From Rhodothermales bacterium (GTDB lineage: Bacteria > Bacteroidota > Rhodothermia > Rhodothermales > UBA10348): a DNA stretch of 64,000 nucleotides. The DNA is taken from assembly GCA_024711125.1 (NCBI GenBank), contig JANJTM010000025.1, forward strand, positions 124,001 through 188,000. The letters run 5' to 3'. Each line of letters starts with the position of its first letter. The first letter of the stretch is position 1. The notes below the pieces were generated by a model, which was not told where the DNA came from, did no database searches, and saw only the letters and a list, made by a program, of their open reading frames with translations. Positions 1-64,000 of the stretch are shown here, one piece after another. The translations under genes and the position numbers were made by a program.

Positions 1-1119
1 CGGCCTGAAGGCCCGGTCGAGACGGGAGCCGCGTCGTGGATCGACGAGGGCCCGGGGATCCCCGAACCTCCGGTCATCGTGACGGAGTTCGTGGAACACG
101 AATTCGACGCCGAAGAAACCGAAGACGACGATACGTTCGATTTCGGTTGGGCCGGATCGGCCGCCGACGGCGACGGCTCTACCCGGTCGGTCGAGGTCGG
201 TACCGTCCCCATCGATTTCCTGCCGGGCGACGCCATGGGCGACGGACTCTACTTCGAGGACGAGGCCGAGCTCGGCACCGCGGCCGACGACGGTGCGCTT
301 CCGACGTACGTCTATGGTTTCACCCAGGCCGACGGGACCGGGATGCCGGCCGCGGTCGAAGGGCAGTCGATGGATCCGGACTTCGGACTGCGATTCGTCA
401 CGGTGCGCTCGGTTCGGGCCATCGTCTCGGCCGTGCCGGCAGAGGACTTCTCGCCGGAAGCGTTGCGCGAGCGGTCGAAGGACACCGCCTGGTTGCGGGA
501 GCGCATAAGGACGCATGCCCGGGTACTGGACGCGTTCAAGACCACGACCACGGTCGTACCGCTCCGCTTCGGTGCCGTGTTCGAGAACGAGGCCGACGTC
601 GCCGCGATGCTCGAAGGACGTCACGACGAGCTGTCCGCTTCCGTCGATCGGCTGCGCGGAAAGATGGAATGGGGTGTGCGCGCGGTGCGCAACCTGGACC
701 GTTTGCGCTCGCGCATCCTCGAAGGCGAGCGCGCGGTCGACGAATCGCTCGGATCGCTTTCGAGCGGGGTCGCCCAGTTCGTGAGGGACGAGTTGTCCCG
801 CGCCGCCGACCTCGGGTCGGATGCGCTCGCCGATACGATCACCCGGCACTGCCTCTCGCGCGCAGACGAACACCTTCGCCGGTGGGCTGCCGATGCCGTG
901 GAAAAGGCGATCGTTCCCGGCAAGGCAGACGTCATCCTGAACCGGGCGTACCTGGTGGACCAGGCGACCGTGTCTGCCTTCCGCGACGAGATTGCCCGCC
1001 TCTCGGCCGAGTTCGGCTCCCTCGGGATCACGTTCGAGCTGACGGGTCCGTGGCCCGCCTTCCACTTCAGCGGAATAGACGACAGCGATCTGGCCGGAAC
1101 CGTTCCGGCCCAAGGATAG
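1..1119 (+). CDS. GvpL/GvpF family gas vesicle protein (5' end cut off)
   Basis: The reading frame is open from the first base of the window, so the true start may lie upstream; a GTG at 79 is the first usable start inside. 372 residues are visible. Visible residues 1-99 are very acidic and low in complexity. From about residue 100 (LPTYVYGF) the protein matches the GvpL/GvpF family: an N-terminal strand region, then the typical stretch VVPLRFGAVFENEADVA, and RGKMEWGVRAV. In this family the proteins are minor components or assembly factors of gas vesicles. No other gvp gene is visible, so a gas vesicle cluster, if present, lies to the left of the window. A strong terminator follows directly. 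The acidic extension is unusual for the family. Confidence 0.8.
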   Translation, partial: RPEGPVETGAASWIDEGPGIPEPPVIVTEFVEHEFDAEETEDDDTFDFGWAGSAADGDGSTRSVEVGTVPIDFLPGDAMGDGLYFEDEAELGTAADDGALPTYVYGFTQADGTGMPAAVEGQSMDPDFGLRFVTVRSVRAIVSAVPAEDFSPEALRERSKDTAWLRERIRTHARVLDAFKTTTTVVPLRFGAVFENEADVAAMLEGRHDELSASVDRLRGKMEWGVRAVRNLDRLRSRILEGERAVDESLGSLSSGVAQFVRDELSRAADLGSDALADTITRHCLSRADEHLRRWAADAVEKAIVPGKADVILNRAYLVDQATVSAFRDEIARLSAEFGSLGITFELTGPWPAFHFSGIDDSDLAGTVPAQG

Positions 1120-1143
1120 CCGTTCATACGGCTTCTCGGGGAA

Positions 1144-1183
1144 GCGCCCTCCGGGTCCGTTGGATCCGGGGGGCGTTTTCTTT
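1144..1183 (+). terminator. Rho-independent terminator after the GvpL/F gene
   Basis: A 15-base-pair stem (1144-1158 with 1162-1176, three of the pairs G-U) closes on a 3-base loop and is followed by TTTTCTTT-type sequence. It lies 24 bases after the GvpL/F stop and before the next gene's most likely start at 1217, so it separates the two transcripts. It also argues against any start for the permease inside the hairpin. Confidence 0.85.
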
Positions 1184-1216
1184 GTACGCCCTTCGCTTCA
1201 CCGTCCCCCTGGTCCC

Positions 1217-2455
1217 GTGCGATTCCTGGTTCTCGAGCGATTTCTCGCGGCGCGCTACCTCGCCGGGGCGCAGGGGCGTCCGGAAGGTCGGCGATTCCTG
1301 CGTTTCGTGACGGTGGTCTCGATCGCCGGGGTGGCCGTCGGGGTCGCATCGCTGGTACTCGCGCTCGCCATCGTCCGGGGATTCAGCGGAGAGATCGAGC
1401 GAAAGCTGGTCGGGTTCGGTGCCCACGTCCAGGTGGAGAGCCTGCGGGACGCGCCGCTGGACGACTCGGAAGCCCTGCGCGCATCGCTCGAGCAGCGCGC
1501 CGACGTGATCGACGTGGCCCCCGTGGTCCAGGACTTCACGCTGCTCCGCCGTTCGTCCCGGCATATCGAGGGCGTCTCGATCTGGGGTGCGGAACGCGTC
1601 CCGGATTTCGTCGGAGCCAACCTGTCGGCCGGCACGGCCACGCTTGCACCCGCGGCGGACCGTCTCGACGGGATCGTGCTGGGGGCCGCCCTCGCGCGGG
1701 ACCTCGGCGCGTCGCCCGGGGACCGGCTCACGGCGTTTTCTCCGCGCTCCGATGGACGTACCCCCGGTTCCGTATCGGCCCGCTCGTTTCGCGTGGAGGG
1801 GATCTTCGAAACCGATCTTGCCGATTTCGATGCGCTCTACGCGTTCGTGTCGATCGACGCGGCGAGGGGACTGTTCGGCGTGGGGCCCGACCAGGCGACC
1901 CGCCTCGACGTTCGCATCGTCGACCCGTCCGCGGCCGAACCGGTCGCCCGGGACATCGAAGAATCGTTCGGTTTCCCGGTCATGGCAAGGTCCATCTACG
2001 ACGTCTACCACAGCCTCTTCTCCTGGGTTCGACTGCAGCAGCGCATCATTCCGCTCGTCATCTCGGTGATCGTGCTCGTCGCGGCATTCAACGTGGTCGC
2101 GACCCTGCTCATGCTCATCCTCGAGAAAACCGCCGAAATTGGTCTCCTGGTCTCCATCGGAACCTCCGCAGCCACGGTGCGCCGCACGTTCCTCCTCCTG
2201 GGCCTCCTGATCGGGGCATGCGGCGCCGCGGCAGGCAGCCTGCTGGCGCTCGGGATGGCGCGGCTGCAGCAGGCCTACGGGCTCATCAAGCTTCCGGCCG
2301 ATGCCTATTTCATGCGCACGGCGCCCGTGGATCCGTCGCTCGGCGACGTGGTCGTCGTTGCCGCGGTGACCGTGCTGCTCTGCGGGGCCTCGGCGTATCT
2401 TCCGGCCCGCTTCGCGGCTTCCGTGCGGCCGGTGGAAGCGCTCAAGACCCGCTGA
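1217..2455 (+). CDS. LolC/LolE-type ABC transporter permease (FtsX/MacB fold)
   Basis: A 412-residue inner-membrane permease of the lipoprotein-release (LolCDE) type. The N-terminus has the family pattern FLAARYL, then a first membrane helix at about residues 31-53 (SIAGVAVGVASLVLALAIVRGF). A large periplasmic MacB-like domain follows, then three C-terminal helices at about 277-303, 323-346 and 378-398. The family moves mature lipoproteins from the inner membrane to the LolA chaperone, driven by the ATPase LolD. No LolD is visible next to it. The GTG start at 1217 puts the first residues in register with the family; earlier starts would fall inside the terminator hairpin. moaD follows after 5 bases. 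Confidence 0.85.
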   Translation: MRFLVLERFLAARYLAGAQGRPEGRRFLRFVTVVSIAGVAVGVASLVLALAIVRGFSGEIERKLVGFGAHVQVESLRDAPLDDSEALRASLEQRADVIDVAPVVQDFTLLRRSSRHIEGVSIWGAERVPDFVGANLSAGTATLAPAADRLDGIVLGAALARDLGASPGDRLTAFSPRSDGRTPGSVSARSFRVEGIFETDLADFDALYAFVSIDAARGLFGVGPDQATRLDVRIVDPSAAEPVARDIEESFGFPVMARSIYDVYHSLFSWVRLQQRIIPLVISVIVLVAAFNVVATLLMLILEKTAEIGLLVSIGTSAATVRRTFLLLGLLIGACGAAAGSLLALGMARLQQAYGLIKLPADAYFMRTAPVDPSLGDVVVVAAVTVLLCGASAYLPARFAASVRPVEALKTR

Positions 2456-2460
2456 GAATC

Positions 2461-2712
2461 ATGTCGACGTCGGTAACCGTGCGTCTGTTCGCTGCCCTGA
2501 GGGAGCGCGTGGGCGAGGACCGGGTTTCGGTGTTCCTCGAAGGGGATGCCTCGGTTCGAGACCTCGTGGAAGCCGTTGTGCGCAAACATCCCGAGGTCGC
2601 TCCATTCGAGCGTTACATCAGGGTAGCGGTCAACTCGAGGTACGTGTCCGGGGACAGTCGGGTCGCCGCGGGCGACGAGGTCGCCTTCATCAGCCCGGTG
2701 AGCGGCGGATGA
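2461..2712 (+). CDS. moaD: Molybdopterin synthase small subunit MoaD
   Basis: An 83-residue ubiquitin-fold sulfur carrier. It ends in Gly-Gly (SPVSGG), the tail that is adenylated and thiocarboxylated before giving its sulfur to precursor Z in molybdenum cofactor synthesis. The body fits MoaD: VRLFAALRERVG near the start and DEVAFISPVSGG at the end. The ATG at 2461 lies 5 bases after the upstream permease stop, so it is probably co-transcribed with it. The stop overlaps the moaE start by 4 bases (ATGA), which supports translational coupling with its partner subunit. Confidence 0.92.
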   Translation: MSTSVTVRLFAALRERVGEDRVSVFLEGDASVRDLVEAVVRKHPEVAPFERYIRVAVNSRYVSGDSRVAAGDEVAFISPVSGG

Positions 2713-3137
2713 CGGCGCGTCGTTCGGTCTCCCTGGAATCGGACCCGCTGTCGCCCGGGCAGGTCATGGCGCACGTTCAGGACGACAGCGCCGGGGCCAT
2801 CGACGTGTTCGTGGGCACCACCCGGCGTTACACGGAGGGGCGGGAGACCGTCGAACTGACGTACGAGGCATACGAGACCATGGCGGTCGCCGAAATGGAC
2901 CGTCTGGCCGACGAGGCCTGCGCCCGCTGGCCGCTTACGGGGGTCGCGATCCATCACCGGGTCGGCACGGTGCCCGTCGGCGAGATCTCCGTGGTCATAG
3001 CCGTGTCGAGCCCGCACCGCGCCGCCGCCCTGGACGCGTGCCGTTTCCTCATCGAGGGCCTGAAGGCCGACGTCCCGATCTGGAAACGCGAGCGGTACGC
3101 CGACGGCTCCATCGAATGGGTGCGGCCGCTCGGCTGA
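2709..3137 (+). CDS. moaE: Molybdopterin synthase catalytic subunit MoaE
   Basis: 142 residues, the usual size for MoaE. Family motifs are present: GAIDVFVGTTR near the start, YEAYETMA in the middle, and SSPHRAAALDACRFLIEGLK followed by VPIWKRE at the end, which carries the conserved active-site lysines. MoaE forms a heterotetramer with MoaD and inserts two sulfurs into cyclic pyranopterin to make molybdopterin in the cytoplasm. It overlaps moaD by 4 bases. No other molybdenum cofactor genes are in the window. It ends 6 bases from the convergent purC stop, and I see no terminator between them. Confidence 0.93.
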   Translation: MTARRSVSLESDPLSPGQVMAHVQDDSAGAIDVFVGTTRRYTEGRETVELTYEAYETMAVAEMDRLADEACARWPLTGVAIHHRVGTVPVGEISVVIAVSSPHRAAALDACRFLIEGLKADVPIWKRERYADGSIEWVRPLG

Positions 3138-3143
3138 AGACGG

Positions 3144-4100
3144 TCAGATCCCCGAGAGCCGGTCGAGGATGCGAGCCGACGGATCGGGATGGGTGTCGGG
3201 GACGAACGCGCGCCCGGTCACGTGCTCGTACAGCTCGATGTACCGGGAAGCGATCTCGACGCGAAAATCGTCGGACAGGTCGGGGAGAAGTTGACCCTCC
3301 TTGCCCTGGAACCCGTGGTCCATCAACCACTCGCGCACGAACTCCTTCGACAGTTGGCGCTGCGGAAGGTCCTGCGCCAGGAGCGCTTCGTACGACGACG
3401 CGAAGAAGTAGCGGGACGAATCGGGCGTATGCACCTCGTCGATGAGCAGGAATCGGCCGTCGGGCGCACGCCCGAACTCGTACTTGGTGTCGACGAGGAT
3501 GAGGTCGCGCTCGGCCGCCATGCGGCTCCCGCGATCGAACAGAGCGAGGGCCAGGCTTTCGAGGTGGTCGAATTCCGACTCCGTCAACAGTCCCCGCCTG
3601 ACGATCTCGTCGCGGCTCGTGTCCTCGTCGTGGCCCTCGGACGCCTTCGTGGAGGGGGTCAGGATCGGATCCGGAAGCCGGCTGTTCTGCCGCAGCCCCT
3701 CGGGAAGCCTCTGTCCGCACAGGATCCGGCCCCCGTCCCGGTAGGTGCGCCACGCGTGTCCGGCCATGTATCCGCGGACCACGAATTCCACGGGGACCGT
3801 TCGACACGGCACGGCGACCGTCACGTTGGGATCGGGTACCGACAACACGGCGTTCGGCGCGACGTCGGCCGTGTGTTCGAAGAAGAACGCGGCCAGTTGA
3901 TTCAATACCTGCCCCTTGAAGGGGATCGTCTGCCGGAGGATGTGGTCGAAAGCCGAAATGCGGTCGGTCGTGACGAGCACGAGTCGGTCCGCGGTGGCGT
4001 AGGTATCCCGCACCTTTCCGCCGTAGCGGGTGCCGAGTCGATCGAACCGGGTTTCGCGGAGCGTATGACCGAGCTGCGCGCGAAGGAGGGAGGCGTCCAT
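3144..4100 (-). CDS. purC: SAICAR synthase (phosphoribosylaminoimidazole-succinocarboxamide synthase)
   Basis: A 318-residue enzyme of purine synthesis that joins aspartate to CAIR using ATP. The glycine-rich loop GKVRDTY at about residue 28, the TDRISAFDH segment, DTKYEFG and the C-terminal SKEFVREWL are all family motifs. The length fits the longer, yeast-like PurC form rather than the roughly 240-residue E. coli form. It lies 8 bases downstream of the LacI-type regulator gene on the same strand, so the two are probably one transcript. That could place purC under control of that regulator, but I see no direct evidence of the effector. Confidence 0.93.
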   Translation of the reverse strand: MDASLLRAQLGHTLRETRFDRLGTRYGGKVRDTYATADRLVLVTTDRISAFDHILRQTIPFKGQVLNQLAAFFFEHTADVAPNAVLSVPDPNVTVAVPCRTVPVEFVVRGYMAGHAWRTYRDGGRILCGQRLPEGLRQNSRLPDPILTPSTKASEGHDEDTSRDEIVRRGLLTESEFDHLESLALALFDRGSRMAAERDLILVDTKYEFGRAPDGRFLLIDEVHTPDSSRYFFASSYEALLAQDLPQRQLSKEFVREWLMDHGFQGKEGQLLPDLSDDFRVEIASRYIELYEHVTGRAFVPDTHPDPSARILDRLSGI

Positions 4101-4108
4101 GAAAACCG

Positions 4109-5149
4109 TCAGACGGGTTGGGGCAGGGAGTGGTCCGACGACCGCCGGATCCGCAGTTTCGGGACGATCTGTTCGTGGACCGGAATTCCGTCCGGCATGC
4201 CCAGGCTCGACAGCAGCCGCTCGGTTGCCGACCGCCCGATCTGCTGGATGGATTGGTCCACGCTGGAAAGCCCGAGATAGTGGCTCGTCTTGATATCGTC
4301 GTACCCGACGAACGCGACGTCGTCGGGCACACGGAGGCCGGCGTCGTAGGCGGCCTTCCAGGCCCCGATGGCCTGCACGTCACTCGACGCGAAAACGGCG
4401 GTGATCCGGGGTTCGATCGCGAGCAGGCGGCCCATGGCCTCGTAACCGGCCTCTTCGCTGAAACCCGCGTGCTTGATCGTATCGCCGTGAACCACCAGCG
4501 CCGCGTCGAACGGAACACCGGCCTGCTCGAGGGCCAACCGGTAGCCGAGCACCCGTTCGTTCTGGATTTCGCTCTGGGTGAACGCCCGGATCATGCCGAT
4601 TCGCCGGTGGCCCCGGCCAAGCAGGTGCTGTACGGCCTCGCGCGATCCCGCCACGTCGTCCCAGACATAGGAATCGAAGGAGGGCCACTGCGATCCGATC
4701 AGGACGACCGGGGCGCGAAGGCTGGCCAACTCGCGCGCGACGGTTTCGTCCATCTGCATGCCGGCGATGAGCAGGCCGTCCACCGCGCCGCGCTGGAGAA
4801 AACCCAGCAGCGAGCGGACCGGGGTACGCCAACCCAGGTCGCAAAGCAGGAGATCCACGTCGAGTTCGCGTTCCTGCAGGCAGGCCCTGATTCCCTTGAG
4901 CAACTCGTTGTGGAACGGGGTGGTGTACGTCGGAAGGGCGACCGCCAGCGTGCTGAGCCGCTGCTGGGCGAGCTTCCGTGCCGTGCGATCGGGGCGATAC
5001 TGCAATTCCTCGACCGCACGCAACACGCGGGCGCGGGTCTTTTCCGACACGTCGCTCGAGTTGTTCAGGACCCGGGAAACGGTCGAAATGGCGACATTGG
5101 CCCGGGCCGCGACCTCGTAGATGGTGATTTTCGCGCGTTCGTTGGACAT
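4109..5149 (-). CDS. LacI/GalR family transcription regulator
   Basis: 346 residues from an ATG at 5149, chosen because the LacI helix-turn-helix begins right there: ITIYEVAARANVAISTVSRVLN at residues 8-29, then the hinge helix region. Residues from about 65 form a periplasmic-binding-protein-like sensor domain, including the pattern DDVAFVGYDD. The family usually senses a sugar or purine and represses or activates carbon metabolism genes. Here it is followed 8 bases later by purC, so a PurR-like role is tempting but unproven. The frame stays open upstream to about 5356, but that region reads as noise and overlaps the copA start. Confidence 0.88.
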   Translation of the reverse strand: MSNERAKITIYEVAARANVAISTVSRVLNNSSDVSEKTRARVLRAVEELQYRPDRTARKLAQQRLSTLAVALPTYTTPFHNELLKGIRACLQERELDVDLLLCDLGWRTPVRSLLGFLQRGAVDGLLIAGMQMDETVARELASLRAPVVLIGSQWPSFDSYVWDDVAGSREAVQHLLGRGHRRIGMIRAFTQSEIQNERVLGYRLALEQAGVPFDAALVVHGDTIKHAGFSEEAGYEAMGRLLAIEPRITAVFASSDVQAIGAWKAAYDAGLRVPDDVAFVGYDDIKTSHYLGLSSVDQSIQQIGRSATERLLSSLGMPDGIPVHEQIVPKLRIRRSSDHSLPQPV

Positions 5150-5255
5150 CGGTGCGCCTGGTTCCGCTCTGCGCAAGGTACGCATGGCGGAGGTTCCCCG
5201 TTCGTGGGCGGAGAGGCAGGAAACAACGACCCGCCGGTAGGGCATTGAAGCCCGC

Positions 5256-7691
5256 ATGGAAGCACGCCACGATCCCGATCCGGCGCCGGCCCAGGAGCTG
5301 GCCCTTCCGATCGAAGGAATGACCTGCGCCGCGTGTGCGGTCCGCATCGAGCGCAAACTCTCGAAAGCCGACGGCGTCGATCAGGCCGCGGTCAACTACG
5401 CGACCGAGGAAGCGCTCGTACGGGTCGCTCCCGGCGGCGCGGGCCTTGCGGACCTCGTTCGCGCGGTCGAGAGCGCCGGTTACTCCGTTCGCACCGCCGC
5501 CGCGGAGACGTCGGTGCCGGGACCGGCCGAAGCCGACGGGACGGCCGCCCGGGTTCGGACGGTTCGTGGCGTACTCGAGGTTCGGGTGCGGGAAGAAGGC
5601 GGCGCCTACCTCGTCGAGACCCGGTTCGTCCGCGGCGTGACCGACCCGGTCGTCCTCGCCCGCGCGATGGGCGTGGACGTCGCACCCACGGAGGCGGAAG
5701 GGGACGCGCTCGAGCGGGAGCACGACGCGCGACGGCGGTATCTCCGGCTACGGTTCGTCGTTTCGGCGATCCTGACCGTTCCGGTGGCGGTCCTGGGCAT
5801 GTCGCATGGCCTGTTCCACGTGCCGGGCGCGAACTGGATCGCGTTCGCGCTCACTACCCCGGTCGTTGCCTGGAGCGGCGCCGAGTTCTTCCGCCTGGCG
5901 TGGAGAGCGGCCCGCCATGGAGCGGCCGACATGAATACGCTCGTGGCCGCGGGCGTCGGCACCGCGTGGGCCGTCAGCGTGGCGGCGCTCGTGGCGCCGC
6001 GGTTTTTCGTATCGGCCGGAGCGCAGCCCGATGTGTATTTCGAGGCGGCCGCGGTCATCGTCACGCTCCTTCTCTTCGGCCGGTTTCTCGAGGAGCGTGC
6101 GAAGGGGCGCACGGGAGCGGCGATACGGTCCCTGATGACCCTGCAGCCACCCGAGGCGCGCGTCAGGGATCGGGGGGAGGAGCGGCTCATTCCGGCGGGC
6201 GAGGCGCTGCCGGGCATGGAGGTCGTGGTTCGACCGGGCGAGCGGATCCCCGTGGACGGCGACGTGGTCGAGGGGCGGTCCAGCGTCGACGAAAGCATGG
6301 TCACGGGGGAGCCGCTTCCTGTCGAGCGGGGGCCGGGTGACCGCGTGGTCGCCGGAACGCTCAATACGACCGGTGCCTTCGTATGCGTCGTGCGGCGGAC
6401 GGGGCGGGACACCCTGCTCCAGCGCATCGTCGAAGCGGTGCGAAAGGCCCAGGGCCAGAAGCCGCCCATCCAGGATCTCGCCGATCGTGTCGCCGCGGTC
6501 TTCGTTCCGATCGTGATCGCCGTGGCGGCGGCGTCGGCGCTGGTATGGTGGGCCTGGGGACCCGAACCGCAATGGAACCACGCCGTCATGCGGTTCGTCA
6601 CCGTGTTGATCATCGCCTGCCCCTGTGCGCTCGGTCTCGCCACGCCGACGGCCATCGTGGTCGCCTCGGGCGTAGCGGCACGGCTGGGCATTCTCGTGCG
6701 GAACGGCGCCGCCCTCGAGACGCTGGCCCGCGTGGGACGCGTGGCGTTCGACAAGACGGGCACCCTGACCCTCGGTAGCCCGGTGCTGGCGACCGTACGA
6801 CCCGAGGCGCCGTTCGACGAGACGCAGTTGGTGCGATGGTCGGCGTCGGTCGAGGCTCTCAGCGAGCATCCCATCGCGCGCGCGATCGTGGATGCCGCGG
6901 CCGCCCGCGGCATTCTTCCGGCGAAGGTCGTCGACTTCACGATGGAATCGGGACGCGGAGTCGGCGCGACCGTCGATGGGCACGCGATCCGGGTCGGCAC
7001 GGCTGCGTGGACCGGGTTGACGGGCGACGGGTCCGACCGCCTCGAGCGGGACGATACCGGCGCCACCGTGATCACGATTTCGGTTGACGGTCGTTCGGCG
7101 GGCTTCCTGACCGTGAGGGATTCGCTCCGACCGACCGCGGCGACGACCGTTTCGACGCTGCGGCACCTCGGCGTCGACAGCGTCATGGTAACGGGCGACG
7201 GCGAGCCGGCCGCCCGTCACGTCGCGGCACTCGCCGGAATACACGACGTGCGCGCAGGCCTCCTGCCCGGCGACAAGGAGGCGTTCATCTCGTCGGTGCG
7301 GGGCCATGGTCCGGCGGTCGCGTTCGTGGGCGACGGCATGAACGACGCACCCGCCCTGGCGCGCGCCGACGTGGGATTCGCGATGGGAAGCGGGACCGAC
7401 ATCGCCATGCAGGCGAGCGACGTGACCCTCGTCCGCCCGGATCCCCTGCTCGTGGCCGATGCGATCCGGCTCTCGCGCCGCACGGTGCGGACCATACGAT
7501 CGAACCTGTTTTTCGCTTTCGTCTATAACGTGATCCTGATACCCGTCGCGGCCGGGGCGCTGTACCCGCTTCACCCCGATCTGCTGCTCAACCCGATGCT
7601 CGCGTCGGCGGCCATGGCGGCCTCCAGCGTCTCCGTGGTCGGGAACAGCCTCAGGCTGCGCAGATTCGAGCGACTGCAAACGAAGCCATGA
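5256..7691 (+). CDS. copA: Copper-exporting P1B-type ATPase
   Basis: An 811-residue heavy-metal P-type ATPase. Residues 21-30 hold a metal-binding HMA domain with CxxC at 24-27. A second HMA-like region at about 95-145 has no cysteines and looks degenerate. The actuator motif TGE is at 350-352, the membrane metal site CPC at 455-457 (with GLATPTA), the phosphorylated aspartate of DKTGTLT at 499, the EHPIA nucleotide-binding motif follows, and GDGMNDAP is near 691. The CPC motif indicates Cu(I) or Ag(I) export from the cytoplasm. The copper chaperone gene follows with a 4-base overlap. No CueR or CsoR-type regulator is next to it. It is divergent from the LacI-type regulator gene. Confidence 0.94.
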
Positions 7692-7900
7692 TCATGGAAA
7701 AGGAATTGACCATCGGCGGAATGAGCTGCATGCACTGCGTTCATGCCGTACGCGGCGCACTCTCGAACCTCGAAGGCGTCGAGGTCAAGGAAGTGCGCAT
7801 CGGGCACGCGACCGTGTCCGTGGATCCCGAACGCGTGGACGACGCGAAACTGCGGCGGGCCCTCGACGACGAGGGATACCCGGTCGAGGCGATCGCCTGA
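7688..7900 (+). CDS. copZ: Copper chaperone (heavy-metal-associated domain protein)
   Basis: A 70-residue single HMA domain with the metal-binding motif GMSCMHC at about residues 11-17. Such proteins carry Cu(I) in the cytoplasm and hand it to CopA. The start at 7688 overlaps the copA stop (ATGA), so translation is probably coupled; a second in-frame ATG lies at 7694. The spacer residues between the cysteines are Met-His. It ends one base before the convergent reductase stop codon, and there is no visible terminator. Confidence 0.93.
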
Positions 7901-7901
7901 C

Positions 7902-9299
7902 CTATTTCCCGAGCGCTCGCGCCATCTCGCCGATGGTCGTGAATTTCACGCGGGGGCGTCCCGTCTCCGATCCTCGACCCGTCTCGAGCTGGTCGAGCTT
8001 CTTCCAGTCGTCGTAGGAGAACGTGACCGGCTGGCGGGTGGCCACCAGGGCCGTCACCGAATCCGGTGAGGGCTGCGGCGGATCGGGGAGCCGCCCGTCG
8101 GCCAGATCCGAGAGCAGCAGGTTCACGGTTTCCACCGCGCAGGCCTTGTTGGTCCCGATCACGCCGGAGGGTCCACGCTTGATCCACCCGGCCGTGTAGA
8201 GGCCCGGTACGGGCGCGTCGTCTTCGGTCGTGACCCGCCCGTCCCGGTTGCGGATGACGCCCCAGGCCTCGTGGAAGGGCACCCCGGGAAGCGAAACACC
8301 CCGGTAGCCGACCGAGCGGAAGACGAGCCCCGCCGCGAGCGTCTCCGTGCGGTCGGTCGGGCGGGCCTTGAGGCTGCCCTTGCCGTCCGGCACCAGTTCG
8401 TTGTGCACGATGCGGACCGCGCCGACGCCGCCGTCCTGCGCCGGCAGGATTTCGGTGGGGGAAACGCAGAACCGGAAGACGACGCGGCGGCGGCGCCCGT
8501 TCGGAGCCGCCCCGGCATACTCCTGCAGCAGTTCGACTTTCCGGGCGACCGTGCGGTCCGGGTTTTCGGCCAGCTCGGCTGCCGACAAGGGGTCCAGCGC
8601 CGCCTCGTCGGCCGGCACGATCACGTCGGCGTCGGCCAGTTCGCCCATCTCCTTGATCTCGGGGAGCGTGAACGCCGCCTGCGCGGGGCCGCGGCGGCCC
8701 AGCACGAGCACTTCCTCGATCCGGCTCTGCCGCAGCGCCTCGAGCGCGTGGTCGGCGATGTCGGTCGTCGCGAGTTCCTCCGGGGTCTTGCAGAGGATGC
8801 GGGCCACGTCGATGGCGACGTTGCCGACGCCCACCACGACGGCCGTGCGCTGGGTGAGATCGAACGACAGGTCGCGGAAATCCGGATGCCCGTTGTACCA
8901 GGCCACGAATTCGGTCGCCGAATGGCTGCGCTCGAGGTCGTCGCCCGGGATCCCGAGCGCCCGATCCACCTGGGCGCCCGTCGTGAATACGACGGCGTGG
9001 TAGTGGCGGCGCAGATCGTCCAACGCGAGATCGCGACCGAAATCGACGTTTCCGAAGAACCGGAAGCCGGGGTGTTCGGCGGTCTTGTCGTAGACCCGCG
9101 TGACGTTCTTGATCTTCTGGTGGTCCGGCGCCACTCCGGCCCGCACGAGCCCGTACGGCGTCGGCAGCCGGTCGAACAGGTCGACGGACACCGTCAACCC
9201 GGACTGCTTGAAGAGATGTTCGGCGGCATAGAAACCGGCCGGACCGGCGCCGACGACTGCCACGCGCAGGGGCGATTCAGGGGTGCCCGGGTTCGCCAT
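7902..9299 (-). CDS. FprA-type ferredoxin/adrenodoxin-NADP+ reductase
   Basis: 465 residues from an ATG at 9299. It has an N-terminal FAD-binding motif, VVGAGPAGFYAAEHL, and an NADP-binding motif, VVGVGNVAIDVARIL, in the middle. The segments RLPTPYGLVRAGVAPDH and RGPSGVIGTNK are typical of the adrenodoxin reductase/FprA family (glutathione-reductase fold), which moves electrons between NADPH and ferredoxin. It differs from plant-type FNR. The frame stays open beyond 9299 but without similarity. It is divergent from the large surface-protein gene, with a 129-base gap that presumably holds both promoters. The electron partner is not visible. Confidence 0.88.
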   Translation of the reverse strand: MANPGTPESPLRVAVVGAGPAGFYAAEHLFKQSGLTVSVDLFDRLPTPYGLVRAGVAPDHQKIKNVTRVYDKTAEHPGFRFFGNVDFGRDLALDDLRRHYHAVVFTTGAQVDRALGIPGDDLERSHSATEFVAWYNGHPDFRDLSFDLTQRTAVVVGVGNVAIDVARILCKTPEELATTDIADHALEALRQSRIEEVLVLGRRGPAQAAFTLPEIKEMGELADADVIVPADEAALDPLSAAELAENPDRTVARKVELLQEYAGAAPNGRRRRVVFRFCVSPTEILPAQDGGVGAVRIVHNELVPDGKGSLKARPTDRTETLAAGLVFRSVGYRGVSLPGVPFHEAWGVIRNRDGRVTTEDDAPVPGLYTAGWIKRGPSGVIGTNKACAVETVNLLLSDLADGRLPDPPQPSPDSVTALVATRQPVTFSYDDWKKLDQLETGRGSETGRPRVKFTTIGEMARALGK

Positions 9300-9428
9300 G
9301 AGCTTGAATCCTCGTACGATTGCTTCGGTGAAGGGAACGCGGGCGGAAAGTATCCCTCCCCCCGTGCGAGGACAAGCGGGGGATCTCCCACAGCGAAACC
9401 GGCGTGCGACCCCCGGGTACAGCGCCGG

Positions 9429-12400
9429 ATGAAGCGATCGACCGCCCCGTCCGTCCGCGGCTCCGGCCTCCTCGCGCTGTGCCTGTGGCTCGGCGCGGGC
9501 ACGGCAGTCGGCCAGGAGCGGAACCGCGGGACGGAGATCGGCATCCCGTACTCCACCACCGTGCGGGTGCCGCAGGGAGGCCTGGTGTCGCTGCGGCCCT
9601 TCCTCGTGCGGGGATCCTTCGTCGCGGAGCTCGAAGGCACCCCGGTTCCGGCCCGTGGTTTCGTGCTCGACGAGGCGACCGGCGCGGTGCGGTTCCTGCC
9701 CGAGACCGTGCCGCCCGGCAGCGTAGTCCGTATGTCGTACCGTGCTTTCGCGCTCGGTATCCAGCCGATCTCGCGCCTGGCACGCGTCCCGTCGGGTGAG
9801 GACGCGGTCACCGCCTCCTCGATGCGTCCCCTTCCGGTCGACGTCCCGTCCACACACGGGTTGCGAAGCCGCGGCAGCGTATCTCGGGGGGTGATTGCGG
9901 GCTCGGGCCGGGATCCGGCCATCGAATCGGGCCTCCGGCTGGAGGTTGATGGAAGCCCCGCGCCCGGGGTGCAGGTCACTGCGGCCCTGACCGACGAGAC
10001 GCTGCCGATCCGGTCCGACGGGAGCACGCAGCGCATCGACGAGTTCGACCGCGTCGCCATCACCGTCGCGGTGCCCGCGGCCACGGTGATGCTGGGCGAT
10101 TTCGACCTCGGATTGCAGGGCTCACGCTTCGCGCGCTTCCAGCGCAAGGTGCAGGGAGTCGGCGTCGACGCACGGTACGCCCGGGATGCCGGCCCCGGCG
10201 GGGCGATGCGCGCCGCGGGCGCCGCAGCCAAGGGCGAATTCCGGGTGCAGACGATTCGCCCGATCGACGGGGTCCAGGGCCCGTACCGGCTCGAGGGCGC
10301 ATCCGGCGAACGCTTCCTGCTCGTGGTGCCGGGATCGGACGTCGTCTGGCTGGACGGCGTCCGGCTCGAAAGGGGCGACGGGTACACGATCGACTATTCG
10401 ACCGGCGAGATCCACTTCGGTCCCCGGGTCCCCATCTCGTCCGACCGACGGATCACGGCCGAGTTCTCGTACAGTCTCGACCGTTTCACCCGGACGCTCG
10501 TCGCGTCGGAGGCGACGGCATTCGCCTGGCGGGACGCTCGGGCAGAGCCCCGCATCGTCGTCGGGGCAACGGTCATCCGCGAGGCTGATTCCGACGATTT
10601 CGCGGGGGAATTCGGCCTGTCGACCGAGGATTCCCTTGCCATAGCGCTCGCCGGCGACGGGATCGCGGTGCGGTCCGGCGCCGTGGCCGTTCCGTTCGAT
10701 CCGGAAGCCCCGTACGTCCAGTATCGCGTACGGTCCATCGGAGCGGATTCCCTCTTCGAGGCCTTGGACAGCCCTCCGCGGCCGGGGGAAACGGTCTACC
10801 GGGTGTCGTTCAGCCGGGTGGAGGAGGGGACCGGCTCGTACCGGAGGGCGGGTACCTCGGTGAACGGCATCGTCTACTCGTGGGAGCCGGGCTCGGATTA
10901 CGAACCCGTCCGGCGCCTGCCCGTGCCCCGTTCGAAGCAGATCGTCGATCTTCGGGCCACGCTGAGGCCCACGCCGCGCCTCGCGCTGAGCGGGGAGTGG
11001 GCCCACTCCGTCGTGGATCGGAACCGCATGTCGAATCTCGGCGGCGTCGAGGACGCCGGCAGCGCGGCACAGGCCGAAGTCCGATGGAAGTCGGCAGGAA
11101 CGGGCGGCTTCGAGGCGTGGATCCGCCGCGGTCGGGTCGGCCCGTCGTTCTCGGCGTTCGAGCGGATCCGTCCGGTCGAGTTCGCGCGGGACTGGAACCT
11201 GGGCGTTGCGGCTGACCTCGCGGGCTCCCTTGCGGTCGGTAGCGAAGACGACACGGAGGCCGGCATCCGCTGGACGCCTCGCGACTCCCTGTCGGTCGCC
11301 GCCCGGATCCAACGTCTGTCGTTGTCGGACCGGTATTCCGGACTGCGTTGGTCGGTGGGCCTGCGCCATACCGCGCCCGATCGCATCCGGTGGCGGTGGC
11401 AGGGATCGGGCCTCCGTTCCGACGATCGGGCCACCGGGACGGAGGGATCGGTGATGGAGCACAGGGTCCGGATCGAGGGGCCGGAGCGCCTCCCGGTGCA
11501 GCCGGCGCTGGAGGCCGAGTTCGAGGATCGGGTCCGGCGCGATGACGGCGGATCCCTCTCGATCGAGTCGATCCGGTCGATCGAACTGCGCCCGTCGCTG
11601 GCCCGCACCATGGGTCGGGCCGCGTTGCTGGCCACCGCCGAGTTCCGGGACGAAGCCTGGCCGTCGGGATCGGAGCGGGTGCGGGCCGCCACGTCGTGGA
11701 CGGGTACGGGCTCGGTTCGGTACTCGGGTGACTGGGCCGGCGGAGTGACGTGGGGTTGGCGGTCCCGGTCCATGACCGATGCGGGAGAACAGCTTCCGGG
11801 CGCCGGCGATACGCGGGCCGTTCTCGTCCGGACGGACCTCGAAGGACGACCGGTACCGGGTGTGTCGGTTTCCTGGCGCTATGACGCGGCGACCGAGCGG
11901 ACGCCGACGCTCCAGGAGGTCTATTTCCGAACCGGTCCTGAACGCGGCGAATACGTGTGGGTGGACGCCAACGGGGACGGGCTGATCCAGCTCGACGAAT
12001 TCCTGCCGGAAACGACCCCGGACGAAGGGCTCTACGTGCGCACGTTCCTCCCGTCCGATTCGCTGGCCGCGGTCGCCACCGTGCGCGCGAGGCTCTCCCT
12101 GTCGACGGACGCCGATCGCCGGAGACCGTGGCAGGTACGGTCGGTCGTCGAGATCGAGGAGCGCAGTACCACGAACCGCCGGGCCGACGTCTACCTGCTC
12201 CGGCTGGGCAGCTTCCGGAGGGAGGGGACGACCGTCGACGGTCGGGTGCGCGTGCGGAACGACTTCTCGTGGCGCGCTCCCGGGACCTCCTTTTCGGCCG
12301 ACGCAGCCTGGACGGTCCTTCGTTCCCTTTCCGGCCTCGCGGCCGGCACGGAGCGACGCGGGGACGATCGCCTCGAGCTTCGAACCGGGCTTCGTGCGGC

Positions 12401-12881
12401 ACCCCGCCTCGATGTCCGCCTCGAAGGTCGCCTCGAATCGACGGCCAACGAGTCCACCTCCTTCGCCTCCCGCCGGTTCGACATCCGTACCCGGGCGGTG
12501 GCGCCCGGGTCCACGTGGCGCGTCTCGAGCGGTACCGAATTGCGTGCGTCGATCGAGATGGCACGCAAGACCGACCGGTCGGGCCGGCGCACGGCGACCG
12601 TCGTGAGGCTTCCCGTTTCGGCCCGGTTCGCGCGGCCGGGCCGGGGAGACCTGGTCCTGCGGACCGAATGGGCCGACGTCGACCTTTCGGGAATCGCCAC
12701 GGGACTCGCCGGCTGGGAACTTACCGAAGGACGGGGCCCGGGCCGCTCCTGGATGTGGGGGGCGACGATGCAGTGGGACGTGGGCTCCGGACTGCAGGCG
12801 CTGCTGTCCTACGACGGTCGGGCGCCGGCCGCGGGGCGCACGGTGCACACGGGCCGCGTGCAGCTCACCGCGCGATTCTGA
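9429..12881 (+). CDS. Large secreted outer-membrane/beta-rich protein with an EF-hand-like loop
   Basis: 1150 residues from an ATG at 9429, where a signal peptide starts (basic KRS, hydrophobic LLALCLWLGAG, then a likely cut near AVGQ). The rest alternates polar and hydrophobic residues, is rich in Arg, Ser, Gly and Val, and ends in Phe, as outer-membrane barrel proteins do. Residues at about 310-350 contain WLDGVRLERGDGYTIDYSTG, a pattern I associate with very large surface proteins of Bacteroidota-like bacteria. A canonical EF-hand calcium loop, DANGDGLIQLDEF, lies at about residues 847-859. I cannot assign a function; export, adhesion or surface assembly are possible. It stops 3 bases before the convergent murA stop. 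Confidence 0.65.
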   Translation: MKRSTAPSVRGSGLLALCLWLGAGTAVGQERNRGTEIGIPYSTTVRVPQGGLVSLRPFLVRGSFVAELEGTPVPARGFVLDEATGAVRFLPETVPPGSVVRMSYRAFALGIQPISRLARVPSGEDAVTASSMRPLPVDVPSTHGLRSRGSVSRGVIAGSGRDPAIESGLRLEVDGSPAPGVQVTAALTDETLPIRSDGSTQRIDEFDRVAITVAVPAATVMLGDFDLGLQGSRFARFQRKVQGVGVDARYARDAGPGGAMRAAGAAAKGEFRVQTIRPIDGVQGPYRLEGASGERFLLVVPGSDVVWLDGVRLERGDGYTIDYSTGEIHFGPRVPISSDRRITAEFSYSLDRFTRTLVASEATAFAWRDARAEPRIVVGATVIREADSDDFAGEFGLSTEDSLAIALAGDGIAVRSGAVAVPFDPEAPYVQYRVRSIGADSLFEALDSPPRPGETVYRVSFSRVEEGTGSYRRAGTSVNGIVYSWEPGSDYEPVRRLPVPRSKQIVDLRATLRPTPRLALSGEWAHSVVDRNRMSNLGGVEDAGSAAQAEVRWKSAGTGGFEAWIRRGRVGPSFSAFERIRPVEFARDWNLGVAADLAGSLAVGSEDDTEAGIRWTPRDSLSVAARIQRLSLSDRYSGLRWSVGLRHTAPDRIRWRWQGSGLRSDDRATGTEGSVMEHRVRIEGPERLPVQPALEAEFEDRVRRDDGGSLSIESIRSIELRPSLARTMGRAALLATAEFRDEAWPSGSERVRAATSWTGTGSVRYSGDWAGGVTWGWRSRSMTDAGEQLPGAGDTRAVLVRTDLEGRPVPGVSVSWRYDAATERTPTLQEVYFRTGPERGEYVWVDANGDGLIQLDEFLPETTPDEGLYVRTFLPSDSLAAVATVRARLSLSTDADRRRPWQVRSVVEIEERSTTNRRADVYLLRLGSFRREGTTVDGRVRVRNDFSWRAPGTSFSADAAWTVLRSLSGLAAGTERRGDDRLELRTGLRAAPRLDVRLEGRLESTANESTSFASRRFDIRTRAVAPGSTWRVSSGTELRASIEMARKTDRSGRRTATVVRLPVSARFARPGRGDLVLRTEWADVDLSGIATGLAGWELTEGRGPGRSWMWGATMQWDVGSGLQALLSYDGRAPAAGRTVHTGRVQLTARF

Positions 12882-12884
12882 GCC

Positions 12885-14189
12885 TCATTCCGGGTCCGGA
12901 TCGGCCCACTCGTCGTAGCGCTCGCGCCGGATGTCGGCTCCCGCACGCGAGAGCTTGCCCTCCAGGTCCTCGTACCCGCGGTCGAGGTGGTAAATGCGCA
13001 GCACGTGGGTTTCCCCTTCGGCGACCAGCCCCGCCAGCACGAGCGAGACGGAGGCACGCAGGTCGGTGGACATGACGTGCGCCCCCTGGATCCGGCGTCC
13101 ACCCTCCATGACCACCTCGCCGCCCACGACGATGGCGTTCACGTTCATGCGGCGCAGTTCCGGGATGTGCTTGAACCGGTCGGTGTAGACGGTGTCGTGT
13201 ACCTTGGCGTTGCCCTCGCTGCACGCGAGCAGCACCGTCCACTGGGCCTGCAGATCGGTCGGAAAACCCGGGAAGACGCCCGTTTCGATCGACACGGCCT
13301 GTAGCCGCTCCGGCGGCACCACGTGCGCCGACGTGCCGTCGAGGATCAGTTCGCATCCGGTCCTGCGGAACGCGTCGATGAACACCTCGCCGAGGTGGTC
13401 CGGAAGTACGCCCTTCACGGAGATCGGAACGCCCGGCCGCCCGGCCATCGCGGCGGCGATAAGGAACGTTCCCGCCTCGATCCGGTCGGGGCAGTTGTCC
13501 CATTCCACGGGTGCGAGGGTCGGTACGCCCTCGACTTCGAGGGTATGGCTTCCGATACCGTGGATTCGCGCCCCCATGCGCTCGAGCATCCGGGAGAACT
13601 CCACGACATCCGGCTCGATCGCCGCGTTCTCTATCCGGGATCCGCCCCTGGCCGTAACCGCGGCGAGCAGCAGGTTCACCGTCGCGCCTACCGAAGACGG
13701 GGTCAGCATGAACGTGCCGCCCGGCAGGCCGGCCGAGGGGGCGCGGGCGATGACGTACCCCTGGTCGAGTTCCACCTCGGCTCCGAACGCCTTGAGTCCC
13801 TCCAGGTGGAGATCGACCGGCCGTGGTCCCCACGCGCACCCGCCGGGGAGCGAGACCTTGGCGTGGCCGCAACGGGCTACGAGCGCTCCGAGCATGTAGA
13901 ACGACGCCCGCATGCGCTTGACCAGCTCGTACGGAGCCACCGGCTTGTCGACCGTCGAGGAGTCCACCGTGACCCGGTGGCCGTCTGCGTCGAACTCGCA
14001 ACGGGCGCCCGTCACCGACAGCACGCGGGCGAACGTATGCACGTCGCGAAGCGCCGGCACGTGTCGGATGGTCGTCGTGCCGTCGGCCAGCAACGTTCCG
14101 GCCATCAGCGCGAGCGCGGTATTCTTGGATCCGCCGACCTCGACGGAACCGTAGAGCGGCTTTCCGCCGCGGATGACGAGCTTGTCCAT
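12885..14189 (-). CDS. murA: UDP-N-acetylglucosamine 1-carboxyvinyltransferase
   Basis: 434 residues, close to the usual 420. It transfers enolpyruvate from PEP to UDP-GlcNAc, the first committed step of peptidoglycan synthesis in the cytoplasm. The catalytic cysteine is present at about residue 118 in PGGCAWGPRPVDLH; a Cys here means normal fosfomycin sensitivity in this family, unlike the Asp variants. The N-terminal motif GGSKNTALALMAG replaces the more common GAKNAALP form. The C-terminal stretch TDLRASVSLVLAGL is typical. It is divergent from the cysteine desulfurase gene. Confidence 0.95.
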   Translation of the reverse strand: MDKLVIRGGKPLYGSVEVGGSKNTALALMAGTLLADGTTTIRHVPALRDVHTFARVLSVTGARCEFDADGHRVTVDSSTVDKPVAPYELVKRMRASFYMLGALVARCGHAKVSLPGGCAWGPRPVDLHLEGLKAFGAEVELDQGYVIARAPSAGLPGGTFMLTPSSVGATVNLLLAAVTARGGSRIENAAIEPDVVEFSRMLERMGARIHGIGSHTLEVEGVPTLAPVEWDNCPDRIEAGTFLIAAAMAGRPGVPISVKGVLPDHLGEVFIDAFRRTGCELILDGTSAHVVPPERLQAVSIETGVFPGFPTDLQAQWTVLLACSEGNAKVHDTVYTDRFKHIPELRRMNVNAIVVGGEVVMEGGRRIQGAHVMSTDLRASVSLVLAGLVAEGETHVLRIYHLDRGYEDLEGKLSRAGADIRRERYDEWADPDPE

Positions 14190-14274
14190 GAGCTAACGGG
14201 GGGGAGGCGCCATGTGGACGTCCTGTCCCCAAGATACAGGATCCGTGGACCGGCCGAAGACGTTTTCCGCGTCC

Positions 14275-15423
14275 ATGGAGACCCCGGAAGTGCCGCGCCT
14301 GTATTTCGACCACGCCGCCACCACGCCCCTCGCGCCCGAGGTGCTCGACGCGATGATGCCGTGGCTCTCCGGAGCACACGGAAACCCTTCGTCGCTCCAC
14401 GCGTCGGGACGGATGGCGCGTCACGCCGTCGAAGACGCGCGGTCGCGCATCGCGCGTATCTGCGGGGTTGCCACGGAGGGGGTCGTCTTCACGGGATCCG
14501 GCACCGAGGCCGACAACCTGGCCGTATTGGGCGTCGCCGCCCGACGGCAGGGCACGATCATTACCTCGATCGTGGAGCATGAGGCGGTACTCCACCCGGT
14601 GCAGCGGCTCGAATCGGAAGGTCGAGGCGTTGTCCGTCTGCGGCCGCGGGCCGACGGATCGATCGACCCGGACGCCGTTGCCGACGCGATCGACGGCTCC
14701 GTGGCGCTCGTCACCCTGATGCATACCAACAACGAGACCGGCGCCGTGACCGATACCCGTGCCGTGGGACGGATCTGCGATCGGCACGAGGTCCCGGTCC
14801 ACGTGGACGCGGTCCAGGCATTGCCGTGGCACCCGGTCACGCCCGAAGCGCTGGGAGCCGATCTCGTGACGGTGTCGGCCCACAAGATCGGCGGCCCCAA
14901 GGGCGTCGGGGCCCTCCTCCTGCGGGGGAGTGCCCAACCGGGTCCCCAGATCCTGGGTGGTTCGCAGGAGCGCGGGCGGCGTGCAGGCACGGAGAACGTC
15001 GCGGGCATCGTCGGTTTCGCCGCCGCGCTCGAACGCGTGGAGCGTACGCGGGAAGCGGCCGCGCTCCGTATGCGTTTCCTCTCGGATCGACTGCGGGCGG
15101 CCCTGTCCGAGGGTGCGGGCCCCTCGTACGTGCCCGTCCGGGCCGGCGACCCGTCTCCCCACATCGTGTACGGCTTCGTCCGCGGGGGAGCCGACGCCGA
15201 GATGCTGGTGTTGCGATTGGACCTGGAAGGCGTGGAGGCCTCCAGCGGCTCAGCCTGCAGCAGCGGTGCCCTCGAGCGGGGCCACGTTCCGAGGGCTCTT
15301 GGCGCTCCGGGGGCTCCGCTCCGGCTTTCCATCGGCCCCGACACGACCGAAGCGGAGGTCGATCGGTGCGCCGCCATCGTCTGCAGGGTGGTGGAAATAC
15401 TGGGATCACCGCGCCGGGCATAG
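14275..15423 (+). CDS. Cysteine desulfurase (NifS/IscS-like, class V aminotransferase)
   Basis: 382 residues from an ATG at 14275, which starts right before the family N-terminus RLYFDHAATTPLAPEVL. The PLP lysine is at 204 (SAHKIGGPKGVG) and the catalytic cysteine at 328 in SSGSACSSG, the group I type with the flexible loop. The enzyme takes sulfur from cysteine for iron-sulfur clusters or tRNA thiolation. No IscU, SufU or MnmA gene is adjacent, so the acceptor is unknown. An in-frame upstream start at 14212 exists but adds residues unlike the family. It is divergent from murA. Confidence 0.9.
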   Translation: METPEVPRLYFDHAATTPLAPEVLDAMMPWLSGAHGNPSSLHASGRMARHAVEDARSRIARICGVATEGVVFTGSGTEADNLAVLGVAARRQGTIITSIVEHEAVLHPVQRLESEGRGVVRLRPRADGSIDPDAVADAIDGSVALVTLMHTNNETGAVTDTRAVGRICDRHEVPVHVDAVQALPWHPVTPEALGADLVTVSAHKIGGPKGVGALLLRGSAQPGPQILGGSQERGRRAGTENVAGIVGFAAALERVERTREAAALRMRFLSDRLRAALSEGAGPSYVPVRAGDPSPHIVYGFVRGGADAEMLVLRLDLEGVEASSGSACSSGALERGHVPRALGAPGAPLRLSIGPDTTEAEVDRCAAIVCRVVEILGSPRRA

Positions 15424-15506
15424 ACCGACGGCCCGGCAAGCCCGATATTCCGGCCGCCCGCGTCTCCGATCCCGTCCGTCCTCTCCCACGCAGCCCCTTC
15501 CACGAT

Positions 15507-16319
15507 TTGTCCGGACGGATCGATCGCCACGAGCACTTCGCTTCGCCGCGTGTCCTCACCCGGCGCATCGACGTCCGCCTCCCGGAAGGCTACGACGAGC
15601 GTCCCCACGATCGCTGGCCGGTGATGTACGTGCACGACGGCCAGAACCTGTTCGACGGTTCGACTTCGTTCAGCGGCATCGACTGGGGGATCCACCGCAC
15701 CCTGTCCCGTCTATCGGCCGAGGAGGGGATTCCTGACGCCATCGTCGTGGGGATCTGGAATACTCCCGAGCGTATCCCGGAGTACATGCCCGAACGACCG
15801 ATGCGCGAGTTCGCCCCGGATGACGTGCGTCGTCGCTTCGAGGAGACCTACGGCGGGTTTCCGAAGTCCGACGCCTATCTCGGCATGATCGTGCACGAGC
15901 TGAAACCCTTCATCGACGGACGCTATCGCACGCGCGGCGGTAGGGAGGATACGTGGATCATGGGGTCCAGCATGGGTGGACTGGTGTCCCTGTACGCGTT
16001 GTGCGAATACCCGGAGGTATTCGCGGGGGCGGCCTGCCTCTCGACCAGCTGGACGATCGCCGGCAAACTCGTCCTGGCATATCTGCAGAAGCGGCTTCCG
16101 CGCGCAGGCCTGCACCGGCTGTATTTCGACTACGGCGCCGAGGCCCAGGTTGCCCGGTACGAATCGCTGCAGAAGACCGTGGATCGCATGGTCGTGCGTT
16201 CCGGCTACCGCAAGGGCGTGGACTGGATCACGGGGCGATTCCCCGGGGCACCCCACAGCGAATCGGCCTGGCGGGATCGTGTGGACGTACCCCTCCGCTT
16301 CCTGCTGTCGCGGCGGTGA
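15507..16319 (+). CDS. Alpha/beta hydrolase, esterase D / Fes-like
   Basis: About 270 residues of the putative-esterase family. Key segments are RRIDVRLPEGYDE, VMYVHDGQNLFDG and the nucleophile elbow GSSMGG with the catalytic serine at about residue 155; a histidine in PHSESAW near the end probably completes the triad. Related enzymes cut siderophore esters, S-formylglutathione or carbohydrate esters, and I cannot choose among these. The N-terminus is uncertain: a TTG at 15507 fits the domain start, and I see no ATG or GTG that fits better. No signal peptide is evident. The fbp gene follows after 56 bases that contain a promoter-like sequence. Confidence 0.75.
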   Translation: MSGRIDRHEHFASPRVLTRRIDVRLPEGYDERPHDRWPVMYVHDGQNLFDGSTSFSGIDWGIHRTLSRLSAEEGIPDAIVVGIWNTPERIPEYMPERPMREFAPDDVRRRFEETYGGFPKSDAYLGMIVHELKPFIDGRYRTRGGREDTWIMGSSMGGLVSLYALCEYPEVFAGAACLSTSWTIAGKLVLAYLQKRLPRAGLHRLYFDYGAEAQVARYESLQKTVDRMVVRSGYRKGVDWITGRFPGAPHSESAWRDRVDVPLRFLLSRR

Positions 16320-16325
16320 TCGGGG

Positions 16326-16356
16326 TTTGTCGCCGAGGGACATCAGGCTATTTTCC
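16326..16356 (+). promoter_or_regulatory. Candidate promoter for fbp-thrB-thrC
   Basis: TTTG at 16326-16329 is followed 19 bases later by TATTTTCC. This is close to the Bacteroidota housekeeping pattern TTTG-N19-TAnnTTTG. It can also be read as TTGTCG-16-TATTTT, a sigma70-like form. The predicted start of transcription would give a leader of about 15 bases before the fbp ATG at 16376. Seen by eye only. Confidence 0.4.
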
Positions 16357-16375
16357 TTCTTTCATCGAGCTCAGC

Positions 16376-17425
16376 ATGGCCACGACCCCACGGCGCGAGG
16401 AGATCGGCGCCTTCATGACGCTGGAACAGTTCATCCTGGATCGCCAGGAGCAGTTTCCGCACTCCACCGGTTCGTTCTCCCGCCTCATCAGGGACCTTTC
16501 GGTCGCGGCGAAAATCGTCAACTGGAACATGCGTCGGGCGGGTATCGTCGACGTGTTCGGCGCTACCGGCGAGGTGAATGTCCAGGGCGAGGTCCAGCAG
16601 AAGATGGACCTCATGGCGCACACCGAGTTCGTACGGGCCCTGCGTCGGGGAGGGGAATGCTGTCTCATCGGATCGGAAGAGCACTCCGAGGCGATCCCGA
16701 TGCGCACCGACGCCGACATCGCCACCGACGGCAAGTACATCGTGCTCATGGATCCGTTGGACGGCTCGTCGAACATCGAGGTGAACGTCTCGGTCGGCAC
16801 CATTTTCTCGATCTACCGCCTGCCGGATCACGTAAGGGAAGCCACGCTGGCCGAAGCGCTCCAACCCGGTGTCGACCAGGTGGGCGCGGGCTACGTCGTG
16901 TACGGCTCGTCGACCATGCTCGTCTACTCGACGGGATTCGGGGTCAACGGCTTCACGCTCGACCCCTCGATCGGCGAGTTCCTGCTGACACATCCCAACA
17001 TCCGCACGCCTGTGGACGGGAAGGTGTATTCGATAAACGAAGGGCACTATAACTCTTTCGAGCCCGGGCTCAAGAAATACATCAAGTGGATGCAGCGGGA
17101 GGACGCGGCGACGTCCCGCCCGTACACGACGCGCTACATCGGCTCCTTCGTCTCGGATTTCCACCGGAACCTGCTCAAGGGCGGGCTCTACATCTATCCG
17201 GCCACCGAATCGGCCGCCGAAGGAAAGCTCCGCCTCATGTACGAAGCGAACCCGATGGCCTACATCGTCGAGCAGGCGGGCGGAGCGGCCTCGGACGGAC
17301 GGGGACGTATACTCGAGAAGATCCCGCGGGCCCTGCACCAGCGTACTCCGCTGTACATCGGGAGCGCAAGGATGGTCGAACGGGCCGAGGCGTTTCTCCG
17401 CGGCGATCTCGACCTGGAGCCGTGA
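16376..17425 (+). CDS. fbp: Fructose-1,6-bisphosphatase, class I
   Basis: 349 residues. It removes the 1-phosphate of fructose 1,6-bisphosphate in gluconeogenesis. The metal and substrate motif DPLDGSSNIEVNVSVGT is at about residue 124, with a conserved GSEEHSE loop before it and the substrate-binding RYIGSFVSDFHRNLLKGG later. The length and motifs are those of the class I (FBPase) family. The ATG at 16376 is preceded by the candidate promoter at 16326. The stop codon shares one base with the start of thrB (TGATG), so the carbon and threonine genes appear translationally linked. Confidence 0.95.
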   Translation: MATTPRREEIGAFMTLEQFILDRQEQFPHSTGSFSRLIRDLSVAAKIVNWNMRRAGIVDVFGATGEVNVQGEVQQKMDLMAHTEFVRALRRGGECCLIGSEEHSEAIPMRTDADIATDGKYIVLMDPLDGSSNIEVNVSVGTIFSIYRLPDHVREATLAEALQPGVDQVGAGYVVYGSSTMLVYSTGFGVNGFTLDPSIGEFLLTHPNIRTPVDGKVYSINEGHYNSFEPGLKKYIKWMQREDAATSRPYTTRYIGSFVSDFHRNLLKGGLYIYPATESAAEGKLRLMYEANPMAYIVEQAGGAASDGRGRILEKIPRALHQRTPLYIGSARMVERAEAFLRGDLDLEP

Positions 17426-18366
17426 TGGCGGATTCGGCCGCAGGGTGGGCACCCGCCTCGTTATCCAATCTCGGTCCCGGTTTCGATGCGCTGGGCGTGG
17501 CGCTGGAGGGCATCGGCGATGTCGTGGAGGCCCGTCCCGCCGAGGGTAGCACGGTCGTCGTACGCATCGAAGGAGCCGACGGGCTTCCCGTCGACCCGGA
17601 ACGCAATACGGCCGCACGGGCCGCGGCCCGCATCGCTCCGGGCGTCGGCCTCGAGCTGATCGTGCGCAAGGGTATCCGACCGGGATCCGGACTCGGCAGT
17701 TCGGCGGCGTCGGCCGTGGCCGCCGCCTGGGCCGTGGCGCGCCTGCTCGGTCGCGCCGGGCAGATAGGGACCCTGCTGGACGCCGCGTTGGAGGGCGAAG
17801 CGGCCGTGTCGGGGGCGCGGCACGGCGACAACGTGATTCCGTCGCTTCTCGGGGGAGCGGTCCTCGTCACGCCGGGTCATCCCGAACGCTTCCGACGACT
17901 CGATCTTCCCGCGAGGCTGCATTTCGGCGTCGTGCGACCGGACCTCGACATCCTCACGCGCGAGGCCAGGGCGATGCTTCCGCGCCAGGTGTCGCTGGTC
18001 GACGCGGCACGAAACGCCGCCGCGCTGGCGTTTCTCGTCGACGCCCTGAGGTCGGGGGACCTCGAGACCGTGGGTGCGGAGATCGAGCGCGACCTGCTGG
18101 TGGAACCGGTGCGCGCCCGGCTGGTGCCGCCTTTCGCGGCGATTCGCGCAGCAGCCCGCGAGGCGGGTGCGTTCGGCTGCGCGCTGAGCGGCTCCGGTCC
18201 GACGATGTTCGCCCTCGGGGGTGACGCGGGCGCTGCCGCGCGCGCCGCCGACGCCATGGCCGACGCCTGCCGTCACGGCGGATACGGATGCGTTTCGTTC
18301 GTCACCCGCGACGACCCGCGCGGCGCCCGGGATTTCACCCCGGAGCTTCGAAGGTGGTCGGCATGA
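17425..18366 (+). CDS. thrB: Homoserine kinase (GHMP family)
   Basis: 313 residues. It phosphorylates homoserine, feeding threonine synthase. The GHMP kinase ATP loop PGSGLGSSAASAVAAAWAV lies at about residue 90, the N-terminal motif is APASLSNLGPGFDALG, and a C-terminal GALSGSGPT-like motif reads CALSGSGPTMFAL. The start shares a base with the fbp stop, and the stop overlaps the thrC start by 4 bases. Order and overlap with thrC make the assignment secure. No thrA or homoserine dehydrogenase gene is in the window. Confidence 0.94.
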   Translation: MADSAAGWAPASLSNLGPGFDALGVALEGIGDVVEARPAEGSTVVVRIEGADGLPVDPERNTAARAAARIAPGVGLELIVRKGIRPGSGLGSSAASAVAAAWAVARLLGRAGQIGTLLDAALEGEAAVSGARHGDNVIPSLLGGAVLVTPGHPERFRRLDLPARLHFGVVRPDLDILTREARAMLPRQVSLVDAARNAAALAFLVDALRSGDLETVGAEIERDLLVEPVRARLVPPFAAIRAAAREAGAFGCALSGSGPTMFALGGDAGAAARAADAMADACRHGGYGCVSFVTRDDPRGARDFTPELRRWSA

Positions 18367-19673
18367 GCGAGGTTCCGGGCTGGATCAGCACCCGGGGAGC
18401 GGGGGAGGGCCCGGTTCCTTTCCTCGGCGCCCTGCGGCAGGGCCTGGCCCGGGACGGAGGGCTGTACGTGCCCGACCGCTTGCCCGCGCTCCCGCCGTTG
18501 GATCGGGCCACGGGCTTTGCCGCGATGGCCGTGAAGGTACTCGAGGGCTGGCTCGGCCCTCCCACGCCCACGTGGTCGTGGGCAGACGCCGTCCGGGATG
18601 CCCTGTCGTTTCCGGTGCCCCTCGTGCGGCTCACGGGAGGCGAATGGGACGGCGTCCACGTTCTCGAACTGTACCACGGCCCCACGCACTCGTTCAAGGA
18701 TTTCGGGGCTCGGACCATGGCGCGCCTTGCGGCTTCGGCCGGTCTGCAACGGCCGGTTGCGCATGTGTTCGTCGCGACATCCGGCGACACGGGCAGCGCG
18801 GTGGCCGACGGGTTTTCTGGCGTGCCCGGATACCGCGTGGTCCTGTTGTTCCCGGAGGGTCGCGTCAGCCCGGTGCAGGAGGCCCAGCTGGTGGTGCGCA
18901 GACCGGGCGTGGTCTCGTTCCGCGTACGGGGATCCTTCGACGACTGCCAGGCCCTGGCCAAACGCGTATTCGCCGACCGCCGATTCGACGCCTGGAGTCC
19001 CACGTCGGCCAATTCGATCAATGCGGGCCGGCTCCTCCCGCAGTGCCTGTATTACCTGCACGCCGCCCGCCTGCTGGACGAGGCGCCGGTCTTCTGTGTT
19101 CCGAGCGGAAACCTCGGCAATCTCACGGCGGGCCTGCTCGCCGCCGCGTGCGGAATGCGACACGAGGGCTTCCTGGCGGCCCACAACGCGAACGACGCGT
19201 TTCCCCGTTTCCTGGCCGGGGCCCCCGCACGATTCGGCGCGTCCGTCGAGACGTTGTCGAACGCGATGGACGTGGGCGCTCCGAGCAATTTCGAGCGCCT
19301 CGCCTGGCTGTTCGGCGAATCCCGCCTGCGTGCGATGGTCCGCGGCATGTCCGTGGACGATCCCGCGACGCTGGGCACGATGCGGAGGATATACACCGAA
19401 TCGGGGGTCATCGTCGATCCCCACACCGCGGTGGGGCTGGAGGCCGTGCGCCGCATGAGGCGGGCGGGGGTGCCGGAAAACGCACCCGTCGTCGTGCTCT
19501 CGACGGCGCATCCGGCGAAGTTTCCCGGGACGGTCCGCTCGGCGATCGGAATCGATCCGCCGCCCGCCGGCGGGCTCGAGGCCCTGAAGGGACGGCCCAC
19601 GCGATTCTCGACCATCGACGCCAACCCCGAGGCGCTCCTGGCCGCGTTGGCTGGAGCCGACTTCAGCGAGTGA
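18363..19673 (+). CDS. thrC: Threonine synthase
   Basis: 436 residues. PLP-dependent conversion of O-phosphohomoserine to threonine and phosphate. The PLP lysine is in HGPTHSFKDFGARTMA at about residue 113, followed by the phosphate-binding ATSGDTGSAVADGF and the PSGNLGNLTAGL region, all family motifs. The start overlaps the thrB stop (ATGA). The last 11 bases overlap the 3' end of the convergent M23 peptidase gene, so transcripts from both strands meet inside coding sequence. Confidence 0.94.
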   Translation: MSEVPGWISTRGAGEGPVPFLGALRQGLARDGGLYVPDRLPALPPLDRATGFAAMAVKVLEGWLGPPTPTWSWADAVRDALSFPVPLVRLTGGEWDGVHVLELYHGPTHSFKDFGARTMARLAASAGLQRPVAHVFVATSGDTGSAVADGFSGVPGYRVVLLFPEGRVSPVQEAQLVVRRPGVVSFRVRGSFDDCQALAKRVFADRRFDAWSPTSANSINAGRLLPQCLYYLHAARLLDEAPVFCVPSGNLGNLTAGLLAAACGMRHEGFLAAHNANDAFPRFLAGAPARFGASVETLSNAMDVGAPSNFERLAWLFGESRLRAMVRGMSVDDPATLGTMRRIYTESGVIVDPHTAVGLEAVRRMRRAGVPENAPVVVLSTAHPAKFPGTVRSAIGIDPPPAGGLEALKGRPTRFSTIDANPEALLAALAGADFSE

Positions 19674-21399
19674 ACGTCGCCGAGTACCTGGCTTCGTTCC
19701 CCGCCGCGTCGACGACACGTAGTTCGAGCGTGTGACGCCCGCGCGTGATACGCCCGTCGAAGACGTGCTCGATCGTGGCCGTCTTGGCGTCGTGGCCGAA
19801 AAGCACCCACTCTCCGTCCACGAACGCCTCGTACGACTGCACGCCCGAGAAATCGTCACCGATCCGGAACCGGATGGACGCGGCGCCGGCCATCGAGGCC
19901 CCGTTCGACACGTTGATCGGCCTGATGGACGGGGACGTGGTATCGACGGCCACGTAGAAGGTGCCGAACGAACGCGACGATGCGTGGATGAAGTCGCCGT
20001 CGACCCGTCCGCCTTCCGACACCGCTCCTCCGCGGGAACCGGCGCGGGCCACGACCGCGTGGCGCCGCAGGCGTTGCGGGACGTCCGACAGGTCGAGCGA
20101 AATCTCGATCGGAGTGTGGATCGGGGTCCCGTCGTCGTGCACGCGGTGCGCCCTCGACCACGCGCCGGGTGGGCGCGCCGTCGCCTCGTATCGCAGGTCG
20201 ATGTCCTCGTACAGGGCGCCGGGAGGAAATCGCAAGACGATACCTTCCCGCTCCACGAGCGTTTCGCGTTTCCAGGCGACCGGGATCGACGGCGTCGGAG
20301 CGACCGAGGCCGGAGGCGCCGACGCGCCGCGCACCGTGAAGGACAGGTCGACGGTGTTGCCCGCCGCGTCGGCCACCTCGTAACGGAGCGCCCGGTCGAC
20401 GCCCTCCTCGAATTCGAGCACGCCCGCGTCGCGGGTCTCGTAGATCGGCAGCCGATCGTTGGCCGGCAGGAGGAAGCTGCGCTGGATCCACTGCCCGGTT
20501 CGACGCTGCAGCGAGTAATCCACGTGCGCGTTGAGGAATCGGTTCAGGGCGAAATCCAGTTGCTCCATCTCGTGCCGGTACACCGTCGTTTCGTCGGCAT
20601 CGAGGCGAACCGTATACGCGCCCAGTCGGCCGGCCGAGCCTTCCTGGTAGTCGTTGGTCGAAATTCCGAAGCCGATGCGGCCGTACGCGCGCACCGTGAT
20701 ACCCGCCGCGGGCGCAAGCCGCCGCGGGCCCGCCCCGACGAGCGGGATGTCCACGGATCCTCCGTGGGAAGCGCGGGTCGTTCGCCCGCCCCGGGTCACT
20801 TCCACCCGCGCGTCATGGGCCAACGGGTAGGCCCTGAGCGCGTGGATGCGCGGCGGTGTCGTATCCTTCACCGGCATCCCGAAGAGGAGGGGGTTGATGG
20901 GGCGCGAGGTCGCCGCGTCGCGGATCTCGAAGTGCAGGTGCGGTCCACCGGAACTGCCCGAATTCCCAGACCAGGCGATCACATCCCCTTTGAGCACGCG
21001 GAACCGGTTCCGCTCGGGAGCGAGGTCGACCGCGAACGATCGCCGGGCATACTGGGCCGACCGGACATAGTCGGCAAGGGCGCCCTCGAACCGCTCGAGG
21101 TGACCGTACACCGACTGGTACCCGTTGTCGTGGTTGACGTAGAGGGCGTTGCCGTACCCGGTCGGTGAAACAGCGATTCGCTCCACCCAGCCGTCTGCGA
21201 CGGCATAGATGCGGTACCCCGTCTGCCCGTTCGTCCGGATGTCGAGGCCGGTGTGGAAGTGGTTGGCCCGCATCTCTCCGAAGCTGCCCGAGAGAAACAG
21301 GTCGATTCCGAGCGGAGAGCGGAATACGTCCTTGGGGTACGGGTCTCCGGCCGCACCGAGGGACAGGAAAACTAAAATGGGGAGTATCGCTTGACGCAT
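19663..21399 (-). CDS. M23 family metallopeptidase with C-terminal Ig-like/beta domains
   Basis: 578 residues from an ATG at 21399. Residues 1-18 form a signal peptide (QAILPILVFLSLGAAG). The LytM/M23 domain covers about 20-175, with the zinc ligands His49 and Asp53 in HFHTGLD, the catalytic His100 in VYGH, and His154/His156 in GPHLHFE, so it looks active. Such enzymes cut peptidoglycan cross-links in the periplasm. The remaining 400 residues look like several beta-sandwich domains, ending with a segment (GRHTLELRVVDAAGN) typical of Ig-like modules. This long tail is commonly seen in M23 proteins of Bacteroidota. It is divergent from the AI-2E transporter gene. Confidence 0.85.
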   Translation of the reverse strand: MRQAILPILVFLSLGAAGDPYPKDVFRSPLGIDLFLSGSFGEMRANHFHTGLDIRTNGQTGYRIYAVADGWVERIAVSPTGYGNALYVNHDNGYQSVYGHLERFEGALADYVRSAQYARRSFAVDLAPERNRFRVLKGDVIAWSGNSGSSGGPHLHFEIRDAATSRPINPLLFGMPVKDTTPPRIHALRAYPLAHDARVEVTRGGRTTRASHGGSVDIPLVGAGPRRLAPAAGITVRAYGRIGFGISTNDYQEGSAGRLGAYTVRLDADETTVYRHEMEQLDFALNRFLNAHVDYSLQRRTGQWIQRSFLLPANDRLPIYETRDAGVLEFEEGVDRALRYEVADAAGNTVDLSFTVRGASAPPASVAPTPSIPVAWKRETLVEREGIVLRFPPGALYEDIDLRYEATARPPGAWSRAHRVHDDGTPIHTPIEISLDLSDVPQRLRRHAVVARAGSRGGAVSEGGRVDGDFIHASSRSFGTFYVAVDTTSPSIRPINVSNGASMAGAASIRFRIGDDFSGVQSYEAFVDGEWVLFGHDAKTATIEHVFDGRITRGRHTLELRVVDAAGNEARYSATFTR

Positions 21400-21468
21400 G
21401 CTTCGCGGGGCCGGTACGTTGCGCCATGAACGGCCGAACGCGCCGCGCGATCCACCCTTCCGACGTCC

Positions 21469-22563
21469 ATGAATACCCGGGGCATCACCGGAGTCCTCCT
21501 GGCGATCATCGCCACCTTCTTCCTCGGCGTCATCCTGCTGCAGTTGAAGGTGGTGCTGCTTCCGTTCGCCGTCGCGCTCCTGCTTTCCATCATCTTCAAG
21601 CCCATCGTGACGGGGCTGAGGAGCCGGCGGGTCCCGACGGCCGTGTCCCTGGTGGTCGTTTTCGTGACGTTCGTCGCGATCCTCTTCCTCATCGGCTGGA
21701 CCGTCTACGCATCGACGGCCGTGATGCTCGACGGACTTCCGCGGTATGAAATGCAGGCGGGCCGCCTCGTCGAAGAGGCCGAGCAACGCTTTCTCGGGCT
21801 GGCAGAGACCATGGGCGTGGACACGCGGGGATTCACGTGGGCCGAGGCCGTCGACGTGGACGCCCTCGCCACCGTGGCCACGTCCAGCGTCGGCTCGTTT
21901 CTCGGCTTCGTGGGTTTCGTCTTCCTGGTCGTCATCTTCATGCTGTTCATCCTGGCGTCGTCGGGGGACCTGGAGAGAAAGGTCAGGCGGTACCTTCCCG
22001 TCCGCGAAGCCGACCGGATGGCACGCATCGTGTCGAACGTCGATCGCCAGGTGCGCAAGTACCTGGTGACGAAGACCCTGGTGAGTCTCGGAACGGGCTT
22101 CTTCTCGTGGCTCGTCCTGGCGCTCGTCGGAGTGGATTTCGCCGCGGTGTGGGGCCTCCTCGCCTTCGTGCTGAACTTCATCCCGAATTTCGGCTCGCTG
22201 GTCGCGGTAGCGGCGCCGGTGCTCCTCGCCGCGCTGCAGTTCGAATCGCTGGGCGTCGCCCTTCTCGTCCTCGGCCTCCTCTTCGTCGTCCAGAACGTGT
22301 GGGCGAACCTCATCGAACCGCGCCTGATGGGGTTCCAACTGAACCTGAGTCCCCTTCTGATCGTCGTCTGCCTGATCTTCTGGGGTTGGTTGTGGGGGGT
22401 GTGGGGGATGGTGCTGGCCGTACCCCTGACGGCGACCATCAAGATCCTCTTCGAAAACGTGGACGACCTGCGGCCGTTGGCCTACCTGATGGGCGCCTTC
22501 GTCGAAGAGACGGAGGAGCGCCCGTCCGAAGCGCCCAGCACGGGCGGTGCCGAAGGGGTGTGA
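21469..22563 (+). CDS. AI-2E family transporter (PerM/TqsA-like)
   Basis: 364 residues with about seven to eight membrane helices. A cluster of helices lies at the N-terminus (LLAIIATFFLGVILLQLKVVLLPFAVALLL region), a soluble part at about 85-135, then further helices. The conserved NFIPNFGSLVAV and NLIEPRLMG motifs are family signatures. Family members export autoinducer-2, or act as antiporters or general efflux proteins; the exact substrate here cannot be told. No luxS is visible in the window. It may share an intergenic promoter region with the divergent M23 gene. Confidence 0.88.
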   Translation: MNTRGITGVLLAIIATFFLGVILLQLKVVLLPFAVALLLSIIFKPIVTGLRSRRVPTAVSLVVVFVTFVAILFLIGWTVYASTAVMLDGLPRYEMQAGRLVEEAEQRFLGLAETMGVDTRGFTWAEAVDVDALATVATSSVGSFLGFVGFVFLVVIFMLFILASSGDLERKVRRYLPVREADRMARIVSNVDRQVRKYLVTKTLVSLGTGFFSWLVLALVGVDFAAVWGLLAFVLNFIPNFGSLVAVAAPVLLAALQFESLGVALLVLGLLFVVQNVWANLIEPRLMGFQLNLSPLLIVVCLIFWGWLWGVWGMVLAVPLTATIKILFENVDDLRPLAYLMGAFVEETEERPSEAPSTGGAEGV

Positions 22564-22685
22564 CGGGCCGCCACCGGGCCTTAACATCTCCCGCGCATGA
22601 AATCCGCCGCCTCTTCGCGGGGAGCGAAGAAGCCTCGCGCAACCACCCGCGTACCTTGCCGGAGGTCCATTCCGCATTCCGAACC

Positions 22686-23972
22686 ATGAAACTCGTATCG
22701 GCCGAAGAGGCCGTCCAGGTCATAGAATCCGGCGCCCGGGTATTCATCCACACCGCCGCGGCAGCACCCCAGCGATTGGTCGATGCCATGACGGCCAGGG
22801 CGCACGAACTCACGAACGTGGAAGTCGTGCACCTGCACACGGAGGGCCAGGCGCCGTACGTGAGGCCGGAGTACGCCGAGAGCTTCCGGACGAACGCCCT
22901 CTTCGTCGGGGCGAACATCCGCCAGGCCGTCGCTGACGGCGGCGCGGATTACATCCCGGTGTTCCTCAGCGAGATCCCCTCGCTGTTCCGCCGTCGCGTG
23001 CTGCCGGTGAACATCGCGATGGTCCAGGTGTCGCCGCCCGACTCCCACGGGTACTGTTCGCTCGGCATTTCGGTCGACGCGTCACGGGCCGCCGTGGACA
23101 TGGCCGGCAAGGTCATCGCGCAGATCAACCCCAACATGCCCCGGACGCACGGGGACGGGCAGATCCACGTCAGCGAGATCGACTTCGCCGTCGAGGTCGA
23201 CGATCCGATTCCGACGGCCCATCCGTACTCGCTCGGCGAGACCGAGATGGCCATCGGACGCCACGTGGCGAACCTCATCGAGGACCGGAGTTGTCTCCAG
23301 ATGGGGATCGGCGCGATTCCCGATGCCGTGCTGCGTTCCCTGACCGGACATTCCGGGCTGGGCATCCACACCGAGATGTTCGCCGACGGCGTGATCGACC
23401 TCGTCGAGCGCGGCGTCGTGACCGGCGAGCACAAGCCCATACACCCGCGCATGATCGTGGCGAGTTTCCTGCTCGGCAGCCGGAGACTCTATGATTTCGT
23501 CGACGACAATCCGATGGTGATGATGCGCGAATGTTCGTATACGAACGATACCGCGCTCATCCGCCAGATCCCGCGCATGGTTGCGATCAACAGCGCGATC
23601 GAGATCGACCTGACCGGCCAGGTCGTGGCCGATTCGATCGGAACGAGGCTGTATTCCGGTGTCGGAGGGCAGATGGACTTCATCCGCGGCGCTTCGCTGA
23701 GCGAGGGGGGCAAACCCATCATCGCGCTTCCGTCGGTCACGAGCCGCGGCGAATCACGCATCGTGCCGTTCATCAAGGAAGGCGCGGGGGTCGTGACCAC
23801 CCGGGCCCACGTGCATTACATCGTCACCGAATACGGCGTCGCGTACCTCTACGGAAAGAACCTGCGTCAGCGGGCCGCCGCGCTGATCGAGATCGCACAC
23901 CCGGACCACCGGGACGCCCTCGAGCAGGCCGCGATCGAACGGTTCACGCGGCTTCGCGGATGGGGCTGCTGA
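22686..23972 (+). CDS. Acetyl-CoA hydrolase/CoA-transferase family protein
   Basis: 428 residues, matching the acetyl-CoA hydrolase/4-hydroxybutyrate CoA-transferase family. Motifs seen are VSPPDSHGYCSLGISVD, GIHTEMFADGVIDL (a likely site of the catalytic glutamate, by analogy with 4-hydroxybutyrate CoA-transferase), GVGGQMDFIRGA, and TEYGVAYLYGKNLRQRA. The enzyme moves CoA between acetate or another short acid and its acyl-CoA, in acetate, butyrate or succinate metabolism; the acid used here cannot be read off. It lies 122 bases after the AI-2E gene and could have its own promoter; the gap contains a hairpin at 22612-22630 with 7-base arms. Confidence 0.88.
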   Translation: MKLVSAEEAVQVIESGARVFIHTAAAAPQRLVDAMTARAHELTNVEVVHLHTEGQAPYVRPEYAESFRTNALFVGANIRQAVADGGADYIPVFLSEIPSLFRRRVLPVNIAMVQVSPPDSHGYCSLGISVDASRAAVDMAGKVIAQINPNMPRTHGDGQIHVSEIDFAVEVDDPIPTAHPYSLGETEMAIGRHVANLIEDRSCLQMGIGAIPDAVLRSLTGHSGLGIHTEMFADGVIDLVERGVVTGEHKPIHPRMIVASFLLGSRRLYDFVDDNPMVMMRECSYTNDTALIRQIPRMVAINSAIEIDLTGQVVADSIGTRLYSGVGGQMDFIRGASLSEGGKPIIALPSVTSRGESRIVPFIKEGAGVVTTRAHVHYIVTEYGVAYLYGKNLRQRAAALIEIAHPDHRDALEQAAIERFTRLRGWGC

Positions 23973-23986
23973 GGCCGGGCCCCTGA

Positions 23987-25369
23987 TCAGGACAGCGCCG
24001 CGGCGATACGTTTCGCCGCGGCGCTCCACTCGCGGCGTATCCGTTCGTCGTCCACGTGTCGTCCTCGCTCGACGACGGTCCGGCCGGCCACTACCACCCG
24101 CTCGATCTCGGCAGCCGATCCGGATTGGACGAACGCGCAACCGGCTTCGTCGGGCGACAACCCCTCCAAGAGGGGATTGGAGGCATCGAGGACCACGAGA
24201 TCGGCGGCCGCCCCGACCTCGATGCGTCCCACGCGCCGCCCGATCGCGGCCGCCCCGTGTTCCGCCGCGGCCCGCCAGAGCGCCGTCCCGTGACCGAGGG
24301 TCGGGGCAGGAGACGGTACGCCGCGTCTCAGTTCGGCGATTCGGGCCCGATATAACAGCGCTCGCAGTTCCTCGCCGGCGCTGACCGACACCTGGCTGTC
24401 GCTTCCGACGGCGAAACGCCCACCGCCGGCGACCCACTCGGCGAACGGGAAGAGCCCGTCACCCAGGTCTCCCTCCGTGGTTGGGCACAGCGCCGCCACG
24501 ACGCCGGCCTCGCGCATGGTGACGTATTCGTCGGCGTCGGCATGGGTCGCGTGGACGAACGTCCAGTCGTCGGTCACGGCCGTGTGCCGGAAGAGCCAGC
24601 GAACGGGCGTGAGCCCGGTCGCGTCACGACACCCGTCGACTTCGGCAACCTGCTCGGCGACGTGCACGTGGACCGGGACGCCCGGTCGCATCCGGGGCGC
24701 GAGTTCATCGAGGTCCGAACGGGAAACCGACCGGAGCGAGTGGGGCGCGAGGCCCAGCGTGAACGGAACGAGTCGCCGTTCGCTCTCCAGCCGGTCGAGC
24801 ACGCGGTCAAATTCGTCGCCGTACAGACCGAATCGAGCCTTGGGGCCCTCCAGGCGCCCTCCGTCGAAACCCGAACGGCGGTAGAGTACGGGAAGCAGGG
24901 TCAACCCGATCCCCGCCCCCCGGGCCGCGGCGACGATGCGCAGCGAAAGTTCGGCCGGCTCGGCATACAGCGACAGGTTCGCATCCCTGTGCAGGTAATG
25001 GAATTCGGCGACGGACGTATATCCGTGCAGGAGAAGATCCCGGTAGCAGCGCAGCGAGACGGCCTCCACGTCCTCGGGGCCAAGCACGCCCACGAGCCGG
25101 ATCATGCGCTCCCTCCAGGACCAGAAGTCGTCCTCCGGGGACAGGCGCTGGACCCGCCCGACGAGGGCCCGCTGGAAAGCGTGCGAATGGGCATTGACGG
25201 CGCCCGGAAGCACCGGACCCGTGGCGCGCGGAAGGTCCGCGCCGTCGGCGCCCGTCGAGACCGACTCGATCGTTCCGTCTGCCGCGAAGCGAAGGGATAC
25301 GTTGCGGACCCACCCGTCCGGCAGCAGCGCCGATTCCGCGAAGAGACCGGGGAGGGCAGGGGGCGCCAT
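23987..25369 (-). CDS. hutF: Formimidoylglutamate deiminase
   Basis: 460 residues of the amidohydrolase superfamily. The metal-binding HxH is in NAHSHAFQRA, then the family-specific TSVAEFHYLH, the metal histidine in VHVHVAEQ, HATHADADEY, and the metal aspartate in GSDSQVSVSAGEELR. Only HutF of this superfamily combines these with CPTTEGDLGDGLFP. It releases ammonia from N-formimidoyl-glutamate in the five-step histidine breakdown route. No other hut gene is nearby; it sits 6 bases downstream of a MoxR gene, an unexpected partner. Confidence 0.9.
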   Translation of the reverse strand: MAPPALPGLFAESALLPDGWVRNVSLRFAADGTIESVSTGADGADLPRATGPVLPGAVNAHSHAFQRALVGRVQRLSPEDDFWSWRERMIRLVGVLGPEDVEAVSLRCYRDLLLHGYTSVAEFHYLHRDANLSLYAEPAELSLRIVAAARGAGIGLTLLPVLYRRSGFDGGRLEGPKARFGLYGDEFDRVLDRLESERRLVPFTLGLAPHSLRSVSRSDLDELAPRMRPGVPVHVHVAEQVAEVDGCRDATGLTPVRWLFRHTAVTDDWTFVHATHADADEYVTMREAGVVAALCPTTEGDLGDGLFPFAEWVAGGGRFAVGSDSQVSVSAGEELRALLYRARIAELRRGVPSPAPTLGHGTALWRAAAEHGAAAIGRRVGRIEVGAAADLVVLDASNPLLEGLSPDEAGCAFVQSGSAAEIERVVVAGRTVVERGRHVDDERIRREWSAAAKRIAAALS

Positions 25370-25375
25370 GCTCGG

Positions 25376-26368
25376 TCAGCCCAGGCCTTCGACGAGGCGA
25401 CGGACGAGATCGACGGCCGAGACACCGTCGGCCTCGGCATTGAAATTGGTGACGATACGATGTCTCAGCACGGGCACCGCGACCGCCTTGACGTCGGCCA
25501 CGTCCGGCGTGAGGCGGCCGTCGAGCGCAGCCAGCGCCTTCGCGCCGAGCACCAGGTACTGCGAGGCGCGTGGACCGGCACCGTAGCTCAGGTACCGGGA
25601 TACGAAATCGGGCGCCCCTTCCCGTCCCGGCCGGGAGCGCGCAACGAGCCGGACGGCCTGTTCGATCACGTGGTCCGAGACGGGAAGAGACCGGACGAAC
25701 GCCTGGTATTCCTGCAGTTCCGTACCCGTCATCACGCGGTCCACGCGCGCCTGGCGCGGTCCGGTGGTCTGTCGCACCACCTCGACTTCCTGGCCGAAGG
25801 CGGGGTAATCCAGCCAGAGATTGAACATGAACCTGTCCAGCTGGGCCTCGGGCAGCGGGTAGGTGCCTTCCTGTTCGATCGGGTTCTGGGTCGCGAGCAC
25901 GAAGAACGGCTGCGGCAGGTCGAACGTCTGCCCGGCCGCCGTCACGTGGTGCTCCTGCATGGCCTCGAGAAGCGCCGCCTGGGTCTTCGGGGGCGTGCGG
26001 TTGATCTCGTCGGCCAGGACCACGTTCGCGAAAACCGGTCCGTGCACGAACTTGAATGCCCGGCGCCCCGTCGACGCGTTCTCCTCGATGATCTCGGTCC
26101 CCGTGATGTCGCTGGGCATCAGATCCGGGGTGAACTGGATCCGGCTGAACCGGAGTTCGAGCGCGTCGGCCAGCGTGCGGATGAGCAGGGTCTTCGCGAG
26201 TCCCGGAACTCCGACGAGGAGCACGTGCCCCCGGCAGACCAGGCTTACGAAGAGGTGGCGGACTATCTCATCCTGGCCGACGATGACCCGCGCGATTTCG
26301 CTGCGAAGCCGGTCGAATCCGCCTTGGAGCGCGCCGAGCGCGTCCGGGTTGTCGTTCACGGAAGCCAT
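25376..26368 (-). CDS. MoxR-type AAA+ ATPase
   Basis: 330 residues from an ATG at 26368. Walker A is GVPGLAKT at about residue 52, and Walker B is VVLADEINRTPPKTQAALLEAMQE at about 115, with sensor ATQNPIEQEGTYPLPEAQLDRF. These are signature MoxR features. MoxR ATPases are chaperones that help mature other proteins, often together with DUF58 and VWA-domain genes. None of those partners is present here. The upstream foldase gene ends 14 bases before, and hutF starts 6 bases after, so it appears to be in one transcript with both. Confidence 0.92.
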   Translation of the reverse strand: MASVNDNPDALGALQGGFDRLRSEIARVIVGQDEIVRHLFVSLVCRGHVLLVGVPGLAKTLLIRTLADALELRFSRIQFTPDLMPSDITGTEIIEENASTGRRAFKFVHGPVFANVVLADEINRTPPKTQAALLEAMQEHHVTAAGQTFDLPQPFFVLATQNPIEQEGTYPLPEAQLDRFMFNLWLDYPAFGQEVEVVRQTTGPRQARVDRVMTGTELQEYQAFVRSLPVSDHVIEQAVRLVARSRPGREGAPDFVSRYLSYGAGPRASQYLVLGAKALAALDGRLTPDVADVKAVAVPVLRHRIVTNFNAEADGVSAVDLVRRLVEGLG

Positions 26369-26382
26369 GGAAGCGGGCAGGT

Positions 26383-27705
26383 CTATCGGTCCGTCGTGCG
26401 TACGTCCACGTACACGTCCTCGCGCAGGGTGGCGAACCATTCCGCGAGCACCCGTTCCTCCTTCGCCCGCTGGGCATACTGCTCGACGAGCGCGTAATCG
26501 GTTTCGATACTCACGCGATGCGCCGGAATACGCTCCTGGAGCAAGACGACGTGGTACGCGGTACGGCCGTTCTGGAGAGCGACGGCCGCGGGTTCGGACA
26601 CCGAACCGGGCTCCATGTCCCGAAGGGTATCCTGCCACTGCGGACCGAGGGCCTCCAGGAACAGGTCGCGCGACCCCGACTGCGGATCCACGACCCGTCC
26701 GCCGCGCAGCTTGGACTGGTCGTCGGCCGAGTGCCTCCGGGCGAGCGCCTCGAACGTCGCCTGTCCGGCCACCACGGAATCGCGCAGCGCCGAAAGGAGC
26801 GCCATCGCGGGCGCCGGGTCCGCCTTGCGTTCGTCGAACCGGATGAGGATATGGTTGTAGTCGAGCATGTCCCCGCGACGCGCGTTGACGCGGAGGATGT
26901 GCAGCCCGAACGGGGTCTCGAACACGGGCGAGATCTCGCCGATCGCCATTCGCGACGCCACGGCCGCGAACTCCGGCACGAGTTCCTTCAGCGACATGTT
27001 CTCGTACCGGCCGCCGGTCTCCATCGAGCCGGGATCCTCGGTAAAGACCTCGGCCATGGCCTCGAACGTGGAACGTCCCGTCGTCACCGAATCGCGGATC
27101 GCCGTGAGGATGTCGCGCGCATCACGCCGCGAGGCTTCCGTGATCTCCGGGTACCTGACGATGTGGGCGACCCGGACCTTCTCGGGCAGCGTCGGCAGCG
27201 AATCGGTCGGAAACTGCCGGAACCACTCGGACACCTCGGTGGGCGTCACCTTGATCGTGCGCAGCTTGCGGCGCCGGATCTCGTCGGCCAGGAGCTGGTT
27301 GCGGAAGTCTTCCCTGAACTCCGCCTTGATCTCGACGGCAGACTTTCCGTAGGCCTCCTCGAGCCGGGCGAGTCCGCCGAACTGCGCCGAAAGCTGCTGG
27401 ATGCGCGCCTCGAGCTGCTGGTCCACGGTTTCGTCGCTGACCTCGATCGTGGTATCCCGCTCGGCGTGGATGACCAGCACCTTCTCGTCGATCATCTGGT
27501 CCAGGGCCGACCGCCACAGGTCGGGTGTGTACGCGATGTTCTGCTGGCGCACGAGGCCGACCACGATACCGTCGACCTCGGACCGGAGAATGATCTGGTC
27601 GCCGACGACGGCGGCGATTTCGTCCAGGACCTTTTCCTGGGCCCGGACCGGACCGGCGATGCCGAGGATACCCAGGACGGCGAGAACGCGGAGAGCGGAG
27701 GTCAT
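26383..27705 (-). CDS. SurA-like periplasmic peptidyl-prolyl isomerase
   Basis: 440 residues with a signal peptide (LAVLGILGIAGPVRAQ, cut near residue 22). A SurA N-terminal chaperone region (VLDEIAAVVGDQIILRSEVD) is followed by a first parvulin domain (VRVAHIVRY... FGLHILRVNARRG) and a second, weaker one (YNHILIRFDE... to about residue 370). This is the domain order of SurA, which escorts outer-membrane barrels through the periplasm. It is the last of three foldase genes in a row, 80 bases downstream of the second, and is followed by a MoxR gene. Confidence 0.87.
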   Translation of the reverse strand: MTSALRVLAVLGILGIAGPVRAQEKVLDEIAAVVGDQIILRSEVDGIVVGLVRQQNIAYTPDLWRSALDQMIDEKVLVIHAERDTTIEVSDETVDQQLEARIQQLSAQFGGLARLEEAYGKSAVEIKAEFREDFRNQLLADEIRRRKLRTIKVTPTEVSEWFRQFPTDSLPTLPEKVRVAHIVRYPEITEASRRDARDILTAIRDSVTTGRSTFEAMAEVFTEDPGSMETGGRYENMSLKELVPEFAAVASRMAIGEISPVFETPFGLHILRVNARRGDMLDYNHILIRFDERKADPAPAMALLSALRDSVVAGQATFEALARRHSADDQSKLRGGRVVDPQSGSRDLFLEALGPQWQDTLRDMEPGSVSEPAAVALQNGRTAYHVVLLQERIPAHRVSIETDYALVEQYAQRAKEERVLAEWFATLREDVYVDVRTTDR

Positions 27706-27785
27706 GCGAAGCGGCTGCGGGTGCGGTATGGGGAATGAACGGGAAACCCGCAGCGTTTAGCGTGGCCGGGCCCCGGGATCGCGCA

Positions 27786-28646
27786 TCAGCGCATGTCGAG
27801 GACCCGCCCGGCCAGCGCTTCGTTCCGGAGCGTTTGAACAAGGCGGGTAACCATCTGTTTCCTCGCTTCGATCCCGGCGCGTTCACGCACCTGGTCCTCG
27901 ACCCACGCCAGCAGGGGCTCGGAACCCGGTTCCGCCCGGCCCACCAACTGGACCACGTGCCATGCACCTCCGTCCCCGATCACGCCCGTGGTACGGCCGG
28001 GGGCGAGACCGCGCACGGCGGCATGCACGGCGGGAAGCGAGGGAAACAGCGTCGAAAGAGGCACGAATCGGTCCTGGTAGGCCGCAGTCGTCGAATCGGA
28101 GAGGGACGAGCGGCTGCGGAGCGTGCGCCACCTCACCGCGTCGGTGGTATCGAGCGTCGCGAGCAGTCGCTGCGCGTCCCGGGCCTCTTCGGCGCCAGGA
28201 AAGGCGAGATGACGAACGCGCACGTAGGGCTCGAGCAGCCGGAACGATTCGCGACGCGATTCGAAATACGCCCTGATCGCATTCCCGTCCAGGGCGTCCG
28301 GATCCTCGCTGAACACCTCGTCGAGCAGCGCCGACACCAGGATCGAGCGCTCGGCCTCCCCCAGCCTTCGCTGCACGGCCGCATCGTCCCGGAGGCCGCG
28401 TCGCTCGGCCTCGCGCTCCAGCAGGCGGTCCGTGATCCACTGCTCCACGTACCGTGACGCCAGTTCCGCCGAATCGGCAGGGGAGCCGGCGAACCGTACC
28501 GCCTCACCGACCTCCTTGAGCGTGAGCGACACGTTGCCGACCCGCGCGACCGCATCGGTCTCCAGCGGCGCCTTGCGACAGGCGCCCGTCAGCAGCAGGG
28601 TTGCCGACAGCAGGGTTGCCAGGGAGCCGGACGGGATTCGGTGCAC
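27786..28646 (-). CDS. Lipoprotein with parvulin (PpiC-like) domain, degenerate
   Basis: 286 residues. The N-terminus has a lipoprotein-type signal (LLSATLLLTGAC) with the likely lipidated Cys at 23. A SurA/PpiC-like helical N-terminal region (VARVGNVSLTLKEVGEAVRF) and a diverged parvulin part (VRVRHLAFPG, then WHVVQLVGR near 240) follow. The isomerase core looks reduced, so this may be a chaperone more than an enzyme. It sits between two other foldase genes, 10 bases after the larger upstream one, so it is almost certainly co-transcribed. Sites of membrane attachment are inferred from the lipobox only. Confidence 0.72.
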   Translation of the reverse strand: MHRIPSGSLATLLSATLLLTGACRKAPLETDAVARVGNVSLTLKEVGEAVRFAGSPADSAELASRYVEQWITDRLLEREAERRGLRDDAAVQRRLGEAERSILVSALLDEVFSEDPDALDGNAIRAYFESRRESFRLLEPYVRVRHLAFPGAEEARDAQRLLATLDTTDAVRWRTLRSRSSLSDSTTAAYQDRFVPLSTLFPSLPAVHAAVRGLAPGRTTGVIGDGGAWHVVQLVGRAEPGSEPLLAWVEDQVRERAGIEARKQMVTRLVQTLRNEALAGRVLDMR

Positions 28647-28656
28647 GGTCGGCAGC

Positions 28657-30690
28657 TCAGCGGGTGGCGGCTCTCAGCTCCTCGAAAGCCCGCGCGAGCA
28701 CGTCCGGCTCGACGCGCACTCCGTACTTGGCGCGAAGACGGTCAAGCAGTCGTTCTTCCAGCCGGGCCTGCCACGCGTTGGCCACTTCCGCCCGCGCTTC
28801 CGCGAACGTCTTGGCGCGGGGAGGCTCCGTACCGTCGTGCACGAGCACGACCCGCCCGCCGCCGAACGACAATACCCCCGTGTGTCCGCCGGGCTCCAGC
28901 GACAGCGCCCGGTCGAATACCGAGTCCGACGGCCCTTCGAGGCGGGTCGTGTCGACGCGAACGGACGATCCGTCATCGGAACCGATGGCGGCGACGAGCT
29001 CCGGGAGGGCGCGGCCCGCACCGAGGTCCGCGACCACCGACTGCAGCAGCGAGTCATGGGGCGCGTAGAACCCGACCACACGGATGCGCTCCCCGAAACG
29101 GTACTCGTCGGCATGCGTCTCGTACCAGGAACGCAGCCCCGTGGTATCGAGGGTGGCGGCCGTCCAGACCGAATCCTCCATCAGGCGGAAGAGCATCAAT
29201 CCCTCGCGGAATTCGCGCATCGTCTGCGCGAAGTCGGCGTCCCGCGACTCGAGTGCGTCGACCTCGTACGCGAGCGCCCGATCCTCGAGGAAGGCGTCCA
29301 CGGCGCGCTGGAACGCCGGAGCGTCGCTGCCGAATGCGCCGCTCCGTTCGGCGACGAAGCCCGCGAAGCGGCCCAGCGTATACGAGGAGTCGCCCAGAGT
29401 CACGAACCGGCGGGCCGCCAGGTCGGTCGGAACCGTGCCGCCGGCGAGATCGCTCATCAGCGAGTCGGCTCCCCGGGTTCCGAACAGCTGACCGACCAAC
29501 GTCGAATCCACCGAGTAGCCCCGGGTACGCATCAGGCGGCGCGCGTAGGCCTTCTCGGCGGCCTGGCTGCGCGGAGTTCGGGCGATCTCGGCCTGGAGTT
29601 CGGGGTAGGCTTCGTCGAAGGACGGCATCTCCCGGCGCCCCGTGATCTTCATCAGGTGCCAGCCGAAACGCGTGCGGATGGGTCCCACGACGGCACCGAC
29701 GCTGTCGACGGCGAACACCGCGTCCCGCATCTCCACGGGCAACCAGCCGTCGTAGGCGACGAAGTCCAGGTCGCCGCCCCGACCCGCGCTCTGCGGATCA
29801 TCCGAAAGGTCCCGGGCCACGGCCTCGAACGGGGTACCGTCGGCCAGGCGGTTCTGGGCTGCCACCATGCGTTCCCATGCCGCCAGCGTGTCGGCGGGGC
29901 TGGGAGACGCGGACTGCGCCATGATATGCGAGATCCGGAGATCCGGCACGGTGGGACGTCGCGCGTTCACCTTGAGCACGTGGTAGCCGAACTGGGTGCG
30001 AACGATGCCCGACAGTTCGCCGACGGGTGTCGAGTACATCGCGTCCTCGAACTCCGGGACCATGCGGCCGGCACTGAAGAACCCGAGCCTGCCCCCCGAG
30101 CCGACCTGCCCGGCGGGCGCCTGCGCCGACGGGTCCTCCGAGTGACGCGTGGCGAGCTCGGTGAAGTCGGCGCCGGCCAGTATCGAGTCCGCGATGGCGC
30201 GCAGCCGTGTCCAGGCGCGCAGCGTATCACCGGGAGCCGCTTCCGGCATCAGGCGGAGGAGGATGTGGCTTGCGTCCACCATCTCCTTCCTGCGCTCGTA
30301 GAGCTGGCGAACCAGGGGCTCGACGACCTCGCGTTCGATGAGGTAGGGTCGGGCGAGTTGGGTCCGGTACTGGCGCAGCTCCGCCGCCAGGTCGGCCCGG
30401 TCTCCGTAACCGGCGGCTTCGGCCTCGAGTACCTTGAGTCGGAAATCGACATACCGATCGAGGAAATCGCGGTAGGCGCCGACGGAATCCCGCGCCGCCG
30501 TGGCCGAATCGGCCGTGGTCCGAAGGTACTGCCGCTCGAATTCGGCGAGCGTGATGGCCCGGCCGCCGACCGTGGCCACGACCGGCCCGCGGTCCGACGA
30601 CCCGGGGGCGGTGCCGGCCGGTCCGGTCGCCGAACAGCCGACCGCGGCGAGGAGCAGGACGGGCAGGAAGATCTTGAGCGTAGTATTCAC
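28657..30690 (-). CDS. PpiD/SurA-like peptidyl-prolyl isomerase lipoprotein with two parvulin domains
   Basis: 677 residues from a GTG at 30690, chosen because a lipoprotein signal starts there (LKIFLPVLLLAAVGC, Cys at 19). Two parvulin (PpiC) domains are clear: the first about residues 160-260 (DASHILLRLMP... FGYHVLKVNARR) and the second about 270-360 (LRISHIMAQ... FGWHLMKITGRR). The C-terminal 300 residues are helical with repeated EAR/LEER motifs. Predicted periplasmic foldase anchored to a membrane. It is the first gene of the foldase cluster. The frame stays open far upstream, but nothing there resembles a protein and it overlaps gltX. Confidence 0.85.
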   Translation of the reverse strand: MNTTLKIFLPVLLLAAVGCSATGPAGTAPGSSDRGPVVATVGGRAITLAEFERQYLRTTADSATAARDSVGAYRDFLDRYVDFRLKVLEAEAAGYGDRADLAAELRQYRTQLARPYLIEREVVEPLVRQLYERRKEMVDASHILLRLMPEAAPGDTLRAWTRLRAIADSILAGADFTELATRHSEDPSAQAPAGQVGSGGRLGFFSAGRMVPEFEDAMYSTPVGELSGIVRTQFGYHVLKVNARRPTVPDLRISHIMAQSASPSPADTLAAWERMVAAQNRLADGTPFEAVARDLSDDPQSAGRGGDLDFVAYDGWLPVEMRDAVFAVDSVGAVVGPIRTRFGWHLMKITGRREMPSFDEAYPELQAEIARTPRSQAAEKAYARRLMRTRGYSVDSTLVGQLFGTRGADSLMSDLAGGTVPTDLAARRFVTLGDSSYTLGRFAGFVAERSGAFGSDAPAFQRAVDAFLEDRALAYEVDALESRDADFAQTMREFREGLMLFRLMEDSVWTAATLDTTGLRSWYETHADEYRFGERIRVVGFYAPHDSLLQSVVADLGAGRALPELVAAIGSDDGSSVRVDTTRLEGPSDSVFDRALSLEPGGHTGVLSFGGGRVVLVHDGTEPPRAKTFAEARAEVANAWQARLEERLLDRLRAKYGVRVEPDVLARAFEELRAATR

Positions 30691-30742
30691 GGAGAAATGC
30701 AGGAAGCGGTGGACGAAATGCTCCGGAGTGTCGAACCCCGTG

Positions 30743-30761
30743 CCGTCAAGCCGGTTGACGG
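30743..30761. promoter_or_regulatory. Perfect palindrome between the foldase operon and gltX
   Basis: CCGTCAA and TTGACGG face each other across a 5-base centre in the gap between two divergent genes. Each arm contains TTGACG on the outward strand. It could be an operator or a chance hairpin. I do not see clear -10 boxes at the right distance on either side. Confidence 0.3.
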
Positions 30762-30834
30762 GCTCGATCAAGGCGCCCGACAGACGCGTTCGCCCGGTGA
30801 TGGTTCCGATTTTCCGCCTTTTCGACCCTTCACG

Positions 30835-32325
30835 ATGACCCCCGCTCCCGTCGAGACCCCTGTCCGAGTCCGATTTGCCCCGAGCCCCACGGGATACCTG
30901 CACGTCGGTGGCCTGCGCACCGCGCTGTACAACTACCTCTTCGCCCGGCGCTACGGGGGGCGATTCGTGCTGCGCATCGAGGACACCGACCGCACACGGT
31001 TCGTCGAGGACGCCGAGGCCGACATCCTCGAGTGCTTGTCGTGGGCGGGTCTCCTCCCCGACGAGGGACCCGATCGCGGGGGGCCGTGCAGTCCGTACCG
31101 GCAGTCCGAGCGCCAGGCCATGTACCTCGATCGTGCGCTTGCGCTGGTGGCTTCGGGCCACGCCTATTACGCGTTCGACACGCCGGAAGCCCTCGAAGCC
31201 CTGCGTGGGGACGACGCGGCAACCCGCTACGACGCCTCGACCCGGGGAGGGCTGCGCAACAGCCTGGCGCTCCCCGAGACCGAATGGAAGGCCCTGCTGC
31301 ATTCCGGGGAGCCGTGGGTGATCCGCCTGCGGGTGGATCCCTCGAAGACGGTGACGTTCGAGGACCTCATCCGCGGCACCGTGACCTTCTCGGGCGACAC
31401 CATCGACGACCAGGTGCTGGTCAAGTCCGACGGAATGCCGACCTACCACCTCGCGAACGTCGTGGACGACCACGAAATGGGCATCACGCACGTGATCCGC
31501 GGGGAAGAGTGGCTGCCTTCCACCCCGAAGCACATGCTCCTGTACGACGCCTTCGGCTGGCGGCCGCCCCGCATGGCGCACCTTCCGCTCATCATGAGCC
31601 CTTCGGGCGGAAAGCTCTCGAAGCGGAGCGCAGACCGGCTGGGCATCCCGGTCATGGTGAAGGACTACCGCAAGGTCGGATACGAACCCGAAGCGCTCGT
31701 GAACTACCTCGCGTTTCTCGGCTGGAACCCGGGCGACGACCGGGAACTGTTCGATACCGATTCGCTCGTGCAGGCCTTTTCGCTCGATCGGGTCGGCTCG
31801 TCCGGCGTGCAGTTCGACATGGACAAGCTGGCCTGGTTCAACCAGCAGCACCTCAAGGCGATGCCCGCCTCCGAACTCGGCCGACGAGCGCGTCCCTGGC
31901 TGGACGCGTCGGGTCTCGAATCCGAGCCCTCGTACGTCGTTGCCGTCGCCGACCTGATGCGCGAACGGCTGCTTCACGCGAAGGACCTGGCCGGAGAATG
32001 GCGCTTCTTTTTCGAAGACCCCGCGGAATACGAGCGGGAGGGAATCGAGAAGCGGTGGAAGGAAGACAGCGCCGAACTCGTGTCCGCGTACGCCGACGCG
32101 ATCGAGGCCTGCGATCCGTTCGACGCGGAGTCGCTGGAGGCCCGCCTGCGCGAGCTGGCCGAGTCACGGGGCGTGGGAGCCGGGCGGCTCATCCACCCGG
32201 TGCGCCTCGCCGTATCCGGTCGGATCGTCGGTCCCGGTCTGTTCGAAATGCTGGCACTGCTCGGACGTCAGCGGTGCGTCGCGCGGCTCAGGACCGCGGC
32301 CCGTTCCATCCCGGCACCCGGCTGA
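30835..32325 (+). CDS. gltX: Glutamyl-tRNA synthetase
   Basis: 496 residues, a class I synthetase of the usual size. The HIGH-type motif is GYLHVGG at 20-26 and the KMSKS-type motif is KLSKR at 260-264. The first domain reads RFAPSPTGYLHVGGLRTALYN, and DHEMGITHVIRGEEWLPSTPKH is a typical catalytic-domain stretch. It charges tRNA-Glu (and in bacteria lacking GlnRS, also tRNA-Gln). The ATG at 30835 fits the domain start; the open frame upstream is without similarity and overlaps the foldase operon. It ends 9 bases from the convergent meaB stop. Confidence 0.96.
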   Translation: MTPAPVETPVRVRFAPSPTGYLHVGGLRTALYNYLFARRYGGRFVLRIEDTDRTRFVEDAEADILECLSWAGLLPDEGPDRGGPCSPYRQSERQAMYLDRALALVASGHAYYAFDTPEALEALRGDDAATRYDASTRGGLRNSLALPETEWKALLHSGEPWVIRLRVDPSKTVTFEDLIRGTVTFSGDTIDDQVLVKSDGMPTYHLANVVDDHEMGITHVIRGEEWLPSTPKHMLLYDAFGWRPPRMAHLPLIMSPSGGKLSKRSADRLGIPVMVKDYRKVGYEPEALVNYLAFLGWNPGDDRELFDTDSLVQAFSLDRVGSSGVQFDMDKLAWFNQQHLKAMPASELGRRARPWLDASGLESEPSYVVAVADLMRERLLHAKDLAGEWRFFFEDPAEYEREGIEKRWKEDSAELVSAYADAIEACDPFDAESLEARLRELAESRGVGAGRLIHPVRLAVSGRIVGPGLFEMLALLGRQRCVARLRTAARSIPAPG

Positions 32326-32334
32326 GCGGACGTC

Positions 32335-33416
32335 TCAGGTCCAGAGACCGTCCGCCAGCGTCGCCGCCGCGCGATGCGGGGCAAGGCTTCCCGAACGGAC
32401 ATCCGCTTCGAGGGAATGCCTCCTCCGGGCGAGCGCTCCGTCGGCTTCGATCCGATCGGCCACGTACCCGTCCAGCTCTTCCCGCATCCAGGAAAGCGCC
32501 TGTTCGGTGCGGTTCCGGTCGAACCGGCCCTCGGCCGCAAGGTGGGCCGCATGGCGCGCCATCGCCTCCTCGAACCCTTGCCATCCGAGGGAGTCCAGGG
32601 CCGAGACGGTAAGTACGGGCGCCCGCCAACCGCTCTCGTCCGGGGGCCACAGCGACAGCGCGGCGCGCAGCGCCGAAGACGCCGACTCGGCGGCGTGCCG
32701 CAGCTCCCCGTCGGCCTTCGTGACGACGATCAGGTCGGCGACCTCCACGATGCCGCGTTTGATCCCCTGCAGTTCGTCGCCGGAACCCGCCTGAGCCAGC
32801 AGAACGAACGTGTCCACCATCCGGCGGACGGCCGTCTCCGACTGGCCGACGCCCACGGTTTCCACGAGGACGTGGTCATACCCGGCCGCCTCGCAGCAGA
32901 GCATGGCGGCCCGGGTCCGTCGGGCCACTCCACCCAGCGCCCCGGCCGAAGGGGACGGCCGGATGAACGCGGCCTCCCGGGCGACGAGGCCGGCCATGCG
33001 GGTCTTGTCTCCCAGGATCGATCCTCCGGTCCGGTCGGAGCTCGGATCCACCGCCAGCACGGCCACGCGCCGCCCCTCATCGACCAGCCGCACTCCGAAC
33101 CCGTCGATGAACGTGCTCTTTCCCACGCCGGGCGACCCCGAAATTCCGATCCGTCGGGTCGGCGGCAGGGTCCGTACGCGTTCCGAACACCGGTCCAGCA
33201 GCGCGAGGGCAGCATCCCGGTGGGAGGGACCCCGGTTTTCCACGAGCGTCAAGGCGCGCCCGAGGGCCACGCGGTCGCCGGCGACCATGGCGTCGAACAG
33301 CGCGGCGGGATCGGGAGTCGACGCCTCGACCGGGCGCAGGTGCGGATTGACGTCCGGGGGCGCCGAACGGGAGGGGCGCATGGAAAGGCCCTCCAGCGGT
33401 CGACGCGGGTCGTCCG

Positions 33417-33420
<4 letters not shown>
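32335..33420 (-). CDS. meaB: MeaB/ArgK-type GTPase, chaperone of methylmalonyl-CoA mutase
   Basis: 361 residues from an ATG at 33420. The P-loop GSPGVGKST lies at about residues 95-103, then [27 protein letters not shown], and the VTKAD base-specificity motif. This G3E-like GTPase protects mutase from inactivation and helps load B12. It overlaps the mutB stop by 4 bases (ATGA), matching its known partner. The N-terminal 60 residues are extended relative to the core and precede the regular domain. Confidence 0.92.
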
Positions 33421-35490
<2,070 letters not shown>

Positions 35491-35498
<8 letters not shown>

Positions 35499-36576
35499 CG
35501 GAAGATCCTCCGGCGATGGCCCGAACCACGGTGGCGATGTCGGCGGTACCGGCGTGCTCCCGCTCCCGCACCGTACGGAGGGCCGCCCATGCGGTCTCTC
35601 CGATCGTGCGCGTCAGCTCCTCGAGGTACCACGCGCCGCCCGCCGGATCGTCGGCCTCGTGCAGTCGACCCTCGTGCATCAGCAGACGATGCAGGTTCGT
35701 GTAGCGCGTTACCGTGCGGCCCGTATCCGCTGCGGGCGGAACGAGTTCTATGCCGTCGCCCCCTCCGCAGGCGCACGCCGCCAGCGCAATGGCCGCGCGT
35801 ACGAGGCCGTCGTCGCCGGACGCCGGAGGGAAGGGGCCGGCCACGGCATGCAGCGGGATGCGGGAGCCTGCCTCGACACCCCACGCTTCCGCCAGCCGGT
35901 CCACCGCCTCACGGGCCGCCCGCAAACCCGCCACGGTCACGAAGAAGGCGTCGAAGGCCGGCATGCGCACGAGCAGTCGGTCGGCCACGCGGCCCGGTCC
36001 GACGCCCGACACCCGACCGGCATCAAACCAGCGATCCAGCGAACGCAGTACACAGGCGACGGCCGTGGCCGGCCCATGAATCGCCGCGGCCGTTCCGTCC
36101 GCGGCGAAACGGACGGCCGCCGCGGCGTCCAGCCAGCCCCCGGCTTCGTCGCGGCTGCGCACCGCCGCGTCGAACTCGATCGACAGGACCCGTGGGTCGG
36201 CCCGTTCCACCGCGTCCCGCGCCGACGAAACGTCCGTCGGCACGAGGCGCACGGGTTCGGAACCCAGCGAGTCGAGCAGGGGGCCGACGGGTCGTTCCGG
36301 ACCCACCGCGAAGACGCGGATCGTGTCAGGCTCGGCGCCGGGCACGTGCCCCGCTGGGCCTGCGACCCGGATTTCCCACGGCCTGCCCGCCGGACGCACG
36401 GCCGGAGAGGCACCCATCTCCACCTCGCCCTGCCGGTAGAATGCGCGAACGCTCCATCCTTCGGGGGAAGTGAACCGGACCAGCCGATCGACGTCGGCCT
36501 CCGGATCGTCGGCCGCGATGCGCCCGAGCCACTCGGACTCGGTCGGTGCGCGGAAGAAGTCGGTCGGGTGGGACAT
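35491..36576 (-). CDS. mutA: Methylmalonyl-CoA mutase small subunit, short form lacking the B12 domain
   Basis: 361 residues from an ATG at 36576. It resembles the substrate-barrel half of mutase small subunits, with [16 protein letters not shown] early, [15 protein letters not shown] in the middle and [21 protein letters not shown] near the end. It stops soon after that motif, so the C-terminal cobalamin-like domain found in other MutA proteins (normally about 600 residues) is absent. I see no frameshift remnant after the stop, because mutB starts inside its last codons. The length suggests a reduced non-catalytic scaffold for MutB, not a broken gene. It is first in mutA-mutB-meaB. Confidence 0.83.
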
Positions 36577-36590
36577 TCCGGCGGCGGTAT

Positions 36591-37211
36591 TCAGTCGGGG
36601 CGGGACCCGCGGGGGTCCGTGGAAAGATGACGCCAACGGCGCACAAGATCGTAGGCGGCGACGCCGAACGCCACCGAAACGTTCAGCGAATGCTTCATGC
36701 CGAACTGTTCGACCTCGATCGCCCGCTCGCAGGCGCCGAGCGCCTCGGGGCTTACGCCCTCGACCTCGTTTCCCACGACGAGGCAACACGGAAAATCTCC
36801 GATCGCGAACGCGTCCATCGGGGTCGGTCGGTCGGTCTGTTCCAGCGCCACCAGCGTCGAGCCTTCCCTGCGTACGGCAGCGAGCGCGTCGGCCAGCGTC
36901 GCATGGTGGCTCCACGGAACCGTGTCCTGTGCGCCGAGCGCCGTCTTGTGCACGAGGCGATGGTCTGCCGGCGGCGAATAGCCGACCAGGTAGACATGTC
37001 GTATCCGAAGGGCGTCCGCCGTGCGCAGGATGGATCCGACGTTCTGCGCCGAGCGCACGTTTTCGACGAGCACGCTGACCGGAAACCGGTCCATGCCTGC
37101 GAGCGACCCCGGATCCGGGCGGCCGAGTTCGTCCCGGTCGAGTTTTCTCGGGGCGGACGCGGCGTATCGGCCGGGGCCGCCGGGTCCAGTATCTTCAGGA
37201 CGTTCCTTCAT
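36591..37211 (-). CDS. SpoU/TrmH-family RNA 2'-O-methyltransferase
   Basis: 206 residues. The SPOUT motifs are present: LVENVRSAQNVGSILRTADA, LVVGNEVEGVSPEAL, and the C-terminal SLNVSVAFGVAAYDL knot. It should methylate the 2'-hydroxyl of a tRNA or rRNA ribose using SAM; which RNA cannot be told. The start at 37211 lets the N-terminal RKLDRDELGR pattern, conserved in Bacteroidota TrmH-like proteins, be kept. Its ATG overlaps the cmk ATG on the other strand in the palindrome CATG at 37209-37212. It lies 14 bases upstream of mutA on the same strand, so it may read into that operon. Confidence 0.88.
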   Translation of the reverse strand: MKERPEDTGPGGPGRYAASAPRKLDRDELGRPDPGSLAGMDRFPVSVLVENVRSAQNVGSILRTADALRIRHVYLVGYSPPADHRLVHKTALGAQDTVPWSHHATLADALAAVRREGSTLVALEQTDRPTPMDAFAIGDFPCCLVVGNEVEGVSPEALGACERAIEVEQFGMKHSLNVSVAFGVAAYDLVRRWRHLSTDPRGSRPD

Positions 37212-37896
37212 GCATCGAATCGTGATCGTAGCAATCGACGGCCCCGCCGGGGCCGGCAAAAGTACAACCGCCCGCCGCGTGGCGACCGCGCTCGGGTTCC
37301 TGTACCTGGACACGGGTGCGATGTACCGCGCCGTAGCCCTCTCTTTCCTCCGGTCGGGCACCCCGTTCGACGACGCGGGCGCGGCGCCGGTTCTGTCGTC
37401 GCTTCGCTTGTCCGTCCGGACGGCCGACGACGGCCAACACGTGTTCCTCGGGGAAGAGGACGTAACCGGGTCGTTGCGCAGCCCCGAGGTCTCCGAGGCC
37501 GCCAGCCGGGTCAGCGCCCTCGCGTCGGTGCGCGCCTTCCTAGTGGAGGAGCAGAGACGCATCGCCGCCGCGCAGACGATGCGGGGCTCGGGCGTGGTCA
37601 TGGAGGGCAGGGACATCGGCACGGTCGTCTTCCCGGGTGCGGAACTCAAGATCTTCCTCACCGCCGATCCGTCGGAACGTGCCCGCCGCCGGGCCGCCGA
37701 GTACGCCGAGCGCGGGGAGTCTTCCGACACCGACGCCATCGCGAGCGAGATGCGCGAACGGGACCGTCGGGATTCGGATCGGGCGGTCGCTCCGCTGCGC
37801 CCGGCCGACGACGCCGTCCTCCTGGATACCACCTCGCTTTCGTTCGAGGAACAGGTGGAGCACATCGTCGATCTCGCGCGCCGGCGCGCCTCCTGA
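37210..37896 (+). CDS. cmk: Cytidylate kinase
   Basis: 228 residues, the standard size. The P-loop is DGPAGAGKSTTARRVA at about residue 11, followed by YLDTGAMYRA, the substrate-binding MEGRDIGTVVFPGAELKIFLTA, and RRRAAEYAERG. It converts CMP and dCMP to the diphosphates using ATP. It is followed by rpsA after 233 bases, the arrangement common in many bacteria. The start codon is shared with the start of the divergent methyltransferase gene. Confidence 0.95.
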   Translation: MHRIVIVAIDGPAGAGKSTTARRVATALGFLYLDTGAMYRAVALSFLRSGTPFDDAGAAPVLSSLRLSVRTADDGQHVFLGEEDVTGSLRSPEVSEAASRVSALASVRAFLVEEQRRIAAAQTMRGSGVVMEGRDIGTVVFPGAELKIFLTADPSERARRRAAEYAERGESSDTDAIASEMRERDRRDSDRAVAPLRPADDAVLLDTTSLSFEEQVEHIVDLARRRAS

Positions 37897-38129
37897 CGGC
37901 CACCCCGCCGCCGGCAGGGTTCATGCGCCCGCGCGGGAACGCCGGAATTCGGTCGGCGTTACGAGAAAGTCTGTGCCAGACCGTGTCTTCGGACCGGCCC
38001 GGCACCGCCAGACGTTCCGTCCGGGACCCGGGGAGGTCCGGGGCGGATTTCGACCACACAACCTCCAGCGCGGGACCGGACCTCTCCCCGATGCGCTCGG
38101 CGCAGTCCGGCCCTCCGCGCACCAACAGC
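37897..38129 (+). promoter_or_regulatory. Gap between cmk and rpsA (possible rpsA leader)
   Basis: This 233-base stretch is the longest gap without a gene. It includes a stem with perfect 7-base arms (AACGCCG at 37938-37944 with CGGCGTT at 37954-37960, loop of 9), not followed by a T run, so it is not a plain terminator. I find no convincing promoter. It may carry an S1 autoregulatory leader, which is known for rpsA in other bacteria, but that is inference. Confidence 0.25.
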
Positions 38130-40448
38130 ATGGCTGAAGATCAGCAGAAGCCGGAAGAGCTCGCCGAGGAGGCGACGCACGAATCCGGCGCGGCCCAGGT
38201 CGAGGAGACCCCGGCCGACGATACCCCGGCGCCCGCCGGGGTTGAGGTTACCGCCGAAGCCGCTGCCGAAGAGCCGGCAGCAGAGGCCGAGGCAACCCCC
38301 GAGGCTTCCGTCGAGGCCGACGAGGCCCCGGCAGCCGAGGAAGAGGCTGCCACGGACGCTCCCGCCGATACCCCGGTGGCCGAAGTCGAGGAAACCCACG
38401 AAGCCCCCTTCGAGGCCCCCGTGGCTGCCGCCGAGGAAGCTCCCGACGAGGCCGTCGAGGCCCCGGCACCGGAGCCGGTGAAGGCCAAGGCCGCGCCCGC
38501 GCGTCCCGAGCCGTCGACCATTTTCGGTTACAAGGGCGAGATCGTGGGCGAAGTCCTGCGTCTCGAGGACCTGAAGGAGCGCCCGGACGGCTTCGGCCTT
38601 TCCGGCACCGATTACGACATGCTGCGGAACATGGTCGAGGGTACGCTCTCGAACGTGACCGAGCAGCAGATCGTGACCGGCAAGGTCGTCTCCATCGGCG
38701 AGAAGGATGTCGTCATCGACATCGGCTTCAAGAGCGACGGAATCGTTTCGCGGAATGAGTTCGGCGACGAACTCAAGGCCGGTGACGAGGTCGAGGTCTT
38801 CCTGGAGCGCATGGAAGACTATCAGGGCCAGCTGGTCCTGTCCAAGACGAAGGCCGACACCGTGCGCCGCTGGCGCCGGATCGAGGAGGCCTTCGAGCGC
38901 GAGACGGTCCTCGAGGGTACCATCATCCGCCGGATCAAGGGCGGCATGATCGTGCAGCTGTTCGACGGTCTCGAGGCGTTCCTGCCGGGTTCGCAGATCG
39001 ACGTGCGCCCCGTGCGCGACTTCGACGCGTACCTGGACAAGCGCATGGAGTTCAAGATCGTCAAGCTGAACCCGACGAACGAGAACATCGTCGTGTCGCA
39101 CAAGGCCCTCATCGAGAAGGACCTCCAGAAGCAGCGCGAGACCATTCTCGCCACGATGGAGCCCGGACAGATCCTCGAGGGAACGGTCAAGAACATCACC
39201 GACTTCGGTGTCTTCATCGATCTCGGCGGCGTCGACGGCCTGCTGCACATCACGGACCTCTCGTGGGGCCGCGTGACGCACCCGTCGGAGCTGGTCTCGC
39301 TCGACGAGAAGCTCAACGTCGTCGTTCTCGACTACGACAAGGACCGCCAGCGTATCTCGCTGGGCCTGAAGCAGCTCCAGTCCCATCCGTGGGAGAACAT
39401 CGAGGAGCGGCTCGCGATCAATTCGGTCGTCGAGGGCAAGGTCGTCTCCATCACGGATTACGGCGCGTTCGTCGAGCTCGAAAAGGGCATCGAGGGTCTC
39501 GTGCACATCTCCGAGATGAGCTGGACCGAGCACGTGCGTCACCCCAGCCAGATCGTCGCCCTCGGGCAGGTGGTCAGCGTCAAGGTCCTGAACATCGACC
39601 ACGACGGCAAGAAGATCTCGCTCGGCATGAAGCAGCTCGAGCCCGATCCCTGGCAGAACATCGCCGACCGGTATCCCCCGGGAACGGTCATGCGGGGCAA
39701 GGTCCGCAACATCACCAATTTCGGTGTGTTCGTCGAGATCGAGCCTGGAATCGACGGCCTGGTGCACATCAGCGACCTGTCGTGGACGAAGAAGATCCGT
39801 CACCCCTCCGAGATGGTCCGCAAGGGCCAGGAGCTCGACGTGGTCGTCCTCAACATCGACTCGTCGGAGCGCCGGATCTCCCTCGGCCACAAGCAGGTCG
39901 ATACGAACCCCTGGAACCAGTTCGCCCAGATGTACGCAGAGGGCACGGATACCGAGGGCAAGGTCGTCCGCGTCGAGGACCGTGGGCTCGTCGTCGAACT
40001 CCCGCTCGAGGTCGAGGCCTTCATCCCGCAGGGTGAACTCAAGAACGCCGCGAATTTCGGTTCGGCGTATCGAGAGGGCGACACCCTGGCCAGTCTCCGC
40101 GTCATCCGGTTCGACGGCAACAACAAGGAGATCACGGTCTCCGAGACGGCCGTGCTCCGTGCCGCGGAGACCGAGGCCCGCCAGGCCGAGTTCCGCGAGA
40201 AGCGGCAGGCCGAGGAGACCGAGGCCCGCGAGATCGAGCGCTACAAGCAGACGGCGGCCGCGTCCGGCCCCACGACGCTGGGTGAGCTCTCCGGTCTCGC
40301 CGACCTGAAGCGCCAGATGGAAGTTTCCGAATCCGAAGCGGCGGCCGACGTGGCCGAGGCCGTCGACGACGAGGAAAAGCCGAAGGCGAAGCGGGCATCC
40401 CGCAAGAAGTCGGCCGACGACGCCGGCGACGAAGCGGCAGAGGCCTAG
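38130..40448 (+). CDS. rpsA: 30S ribosomal protein S1 with long acidic N-terminal extension
   Basis: 772 residues from an ATG at 38130. Residues 1-130 are Ala-, Glu- and Pro-rich with no similarity. Six S1 RNA-binding repeats follow at about 175-240, 255-330, 345-415, 432-505, 520-590 and 605-675; repeats 3-5 are the best conserved (EGTVKNITDFGVFIDLGG, EGKVVSITDYGAFVELEK, RGKVRNITNFGVFVEIEP). The C-terminus is again charged. S1 binds mRNA near the start site on the small ribosomal subunit. The N-terminal extension is unusual, as most S1 proteins are about 550-600 residues. A strong terminator follows. Confidence 0.95.
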   Translation: MAEDQQKPEELAEEATHESGAAQVEETPADDTPAPAGVEVTAEAAAEEPAAEAEATPEASVEADEAPAAEEEAATDAPADTPVAEVEETHEAPFEAPVAAAEEAPDEAVEAPAPEPVKAKAAPARPEPSTIFGYKGEIVGEVLRLEDLKERPDGFGLSGTDYDMLRNMVEGTLSNVTEQQIVTGKVVSIGEKDVVIDIGFKSDGIVSRNEFGDELKAGDEVEVFLERMEDYQGQLVLSKTKADTVRRWRRIEEAFERETVLEGTIIRRIKGGMIVQLFDGLEAFLPGSQIDVRPVRDFDAYLDKRMEFKIVKLNPTNENIVVSHKALIEKDLQKQRETILATMEPGQILEGTVKNITDFGVFIDLGGVDGLLHITDLSWGRVTHPSELVSLDEKLNVVVLDYDKDRQRISLGLKQLQSHPWENIEERLAINSVVEGKVVSITDYGAFVELEKGIEGLVHISEMSWTEHVRHPSQIVALGQVVSVKVLNIDHDGKKISLGMKQLEPDPWQNIADRYPPGTVMRGKVRNITNFGVFVEIEPGIDGLVHISDLSWTKKIRHPSEMVRKGQELDVVVLNIDSSERRISLGHKQVDTNPWNQFAQMYAEGTDTEGKVVRVEDRGLVVELPLEVEAFIPQGELKNAANFGSAYREGDTLASLRVIRFDGNNKEITVSETAVLRAAETEARQAEFREKRQAEETEAREIERYKQTAAASGPTTLGELSGLADLKRQMEVSESEAAADVAEAVDDEEKPKAKRASRKKSADDAGDEAAEA

Positions 40449-40473
40449 GCCCTGTTCCGGTGAACGCGAAAGA

Positions 40474-40503
40474 GGGGCGGCCGAACCAGGCCGCCCCTTT
40501 TTT
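40474..40503 (+). terminator. Rho-independent terminator after rpsA
   Basis: A perfect 9-base-pair GC stem (GGGGCGGCC with GGCCGCCCC) encloses a 6-base loop and is followed by a run of six T. It lies 25 bases after the rpsA stop. Confidence 0.95.
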
Positions 40504-40530
40504 GTTGGGGGTCATACAACCCGAACGACC

Positions 40531-41361
40531 ATGTCGACCCGCAAATACCCCGACTGGCGGGACAGGACCGCAAAGGAAAGCCAGCTCGAATCGGTCCTGC
40601 TCTCCCGCAGCGACGGCGTGCTGCGTTCCCTCCTGGAACGGCTGCTTGCCGACCCCGAGATCAATCTCCTGCACTCCTACGCCAACGCCGTGTCCGTGCG
40701 CCGACTGGGCTACAACGACCACGGGCCGGTGCACGCGCGCATCACGACCTACAATGCGCTGAAGATCCTCCGCCTCCTGCATGAGGCGGGGGTGGAAACC
40801 TCCCTCGAGGCCGAGGAAATCGGTACCTACGACGATTCGAGGATCGCCGTGGCGCTTGGCTGTTTCCTGCACGATGCCGGCATGGCCGTCACGCGAGACG
40901 ATCACGAATGGCATTCCATCGTCCTTGCCGACGAGATCATCAAGCGTTATCTGGCGGATTTCGTCGCCGAGCCGGACCGCAGGGTGGTGCTTCGTGCGCT
41001 CGCCCACGAGGTCATCGTGGGGCACATGGCCCACGCGCGGATCCATTCGATCGAGGCCGGTGTGGTCCTCGTGGCCGACGGAACCGATCTCACCCGCGGA
41101 CGCTCGCGGATTCCGCTCCAGATGGAACTCCAACCGGCCGTGGGTGACATGCATCGATTTTCGGCAGGATCGATCACCCGGGTCGACATCACCGCCGGGG
41201 ACCTGAAGCCCGTCCGAATCGCCGTGCACATGGAGGACCGCACGGGCCTGTTCCAGGTCGAGGAAGTGCTCATGGGAAAGGTCAAGGCGTCCCCGATGAT
41301 CCCGCACCTCGAGATTGCGGCCGTCGTGGCGAGCGACGAACCGCGCTACTACCTCCGCTGA
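40531..41361 (+). CDS. HD-domain metal-dependent phosphohydrolase
   Basis: 276 residues. The HD signature is present: YNDHGPVHAR with His64 and His68, then HDAGMAV with the His114-Asp115 pair, then a further His in DDHEWHS, all in the right order for metal binding. The C-terminal 100 residues form a beta-rich region (VRIAVHMEDRTGLFQVEEVL). This resembles a stand-alone HD family found in archaea and some bacteria, of unknown substrate; nucleotides or second messengers are usual for HD enzymes. It is alone between the rpsA terminator and a convergent oxidoreductase. Confidence 0.8.
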   Translation: MSTRKYPDWRDRTAKESQLESVLLSRSDGVLRSLLERLLADPEINLLHSYANAVSVRRLGYNDHGPVHARITTYNALKILRLLHEAGVETSLEAEEIGTYDDSRIAVALGCFLHDAGMAVTRDDHEWHSIVLADEIIKRYLADFVAEPDRRVVLRALAHEVIVGHMAHARIHSIEAGVVLVADGTDLTRGRSRIPLQMELQPAVGDMHRFSAGSITRVDITAGDLKPVRIAVHMEDRTGLFQVEEVLMGKVKASPMIPHLEIAAVVASDEPRYYLR

Positions 41362-41384
41362 GGTCGCGCATTCCGCCCACGGCG

Positions 41385-42482
41385 TCAGAAGCCATGGCCG
41401 GTGAACGCGCGTACGAACGGTTCGATATCGCTTTCGCCCGAGACCACGCCGGCAAGCGCGTCGCCGACCCACGCCCCGAACTTGAATCCGTGGCCGGAAA
41501 ACCCGCTGATCCGCCACGTTCGGCCGCGGTGATCGAGACGGAACCTCTCGTCGTCGGTTACGGCATAATGGCAGACCCTGTCCTCGAACGCGAGGGGGCT
41601 CAGCCGCGGCATCCGGTCCTCGACGAGGCGCCTCAGCGTCTCCGATTCGTCCGCGTGCGGCGTTCTCCCGTCGTCGGGGTGGCCCCTGAGAGAGAACCGA
41701 TGCGTCCCGACCTTCAGCGGGGTACCGGCCACGGGCGGAACCAGGTAGAAACCGTCGGCATCGTCCAGTCCCAGGACCATGGGAATCGTCGACGACGAGG
41801 GCTCGACGTCGACCAGGCGCACCACCTGGCGCGACGGAACGAAGGCCCGGACCGGGGATTCGGGCGGGGTCGGCGGAGGAGTCCAGGCGCCGGTGGCGAT
41901 GACCACCCCGTCCGCGGCGAATGTTTCCCCCGTGGACGATCGGACCTCGCCGGTGGCCGCATCCACGGCCGCGACCTTCCGCTCTTCCAGTAGCGTTCCT
42001 CCGTGGGAGCGACACCACGACGCAAGTTCCGTCACGATCCGGTCGGCGAGCAGAACGCCCCCCGACGGATGATGCCACGCCGATTCTCCGGGCCGCAGGG
42101 TCAAGCCGGGTACCAGGACCTCGACCTCCGGCCGGGACATCGGGACGAGACGTCGTCCGGACGCATCCGCATCGGCTATGGATGCCGAAATCCATGGTGC
42201 TGAGGCAGGCCCGACGACGAGCGTGCCCGTTTCGACCAACAGGTCCGTTCCCAGGTCCTCGAACAGCCGGGACCAGGCCGGATACGCCTCCTCGACCAGG
42301 GCACGGTAACCGACCAGGGGACCGTACGGGTAGCGAATCAACCGGTGGCGGTCGAACGACGCACCGAGCGGATTCGGTATCGGCCCCTGGTCGAGTACCG
42401 TCACCGTCATCCCACGGCGTATCAGGCCCCAGGCCGTACAGAGCCCCATGATGCCCGCACCCACCACGACGACGCGTTTCAT
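41385..42482 (-). CDS. Sarcosine oxidase-like FAD-dependent amine oxidoreductase
   Basis: 365 residues. The FAD motif VVVVGAGIMGLCTAWGL opens the protein. RVCHYAVTDDERFRLD, with Cys304, and GFSGHGFKFG match the covalent FAD attachment site and adjacent loop of monomeric sarcosine oxidase, N-methyltryptophan oxidase and pipecolate oxidase. The family oxidizes secondary amines, releasing hydrogen peroxide. Its start overlaps the stop of the ornithine cyclodeaminase-like gene by 4 bases (ATGA). The paired genes suggest amino-acid breakdown through a cyclic imine, but the substrate is not settled by sequence. Confidence 0.85.
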   Translation of the reverse strand: MKRVVVVGAGIMGLCTAWGLIRRGMTVTVLDQGPIPNPLGASFDRHRLIRYPYGPLVGYRALVEEAYPAWSRLFEDLGTDLLVETGTLVVGPASAPWISASIADADASGRRLVPMSRPEVEVLVPGLTLRPGESAWHHPSGGVLLADRIVTELASWCRSHGGTLLEERKVAAVDAATGEVRSSTGETFAADGVVIATGAWTPPPTPPESPVRAFVPSRQVVRLVDVEPSSSTIPMVLGLDDADGFYLVPPVAGTPLKVGTHRFSLRGHPDDGRTPHADESETLRRLVEDRMPRLSPLAFEDRVCHYAVTDDERFRLDHRGRTWRISGFSGHGFKFGAWVGDALAGVVSGESDIEPFVRAFTGHGF

Positions 42483-43426
42483 GCCGCGGGACCTCCGACC
42501 CGATCCAGGGCGAGGACGGCAGCCGCAAGATCTTCGATGGCCGTTCCGACCGACTTGAATAGCGTGTGTTCATCCGGGGTGCGTCGTCCGTGCACGCCGC
42601 CGGTCACGAGGTCGTGCAGATCCCCGTCCACTCCATCCCACCCGAAGGCTCCCTCGGCCACGGCCCGGATCAGGTCGCCCGCCTCCTCCCGGGCGCCGTG
42701 CCGCGTATCGACGAAGACGCGGGCCTGCGAAACCGCAAGGGCATCGCATTCGCGCATCGTGGGCGTGAACGCGCCGACGAGATCCAGGTGGGTACCCGGC
42801 GCGAGATCCCGCCCCGCCACCAGGGCCTCCTCGGAAAGCGTCGCAACGCTCACGATGTCGGCAGCCTCCACGGCAGATCGCACCGAATCCGACGCGGTGG
42901 CATCGAACCCCTCGCGGCGAAGCCGGTCGGCCAATCGCTCGGCCTCCGAACGGCGACGCCCCCAGCAGCGAACCGCGCGAACCGGTCGCACGGATGCGTG
43001 GGCCCGGACGAGAAACTGGGCCAATTCGCCCGTTCCGATCATCGCCATGACCTCCGAATCGGCCCGCGAGAGGTGGCGCGACGCCAGCGCCGACGCGGCT
43101 GCGGTTCGCAGAAGGGTGAGCATCCGACCGTCCATCACGGCTGCCGTCGTACCGTCCACTGCCCGGATCAGCACGTACGTTCCGGAGACGGTCGGAAGCC
43201 CGACCCTGGCGTTCCCACGGAACACGGTCGAGAGCTTCAGGCCGAACCAGGCGTCCTCGTACCACGCGGGCATGAGAATGACCCTGCCGGTCGGCAGGGC
43301 GACCGGAGTCCGGGGCGGAGCGATCGGCGGGCGTGCGAACGCCCGCGAGAGGGCGTCCACCAGCGACCGTACGTCGAGCAGCCGCTCGAGCAGATCGGCG
43401 TCGAAATAGGGTGGGGGAGCGGGCAT
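42479..43426 (-). CDS. Ornithine cyclodeaminase / mu-crystallin family dehydrogenase
   Basis: 315 residues. The N-terminal substrate part (VALPTGRVILMPAWYEDAWFGLKLSTVF) carries the usual lysine, and the NAD-binding motif MIGTGELAQFLVRA is at about residue 130, with VDLV-type DLVGAFTPTMRECD after it. Family members include ornithine cyclodeaminase, alanine dehydrogenase, and reductases of pyrroline- or piperideine-2-carboxylate. The tight pairing with a sarcosine/pipecolate oxidase-like gene favors an imine or proline-type pathway. It is divergent from the kinase-like gene at 43488; the 61-base gap contains TATTATAAC, a possible -10 region. Confidence 0.85.
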   Translation of the reverse strand: MPAPPPYFDADLLERLLDVRSLVDALSRAFARPPIAPPRTPVALPTGRVILMPAWYEDAWFGLKLSTVFRGNARVGLPTVSGTYVLIRAVDGTTAAVMDGRMLTLLRTAAASALASRHLSRADSEVMAMIGTGELAQFLVRAHASVRPVRAVRCWGRRRSEAERLADRLRREGFDATASDSVRSAVEAADIVSVATLSEEALVAGRDLAPGTHLDLVGAFTPTMRECDALAVSQARVFVDTRHGAREEAGDLIRAVAEGAFGWDGVDGDLHDLVTGGVHGRRTPDEHTLFKSVGTAIEDLAAAVLALDRVGGPAA

Positions 43427-43487
43427 CGGCGGGAAGCGGCGTGCGTATTATAACTACGACGCCCGTCCTCCCATCCGCCCGATCGCC

Positions 43488-44693
43488 TTGGCCGCGAAGT
43501 CTGCCCGCCTCATCGTCATCGACGAACGCGACGACAGCCGCGTTCCGTACCTGCGCGGTATCCTGACGAGGTCGATCCAGGACGCGGGCATCCCGTTCCA
43601 CGAGGCGTATCGCATCGCCGGGGAAGTGCGCGACCGGCTCGGGGACCGCATCGAGATCCGTTCGAACGAACTGCGCCAGGTGGTCGGCGAACGCCTGCGC
43701 GAAACGGGCCACGCCGACGCCGTTCTACGCTACCTGACTCCGCGCGACGAGCGGGTGCTGTTCCACGTGCGCAGCCGGAACGGGGAGACGGCGCCGTTCT
43801 CCCGCGGGCTCCTGGCGCAGTCGTTCGAGATCTGCGCCATCGCCCGCGACGAGATGTATGCCGTCGCGGGGGAAGTGGAGGCGTCCCTGTCGGCCGCAGG
43901 TCAACGCACCGTTACCACGTCCGATATCGGACAGGCCGCGGCCCGTGCGCTGAGACGGCGTTTCGGGGCCGAAGTGTCGGGCCGATACGTGCGTTGGGTC
44001 GACTTCAGCCGGTCGGGAGAACCGCTGATCCTGCTCGTCGGCGGCACGACCGGGTGCGGAAAGAGCACGCTGAGCGCCATGCTGGCCCACCGCCTGGGCA
44101 TCGTGCGCACGCAGTCGACCGACATGCTGCGGGAAGTGATGCGGCTGCTGATCCCGGTCAAGCTGATGCCCAGCCTGCACGAGTCGTCGTTCGGCGCGTA
44201 CCGGGTACTGCCGAGGTGGCTCGGACCCGAGGACGTGCTCGTCGAGCCGCACATGCTCGACGGGTACCTGATGCAGGCCGACGAGGTCGCCGTCGCCGTC
44301 GAAGGCGTATTCCGGCGGGCGACGCGTGAGCAGGTCTCCCTGATCCTGGAGGGGGTGCACATTCACCCGGCGCTGCAGAAACGCCTCGAGAAGCGCGGGG
44401 AGGGAATCGTCGTCTCGGTCGTACTCGCGGCTCTCAAGAAGAAGCGCCTGAAGAAGCAGCTCACCGGACGCGGACAGCTCATCAAGTCGCGTCGGGCCGA
44501 GCTGTACCTCGACTACCTCGACGAGATCTGGCAGCTGCAGACCTTCCTGCTGTCCGAGGCCGACCGCCACGGGGTGCCTATCGTACACAACCTGTCGGAG
44601 GAAGAGTCCGTACGGCAGGTCGTCCAGCACGTGGCGGACGCTCTCGCGGGACGCTTCTCCGACGACGAGACGATCGTCTTTCCGACCGCCTGA
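43488..44693 (+). CDS. 2-phosphoglycerate kinase-like protein with two ATP-cone domains
   Basis: 401 residues from a TTG at 43488, the only usable start before the first domain. Residues 5-85 look like an ATP-cone, and residues about 88-170 look like a second one (FSRGLLAQSFEICAIARDEMYAVAGEV). A P-loop kinase follows, with Walker A at 185-194 (GGTTGCGKST), then RTQSTDMLREVMR and LILEGVHIHPALQ. This order matches archaeal 2-phosphoglycerate kinase, which starts the path to cyclic 2,3-diphosphoglycerate; archaeal enzymes are near 300 residues. In a bacterium the substrate may differ. It ends 10 bases from the convergent phosphate operon. Confidence 0.75.
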   Translation: MAAKSARLIVIDERDDSRVPYLRGILTRSIQDAGIPFHEAYRIAGEVRDRLGDRIEIRSNELRQVVGERLRETGHADAVLRYLTPRDERVLFHVRSRNGETAPFSRGLLAQSFEICAIARDEMYAVAGEVEASLSAAGQRTVTTSDIGQAAARALRRRFGAEVSGRYVRWVDFSRSGEPLILLVGGTTGCGKSTLSAMLAHRLGIVRTQSTDMLREVMRLLIPVKLMPSLHESSFGAYRVLPRWLGPEDVLVEPHMLDGYLMQADEVAVAVEGVFRRATREQVSLILEGVHIHPALQKRLEKRGEGIVVSVVLAALKKKRLKKQLTGRGQLIKSRRAELYLDYLDEIWQLQTFLLSEADRHGVPIVHNLSEEESVRQVVQHVADALAGRFSDDETIVFPTA

Positions 44694-44703
44694 ACGCCGG
44701 GCC

Positions 44704-45516
44704 TCAGCCGTACTTGCCCTCGATGTAGTCGGCCGTCCGCGTATCCTCGGGCGTCACGAAGAGACGGTCGGTGGGCCCGTGCTCGACCATGCGGCCCATG
44801 AGCATGAACGCGCACTCGTCGCTGGCGCGCCGCGCCTGCGCCATGTTGTGGGTCACGAGCAGGATCGTGTATTCCCCGCGCAGCTGCCAGATCAGATCCT
44901 CCACCGCGGCCGTGGCCTTGGGGTCGAGCGCCGAGCAGGGTTCGTCCATCAGGATCACCTTGGGCTTGACGGGCAGCAGGCGCGCGATGCACAGCTTCTG
45001 CTGCTCTTCGAGCGACAGCCCGGTGGCCGACCGGTCGAGGCGATCCTTGACGGTGTCCCACAGCAGCACTTCCCGGAGCGCCTTCTCCACGATGGCATCC
45101 CGATCGGCCTTCGGCAACGCCTCGCTGCCCGGCTCGTGCAGCTGGTGCGCGAAGAGGATGTTCTCGCGGATCGAGAGGGGCAGGGGGTTGGGGCGCTGGA
45201 ACACCATGCCCACGTGCCGCCGGAGTTGGGTCAGCTCGATCCCGCTCGCGTACACATCGGTGTCGAGTACCTCCACCTTTCCCTCGGTGCGCACGTACCC
45301 GAGTCGCTCGTTGATACGGTTGACGCACCGGAGCAGCGTCGATTTTCCGCAGCCCGACGGTCCGATCAGCGACGTGATCAGGCCCCTGCGCACGGCGAAA
45401 TCGACGTCGTAGAGGGCCTGGAACGACCCGTACCACAGGCTCAGCTTCTCGGTTCGGACGGCGATCTCCTGCGTGTCGGTCAGCGGATCAACCGAATCGT
45501 CCTTCGATGTAGTCAC
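44704..45516 (-). CDS. pstB: Phosphate ABC transporter ATPase, PstB copy 1 (altered signature motif)
   Basis: 270 residues from a GTG at 45516. Walker A is GPSGCGKST at 52-60, the Q-loop glutamine is 107 (VFQRPN), Walker B ends in DEP at 191-193, and the H-loop histidine is 223 (VTHNM). The signature motif, however, is LSLEEQQKL at 167-175 in place of LSGGQQQR. Everything else is PstB-like. It overlaps the second pstB gene by 29 bases. On its own it would have poor signature contacts in a homodimer, but it can complement the partner copy, whose signature is intact but whose Q- and H-loops are changed. It is the last gene of the operon. Confidence 0.9.
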   Translation of the reverse strand: MTTSKDDSVDPLTDTQEIAVRTEKLSLWYGSFQALYDVDFAVRRGLITSLIGPSGCGKSTLLRCVNRINERLGYVRTEGKVEVLDTDVYASGIELTQLRRHVGMVFQRPNPLPLSIRENILFAHQLHEPGSEALPKADRDAIVEKALREVLLWDTVKDRLDRSATGLSLEEQQKLCIARLLPVKPKVILMDEPCSALDPKATAAVEDLIWQLRGEYTILLVTHNMAQARRASDECAFMLMGRMVEHGPTDRLFVTPEDTRTADYIEGKYG

Positions 45517-46252
45517 GGGTCTCGGGGAATAACGTTTCGCCGTTGAAAAGGCTCTCGGTGGAGCCCAGCTCCACCATGCGCCCGTCCAGGAAGAAGGCGG
45601 TCCGGTCGGCCAGACGCCGCGCCTGCTGCACCAGGTTCGTGACGAGGATGATCGTCATCTCCTGGCGCAGCTCCTTCAGCACATCCTCGATGCGCATGGT
45701 CGTGACGGGGTCCACCGCGATCGAGAACTCGTCCAGCATGAGCAGGACCGGGTCCTGCGACAGCGCACGCGCGATGGTCAACCGCTGCTGCTGACCGCCC
45801 GAGAGCAGGCTGCCCAGCGAATCCAGCCGGTCCTTGACCTCGTCCCACAGGGCGGCGCGCCGCAGGCAGCGCTCCACGATCTCGTCGAGTTCGGCCCGGG
45901 ACCGCTTTCCCGCGAGACGCGGCGCGAAAGCCACGTTGTCGTACACGGTGAGCGGAAGCCCGACCGGAAGCGGAAATACGACGCCGATCTGACGCCGAAG
46001 CGCGTAGGCGTTACGCCAGGCCCGAACGTCCCGTCCGAGGAAATTCAGCGTGCCGGTCACCTTCATGGACGCGTTGAAGGCGTCCATCCGGTTGATCGCC
46101 TGGAGGAACGAGGTCTTCCCGGCCCCGGCCGGCCCGATGATGCCGAGGATCTCGTTCTCGCGCACGTCGAGCGTCACGCCGGACAGCACCGTCTTGCTGC
46201 CGTACGCGATCGACAGGTCGCGAACGTCGAGGATGGATTCCGATCCGTTCAT
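45488..46252 (-). CDS. pstB: Phosphate ABC transporter ATPase, PstB copy 2 (Q-loop and H-loop lost)
   Basis: 254 residues from an ATG at 46252, 4 bases after the pstA stop. Walker A is GPAGAGKTS at 40-48, the signature LSGGQQQ at 150-156 is perfect, and Walker B keeps Asp174-Glu175. But the Q-loop glutamine is replaced by Pro94 (VVFPLP), and the H-loop histidine by Asn206 (LVTNL). YDNVAFAPR and AFFLDGRMVELG confirm PstB ancestry. Loss of the switch histidine normally stops hydrolysis at that site. The paired copy has the complementary defect, so an asymmetric heterodimer is the simplest reading. An in-frame ATG at 46276 would overlap pstA. Confidence 0.88.
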   Translation of the reverse strand: MNGSESILDVRDLSIAYGSKTVLSGVTLDVRENEILGIIGPAGAGKTSFLQAINRMDAFNASMKVTGTLNFLGRDVRAWRNAYALRRQIGVVFPLPVGLPLTVYDNVAFAPRLAGKRSRAELDEIVERCLRRAALWDEVKDRLDSLGSLLSGGQQQRLTIARALSQDPVLLMLDEFSIAVDPVTTMRIEDVLKELRQEMTIILVTNLVQQARRLADRTAFFLDGRMVELGSTESLFNGETLFPETRDYIEGRFG

Positions 46253-46256
46253 CGCC

Positions 46257-47126
46257 TCACCACTTCTTGCGGCCACGCAGCCACGTCCGGAACCCGATTG
46301 ACAGCGCGTTCATCGAAAGCACGATGATGATGAGCAGCAGGGCGACCCCGTACGGGAAGTCTTCGGGCACCCCGGGCACCTGCGTGGAGATCACGAACAG
46401 GTGCAGGGAGAGCGCCATCGTCTTGTCGAAGATCGTCTGCGGCAGGAACGGCACGAAAAAGGCCGCGCCGGTGAACATGATCGGTGCCGTTTCGCCGGCG
46501 GTCCGCGACACTTCCAGGATCACGCCCGTGAGAATGCCGCTGACCGAATTCGGAAGCACCACGCGGCGGATGGTCTGCCAGCGCGTGGCGCCCATCGCCC
46601 AGCACGCCTCCCGAAACGCGTGGGGGACCGCCTGGAGCGACTCCCGGGTCGCGACGATTACGACCGGCAGCGCCATGATGGCGAGCGTCAGGCTGGCCGC
46701 GAGGATCGACGTGCCGAATCCGAAGAAGATCACGAAAGCTCCGACGCCGAACAGCGCGTGCACGATCGACGGAACGCCGGCGAGGTTGATGATGGCCAGG
46801 TTGATCGACCGGGTCAGCCAGTTGTCGGGCGCGTACTCGCTCAGGTAGATCGCGGCCGCGATGCCCAGGGGCACCGAGAAGACGAGTCCCATCGTCACGA
46901 GGATGATCGTGCCGAGAAACGCCGGGAAGATGCCGCCCGCCGTCATGCCGCTCTTCGGAAACTCGAACAGGAACTCGGCCGTCAGGACCGGCCCTCCACG
47001 CACGACGAGCAGGCCCAGGATGATGAGCACCGGCAGGACCAGCAGGAGCGTCATGCCCAGGAACACGTTCCGGTAGCGACGCTGGATCCGGTCGTTGGTT
47101 CGGTTTCGATCGGTGGCGGCGAACAT
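46257..47126 (-). CDS. pstA: Phosphate ABC transporter permease PstA
   Basis: 289 residues from an ATG at 47126, leaving one base after the pstC stop; an alternative ATG at 47159 would overlap pstC by 32 bases. About six membrane helices are seen. The first is LGMTLLLVLPVLIILGLLVV. The EAA-type loop that touches the ATPase reads REACWAMGATRWQTIRRVVLP, and TAGETAPIMFTG is typical for PstA. It pairs with PstC to form the inner-membrane channel for phosphate. It sits between pstC and the two pstB genes. Confidence 0.93.
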   Translation of the reverse strand: MFAATDRNRTNDRIQRRYRNVFLGMTLLLVLPVLIILGLLVVRGGPVLTAEFLFEFPKSGMTAGGIFPAFLGTIILVTMGLVFSVPLGIAAAIYLSEYAPDNWLTRSINLAIINLAGVPSIVHALFGVGAFVIFFGFGTSILAASLTLAIMALPVVIVATRESLQAVPHAFREACWAMGATRWQTIRRVVLPNSVSGILTGVILEVSRTAGETAPIMFTGAAFFVPFLPQTIFDKTMALSLHLFVISTQVPGVPEDFPYGVALLLIIIVLSMNALSIGFRTWLRGRKKW

Positions 47127-47127
47127 G

Positions 47128-48036
47128 TCAGGAATTGCGGATTCCGCGTACGACGACATCGGCCGTCAGGTTGATCAGGAACGTGATCAGGAAAAGAAAG
47201 AGTCCCAGCGTGAAGAGCGCGCCGTAGTGATCCGATCCCACGGCGGTCTCGCCGAGTTCGGCCGCGATCGTGGCCGTCAGGGCACGCACCGAGTCGAACG
47301 GGCTGGTAGGCAGGTTGATCGAATGGCCCGATGCCATGAGCACCGCCATGGTCTCGCCGAATCCCCGTCCGACGCCCAGCAGCACGGCCGATACGAGCCC
47401 GTTCTTCGCCGCCGGGAGCACGACACGGCGGATCATCTGCCACCGGGTGGCGCCCATCGCCTCGGCGGCCTCCCGGTACCGGTCGGGAACGGCCTTGAGC
47501 GCGTCCTCGGCGATCGTCGTCATGATCGGCGCCGCCATGAGGCCCAGGATGATGCCCGCGTTCAGGACGTTGAGCCCGATAGGCACGTCGAAGACGTCGA
47601 TGATCAGGCCGTTGACGATCGTAAGGCCGATGAACCCCCATACGACCGAAGGGATTGCGGCCAGCAGCTCGACCAACACCTTAAGGGTCTCCCGGGACCG
47701 CCCGGTCGCGAACTCCGAGATGTAGACCGCCGCCCCGAGAGAGAACGGAATCGCAACGAGCATCGCGACGCCCGTCACGCTCGCCGTGCCCACCATGAGG
47801 GCCAGCGCGCCGTAGGTCGCGTTGTTCGTCGAGGTCGGCGCCCAGCGGATCGACGTGAAGAACTCCACGACGTCGAACCGCGAGAAGACGAACTGGAGCG
47901 CCTCGCGCGTGATGAACACGAAGATGCCGACGATGAAGACGACGGCCGAGATGCCGCCCAGGAACATCAGGACCTGGACGATCCGGTCCACGATCCATGC
48001 CCGGTCGATGCGGTCCGTCGAGAGGGATGCGCGCAT
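47128..48036 (-). CDS. pstC: Phosphate ABC transporter permease PstC
   Basis: 302 residues with about six helices; the first is VLMFLGGISAVVFIVGIFVFI. Typical stretches are FSLGAAVYISEFA, AIPSVVWGFIGL, the ATPase contact loop REAAEAMGATRWQMIRRVVLP, and GFGETMAVLMASG. It is the second permease of the Pst complex. Its start is one base beyond the phoU stop, so the two are co-translated, and pstA follows with 1 base between. Confidence 0.94.
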   Translation of the reverse strand: MRASLSTDRIDRAWIVDRIVQVLMFLGGISAVVFIVGIFVFITREALQFVFSRFDVVEFFTSIRWAPTSTNNATYGALALMVGTASVTGVAMLVAIPFSLGAAVYISEFATGRSRETLKVLVELLAAIPSVVWGFIGLTIVNGLIIDVFDVPIGLNVLNAGIILGLMAAPIMTTIAEDALKAVPDRYREAAEAMGATRWQMIRRVVLPAAKNGLVSAVLLGVGRGFGETMAVLMASGHSINLPTSPFDSVRALTATIAAELGETAVGSDHYGALFTLGLFLFLITFLINLTADVVVRGIRNS

Positions 48037-48037
48037 G

Positions 48038-49087
48038 TCAGGTTGCCGGATCGGGACCGCGGAGCGTATCCATCAGCTCGGCGATGGCGTTCGAGAGGAA
48101 ACGGTACCGGTCCTCGATCGACCCGCCGGCCTCCCAGCTCAGGCCCACGGTATGGAACGGCATGTCGCCCACGATGCGACCGACAGGTCCCGACAGGCTG
48201 ACGACGACATCCCAGGAAGCCCAGTCGACCGGGGACGAGGTCGGAGACTCGACCGAGGGGTCACCCAACCCCCGGTCGTCGAGGAACCTGCGCACCGCAT
48301 CACCCACATCGGGCGCACCGGAGGAGCCCAGCGACCCGTAGACGCCCGTGGTCGGGTGCTGCCGGCGCGCGATCGCCACCGCCAGACTCGCGTATGCGGC
48401 CTCCGATTCGTCGACGAACAGGACGCGAACGGGTCTGCGCCGCTTGGTCTGACCGGTGAGCGCGAAAACCGTCTCCTCGCAGAGGTTCTTCGCCTGGTCC
48501 GATACACGCTCGATCTGCATGATCACGATCAGGCGGCCGAACACGTCCTTCATGCCGAGCGAACCGACATCCGACGCCAGCAGGTCCCCGAACGCGTCGG
48601 CGAACTCCCGGTCGACCCCGTCGGCCTCCTGCATCGTCGCGCGGGCCAACGCCTCGTCCCGCTTTTCGAACGCCTCGATCGCGCGGGAAAACATGGCGAC
48701 CGAGTCATTGGCCATGCGGGACACCTTGTCCCGGAAGACGCCCGATATGTCCGAGCGGAACTGCACGCTCTCCCGGCATATCGTCGTCGCGTAGTCGCCG
48801 ACCCGCTCCAGCAGGATGGCCATGCGCATGGCCGACGAAACGAAGCGCAGGTGACCGGCCGCCGGCAGGTGCCGTGCGATGAACCGGTGGCAGTCTGCCT
48901 CGATGCGCTCGGTTTCCCGGTTGACGGGATGGTCGGCCAGGATCGTCCGGTAGGCGAGGTCGTCGTCTCCGGACGTGAGCGCCGCAATCGCCTGCGACAG
49001 GTTCGAACGAACCCGCCGGGCCAGGTCGAGGACCGACGCCCTGAGCGCGTCGAGGTCCGCCTCCAGCCGCTGTTCGTAAATGGTCAT
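48038..49087 (-). CDS. phoU: PhoU fused to a degenerate low-molecular-weight phosphatase-like domain
   Basis: 349 residues; plain PhoU proteins are about 220-240. Residues 1-212 hold two PhoU three-helix repeats with the metal-binding patterns LLERVGDYATTIC and QIERVSDQAKNLCEE. From about 217 a second domain starts: VRVLFVDESEAAYASLAVAIA, then TGVYGSLGS and WDVVVSLSG. This resembles the arsenate reductase/low-molecular-weight phosphatase fold, but the catalytic CxxxxxR loop is replaced by DESEAAYAS, with no Cys or Arg. PhoU links Pst transport to the PhoR kinase. The extra domain could bind phosphate without catalysis (inference). It lies between pstS and pstC. Confidence 0.82.
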   Translation of the reverse strand: MTIYEQRLEADLDALRASVLDLARRVRSNLSQAIAALTSGDDDLAYRTILADHPVNRETERIEADCHRFIARHLPAAGHLRFVSSAMRMAILLERVGDYATTICRESVQFRSDISGVFRDKVSRMANDSVAMFSRAIEAFEKRDEALARATMQEADGVDREFADAFGDLLASDVGSLGMKDVFGRLIVIMQIERVSDQAKNLCEETVFALTGQTKRRRPVRVLFVDESEAAYASLAVAIARRQHPTTGVYGSLGSSGAPDVGDAVRRFLDDRGLGDPSVESPTSSPVDWASWDVVVSLSGPVGRIVGDMPFHTVGLSWEAGGSIEDRYRFLSNAIAELMDTLRGPDPAT

Positions 49088-49124
49088 CGCCTACGCAACG
49101 GAATCGTGGAAAGGGGGGTGCGGA

Positions 49125-50012
49125 CTACTGCGCCACCGCGCATTCGACCGGCCGGTAGGGGGCGTAGCCCTTGTCGGCGATGATGCACTGGCCCTCGTCG
49201 CTGAGGATCCAGTCGAGATAGGCCTTCACATGGCCCTGCGGCTCCCCGTCCGAGTACATGAAGAGCGGGCGGGCGATGGGGTAGGAGCGGTCGATGGCCG
49301 TAGTCTCCGAAGGGGTAACGCACGTACCGGCAGCGTCAACCACGCAGGGCATGTGCACGTGTTCGGTCGCGTACGCGAGACCGCTGTAGCCGATGGCGCA
49401 GGGCGTATCCATGACCAGGTCGACCACGTCCTTCGATCCGTGCATGTCGCGCGATCCCAGCTTGAAGTCCTCCTCGTGCAGCACGGCTTCGCGGAAGTAT
49501 TCGTACGTGCCCGAGTTATTCTGCCGCGAGATCCGGATGATCTCGCCGCTGGCGCAGCCCGGTACGGTCACGCCGAGCTGTTCCCAACGCTCGATCGTCC
49601 CGTTTTCTCCGTAAATGCCCGCCAGTTGCTCGAGCGTGATCTGCTGCAGCGGATTGTCGTTGTGCAGGTAGATGGCGAGCGCGTCGTAGCCCACGATATG
49701 CTCGATCGGGGTGTGGTTGTTCGCGATCGCGTTCTGCTTTTCCTCTTCCGACATCTCGCGGGAGGAGTTGGCGATGTCGACCGTGCCGTTGATCAGGGCC
49801 GCGATGCCGGTGCCCGAACCGCCGCCGGTGACGGCCACCGCGACGTTCGGCTCGACCGTCTGGTAGGCTTCGGCCCAGGCCTGGGCCACGTTCACGAGGG
49901 TGTCTGAGCCCTTGTTCTCGATGACCTGCCGGGAGCCGGAGTTCGCGCCCGGACGCCCGCATCCCGCGACGAGGACGAACAGGACGAGGAGGGAGTAGGC
50001 TGGCTTCTTCAT
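49125..50012 (-). CDS. pstS: Phosphate-binding lipoprotein PstS
   Basis: 295 residues with a lipoprotein signal (YSLLVLFVLVAGC, Cys18). The phosphate-binding protein body is clear: IENKGSDTLVNVAQAWAEAY, VTGGGSGTGIAALINGTVDIANSSR and IRISRQNNSGTYEYF, the loops that hold phosphate. It captures phosphate in the periplasm for PstCA. It sits after the porin gene with 39 bases between them, and before phoU. Four cysteines in the mature part could form disulfides (for example near PGCAS and TPCAI). Confidence 0.94.
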   Translation of the reverse strand: MKKPAYSLLVLFVLVAGCGRPGANSGSRQVIENKGSDTLVNVAQAWAEAYQTVEPNVAVAVTGGGSGTGIAALINGTVDIANSSREMSEEEKQNAIANNHTPIEHIVGYDALAIYLHNDNPLQQITLEQLAGIYGENGTIERWEQLGVTVPGCASGEIIRISRQNNSGTYEYFREAVLHEEDFKLGSRDMHGSKDVVDLVMDTPCAIGYSGLAYATEHVHMPCVVDAAGTCVTPSETTAIDRSYPIARPLFMYSDGEPQGHVKAYLDWILSDEGQCIIADKGYAPYRPVECAVAQ

Positions 50013-50051
50013 TTGCGTTGGGTGTCGGTGGAAACGGAAATCGGCTTGGGA

Positions 50052-51023
50052 TCAGAAGTCGGCATGGACCGTCACGCGCGCGGTGACGAGCGGATCCGGT
50101 GCCGTGAGGTTCTTGTCGATGGTTACGTTCGGAATCACCGCCAGGCCGTCGGCGGCACGAAAGGAGAGACCGGCCAGGCCATACCAGCCCGACCGGCGCG
50201 CACCGTCAGGGCCCATGGAGTAGCTGTCGTACCGGCCGACCGCTTCCACGCGGTGAGAAACCCTGGCGGCGGCGAAGATGCTCGCACCCGACCGATCCGT
50301 GGTCGAGCCCGTACCATCCTCACGTACCGGGCTGAGGAAGGCCTCCACTCCGGCCCGGAAGGAATCCGTTTCCCACCCGGCGAACGCGTTCGCCGTCACG
50401 GTTTCCGAGCCGGCCTGCGGCGCGTAATCGCCTCCCATCGTGACGGTCCAGCCGGATGCCGGCACCCATTCGAGTTGACCGTACAATCTCTTGTATCGAT
50501 CGCCGTCCGGGTTAACCGAATTGTTATTTGCGAACATGACGTTGTAGCGGACGACCTTCCCGAGGAGCGGGCCCGACGCCCGCACGCCGAAATCGCGGGA
50601 AGACGCGATGCGCAGGCGATCCATGATCGTCGCCTCGAGACTGCGGTATCCGAGGAATCGCTCCGACGTCTCCCACCCCGGGGGAGCGGTGACGCCGAAA
50701 TACACGTCGTGGCCCTCACCGAACGCGTCGTGCCAACGGACGAACAGGTCCTTGACGAACGGGCTCGGGCGTCCGGCGCTGTTGGTCGCGTTGTCATTCG
50801 CCTCGAGGCGTGCCCGAACCGAAATCCGTTCGCTCGTCCGGTGGTCGACCGTGAGGTAGAGCCGCCGATAGCCGAATCCGTTTTCGCCGGCGCGCGAACC
50901 GTCACGCGTCGCTACGACGTACCCGTAATCCGAATAGAGGAGGCCGCTCACACGGAGGGACGACTGGGCGGAAGAGTCGGTCACGGTCAGGGCGAGTGCA
51001 AGCAGGAGAAACCCGGTGCGCAT
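50052..51023 (-). CDS. Outer-membrane beta-barrel porin, first gene of the phosphate operon
   Basis: 323 residues with a signal peptide (GFLLLALALTVTDSSAQ). The mature part alternates polar and hydrophobic residues, has many aromatic residues at strand ends (YSDYGYVV, GFGYRRLYLTVD, WYGLAGLSF), and ends in HADF, as outer-membrane barrels do. It resembles the short porins near pst genes in other Bacteroidota-like bacteria. Its place at the head of the pst operon suggests that it lets phosphate or a phosphate compound into the periplasm; this is inferred from position. It starts 25 bases from the repeat array at 51048-51102. Confidence 0.7.
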   Translation of the reverse strand: MRTGFLLLALALTVTDSSAQSSLRVSGLLYSDYGYVVATRDGSRAGENGFGYRRLYLTVDHRTSERISVRARLEANDNATNSAGRPSPFVKDLFVRWHDAFGEGHDVYFGVTAPPGWETSERFLGYRSLEATIMDRLRIASSRDFGVRASGPLLGKVVRYNVMFANNNSVNPDGDRYKRLYGQLEWVPASGWTVTMGGDYAPQAGSETVTANAFAGWETDSFRAGVEAFLSPVREDGTGSTTDRSGASIFAAARVSHRVEAVGRYDSYSMGPDGARRSGWYGLAGLSFRAADGLAVIPNVTIDKNLTAPDPLVTARVTVHADF

Positions 51024-51047
51024 GGGGCGTTGCGTGGCTTGAAGTGT

Positions 51048-51102
51048 ATTACCGCTGCGTTACCATGATATTAGCGGTCTGTTACCGGAATATTATCGGC
51101 CG
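51048..51102 (-). promoter_or_regulatory. Pho-box-like array of five 11-base direct repeats
   Basis: On the + strand, the hexamers ATTACC, GTTACC, ATTAGC, GTTACC and ATTATC start exactly at 51048, 51059, 51070, 51081 and 51092, that is, every 11 bases (consensus RTTANC, with 5 variable bases). Eleven-base spacing is the geometry of known PhoB binding sites, in which each repeat is one helical turn. The operon on the minus strand starts 25 bases away. On that strand, TAATAC at the last repeat could serve as the -10 box. The aminotransferase gene on the other side starts 102 bases away. Confidence 0.65.
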
Positions 51103-51203
51103 GCATCATGGCCGCTCCGGCCGAGGAGGGCCCTCCGCGTTGCCCGGCCACGCGGGGCGAGCGCTATATTTCGGTTCCTTCCACCGACCTCCGCCTCACC
51201 CGC

Positions 51204-52409
51204 ATGGCCGTTTCCCTGTACGAGCGCCTTTCCGAACGGGCCCGGACCGTCCCGCCGAGCGGCATCCGCCGATTTTTCGAGATCGCCGCCACGATGGAAA
51301 ACGTGATCTCCCTCGGCATCGGGGAGCCCGACTTCGTGACGCCGCGTCCGATCATCGACGCGGGGATCCGGTCGCTCGAGGAAGGGAGGACCGGGTATAC
51401 GTCCAACGCGGGCATTCGCGAGCTTCGGGACGCCATTTCTGCCGAGATCCGGTCCCGGTACGGGGTCGGCTATGATGCGGGATCGGAGATCCTCGTGACC
51501 GTCGGCGTGTCCGAGGCCCTCCAGCTGGCCATGCTCGCCCTGCTTGACCCGGGCGACGAGATCCTGATTCCGGAGCCCTGCTTCGTATCGTACGGACCCG
51601 CGGCCGTCTTCGCCGGAGGAAACGTCGTATACGTGCCCGCCAGGGTCGAGAACGATTTCCAGGTGACCGCGGCCGACATCGAGTCCCGCATCACGGAGCG
51701 GACCAAGGTCCTGTTCCTTTCCTACCCGTCGAACCCGACGGGCGCCGTCCTGCGCCGCGAAACCCTCGAGGAGATTGCGGAACTGGTCGTGAGGCACGAC
51801 CTGCTGGTGCTGTCCGACGAGATCTACGACCGGTTGGTCTACGGCGATGCCCACCGCGCAGGGCATACGTGCCTGCCGTCGATCCCCGCGCTCCGCGATC
51901 GAACGGTACTCCTGGGCGGTTTCTCGAAGTCGTTCGCGATGACCGGCTGGCGCATCGGGTACGCCTGCGCGCCCAGGCCGATCTATGACGCGATGTACAA
52001 GGCGCACCAGTACATCGTGATGTCGGCACCGACGATGGCGCAGTGGGGCGCTCTCGAGGGGCTCGCCTCCTGCCAGGAGGACGTGGAGCGCATGCGGCTT
52101 GACTACGACGCGAGGCGACGCGTGATCGTGGACGGGTTCCGGGCCGCCGGACTGCCGACGTTCGAGCCGGAGGGTGCGTTCTACTGCTTCCCCGACATCC
52201 GTTCGACCGGCCTCGACTCCGAGACGTTCGCGCAGCGCCTGCTGCACGAGGAGCACGTGGCCGTCGTGCCGGGCGACGCCTTCGGACCCAGCGGTGCCGG
52301 CTACGTCCGGTGCTCGTATGCGACCTCGATGGAGAAGATCGAGGAGGCGATCCGCCGCGTGGCGCGGTTCGCCGAGCGCTGCCGCGCAGAGACGCTGGCC
52401 GTCGGCTGA
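51204..52409 (+). CDS. PLP-dependent aminotransferase, class I/II
   Basis: 401 residues from an ATG at 51204. The PLP lysine is at 242 in GGFSKSFAMTGWRIGY, and YPSNPTGAVL and LSDEIYDRLVYGD are present. It resembles aspartate or alanine aminotransferase-type proteins; the substrate is not clear from sequence. The frame is open upstream to 51108, but that part lies over the phosphate repeat region and lacks similarity. It starts a + strand run with the small membrane gene 3 bases later. Confidence 0.87.
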   Translation: MAVSLYERLSERARTVPPSGIRRFFEIAATMENVISLGIGEPDFVTPRPIIDAGIRSLEEGRTGYTSNAGIRELRDAISAEIRSRYGVGYDAGSEILVTVGVSEALQLAMLALLDPGDEILIPEPCFVSYGPAAVFAGGNVVYVPARVENDFQVTAADIESRITERTKVLFLSYPSNPTGAVLRRETLEEIAELVVRHDLLVLSDEIYDRLVYGDAHRAGHTCLPSIPALRDRTVLLGGFSKSFAMTGWRIGYACAPRPIYDAMYKAHQYIVMSAPTMAQWGALEGLASCQEDVERMRLDYDARRRVIVDGFRAAGLPTFEPEGAFYCFPDIRSTGLDSETFAQRLLHEEHVAVVPGDAFGPSGAGYVRCSYATSMEKIEEAIRRVARFAERCRAETLAVG

Positions 52410-52412
52410 CCC

Positions 52413-52769
52413 ATGAGACCTCTTCCGGCCGTCGCCATCGCGATCCCGGCCTGCGTGGCCTGCCACCTCGTGCTCGGATGGCCCTTCACCGTGCTGGGCG
52501 CCGGGATAGGTGCCTTCGTCGCCGATCGCCGAGGGTGGCTCGTGGGCCTGACGGGCGGATCCACCTCGTGGCTGGCCCTCGCTGCGTGGAGCCGCTGGGT
52601 CGATGCGCGGGCCGTGGACGAGATGCTCCGCGTCGTCGGCGTGATACTCGGAGACCTGCCCGGCGCGGTGGTTTTCTTCCTCACGGTCCTGATCGGGGGA
52701 TCGCTCGGCCTGGCGGGAGGCTGGGTCGGATCGGCCGTACGAAACCTTTTGATCCCGAACCGGCGTTAA
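52413..52769 (+). CDS. Small membrane protein of unknown function
   Basis: 118 residues with three or four helices: LPAVAIAIPACVACHLVLGW, VLGAGIGAFVADRRGWLVGLTGG, and a last one (GAVVFFLTVLIGGSLGLAGGWVGSAV) near the C-terminus. It has no motif I recognise. It is 3 bases after the aminotransferase gene and 44 before prfB, so it may be co-transcribed with both. The Gly-rich second half resembles small membrane proteins of many bacteria but gives no function. Confidence 0.7.
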   Translation: MRPLPAVAIAIPACVACHLVLGWPFTVLGAGIGAFVADRRGWLVGLTGGSTSWLALAAWSRWVDARAVDEMLRVVGVILGDLPGAVVFFLTVLIGGSLGLAGGWVGSAVRNLLIPNRR

Positions 52770-52813
52770 CGCGCCCGAACGGCGCCGGCGTGCGCCGACA
52801 AACCCCGGAGCCG

Positions 52814-53921
<1,108 letters not shown>

Positions 53922-53923
53922 CC

Positions 53924-55510
53924 ATGCCCGACCGGTTCGACTTCCTCGTGCTGGGGTCCGGTGCCGCCGGCCTCTCGTTCGCGCTTGCCGTGGCCGATCA
54001 CGGAACGGTCGCCGTCGTGACGAAGAAGGAATCGGCTGAATCCAACACGAACTACGCGCAGGGCGGCATCGCGGCCGTCATGGACTCGGCCGATTCGATC
54101 GAGAACCACGTCCAGGATACGCTGGTCGCGGGGGCCGGCCTGTGCGACGAGGAGGTGGTCCGCGCGATCGTCTCCGAAGGACCCCTGCGCATCGAGGAGC
54201 TTCGGCGTCGGGGCGCTTCGTTCAGCGAGGATGCCGGCCGCCTTCACCTCGGCCGCGAGGGAGGCCACTCCGCGCACCGCATCGTGCACGCCGCCGACGC
54301 GACCGGGCGCGAGGTCGAGCACACCCTGCTCGAACAGGTCAAGACGCATCCGAATATCCGGGTCTACGAGTACCATTTCGCGCTCGAACTCATCACCGAG
54401 CACCATCTCGGCCTGCACGTGACCCGGGTGCGACCCGACATCCGGTGTTACGGCGCGTATGTGCTCGACGAGCGCAGCGATCGCGTACTGCGCATCCTGG
54501 CCCGGGTAACCATGCTGGCAACGGGCGGAGCCGGACGCATCTACCTGCACACGACCAATCCGGCGATCGCCACCGGGGACGGGGTGGCCATGGCGTACCG
54601 CGCCAAGGCGCGCATCGCGAACATGGAATTCGTGCAGTTCCACCCGACATCGCTCTTCCATCCCGACGGCGACTCCTTCCTCATTTCCGAAGCGGTGCGC
54701 GGGCACGGCGCCATCCTGCTCAACAAGGCGGGCGAGCGTTTCATGCCCTCGTACGACGACCGCTGCGAGTTGGCGCCGCGTGACATCGTGGCCCGCGCCA
54801 TCGACGACCAGCTGAAGTCGCGCGGCGACGACTACGTCCTCCTCGACATCTCGCACCGGCCGAAGGCCGAGATCGAGGAGCACTTTCCGAACATTCGTGC
54901 GAAGTGCTCGTCGCTCGGCATCGACATCTCGTCGGAACCCATCCCCGTGGTTCCCGCCGCGCACTACATGTGCGGCGGGGTCGTGACCGGCCTGGATGCC
55001 CGCACGTCGATCCGCGGGTTGCTCGCCTGCGGCGAAGTCACGTACACGGGGCTGCACGGGGCCAATCGGCTCGCCAGCAACTCGCTCCTCGAAGCCCTGG
55101 TGCTCGGCCGGCGCGCGGTGACGAGCGCCGTCGAGGACGCCCGGGATTCCGGCTTTCAGGCCGACGTTCCCGAATGGGACGACTCCGGTACCTCGAATCC
55201 CACCGAGTGGGTACTCGTCTCGCACAACCGGGACGAGCTGCGCCGCGTGATGTGGGACTACGTGGGGATCGTGCGCAGCATGCACCGCCTGTCCCGCGCC
55301 CAGCGGAGGACCCGGCTGCTGTACGAGGAGACCGAGGAGTTCTATCGCAAGTCCCGGGTCTCCGCCGAACTGTGCGAGCTTCGCAACATGATCGTGGTTT
55401 CCTACCTCGTCATCCGCTCGGCCGAAATGCGGCGCGAGAGCCGGGGTCTCCATTTCATGAGCGACTACCCTCACCCCGTCGAAGCCGAGCGCCGGCCTAC
55501 GTTCATCTAG
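53924..55510 (+). CDS. nadB: L-aspartate oxidase
   Basis: 528 residues, the usual size. The FAD motif VLGSGAAGLSFALAVADHG is at the start, then NTNYAQGGIAAV, the catalytic HRIVHAADATGREVE region, FVQFHPTSLF, and CGEVTYTGLHGANRLASNSLLEALV. It oxidizes aspartate to iminoaspartate for NAD synthesis by NadA. nadA and nadC are not in the window. The ATG at 53924 lies 2 bases after the prfB stop; a GTG at 53918 overlaps that stop and is less likely. Confidence 0.94.
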   Translation: MPDRFDFLVLGSGAAGLSFALAVADHGTVAVVTKKESAESNTNYAQGGIAAVMDSADSIENHVQDTLVAGAGLCDEEVVRAIVSEGPLRIEELRRRGASFSEDAGRLHLGREGGHSAHRIVHAADATGREVEHTLLEQVKTHPNIRVYEYHFALELITEHHLGLHVTRVRPDIRCYGAYVLDERSDRVLRILARVTMLATGGAGRIYLHTTNPAIATGDGVAMAYRAKARIANMEFVQFHPTSLFHPDGDSFLISEAVRGHGAILLNKAGERFMPSYDDRCELAPRDIVARAIDDQLKSRGDDYVLLDISHRPKAEIEEHFPNIRAKCSSLGIDISSEPIPVVPAAHYMCGGVVTGLDARTSIRGLLACGEVTYTGLHGANRLASNSLLEALVLGRRAVTSAVEDARDSGFQADVPEWDDSGTSNPTEWVLVSHNRDELRRVMWDYVGIVRSMHRLSRAQRRTRLLYEETEEFYRKSRVSAELCELRNMIVVSYLVIRSAEMRRESRGLHFMSDYPHPVEAERRPTFI

Positions 55511-55532
55511 GCCCGGACTGCGTCACGCAACG

Positions 55533-55562
55533 TTGCAGAGCGGCCGCTCGGAACCGTATCTT
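55533..55562 (+). promoter_or_regulatory. Candidate promoter for the rimP-nusA-infB operon, with palindrome
   Basis: TTGCAG at 55533-55538, an 18-base spacer and TATCTT at 55557-55562 form a sigma70-like pattern after nadB. A perfect 12-base palindrome, GAGCGGCCGCTC, fills 55538-55549 between the boxes and could be an operator. Read by eye; not tested. Confidence 0.35.
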
Positions 55563-55579
55563 GAGGCGGCGTCAGGGAA

Positions 55580-55607
55580 GGGGGGTTGGTTTCAGCCGCC
55601 CTTTTTT
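55580..55607 (+). terminator. First of two tandem terminator-like hairpins before rimP
   Basis: A nine-base-pair stem with one G-G mismatch (GGGGGGTTG with CAGCCGCCC), a 4-base loop and six T. It lies 70 bases after nadB and 50 bases after the candidate promoter start. It could end the nadB transcript or act as an attenuator in a rimP leader. Confidence 0.65.
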
Positions 55608-55631
55608 GTTGCCTCGAGCCCCGGAAGCGCC

Positions 55632-55657
55632 CGCCCGACTCGGAACGGGCGTTTTTT
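55632..55657 (+). terminator. Second terminator-like hairpin, touching the rimP start region
   Basis: CGCCCG (55632-55637) pairs perfectly with CGGGCG (55646-55651), loop of 8, followed by six T ending one base before an ATG at 55659. If it stops transcription, it lies within the same leader as the first hairpin. This pairing of two terminators ahead of nusA resembles attenuators that NusA itself is known to influence in E. coli. Confidence 0.6.
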
Positions 55658-55679
55658 GATGGAATCCCCTGAAGACACG

Positions 55680-56147
55680 ATGTCGGAACACGCACCCGCG
55701 AGCCTGTCGGACAAGGTCCGCGCGTCGGCCGAAGAGGCCGTCGCCGGAACGTCTGCGTTCGTGGTCGACGTGGTCGTCCGCGGACGCATCGGAGCGCGGG
55801 TCGTCGAGGTATTCCTCGACAGCGACGCCGGGCTGGGCATCGACGAACTCGCGCAGTTCAGCCGGGAAATCGGGCTTCTGCTCGAGGCCGGCGACGTCAT
55901 TGACGGCCGCTACCGGCTGGACGTCTCCACGCCCGGCCTGGAGCGTCCGCTCGTCCCGCGCCAGTTCGCCCGCAACGTGGGGCGCACGCTGCGCGTCGTC
56001 ACGGCCGCCGATGAGGCCTCCACGGTTGTCCTGGGCACGCTCGCCGAGGTGGGTCCGGATCGAATCCTCGTGAAGGACGGAACCGGCACCGACCACGAAG
56101 TGTCTTTCTCGTCTATCCAAGAAGCCAAAATCGTTCTTCCGTGGTAG
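55680..56147 (+). CDS. rimP: Ribosome maturation factor RimP
   Basis: 155 residues from an ATG at 55680. An in-frame ATG at 55659 would add 7 residues, but it abuts the terminator T run and has no ribosome binding site. Motifs seen are VEVFLDSDAGLGIDELAQFSREIG, then DGRYRLDVSTPGLERPLVPRQFARNVGR, typical of RimP, a factor for assembly of the 30S subunit. A short SM-like C-terminal domain follows. It is the first gene of rimP-nusA-infB. Confidence 0.92.
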   Translation: MSEHAPASLSDKVRASAEEAVAGTSAFVVDVVVRGRIGARVVEVFLDSDAGLGIDELAQFSREIGLLLEAGDVIDGRYRLDVSTPGLERPLVPRQFARNVGRTLRVVTAADEASTVVLGTLAEVGPDRILVKDGTGTDHEVSFSSIQEAKIVLPW

Positions 56148-56181
56148 CGCCGAGGCGCCGTCACGGAGGGATCCCCCCGGA

Positions 56182-57444
56182 ATGCAGAGCTCAGACCTGG
56201 TTTCCTCTTTCGCCGAGATCGCGCGGGAGAAGGGCATAGATCGCGATACGCTGCAGCTCATCGTCGAGGACGTGTTCCGCGCGATGATCAAGAAGCGGTA
56301 CGGCTCCGACGATTCGTTCGAGATCATCCTCAATCCCGATCACGGCGATGTCCAGATCCTCCACATCCGCGAGGTGGTGCACGATTGGGACGTCGAGGAT
56401 CCCGTAACGCAGATCGATCGGACGAGCGCGCAGCGTATCGACGGCGATTTCGATATCGGCGATGAGGTCGCCGAGGAAATCGACGTCCGCGATTTCGGTC
56501 GCCGCGTCGTGATGACCGCCCGCCAGACCTTCAGCCAACGCATCCGCGACATCGAGAAGGAAAACGTCTTCCAGTCCTACAAGGAACTGGTGGGGGAGAT
56601 CGTCGTCGGCGAGGTATACCAGATCCGGCGCCGCGAGGTGCTCGTCATCCACAACCGGATCGAGCTGATCCTCCCGAAGAACGAGCAGATCTACCGCGAC
56701 CGGTACCGCAAGGGAGACATGCTGCGGGCGGTCATCAAGGAAGTGTCGCGTGACGTCGCGGGCAATCCGCAGATCATCATCAGCCGCGCCGATCCGCTGT
56801 TCATGGAGCGCCTCTTCGAGCTCGAGGTGCCCGAGATCGACGAAGGCATCGTCGAGATCCGTCGCATCGTGAGGGAGCCGGGCGACCGCGCCAAGGTGGC
56901 CGTCGTGAGCCACGACGATCGCATCGATCCGGTGGGCGCCTGCGTCGGCATGAAGGGGTCGCGCATCCACGCGGTCGTGCGTGAACTCGGCAACGAGAAC
57001 ATCGACGTCGTGCAGTGGACCAACGACGTGCACGAACTCATCAAGCGGGCCCTGTCGCCCGCGAAGCCGCTCGCGGTGCAACTCAACGACGAATTGACGC
57101 CGCCGCGCGCCAAGGTCGTCGTGCAGGCCGAGGAAGTCAGCCAGGCCATCGGTCGGGGCGGTATCAACATCCGCCTCGCGTCGGCGCTGTCGGGGTACGA
57201 GATCGACGTCTATCGCGAGATCGCGGACGACGAGGAAGACATCGAGATCGGGGAGTTCTCCGACGAGATCGACGCCGAGATCCTGCAACGACTTCGGGAT
57301 ATCGGTTGCGACACCGCCCGGGCCGTTCTCGAACTGTCCATGGAAGAACTCATGCGCCGCGCCGGCCTCGAGGAGGAGCAGGCCCGCTTCATCCACCGGG
57401 TCATCCGATCCGAGTTCGCGGACGAAGGCGATAACGAAAGCTGA
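56182..57444 (+). CDS. nusA: Transcription factor NusA
   Basis: 420 residues. The NusA N-terminal domain ([20 protein letters not shown]) is followed by an S1-like domain ([15 protein letters not shown]), and two KH domains ([21 protein letters not shown] and [17 protein letters not shown]). It ends with a short acidic helical region. NusA slows RNA polymerase and aids hairpin termination and antitermination. The two repeated acidic C-terminal domains of E. coli NusA are absent, as in many bacteria. It lies 34 bases after rimP. Confidence 0.95.
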
Positions 57445-57485
57445 CCCTCGACCGCGAATCTACGCGGCCGTGTACCACGGGGTGT

Positions 57486-60203
57486 ATGTCGGAAAACGAT
57501 TTCAAGAAGGTCAGGCTCTTCAAGGTCGCCAAGGAGCTGAACATCACGGTCGAGACCGTGACGGAGTACCTCGAGGCGAACGGCTTCAAGCACGCGCTGT
57601 CGGGCTCGGGCATCAATGCCTCGATTACCGACGAGGACGCCTATCTCGGCCTTCTCGAGGAGTATGCCGACGACAAGGAGATCGCCTCGCGCATCCGCCG
57701 CAAGCGAGCCGAGCGACTCGAGGCCGAGGGCGAGCCCGCTGCGGTCGAAGCTCCGTCCAGGCCCCCGGTTGCCGCGCCCGCGGCGGTCGTCGAGCCGCCC
57801 CCGGCTCCGGAGCCCGAACCCTTGCCGGAGCCCGAGCCTGAGCCCGTACCCGAGCCCGAGCCCGAGCCCCAGCCGGAGCCCGCGGTCGAATTGCCGGCCG
57901 CGACGGAGACGGAGCCCGAGCCCGCGGTCGAGGCCGAAATGCCGCCGGCTCCCGCCGACGAGGAAATCCCCTCCGAGACCGAGCCGATCCCGGTGCCGGT
58001 CGAGGAAGCGGAGGCTCCGCCCGCGGCGTCCGTCGACGAACCGGCGGCCGCCCCGGCCGATGTGGTTTCCGAACTGGTCACGGCCGACCGGTACAAGCTG
58101 GCCGGCACGAAGGTCCTCGGGAAACTGGACCTCTCGCGAGTAGAGCCGGAAGAATCGGCCGCCGCGGCAGCCAAGAAGAAGCGCAAGCGCATCGAAAAGG
58201 GAGCGCCCACGCCGGACGTGCCGGCAACGACGGCGGGTGATGCCGCCGACCGCGCCAAGTCGAAGAAGAGCAAGAAGAAGGGACGCGGACCGGCGGTCGA
58301 CGAGGCCGACGTGGAGAAGACGCTCCACGATACGCTCCGAGAGATGGAGCAGGGGGCCAGCCGCACCCGACAGAAGCGCCGGCGGGCGAAGCGCGACGAG
58401 CGCGCCGCCGAGCGGGAACGAGAAACCGAGCGCCAGCACGCGGAAGAAGGCGTTCTCCGGGTCACCGAGTTCGTCTCGACCGGCGAGCTGGCGAACCTCA
58501 TGGGCCGCCCCGTCACGGAGGTCATCTCGACGCTCTTCCGTTCGGGCATGATGGTGTCGATCAACCAGCGACTCGACGCCGACACCATCACCTACGTCGC
58601 CGACGAGTTCGGATTCGCCGTCGAATTCATCACCGAGTTCACCGTAGACGACCTCGAGATCGATGAGGACGATCCGGAGGACCTCCTCGATCGTGCCCCG
58701 GTCGTGACGGTCATGGGCCACGTCGACCACGGCAAGACGTCGCTCCTCGACCACGTTCGCCGCACGAACGTCGTCGCCGGCGAGGCGGGCGGCATCACCC
58801 AGCATATCGGTGCCTACCACGTCGAGATGCCCGACGGGCGCGAAGTCACGTTCCTCGATACGCCGGGTCACGAGGCCTTCACGGCCATGCGCGCGCGCGG
58901 CGCCCAGGTCACCGACCTCGTCATCCTGGTGGTCGCGGCCGACGATGCCGTGATGCCGCAGACGATCGAGGCGATCAACCACGCCAAGGCGGCGGGCGTA
59001 CCCATCGTCGTGGCCATCAACAAGATCGACAAACCGTCGGCCAACATTCCGCGCGTGCTCCAGCAGCTCGCCGACCACGGGGTGCTGGTCGAGCAGTACG
59101 GCGGCAAGGTCCAGTCGGCCCAGGTGTCGGCGAAGACGGGCCAGGGCATGGACGAGCTCATGGAGAAGGTCCTGCTCGAGGCCGACATCCTCGATCTCAA
59201 GGCCAACCCGGACCGCAACGCCGTTGCCGTCGTGATCGAGAGCCGCCTCGAGAAGGGTCGCGGAAACGTCGCGACGGTGCTCGTCCAGAACGGCACGCTG
59301 CGCGTCGGCGACATCTTCATCACGGGGGCGTATTCCGGCCGCGTACGCGCCATGTTCGACGAGCGCGACAACCGCGTCAAGGAGGTCGGACCGTCCAAGC
59401 CGGCGCTCGTGACAGGGCTCGACGGCGCGCCGGAGGTCGGCGACACGTTCGTCGTCGTGGACGACGAACGCGAGGCCCGCGAGATCGCCCAGAAGCGCCA
59501 GCAGATCATGCGGGAGCAGTCGCTCCGGCAGCGCAAGCACATCACGCTCGACGAGATCGGGCGCCGTCTCGCGCTGGGCGACTTCCGCGAACTCAACCTC
59601 ATCGTCAAGGCCGACGTGGGCGGTTCGGTCGAAGCCGTCGCCGACTCCCTGCTCAAGCTCTCGACGGCCGAGGTTGCCGTCAACATCGTGCACAAGGGCG
59701 TGGGTGCGATCAACGAATCGGACGTCATGCTCGCTTCGGCCTCGGACGCCATCATCATCGGCTTCCAGGTTCGCCCCGTCACGCAGGCGCGTCAGCTCGC
59801 GGAGCAGGAGGAGATCGACATCCGGCTCTACTCGGTCATCTACAACGCGATCGAGGAGGTTCGGGACGCGCTCGAAGGACTTCTCTCCCCCGAAAAGAGC
59901 GAGAGCATCCTGGGCGTCGCCGAAGTGCGCGAGACGTTCAAGGTCCCGAAGGTCGGTACGATCGCAGGGTGCTACGTCACCGAGGGCCGCATCAAGCGAC
60001 ACGACCGGATTCACCTCATCCGCGATGGCGTCGTCATCTACGCCGGCACACTCGCTTCGCTCAAGCGCTTCAAGGACGACGCGCGCGAAGTGGTCAATGG
60101 CTACGAATGCGGCATGGGCATCGAGAACTTCAACGACGTAAAGGTCGGCGACCAGATCGAGGCCTACGAGATCGTAGAGAAGAAGCGCAAGCTCGAGTCC
60201 TGA
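57486..60203 (+). CDS. infB: Translation initiation factor IF-2
   Basis: 905 residues. An IF2-N domain ([21 protein letters not shown]) is followed by an Ala-, Pro- and Glu-rich linker with a repeated PE/PEP pattern at about 100-145. A second N-domain lies at about 325-380, the G domain begins with GHVDHGKT at 411-418, then [12 protein letters not shown] and SAKTG, and domains II-IV complete the protein. IF-2 brings initiator tRNA to the ribosome using GTP. All GTPase motifs are intact. Linker length differs widely in the family; its PE repeat is low complexity only. Confidence 0.96.
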
Positions 60204-60223
60204 CGGCCCCGCGCCCGCGATCC

Positions 60224-60595
60224 ATGAGTATCCGAACCGAACGTGTCGCGCGGCTCATGCAGCGTGAGATCGCAGAACTGCTCGTGGGCGAATACTCCGA
60301 GCAGCTGCCGCGGCTAGTTACGGTCACCGGGGCACGGACCACGAAGGACCTCTCGATCGTGTACGTCTACGTTTCGGTCATGGGTGCCAATGAAGCCGAG
60401 AAACAGGCGGCTTTCCGGCATCTGCAGGATCTGACGCCGCGGCTTCGCACCTCCCTCGCGCAGCGGGTTCGGCACCAGGTCAGGGCCGTTCCCGAACTCC
60501 GGTTCTTTCTCGACGAGACGCTCGACACCGCAGCCCGCATCGACGATCTGCTCGAGCGTATCCGTCGGGAGCGGGATCGGCGCGAATCCGACTGA
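60224..60595 (+). CDS. rbfA: Ribosome-binding factor A
   Basis: 123 residues, standard. [18 protein letters not shown] opens the KH-fold protein, and [21 protein letters not shown] and [18 protein letters not shown] follow as family motifs. It helps 16S rRNA 5' end processing during cold-sensitive assembly. It lies 20 bases after infB. Confidence 0.94.
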
Positions 60596-60599
60596 GCCC

Positions 60600-61322
60600 G
60601 TGGCGGATTCCGCACCGACCCTGTGCCGGTTCCCCGATCTCCCCGACTCGTGGGACGCGGTGATCCTGCCGGTCGACAAGCCGACCGGCATGACCTCTTT
60701 CGGTGTCATCCGTCGCCTGCGACGGTTGACGGGTGTTCGCAAGATCGGGCACGCGGGCACGCTCGATCCGATGGCTACGGGACTTCTCGTGACCCTGGTG
60801 GGTCGGGCGACCCGGATGAGCGATTCGTTCATGGGGCAGGACAAGGGCTATGCCGGCACCCTGCGCCTCGGACAGGAAACGCCGTCGTACGACGCGGACA
60901 CCCCGGTCTCGGTCGAAATCGATGCCGGGCACGTCGACCTGGCCGCGGTGCGCAACGCGGCCCGGGATTTCGTCGGAACACTCACCCAGCAGACCCCGAT
61001 CTACTCCGCGGTCAGGATCGGTGGCGAACGGGCCTATCGCAAGGCGAGACGCGGCGAATCGGTGCGGCCACCCCCGCGGGTCATCACGGTGAACTCGTTC
61101 GAGATCACCGGCAAGCGCGGAAACGACGTCGATTTCGTCGTCGAATGTTCGAAGGGCACGTACGTCCGGTCACTGGCCCATGAACTCGGTGCCGCCCTGG
61201 GCGTCGGAGCCCACCTCGTGGCGCTTCGGCGCACGGCCATCGGAACGCTGCGCGTCGAAGAGGCCTGGTCGCTCGACGCCCTCGAAGCACGAATCCCCGA
61301 GCGGGCGCCAGGCCCGTCCTGA
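60600..61322 (+). CDS. truB: tRNA pseudouridine(55) synthase TruB
   Basis: 240 residues from a GTG at 60600. The catalytic aspartate is at about 56 in HAGTLDPMATGLL, followed by GYAGTLRLGQETPSYDADT and the SKGTYVRSLAHELG motif. It makes pseudouridine at tRNA position 55. The C-terminal PUA-like extension seen in E. coli is not present, as in many non-proteobacterial TruB proteins. It starts 4 bases after the rbfA stop. Confidence 0.93.
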   Translation: MADSAPTLCRFPDLPDSWDAVILPVDKPTGMTSFGVIRRLRRLTGVRKIGHAGTLDPMATGLLVTLVGRATRMSDSFMGQDKGYAGTLRLGQETPSYDADTPVSVEIDAGHVDLAAVRNAARDFVGTLTQQTPIYSAVRIGGERAYRKARRGESVRPPPRVITVNSFEITGKRGNDVDFVVECSKGTYVRSLAHELGAALGVGAHLVALRRTAIGTLRVEEAWSLDALEARIPERAPGPS

Positions 61323-61323
61323 C

Positions 61324-62262
61324 ATGGAACGCTGCTGGTCGCTCGACGAAGTCCTGCACGATCCCCGGTCGGTCATCACCGTCGGCACGTTCGACGGCGT
61401 GCACCTGGGGCACCACGCCATCCTGCGTTTCCTCGCGGAACAGGCCCGGGCCCGTAACGCGCGCCCCGTCGTGGTGACCTTCGATCCGCACCCGAGGAGC
61501 GTGGTCCATGGGCAGGAGGTCTCGCTGCTCACCACGCCGGGCGAGCGTGCCGAAGCGTGCGCCGCGCTGGGCATCCAGCGTTTCATCGTGCTGCCGTTCG
61601 ACCGTGCCCTGGCGGCGCTTTCCCCCACGGAGTTCGTGCGCGACGTGCTCGTCGCACGCATCGGCCTGCAGGCGATCGTGGTTGGACATGATCACGGTTT
61701 CGGCCGAGGGCGATCCGGCGGACGCGAGGAGTTGGCGTCGCTCGGGAACGAGTACGGATTCGAGGTCGTCGTGCTTCCCGCGCAGACGATGGGTGACCGC
61801 GTCGTATCGTCGAGCGAGGTCCGGCGCCTGCTGCGGGAGCAGGGCGACGTGCGGAAGGCGGCAGACCTGCTGACCCGCAGGTACTCGCTGTCCGGAACCG
61901 TCGTTGCCGGGGCCCGACGCGGACGCCAGCTCGGTTTTCCCACCGCCAACCTCGTGCCGTCCGACCACCGAAAACTCGTGCCGGCCGTCGGTGTCTACGC
62001 GGTACGGGTATCGATCGAAGGGGAGCCCGATTCCCACGCCGGCATGATGAACGTCGGCCGCCGACCCACCTTCGAGGAAACAGGGCTCCACCTGGAGATA
62101 CACCTGTTCGATTTCGACCGGGACCTCTACGATGCCCGTCTGCGCGTGGAATTCGTAGAGCGCATGCGGGACGAACGGCGGTTTTCCGGCGTGGACGCGC
62201 TCGTGGCCCAGTTGCGCGAAGACGAGGCGCGTTGCAGGTCCGTCCTCCGCGACGTATATTAA
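61324..62262 (+). CDS. ribF: Bifunctional riboflavin kinase / FAD synthetase
   Basis: 312 residues. The FAD synthetase domain has the nucleotidyltransferase motif TVGTFDGVHLGHHAIL and VTFDPHPRS; the kinase domain has GFPTANL and VGVYAVRV, then MMNVGRRPTF and a C-terminal LRDVY. It makes FMN and FAD from riboflavin. It begins 1 base after the truB stop, so it is co-translated with it. The truB-ribF-rpsO order is common. Confidence 0.94.
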   Translation: MERCWSLDEVLHDPRSVITVGTFDGVHLGHHAILRFLAEQARARNARPVVVTFDPHPRSVVHGQEVSLLTTPGERAEACAALGIQRFIVLPFDRALAALSPTEFVRDVLVARIGLQAIVVGHDHGFGRGRSGGREELASLGNEYGFEVVVLPAQTMGDRVVSSSEVRRLLREQGDVRKAADLLTRRYSLSGTVVAGARRGRQLGFPTANLVPSDHRKLVPAVGVYAVRVSIEGEPDSHAGMMNVGRRPTFEETGLHLEIHLFDFDRDLYDARLRVEFVERMRDERRFSGVDALVAQLREDEARCRSVLRDVY

Positions 62263-62289
62263 CCTACTTGTGCGGCAATACGGCCGCCG

Positions 62290-62312
62290 ACCGTTCCGAC
62301 GGTTTCTTCTTT
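62290..62312 (+). terminator. Weak terminator-like hairpin between ribF and rpsO
   Basis: ACCGT (62290-62294) can pair with ACGGT (62299-62303) across TCCG, followed by TTCTTCTTT. The stem is only five base pairs, so it may be a partial terminator. It lies before the AGAGGA ribosome binding site of rpsO. Confidence 0.35.
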
Positions 62313-62338
62313 ACGATGGTAGAATCTGAAGAGGATCC

Positions 62339-62605
62339 ATGATCTCCAGGGAAACCAAGCAGCAGCTCATCGCCACGCACGGCAAGGACGCGAAGGACAG
62401 CGGGAAGCCCGAAGTCCAGATCGCCATCCTGAGCGCCCGCATCTCGGACCTCACCGAGCATCTGAAGCGGCACACCAACGACCACTCGACCCGCCAGGGC
62501 CTGCTGAAGCTGGTCGGCAAGCGTCGTCGCCTGCTCGATTACCTCGCGGCGACCGACATCGAACGGTACCGCTCGATCATCGCGGAACTCAATATCCGCA
62601 AGTAA
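62339..62605 (+). CDS. rpsO: 30S ribosomal protein S15
   Basis: 88 residues, the exact usual length. [23 protein letters not shown] and [18 protein letters not shown] are S15 hallmarks. It binds 16S rRNA early in assembly, and in other bacteria controls its own mRNA. A GAGGA ribosome binding site lies 4 bases before the ATG. It is followed by a strong terminator and then pnp. Confidence 0.96.
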
Positions 62606-62610
62606 CACGG

Positions 62611-62650
62611 AACGGCACTTCCGTCCTGCGGGGGTGCCGTTTCCTTTTTC
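62611..62650 (+). terminator. Rho-independent terminator between rpsO and pnp
   Basis: AACGGCAC (62611-62618) pairs perfectly with GTGCCGTT (62634-62641) around a 15-base loop, and TTTCCTTTTTC follows. It should stop most transcripts between S15 and pnp, as in other rpsO-pnp pairs where pnp has a further promoter. Confidence 0.8.
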
Positions 62651-62732
62651 AGGCGCACCCGGCCCCCTACACGCCGGCCGTGGTAGCGTACCCGTGCAAG
62701 GGGTGTGTAGAGACCCTATCCAGAGAGAACAC

Positions 62733-64000
62733 ATGACGATGGGAACGACGCGCGAGATCGAATTCGCGCCCGGAAAGACAATCTCGATCGAAACCGGTCG
62801 CCTTGCCAAGCAGGCGAGCGGATCGGTCGTGGCACGCATGGGGGACACGATGGTCCTCTGCGCCACTACGATCGCACCCGGCATCAAGGAGGGCCAGAAC
62901 TGGTTTCCCCTCACGGTCGACTACCGGGAGAAGTACTGCGCGGCAGGCAAGATCCCGGGCGGCTTCTTCAAGCGGGAAGGCCGGCCGACCGACAAGGAAG
63001 TCCTCACGTGCCGCCTCATTGACCGGGCGATCCGCCCGCTCTTCGCCGAAGGCTTCTTCAACGAAGTCCAGGTGATGGCGAGCGTCCTGTCGGCCGACCC
63101 CGAAGTCGACGCCGACGTGATCGCCGGCGTGGCGGCCTCCGCATCCCTCATGCTGTCGGGAGCGCCCTTCGAAGGACCCATCGCCGAGGTCCGCGTGGGC
63201 CGCGTCGACGGCGAGTGGGTCGTCAACCCGACGATTCCGCAGCTCGAAACGAGCGACGTCGATCTCGTCGTCGCCGGAAAGCTCGACGCCATCGTGATGG
63301 TCGAGGGCGAGATGAAGGAGATCTCGGAAGACGAGATGATCGAGGCGCTCGAAGTGGCCCACGCGGCCATCAAGAAGCTGTGCCAGGGTCAGCTCGATCT
63401 GCTCGCCGAGGTCGGTGAAATCAAGCCGGTGGCCTACACGCCGGTCAAGCTCCCCGACGGCGTCGTCGACCGCGTGCGCGAGCTCATCGGGGCCAAGATG
63501 GACGCCCACGTCCGCGCCCCGTACGAGAAGGCGTCCTTCTACGGCGGAATCGACACGCTCAAGGCCGAGGCCGTCGCCGCGCTGCTCGGCGTCACCGATG
63601 CCGCTGCCGGCACGACCGCCGCAGCCGCCACGGCCGAGGGCTGGACGGCATCGCATATCAAGGAAGCCGTCTCCGTCGTCGAGAGCACCGCGATGCGCTC
63701 GATGATCCTCGACGAGCATCGCCGCATCGACGGTCGTGGGCTTTCCGACATCCGCAACATCTGGTGCGAAGTCGGTTACCTGCCCCGCGTGCACGGATCC
63801 TCGATCTTCACGCGTGGAGAGACCCAGGTACTCGCCTCGGTTACCCTCGGCACGACCAAGGACGTGCAGCCGGTCGACCAGATCTTCGACACCACCGACA
63901 AGCGGTTCTATCTCCACTACGCGTTCCCGCCGTTCTCCACCGGCGAGACGAAGCCCATCCGGGCCCCGGGACGTCGTGAAGTCGGTCACGGGTACCTCGC
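62733..64000 (+). CDS. pnp: Polyribonucleotide nucleotidyltransferase (3' end cut off)
   Basis: 422 residues are visible from an ATG at 62733; the rest lies beyond the window. The first RNase PH domain reads FAPGKTISIETGRLAKQASG, VLCATT, WFPLTVDYREKYCAAGKIPGGFFKREGRPT and CRLIDRAIRPLFAEGF. The linker and the start of the second core (RRIDGRGLSDIR, HGSSIFTRGETQVLASVTLGT) follow. The missing part should hold the KH and S1 domains. It degrades RNA from the 3' end using phosphate. It follows the rpsO terminator. Confidence 0.95.
   Translation, partial: MTMGTTREIEFAPGKTISIETGRLAKQASGSVVARMGDTMVLCATTIAPGIKEGQNWFPLTVDYREKYCAAGKIPGGFFKREGRPTDKEVLTCRLIDRAIRPLFAEGFFNEVQVMASVLSADPEVDADVIAGVAASASLMLSGAPFEGPIAEVRVGRVDGEWVVNPTIPQLETSDVDLVVAGKLDAIVMVEGEMKEISEDEMIEALEVAHAAIKKLCQGQLDLLAEVGEIKPVAYTPVKLPDGVVDRVRELIGAKMDAHVRAPYEKASFYGGIDTLKAEAVAALLGVTDAAAGTTAAAATAEGWTASHIKEAVSVVESTAMRSMILDEHRRIDGRGLSDIRNIWCEVGYLPRVHGSSIFTRGETQVLASVTLGTTKDVQPVDQIFDTTDKRFYLHYAFPPFSTGETKPIRAPGRREVGHGYL

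Follow-up and report, generated by a model that had tools for sequence, protein, structure and literature searches.

A PhoU protein fused to an arsenate reductase-fold domain without catalytic residues, encoded in a variant pst operon with two complementary PstB ATPases

We analysed a stretch of 64,000 nucleotides (the window) from the genome of a Rhodothermales bacterium, on contig JANJTM010000025.1. One gene in it encodes a PhoU protein joined to a domain with the fold of arsenate reductases (ArsC) and low-molecular-weight phosphatases (LMWPTP), in which the catalytic residues have been lost. The gene belongs to a pst operon that also encodes two tandem PstB ATPases with complementary motif defects. 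Sequence comparison gives about an even chance to the reading that this is a distinct Pst variant, in which the tail would neither reduce arsenate nor remove phosphate and would act as a docking or allosteric module of an asymmetric Pst sensor complex.

Composition of the fusion protein and loss of the catalytic residues

The fusion gene and its parts were located in the window as follows.

48038..49087 (−): phoU-pseudoArsC gene, 349 amino acids, ATG start
48452..49087 (−): PhoU part, residues 1-212, two PhoU repeats (PF01895, TIGR02135, Foldseek to 2i0m and 4q25)
48053..48436 (−): domain of ArsC/LMWPTP fold, catalytic residues lost, residues 218-345 (profiles, AlphaFold2, Foldseek)
48386..48412 (−): former catalytic P-loop DESEAAYAS, residues 226-234 (alignment to ArsC)
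48134..48136 (−): Trp318, the sole invariant tail residue, 72/72 (alignment of 72 members)

A reading of the letters alone (the sequence-only reading) had proposed PhoU repeats up to about residue 212 and a C-terminal ArsC/LMWPTP fold, and both were borne out. The Pfam search of the window protein found two PhoU repeats (PF01895, E = 1.5e-27), and residues 6-213 scored 132.5 bits against TIGR02135 (phoU_full), above its cut-off of 130.25, which classes this part as a PhoU equivalog. The tail of the window protein alone (residues 218-345) matched no family among the Pfam and NCBIfam profiles, because the tail of this particular protein has diverged; 52/72 family members matched PF01451 (LMWPc) at E ≤ 0.1, the best at 8e-9. 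A profile built from the tail found arsenate reductases in the PDB at 1.9e-16, with LMW phosphatases ranking lower, and it found standalone ArsC proteins with intact CT(G/H)NSxR loops at 6e-20 to 9e-16. AlphaFold2 modelled the full-length protein with a pLDDT of 93.4 and the tail alone with a pLDDT of 86.5. In Foldseek searches PhoU structures (2i0m, 4q25) ranked first for the full-length protein, followed by ArsC, and ArsC ranked first for the tail alone (3t38, 8p5n; probability 1.00, TM up to 0.77). Whole-domain profile and predicted fold thus assign the tail to the ArsC/LMWPTP superfamily. The two results that the sequence-only reading had named as fatal to itself, another confident fold and a lack of family support in homologues, were both looked for and neither appeared. 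More than 70 homologues of non-identical sequence keep the full-length fusion and the gene order around it, so the fusion is more than chance; full-length homologues in several phyla rule out a chance ORF or a frameshift artefact.

The loss of the catalytic loop, also proposed beforehand, was confirmed by alignment. The window loop D226-E-S-E-A-A-Y-A-S234 aligned exactly with C-T-x-N-S-x-R of ArsC, with Asp226 in place of the nucleophilic Cys and Tyr232 in place of the loop Arg. Among the 72 aligned members the catalytic Cys position was occupied by Asp (68), Gly (2), Asn (1) or Glu (1) and never by Cys, and the loop Arg was retained in one member (L098). The CX5R loop of a functional arsenate reductase or LMW phosphatase was found in none of them, and the 82-89 region, where the resolving Cys pair would lie, had no conserved Cys among the aligned members. 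L116, L118 and L119, which were fetched later and stand outside the 72, retained the Arg but have Asp or Glu where the Cys would be. Since these three keep the Arg without the Cys, loss of the Cys looks older than loss of the Arg.

The variant pst operon, its two PstB ATPases and its origins

The fusion gene sits between pstS and pstC, as the sequence-only reading had placed it, and the TIGR02136 and TIGR02138 matches of the neighbours agree. That reading had missed the two complementary PstB ATPases and the intact PhoU-ArsC fusions found elsewhere. The other features of the operon were as follows.

50052..51023 (−): porin-like ORF upstream of pstS, position conserved in Rhodothermales loci
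49125..50012 (−): pstS, phosphate-binding protein (TIGR02136, over cut-off)
47128..48036 (−): pstC permease (TIGR02138, over cut-off)
46257..47159 (−): pstA permease (TIGR00974, over cut-off)
45488..46276 (−): pstB1 ATPase, LSGGQ intact, Pro102 in place of the Q-loop Gln and Asn214 in place of the switch His
44704..45516 (−): pstB2 ATPase, Walker A/B, Q-loop and His intact, LSLEEQ in place of LSGGQ
45001-45018 (−): pstB2 signature LSLEEQ, residues 167-172 (motif reading)

The porin-like ORF had no Pfam or NCBIfam match and may belong to the operon. The gene order pstS - phoU-pseudoArsC - pstC - pstA - pstB1 - pstB2 was found nearly everywhere; in Verrucomicrobiota the fusion gene stands before pstS. 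Homologues of the pseudo-fusion came from Rhodothermales, Gammaproteobacteria, Acidobacteriota, Myxococcota (Polyangiaceae), Krumholzibacteriia and Verrucomicrobiota, with the phyla taken from the record titles as deposited, many of the records being MAGs. Rhodothermales MAGs are among the window's own relatives, and the gammaproteobacterial carriers include Thiodiazotropha and tubeworm symbionts. In many gammaproteobacterial loci PhoB/PhoR-like genes (clusters c2 and c6, identified by eye) lie 3′ of pstB2. A truncated PhoR query, without the ATPase domain and run with no control, found no match in the window's own genome. Neither the pseudo-fusion nor the intact fusion had a match in 72,556 plasmids, and plasmid-borne spread was rejected on this result.

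Several other genes were recorded. At 43488-44693 (+), convergent with the pst operon, the window carries an ATP-cone and 2-phosphoglycerate-kinase-like gene (PRK04220, 268 bits, below cut-off), which falls into one cluster with 24 genes located close to this operon in Rhodothermales and in some Gammaproteobacteria. The window genome has a second PhoU, ordinary but diverged, of 247 amino acids (L114:4432-5172 (−), contig C61), and in Rhodothermia genome G178 a second ordinary phoU directly follows pstB2 of the variant operon (L115:3990-4715 (−)). In one verrucomicrobial locus (L122:7356-8210 (−)) the pseudo-fusion runs in frame into the last part of PstB2, with everything from pstS to pstB1 apparently missing; either a deletion or an assembly error would produce this.

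Two tandem PstB ATPases accompany the pseudo-fusion in every readable operon. In PstB1 the Q-loop Gln was replaced by Pro in 56/56 sequences read and the switch His by Asn in all sequences with a readable H-loop, and LSGGQ was intact in all. In PstB2 (55/55 read) the Q-loop, Walker motifs and His were all intact, and the place of LSGGQ was taken by LSLEEQ, LSLEQQ, LALEEQ or LQLEQQ. The canonical PstB of related loci, read in the same table, had intact motifs. Both proteins fell below the cut-off of 343.2 bits for the canonical PstB equivalog TIGR00972 (PstB1 273.9, PstB2 313.3), which was nonetheless the best family match of each. PstB1 formed one clade in the tree (100/99), as did PstB2 (98/94). 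Each ATP site is built from two subunits, one providing Walker A/B, Q and H and its partner the signature (PMC7756269). The motifs of PstB2 combined with the signature of PstB1 would thus give one canonical site, and the opposite pairing a dead one. The complementary motif loss in two NBD subunits that defines degenerate-site ABC proteins was seen across 56 PstB1 and 55 PstB2 sequences. Since each homodimer would miss a needed motif at both sites, we infer an obligate PstB1-PstB2 heterodimer in which one ATP site hydrolyses and the other is dead.

The fusion was found in 8/369 genomes of the Gammaproteobacteria sample, and the PstB1 type in exactly those 8. In Rhodothermia 23/245 genomes had the fusion and 20 had PstB1, all 20 among the 23; in the three others the contig runs out within the remainder of the operon or ahead of it, before pstB is reached. 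The Verrucomicrobiota sample (289) held four pseudo-fusions with a readable operon, 4/4 with asymmetric PstB. In the same phylum an ordinary PhoU stands last in the operon in two genomes whose PstB1/PstB2 are of the kind described above, and also in a group more distant from them (L126-L130); in L128-L130 the Q-loop Gln of PstB1 is replaced by Ala, not Pro, and the PstB2 signature is LP(M/L)DQQ. In all data seen the pseudo-fusion implied asymmetric PstB. The converse failed, and a strict need of asymmetric PstB for the fusion is ruled out by the ordinary PhoU of L126-L130. Because the genes share one operon, the linkage of fusion and PstB1 indicates a co-inherited module, not contact.

Three fusions of PhoU with an intact ArsC were also found.

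L120, 7183-8277 (−): intact PhoU-ArsC fusion in a pst operon with ordinary PstB
L121, 7526-8626 (+): intact PhoU-ArsC fusion in a pst operon with ordinary PstB
L123, 6828-7973 (−): intact PhoU-ArsC fusion in a pst operon with ordinary PstB

They keep the Cys and the Arg (LMWPc 66 bits where tested) and stand at the end of a pst operon with a single canonical PstB; in L120 and L121 an ArsR-ArsC fusion gene lies ahead of pstS. The pseudo-domains grouped together as one clade (95/92) in the ArsC tree, and the PhoU parts attached to them did so (100/99) in the PhoU tree, which establishes a single origin at the level of phylogeny. The intact fusions fell outside the pseudo clade in both trees, with L123 apart from L120/L121. 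Because these groups do not join and L123 is separate, PhoU and ArsC were joined at least twice and probably three times. A common origin of active and pseudo fusions found no support, there being no grouping in either the ArsC or the PhoU tree.

Possible roles of the tail

Trp318 was invariant among the 72 members, and Pro310, Asp226, Gly254 and Ser252 were nearly so; all five are among the most conserved positions of the tail. In close pairs (dS < ~0.7, dN < 0.1; more distant pairs were saturated and left out) the tail had a dN/dS of ~0.07-0.33, indicating purifying selection. From the conserved residues around the former active site, the purifying selection and the linkage within the operon we take the tail to be a module for docking or allostery without catalysis, a reading weaker than that of the PstB heterodimer. 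Its docking surface would be the face of the old active site (Asp226, Ser252-Ala-Gly254, Pro310, Trp318), which would hold PhoU in a single orientation, either on the asymmetric PstB1-PstB2 pair or on the sensor kinase. PhoU so oriented could read out the turnover state of the transporter, or throttle transport like an ordinary PhoU. PhoU of E. coli binds both PstB and PhoR (PMC4423584), and a contact of the fusion with PhoR, raised in the sequence-only reading, is possible. Against docking, asymmetric PstB also occurs with ordinary PhoU in some Verrucomicrobiota, so the asymmetric ATPase does not depend on the tail; genes of one operon co-occur anyway, which does not prove contact; and evolution is faster in the tail than in the PhoU part, as could be the case for a tethered accessory domain.

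The tail could instead have a mainly structural role, left over from an old PhoU-ArsC fusion that was active and retained because it helps folding, stability or dimerisation. Such a role would suit the divergence of the tail (mean column identity 45%, against 52% for the whole protein) and the existence of intact fusions. We consider this unlikely on balance, though a serious alternative. Purifying selection, the invariant Trp and the conserved residues at the former active-site loop speak against it, as does the fact that no full-length family member without the tail was seen at the fusion's place in this operon type; the intact fusions, moreover, are not sisters of the pseudo clade.

The loop could also have become an acidic pocket for a metal such as Mg2+, or Asp226 a phospho-acceptor as in receiver and HAD domains. 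Asp226 lies at the end of strand 1, is Asp in 68/72 members and is followed by further acidic residues, the commonest versions of the loop being DDDNS and DEDNS. However, the fold and profile matches are to ArsC and to neither receiver nor HAD, no receiver-type partner Lys is among the most conserved tail positions, and the second acidic position shifts from lineage to lineage, so that we hold this reading improbable. A receiver or HAD domain as such, suggested by the VDEDN loop, was ruled out by fold and profile; the receiver features sought (acidic pair, strand 3 phospho-Asp and conserved Lys) were not found, and there was no receiver match. There is a slim chance that the CX5R loop was rebuilt as an Asp-centred acidic pocket giving a metal or phosphoryl input to PhoU, which would gate an importer with one working ATP site. 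If true, phosphate would be sensed here by a device that departs from the Pst/PhoU/PhoR scheme known so far.

The sequence-only reading had supposed that a loop of this kind might still grip phosphate or arsenate, in which case the tail would be an oxyanion sensor signalling to PhoU or PhoR. The ArsC fold normally holds arsenate or phosphate at this loop, and fusion of PhoU with ArsC has happened more than once, with intact fusions in pst operons and two of them behind ArsR-ArsC. In vitro, moreover, the effect of Pi in M. smegmatis is exerted via PhoU, PhoU with Pi switching the kinase to a phosphatase (PMC12301784). The supposition nevertheless went unsupported. At least two of the five loop positions 226-230 are Asp or Glu in 65/72 members, and oxyanions should be repelled by a loop that is acidic and lacks the Arg (Arg 1/72, Cys 0/72). 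Binding of oxyanions in the ancestral way is probably absent, and we regard a sensor of this type as quite doubtful. That the tail is still an arsenate reductase or phosphatase working through other residues, for which its overall fold alone would speak, is ruled out for practical purposes by the loop residues, with nucleophile, loop Arg and resolving Cys equivalents all missing.

How PhoU reads the state of Pst and relays it to PhoR is an old open question. A split, non-equivalent ATPase together with a PhoU that bears a conserved dead-enzyme domain offers a handle on it, as the ATP site, the face and the subunit touched are separable by mutation.

Comparison with known systems

In the open-access papers searched we found no earlier description of this variant Pst system, and none of PhoU fused to ArsC or of a PstB pair with degenerate sites taken singly; a survey of arsenic islands names phoU and pstB without reporting any fusion. 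The repeated joining of PhoU and ArsC, in catalytic and non-catalytic form, is documented here. With ordinary PhoU (TIGR02135; 4q25, 2i0m) the window protein shares the two repeats with their ER-x2-D and R-x2-D-x3-N motifs and the location in a pst operon. Ordinary PhoU has no ArsC-fold tail of ~130 residues, and its gene is last in the operon, whereas the fusion gene lies between pstS and pstC.

Closest to the tail are the thioredoxin/glutaredoxin-linked arsenate reductases of the LMWPTP superfamily, such as those of Synechocystis (2l17), S. aureus pI258 (1jf8) and C. glutamicum (3t38). Fold and whole-length sequence profile are shared, including the W-x3-DP loop region; in the window tail the nucleophilic Cys is replaced by Asp, the P-loop Arg and the resolving Cys are lost, and the domain is fused to PhoU. 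In the intact fusions of L120, L121 and L123, also encoded in pst operons, ArsC likewise follows PhoU, but they differ in their intact CX5R, single ordinary PstB, operon-last gene and separate origins. STYX-type pseudophosphatases have likewise replaced the Cys of CX5R and kept the fold, and they act as adaptors in eukaryotes; they are eukaryotic proteins of the DSP superfamily, whereas the window tail is bacterial and of the ArsC/LMWPTP type.

Two adjacent pstB genes in one operon are also found as PstB1/PstB2 in Enterococcus (PMC12096839) and PstBA/PstBB in Bacillus (PMC11466899); in contrast to these pairs, each PstB of the variant operon misses what its partner has. Degenerate sites are known in ABC exporters, with an altered signature (Pdr5: LNVEQ) and an altered H-loop (PMC7756269). 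TM287/288, TAP and Pdr5 share with the variant the pairing of a canonical and a degenerate composite site, with changes in the same two motifs. They are exporters, whereas the variant Pst is a phosphate importer with a regulator and keeps the Walker B Glu. The variant suggests that importers too, and not exporters alone, have evolved degenerate ATP sites from tandem subunits.
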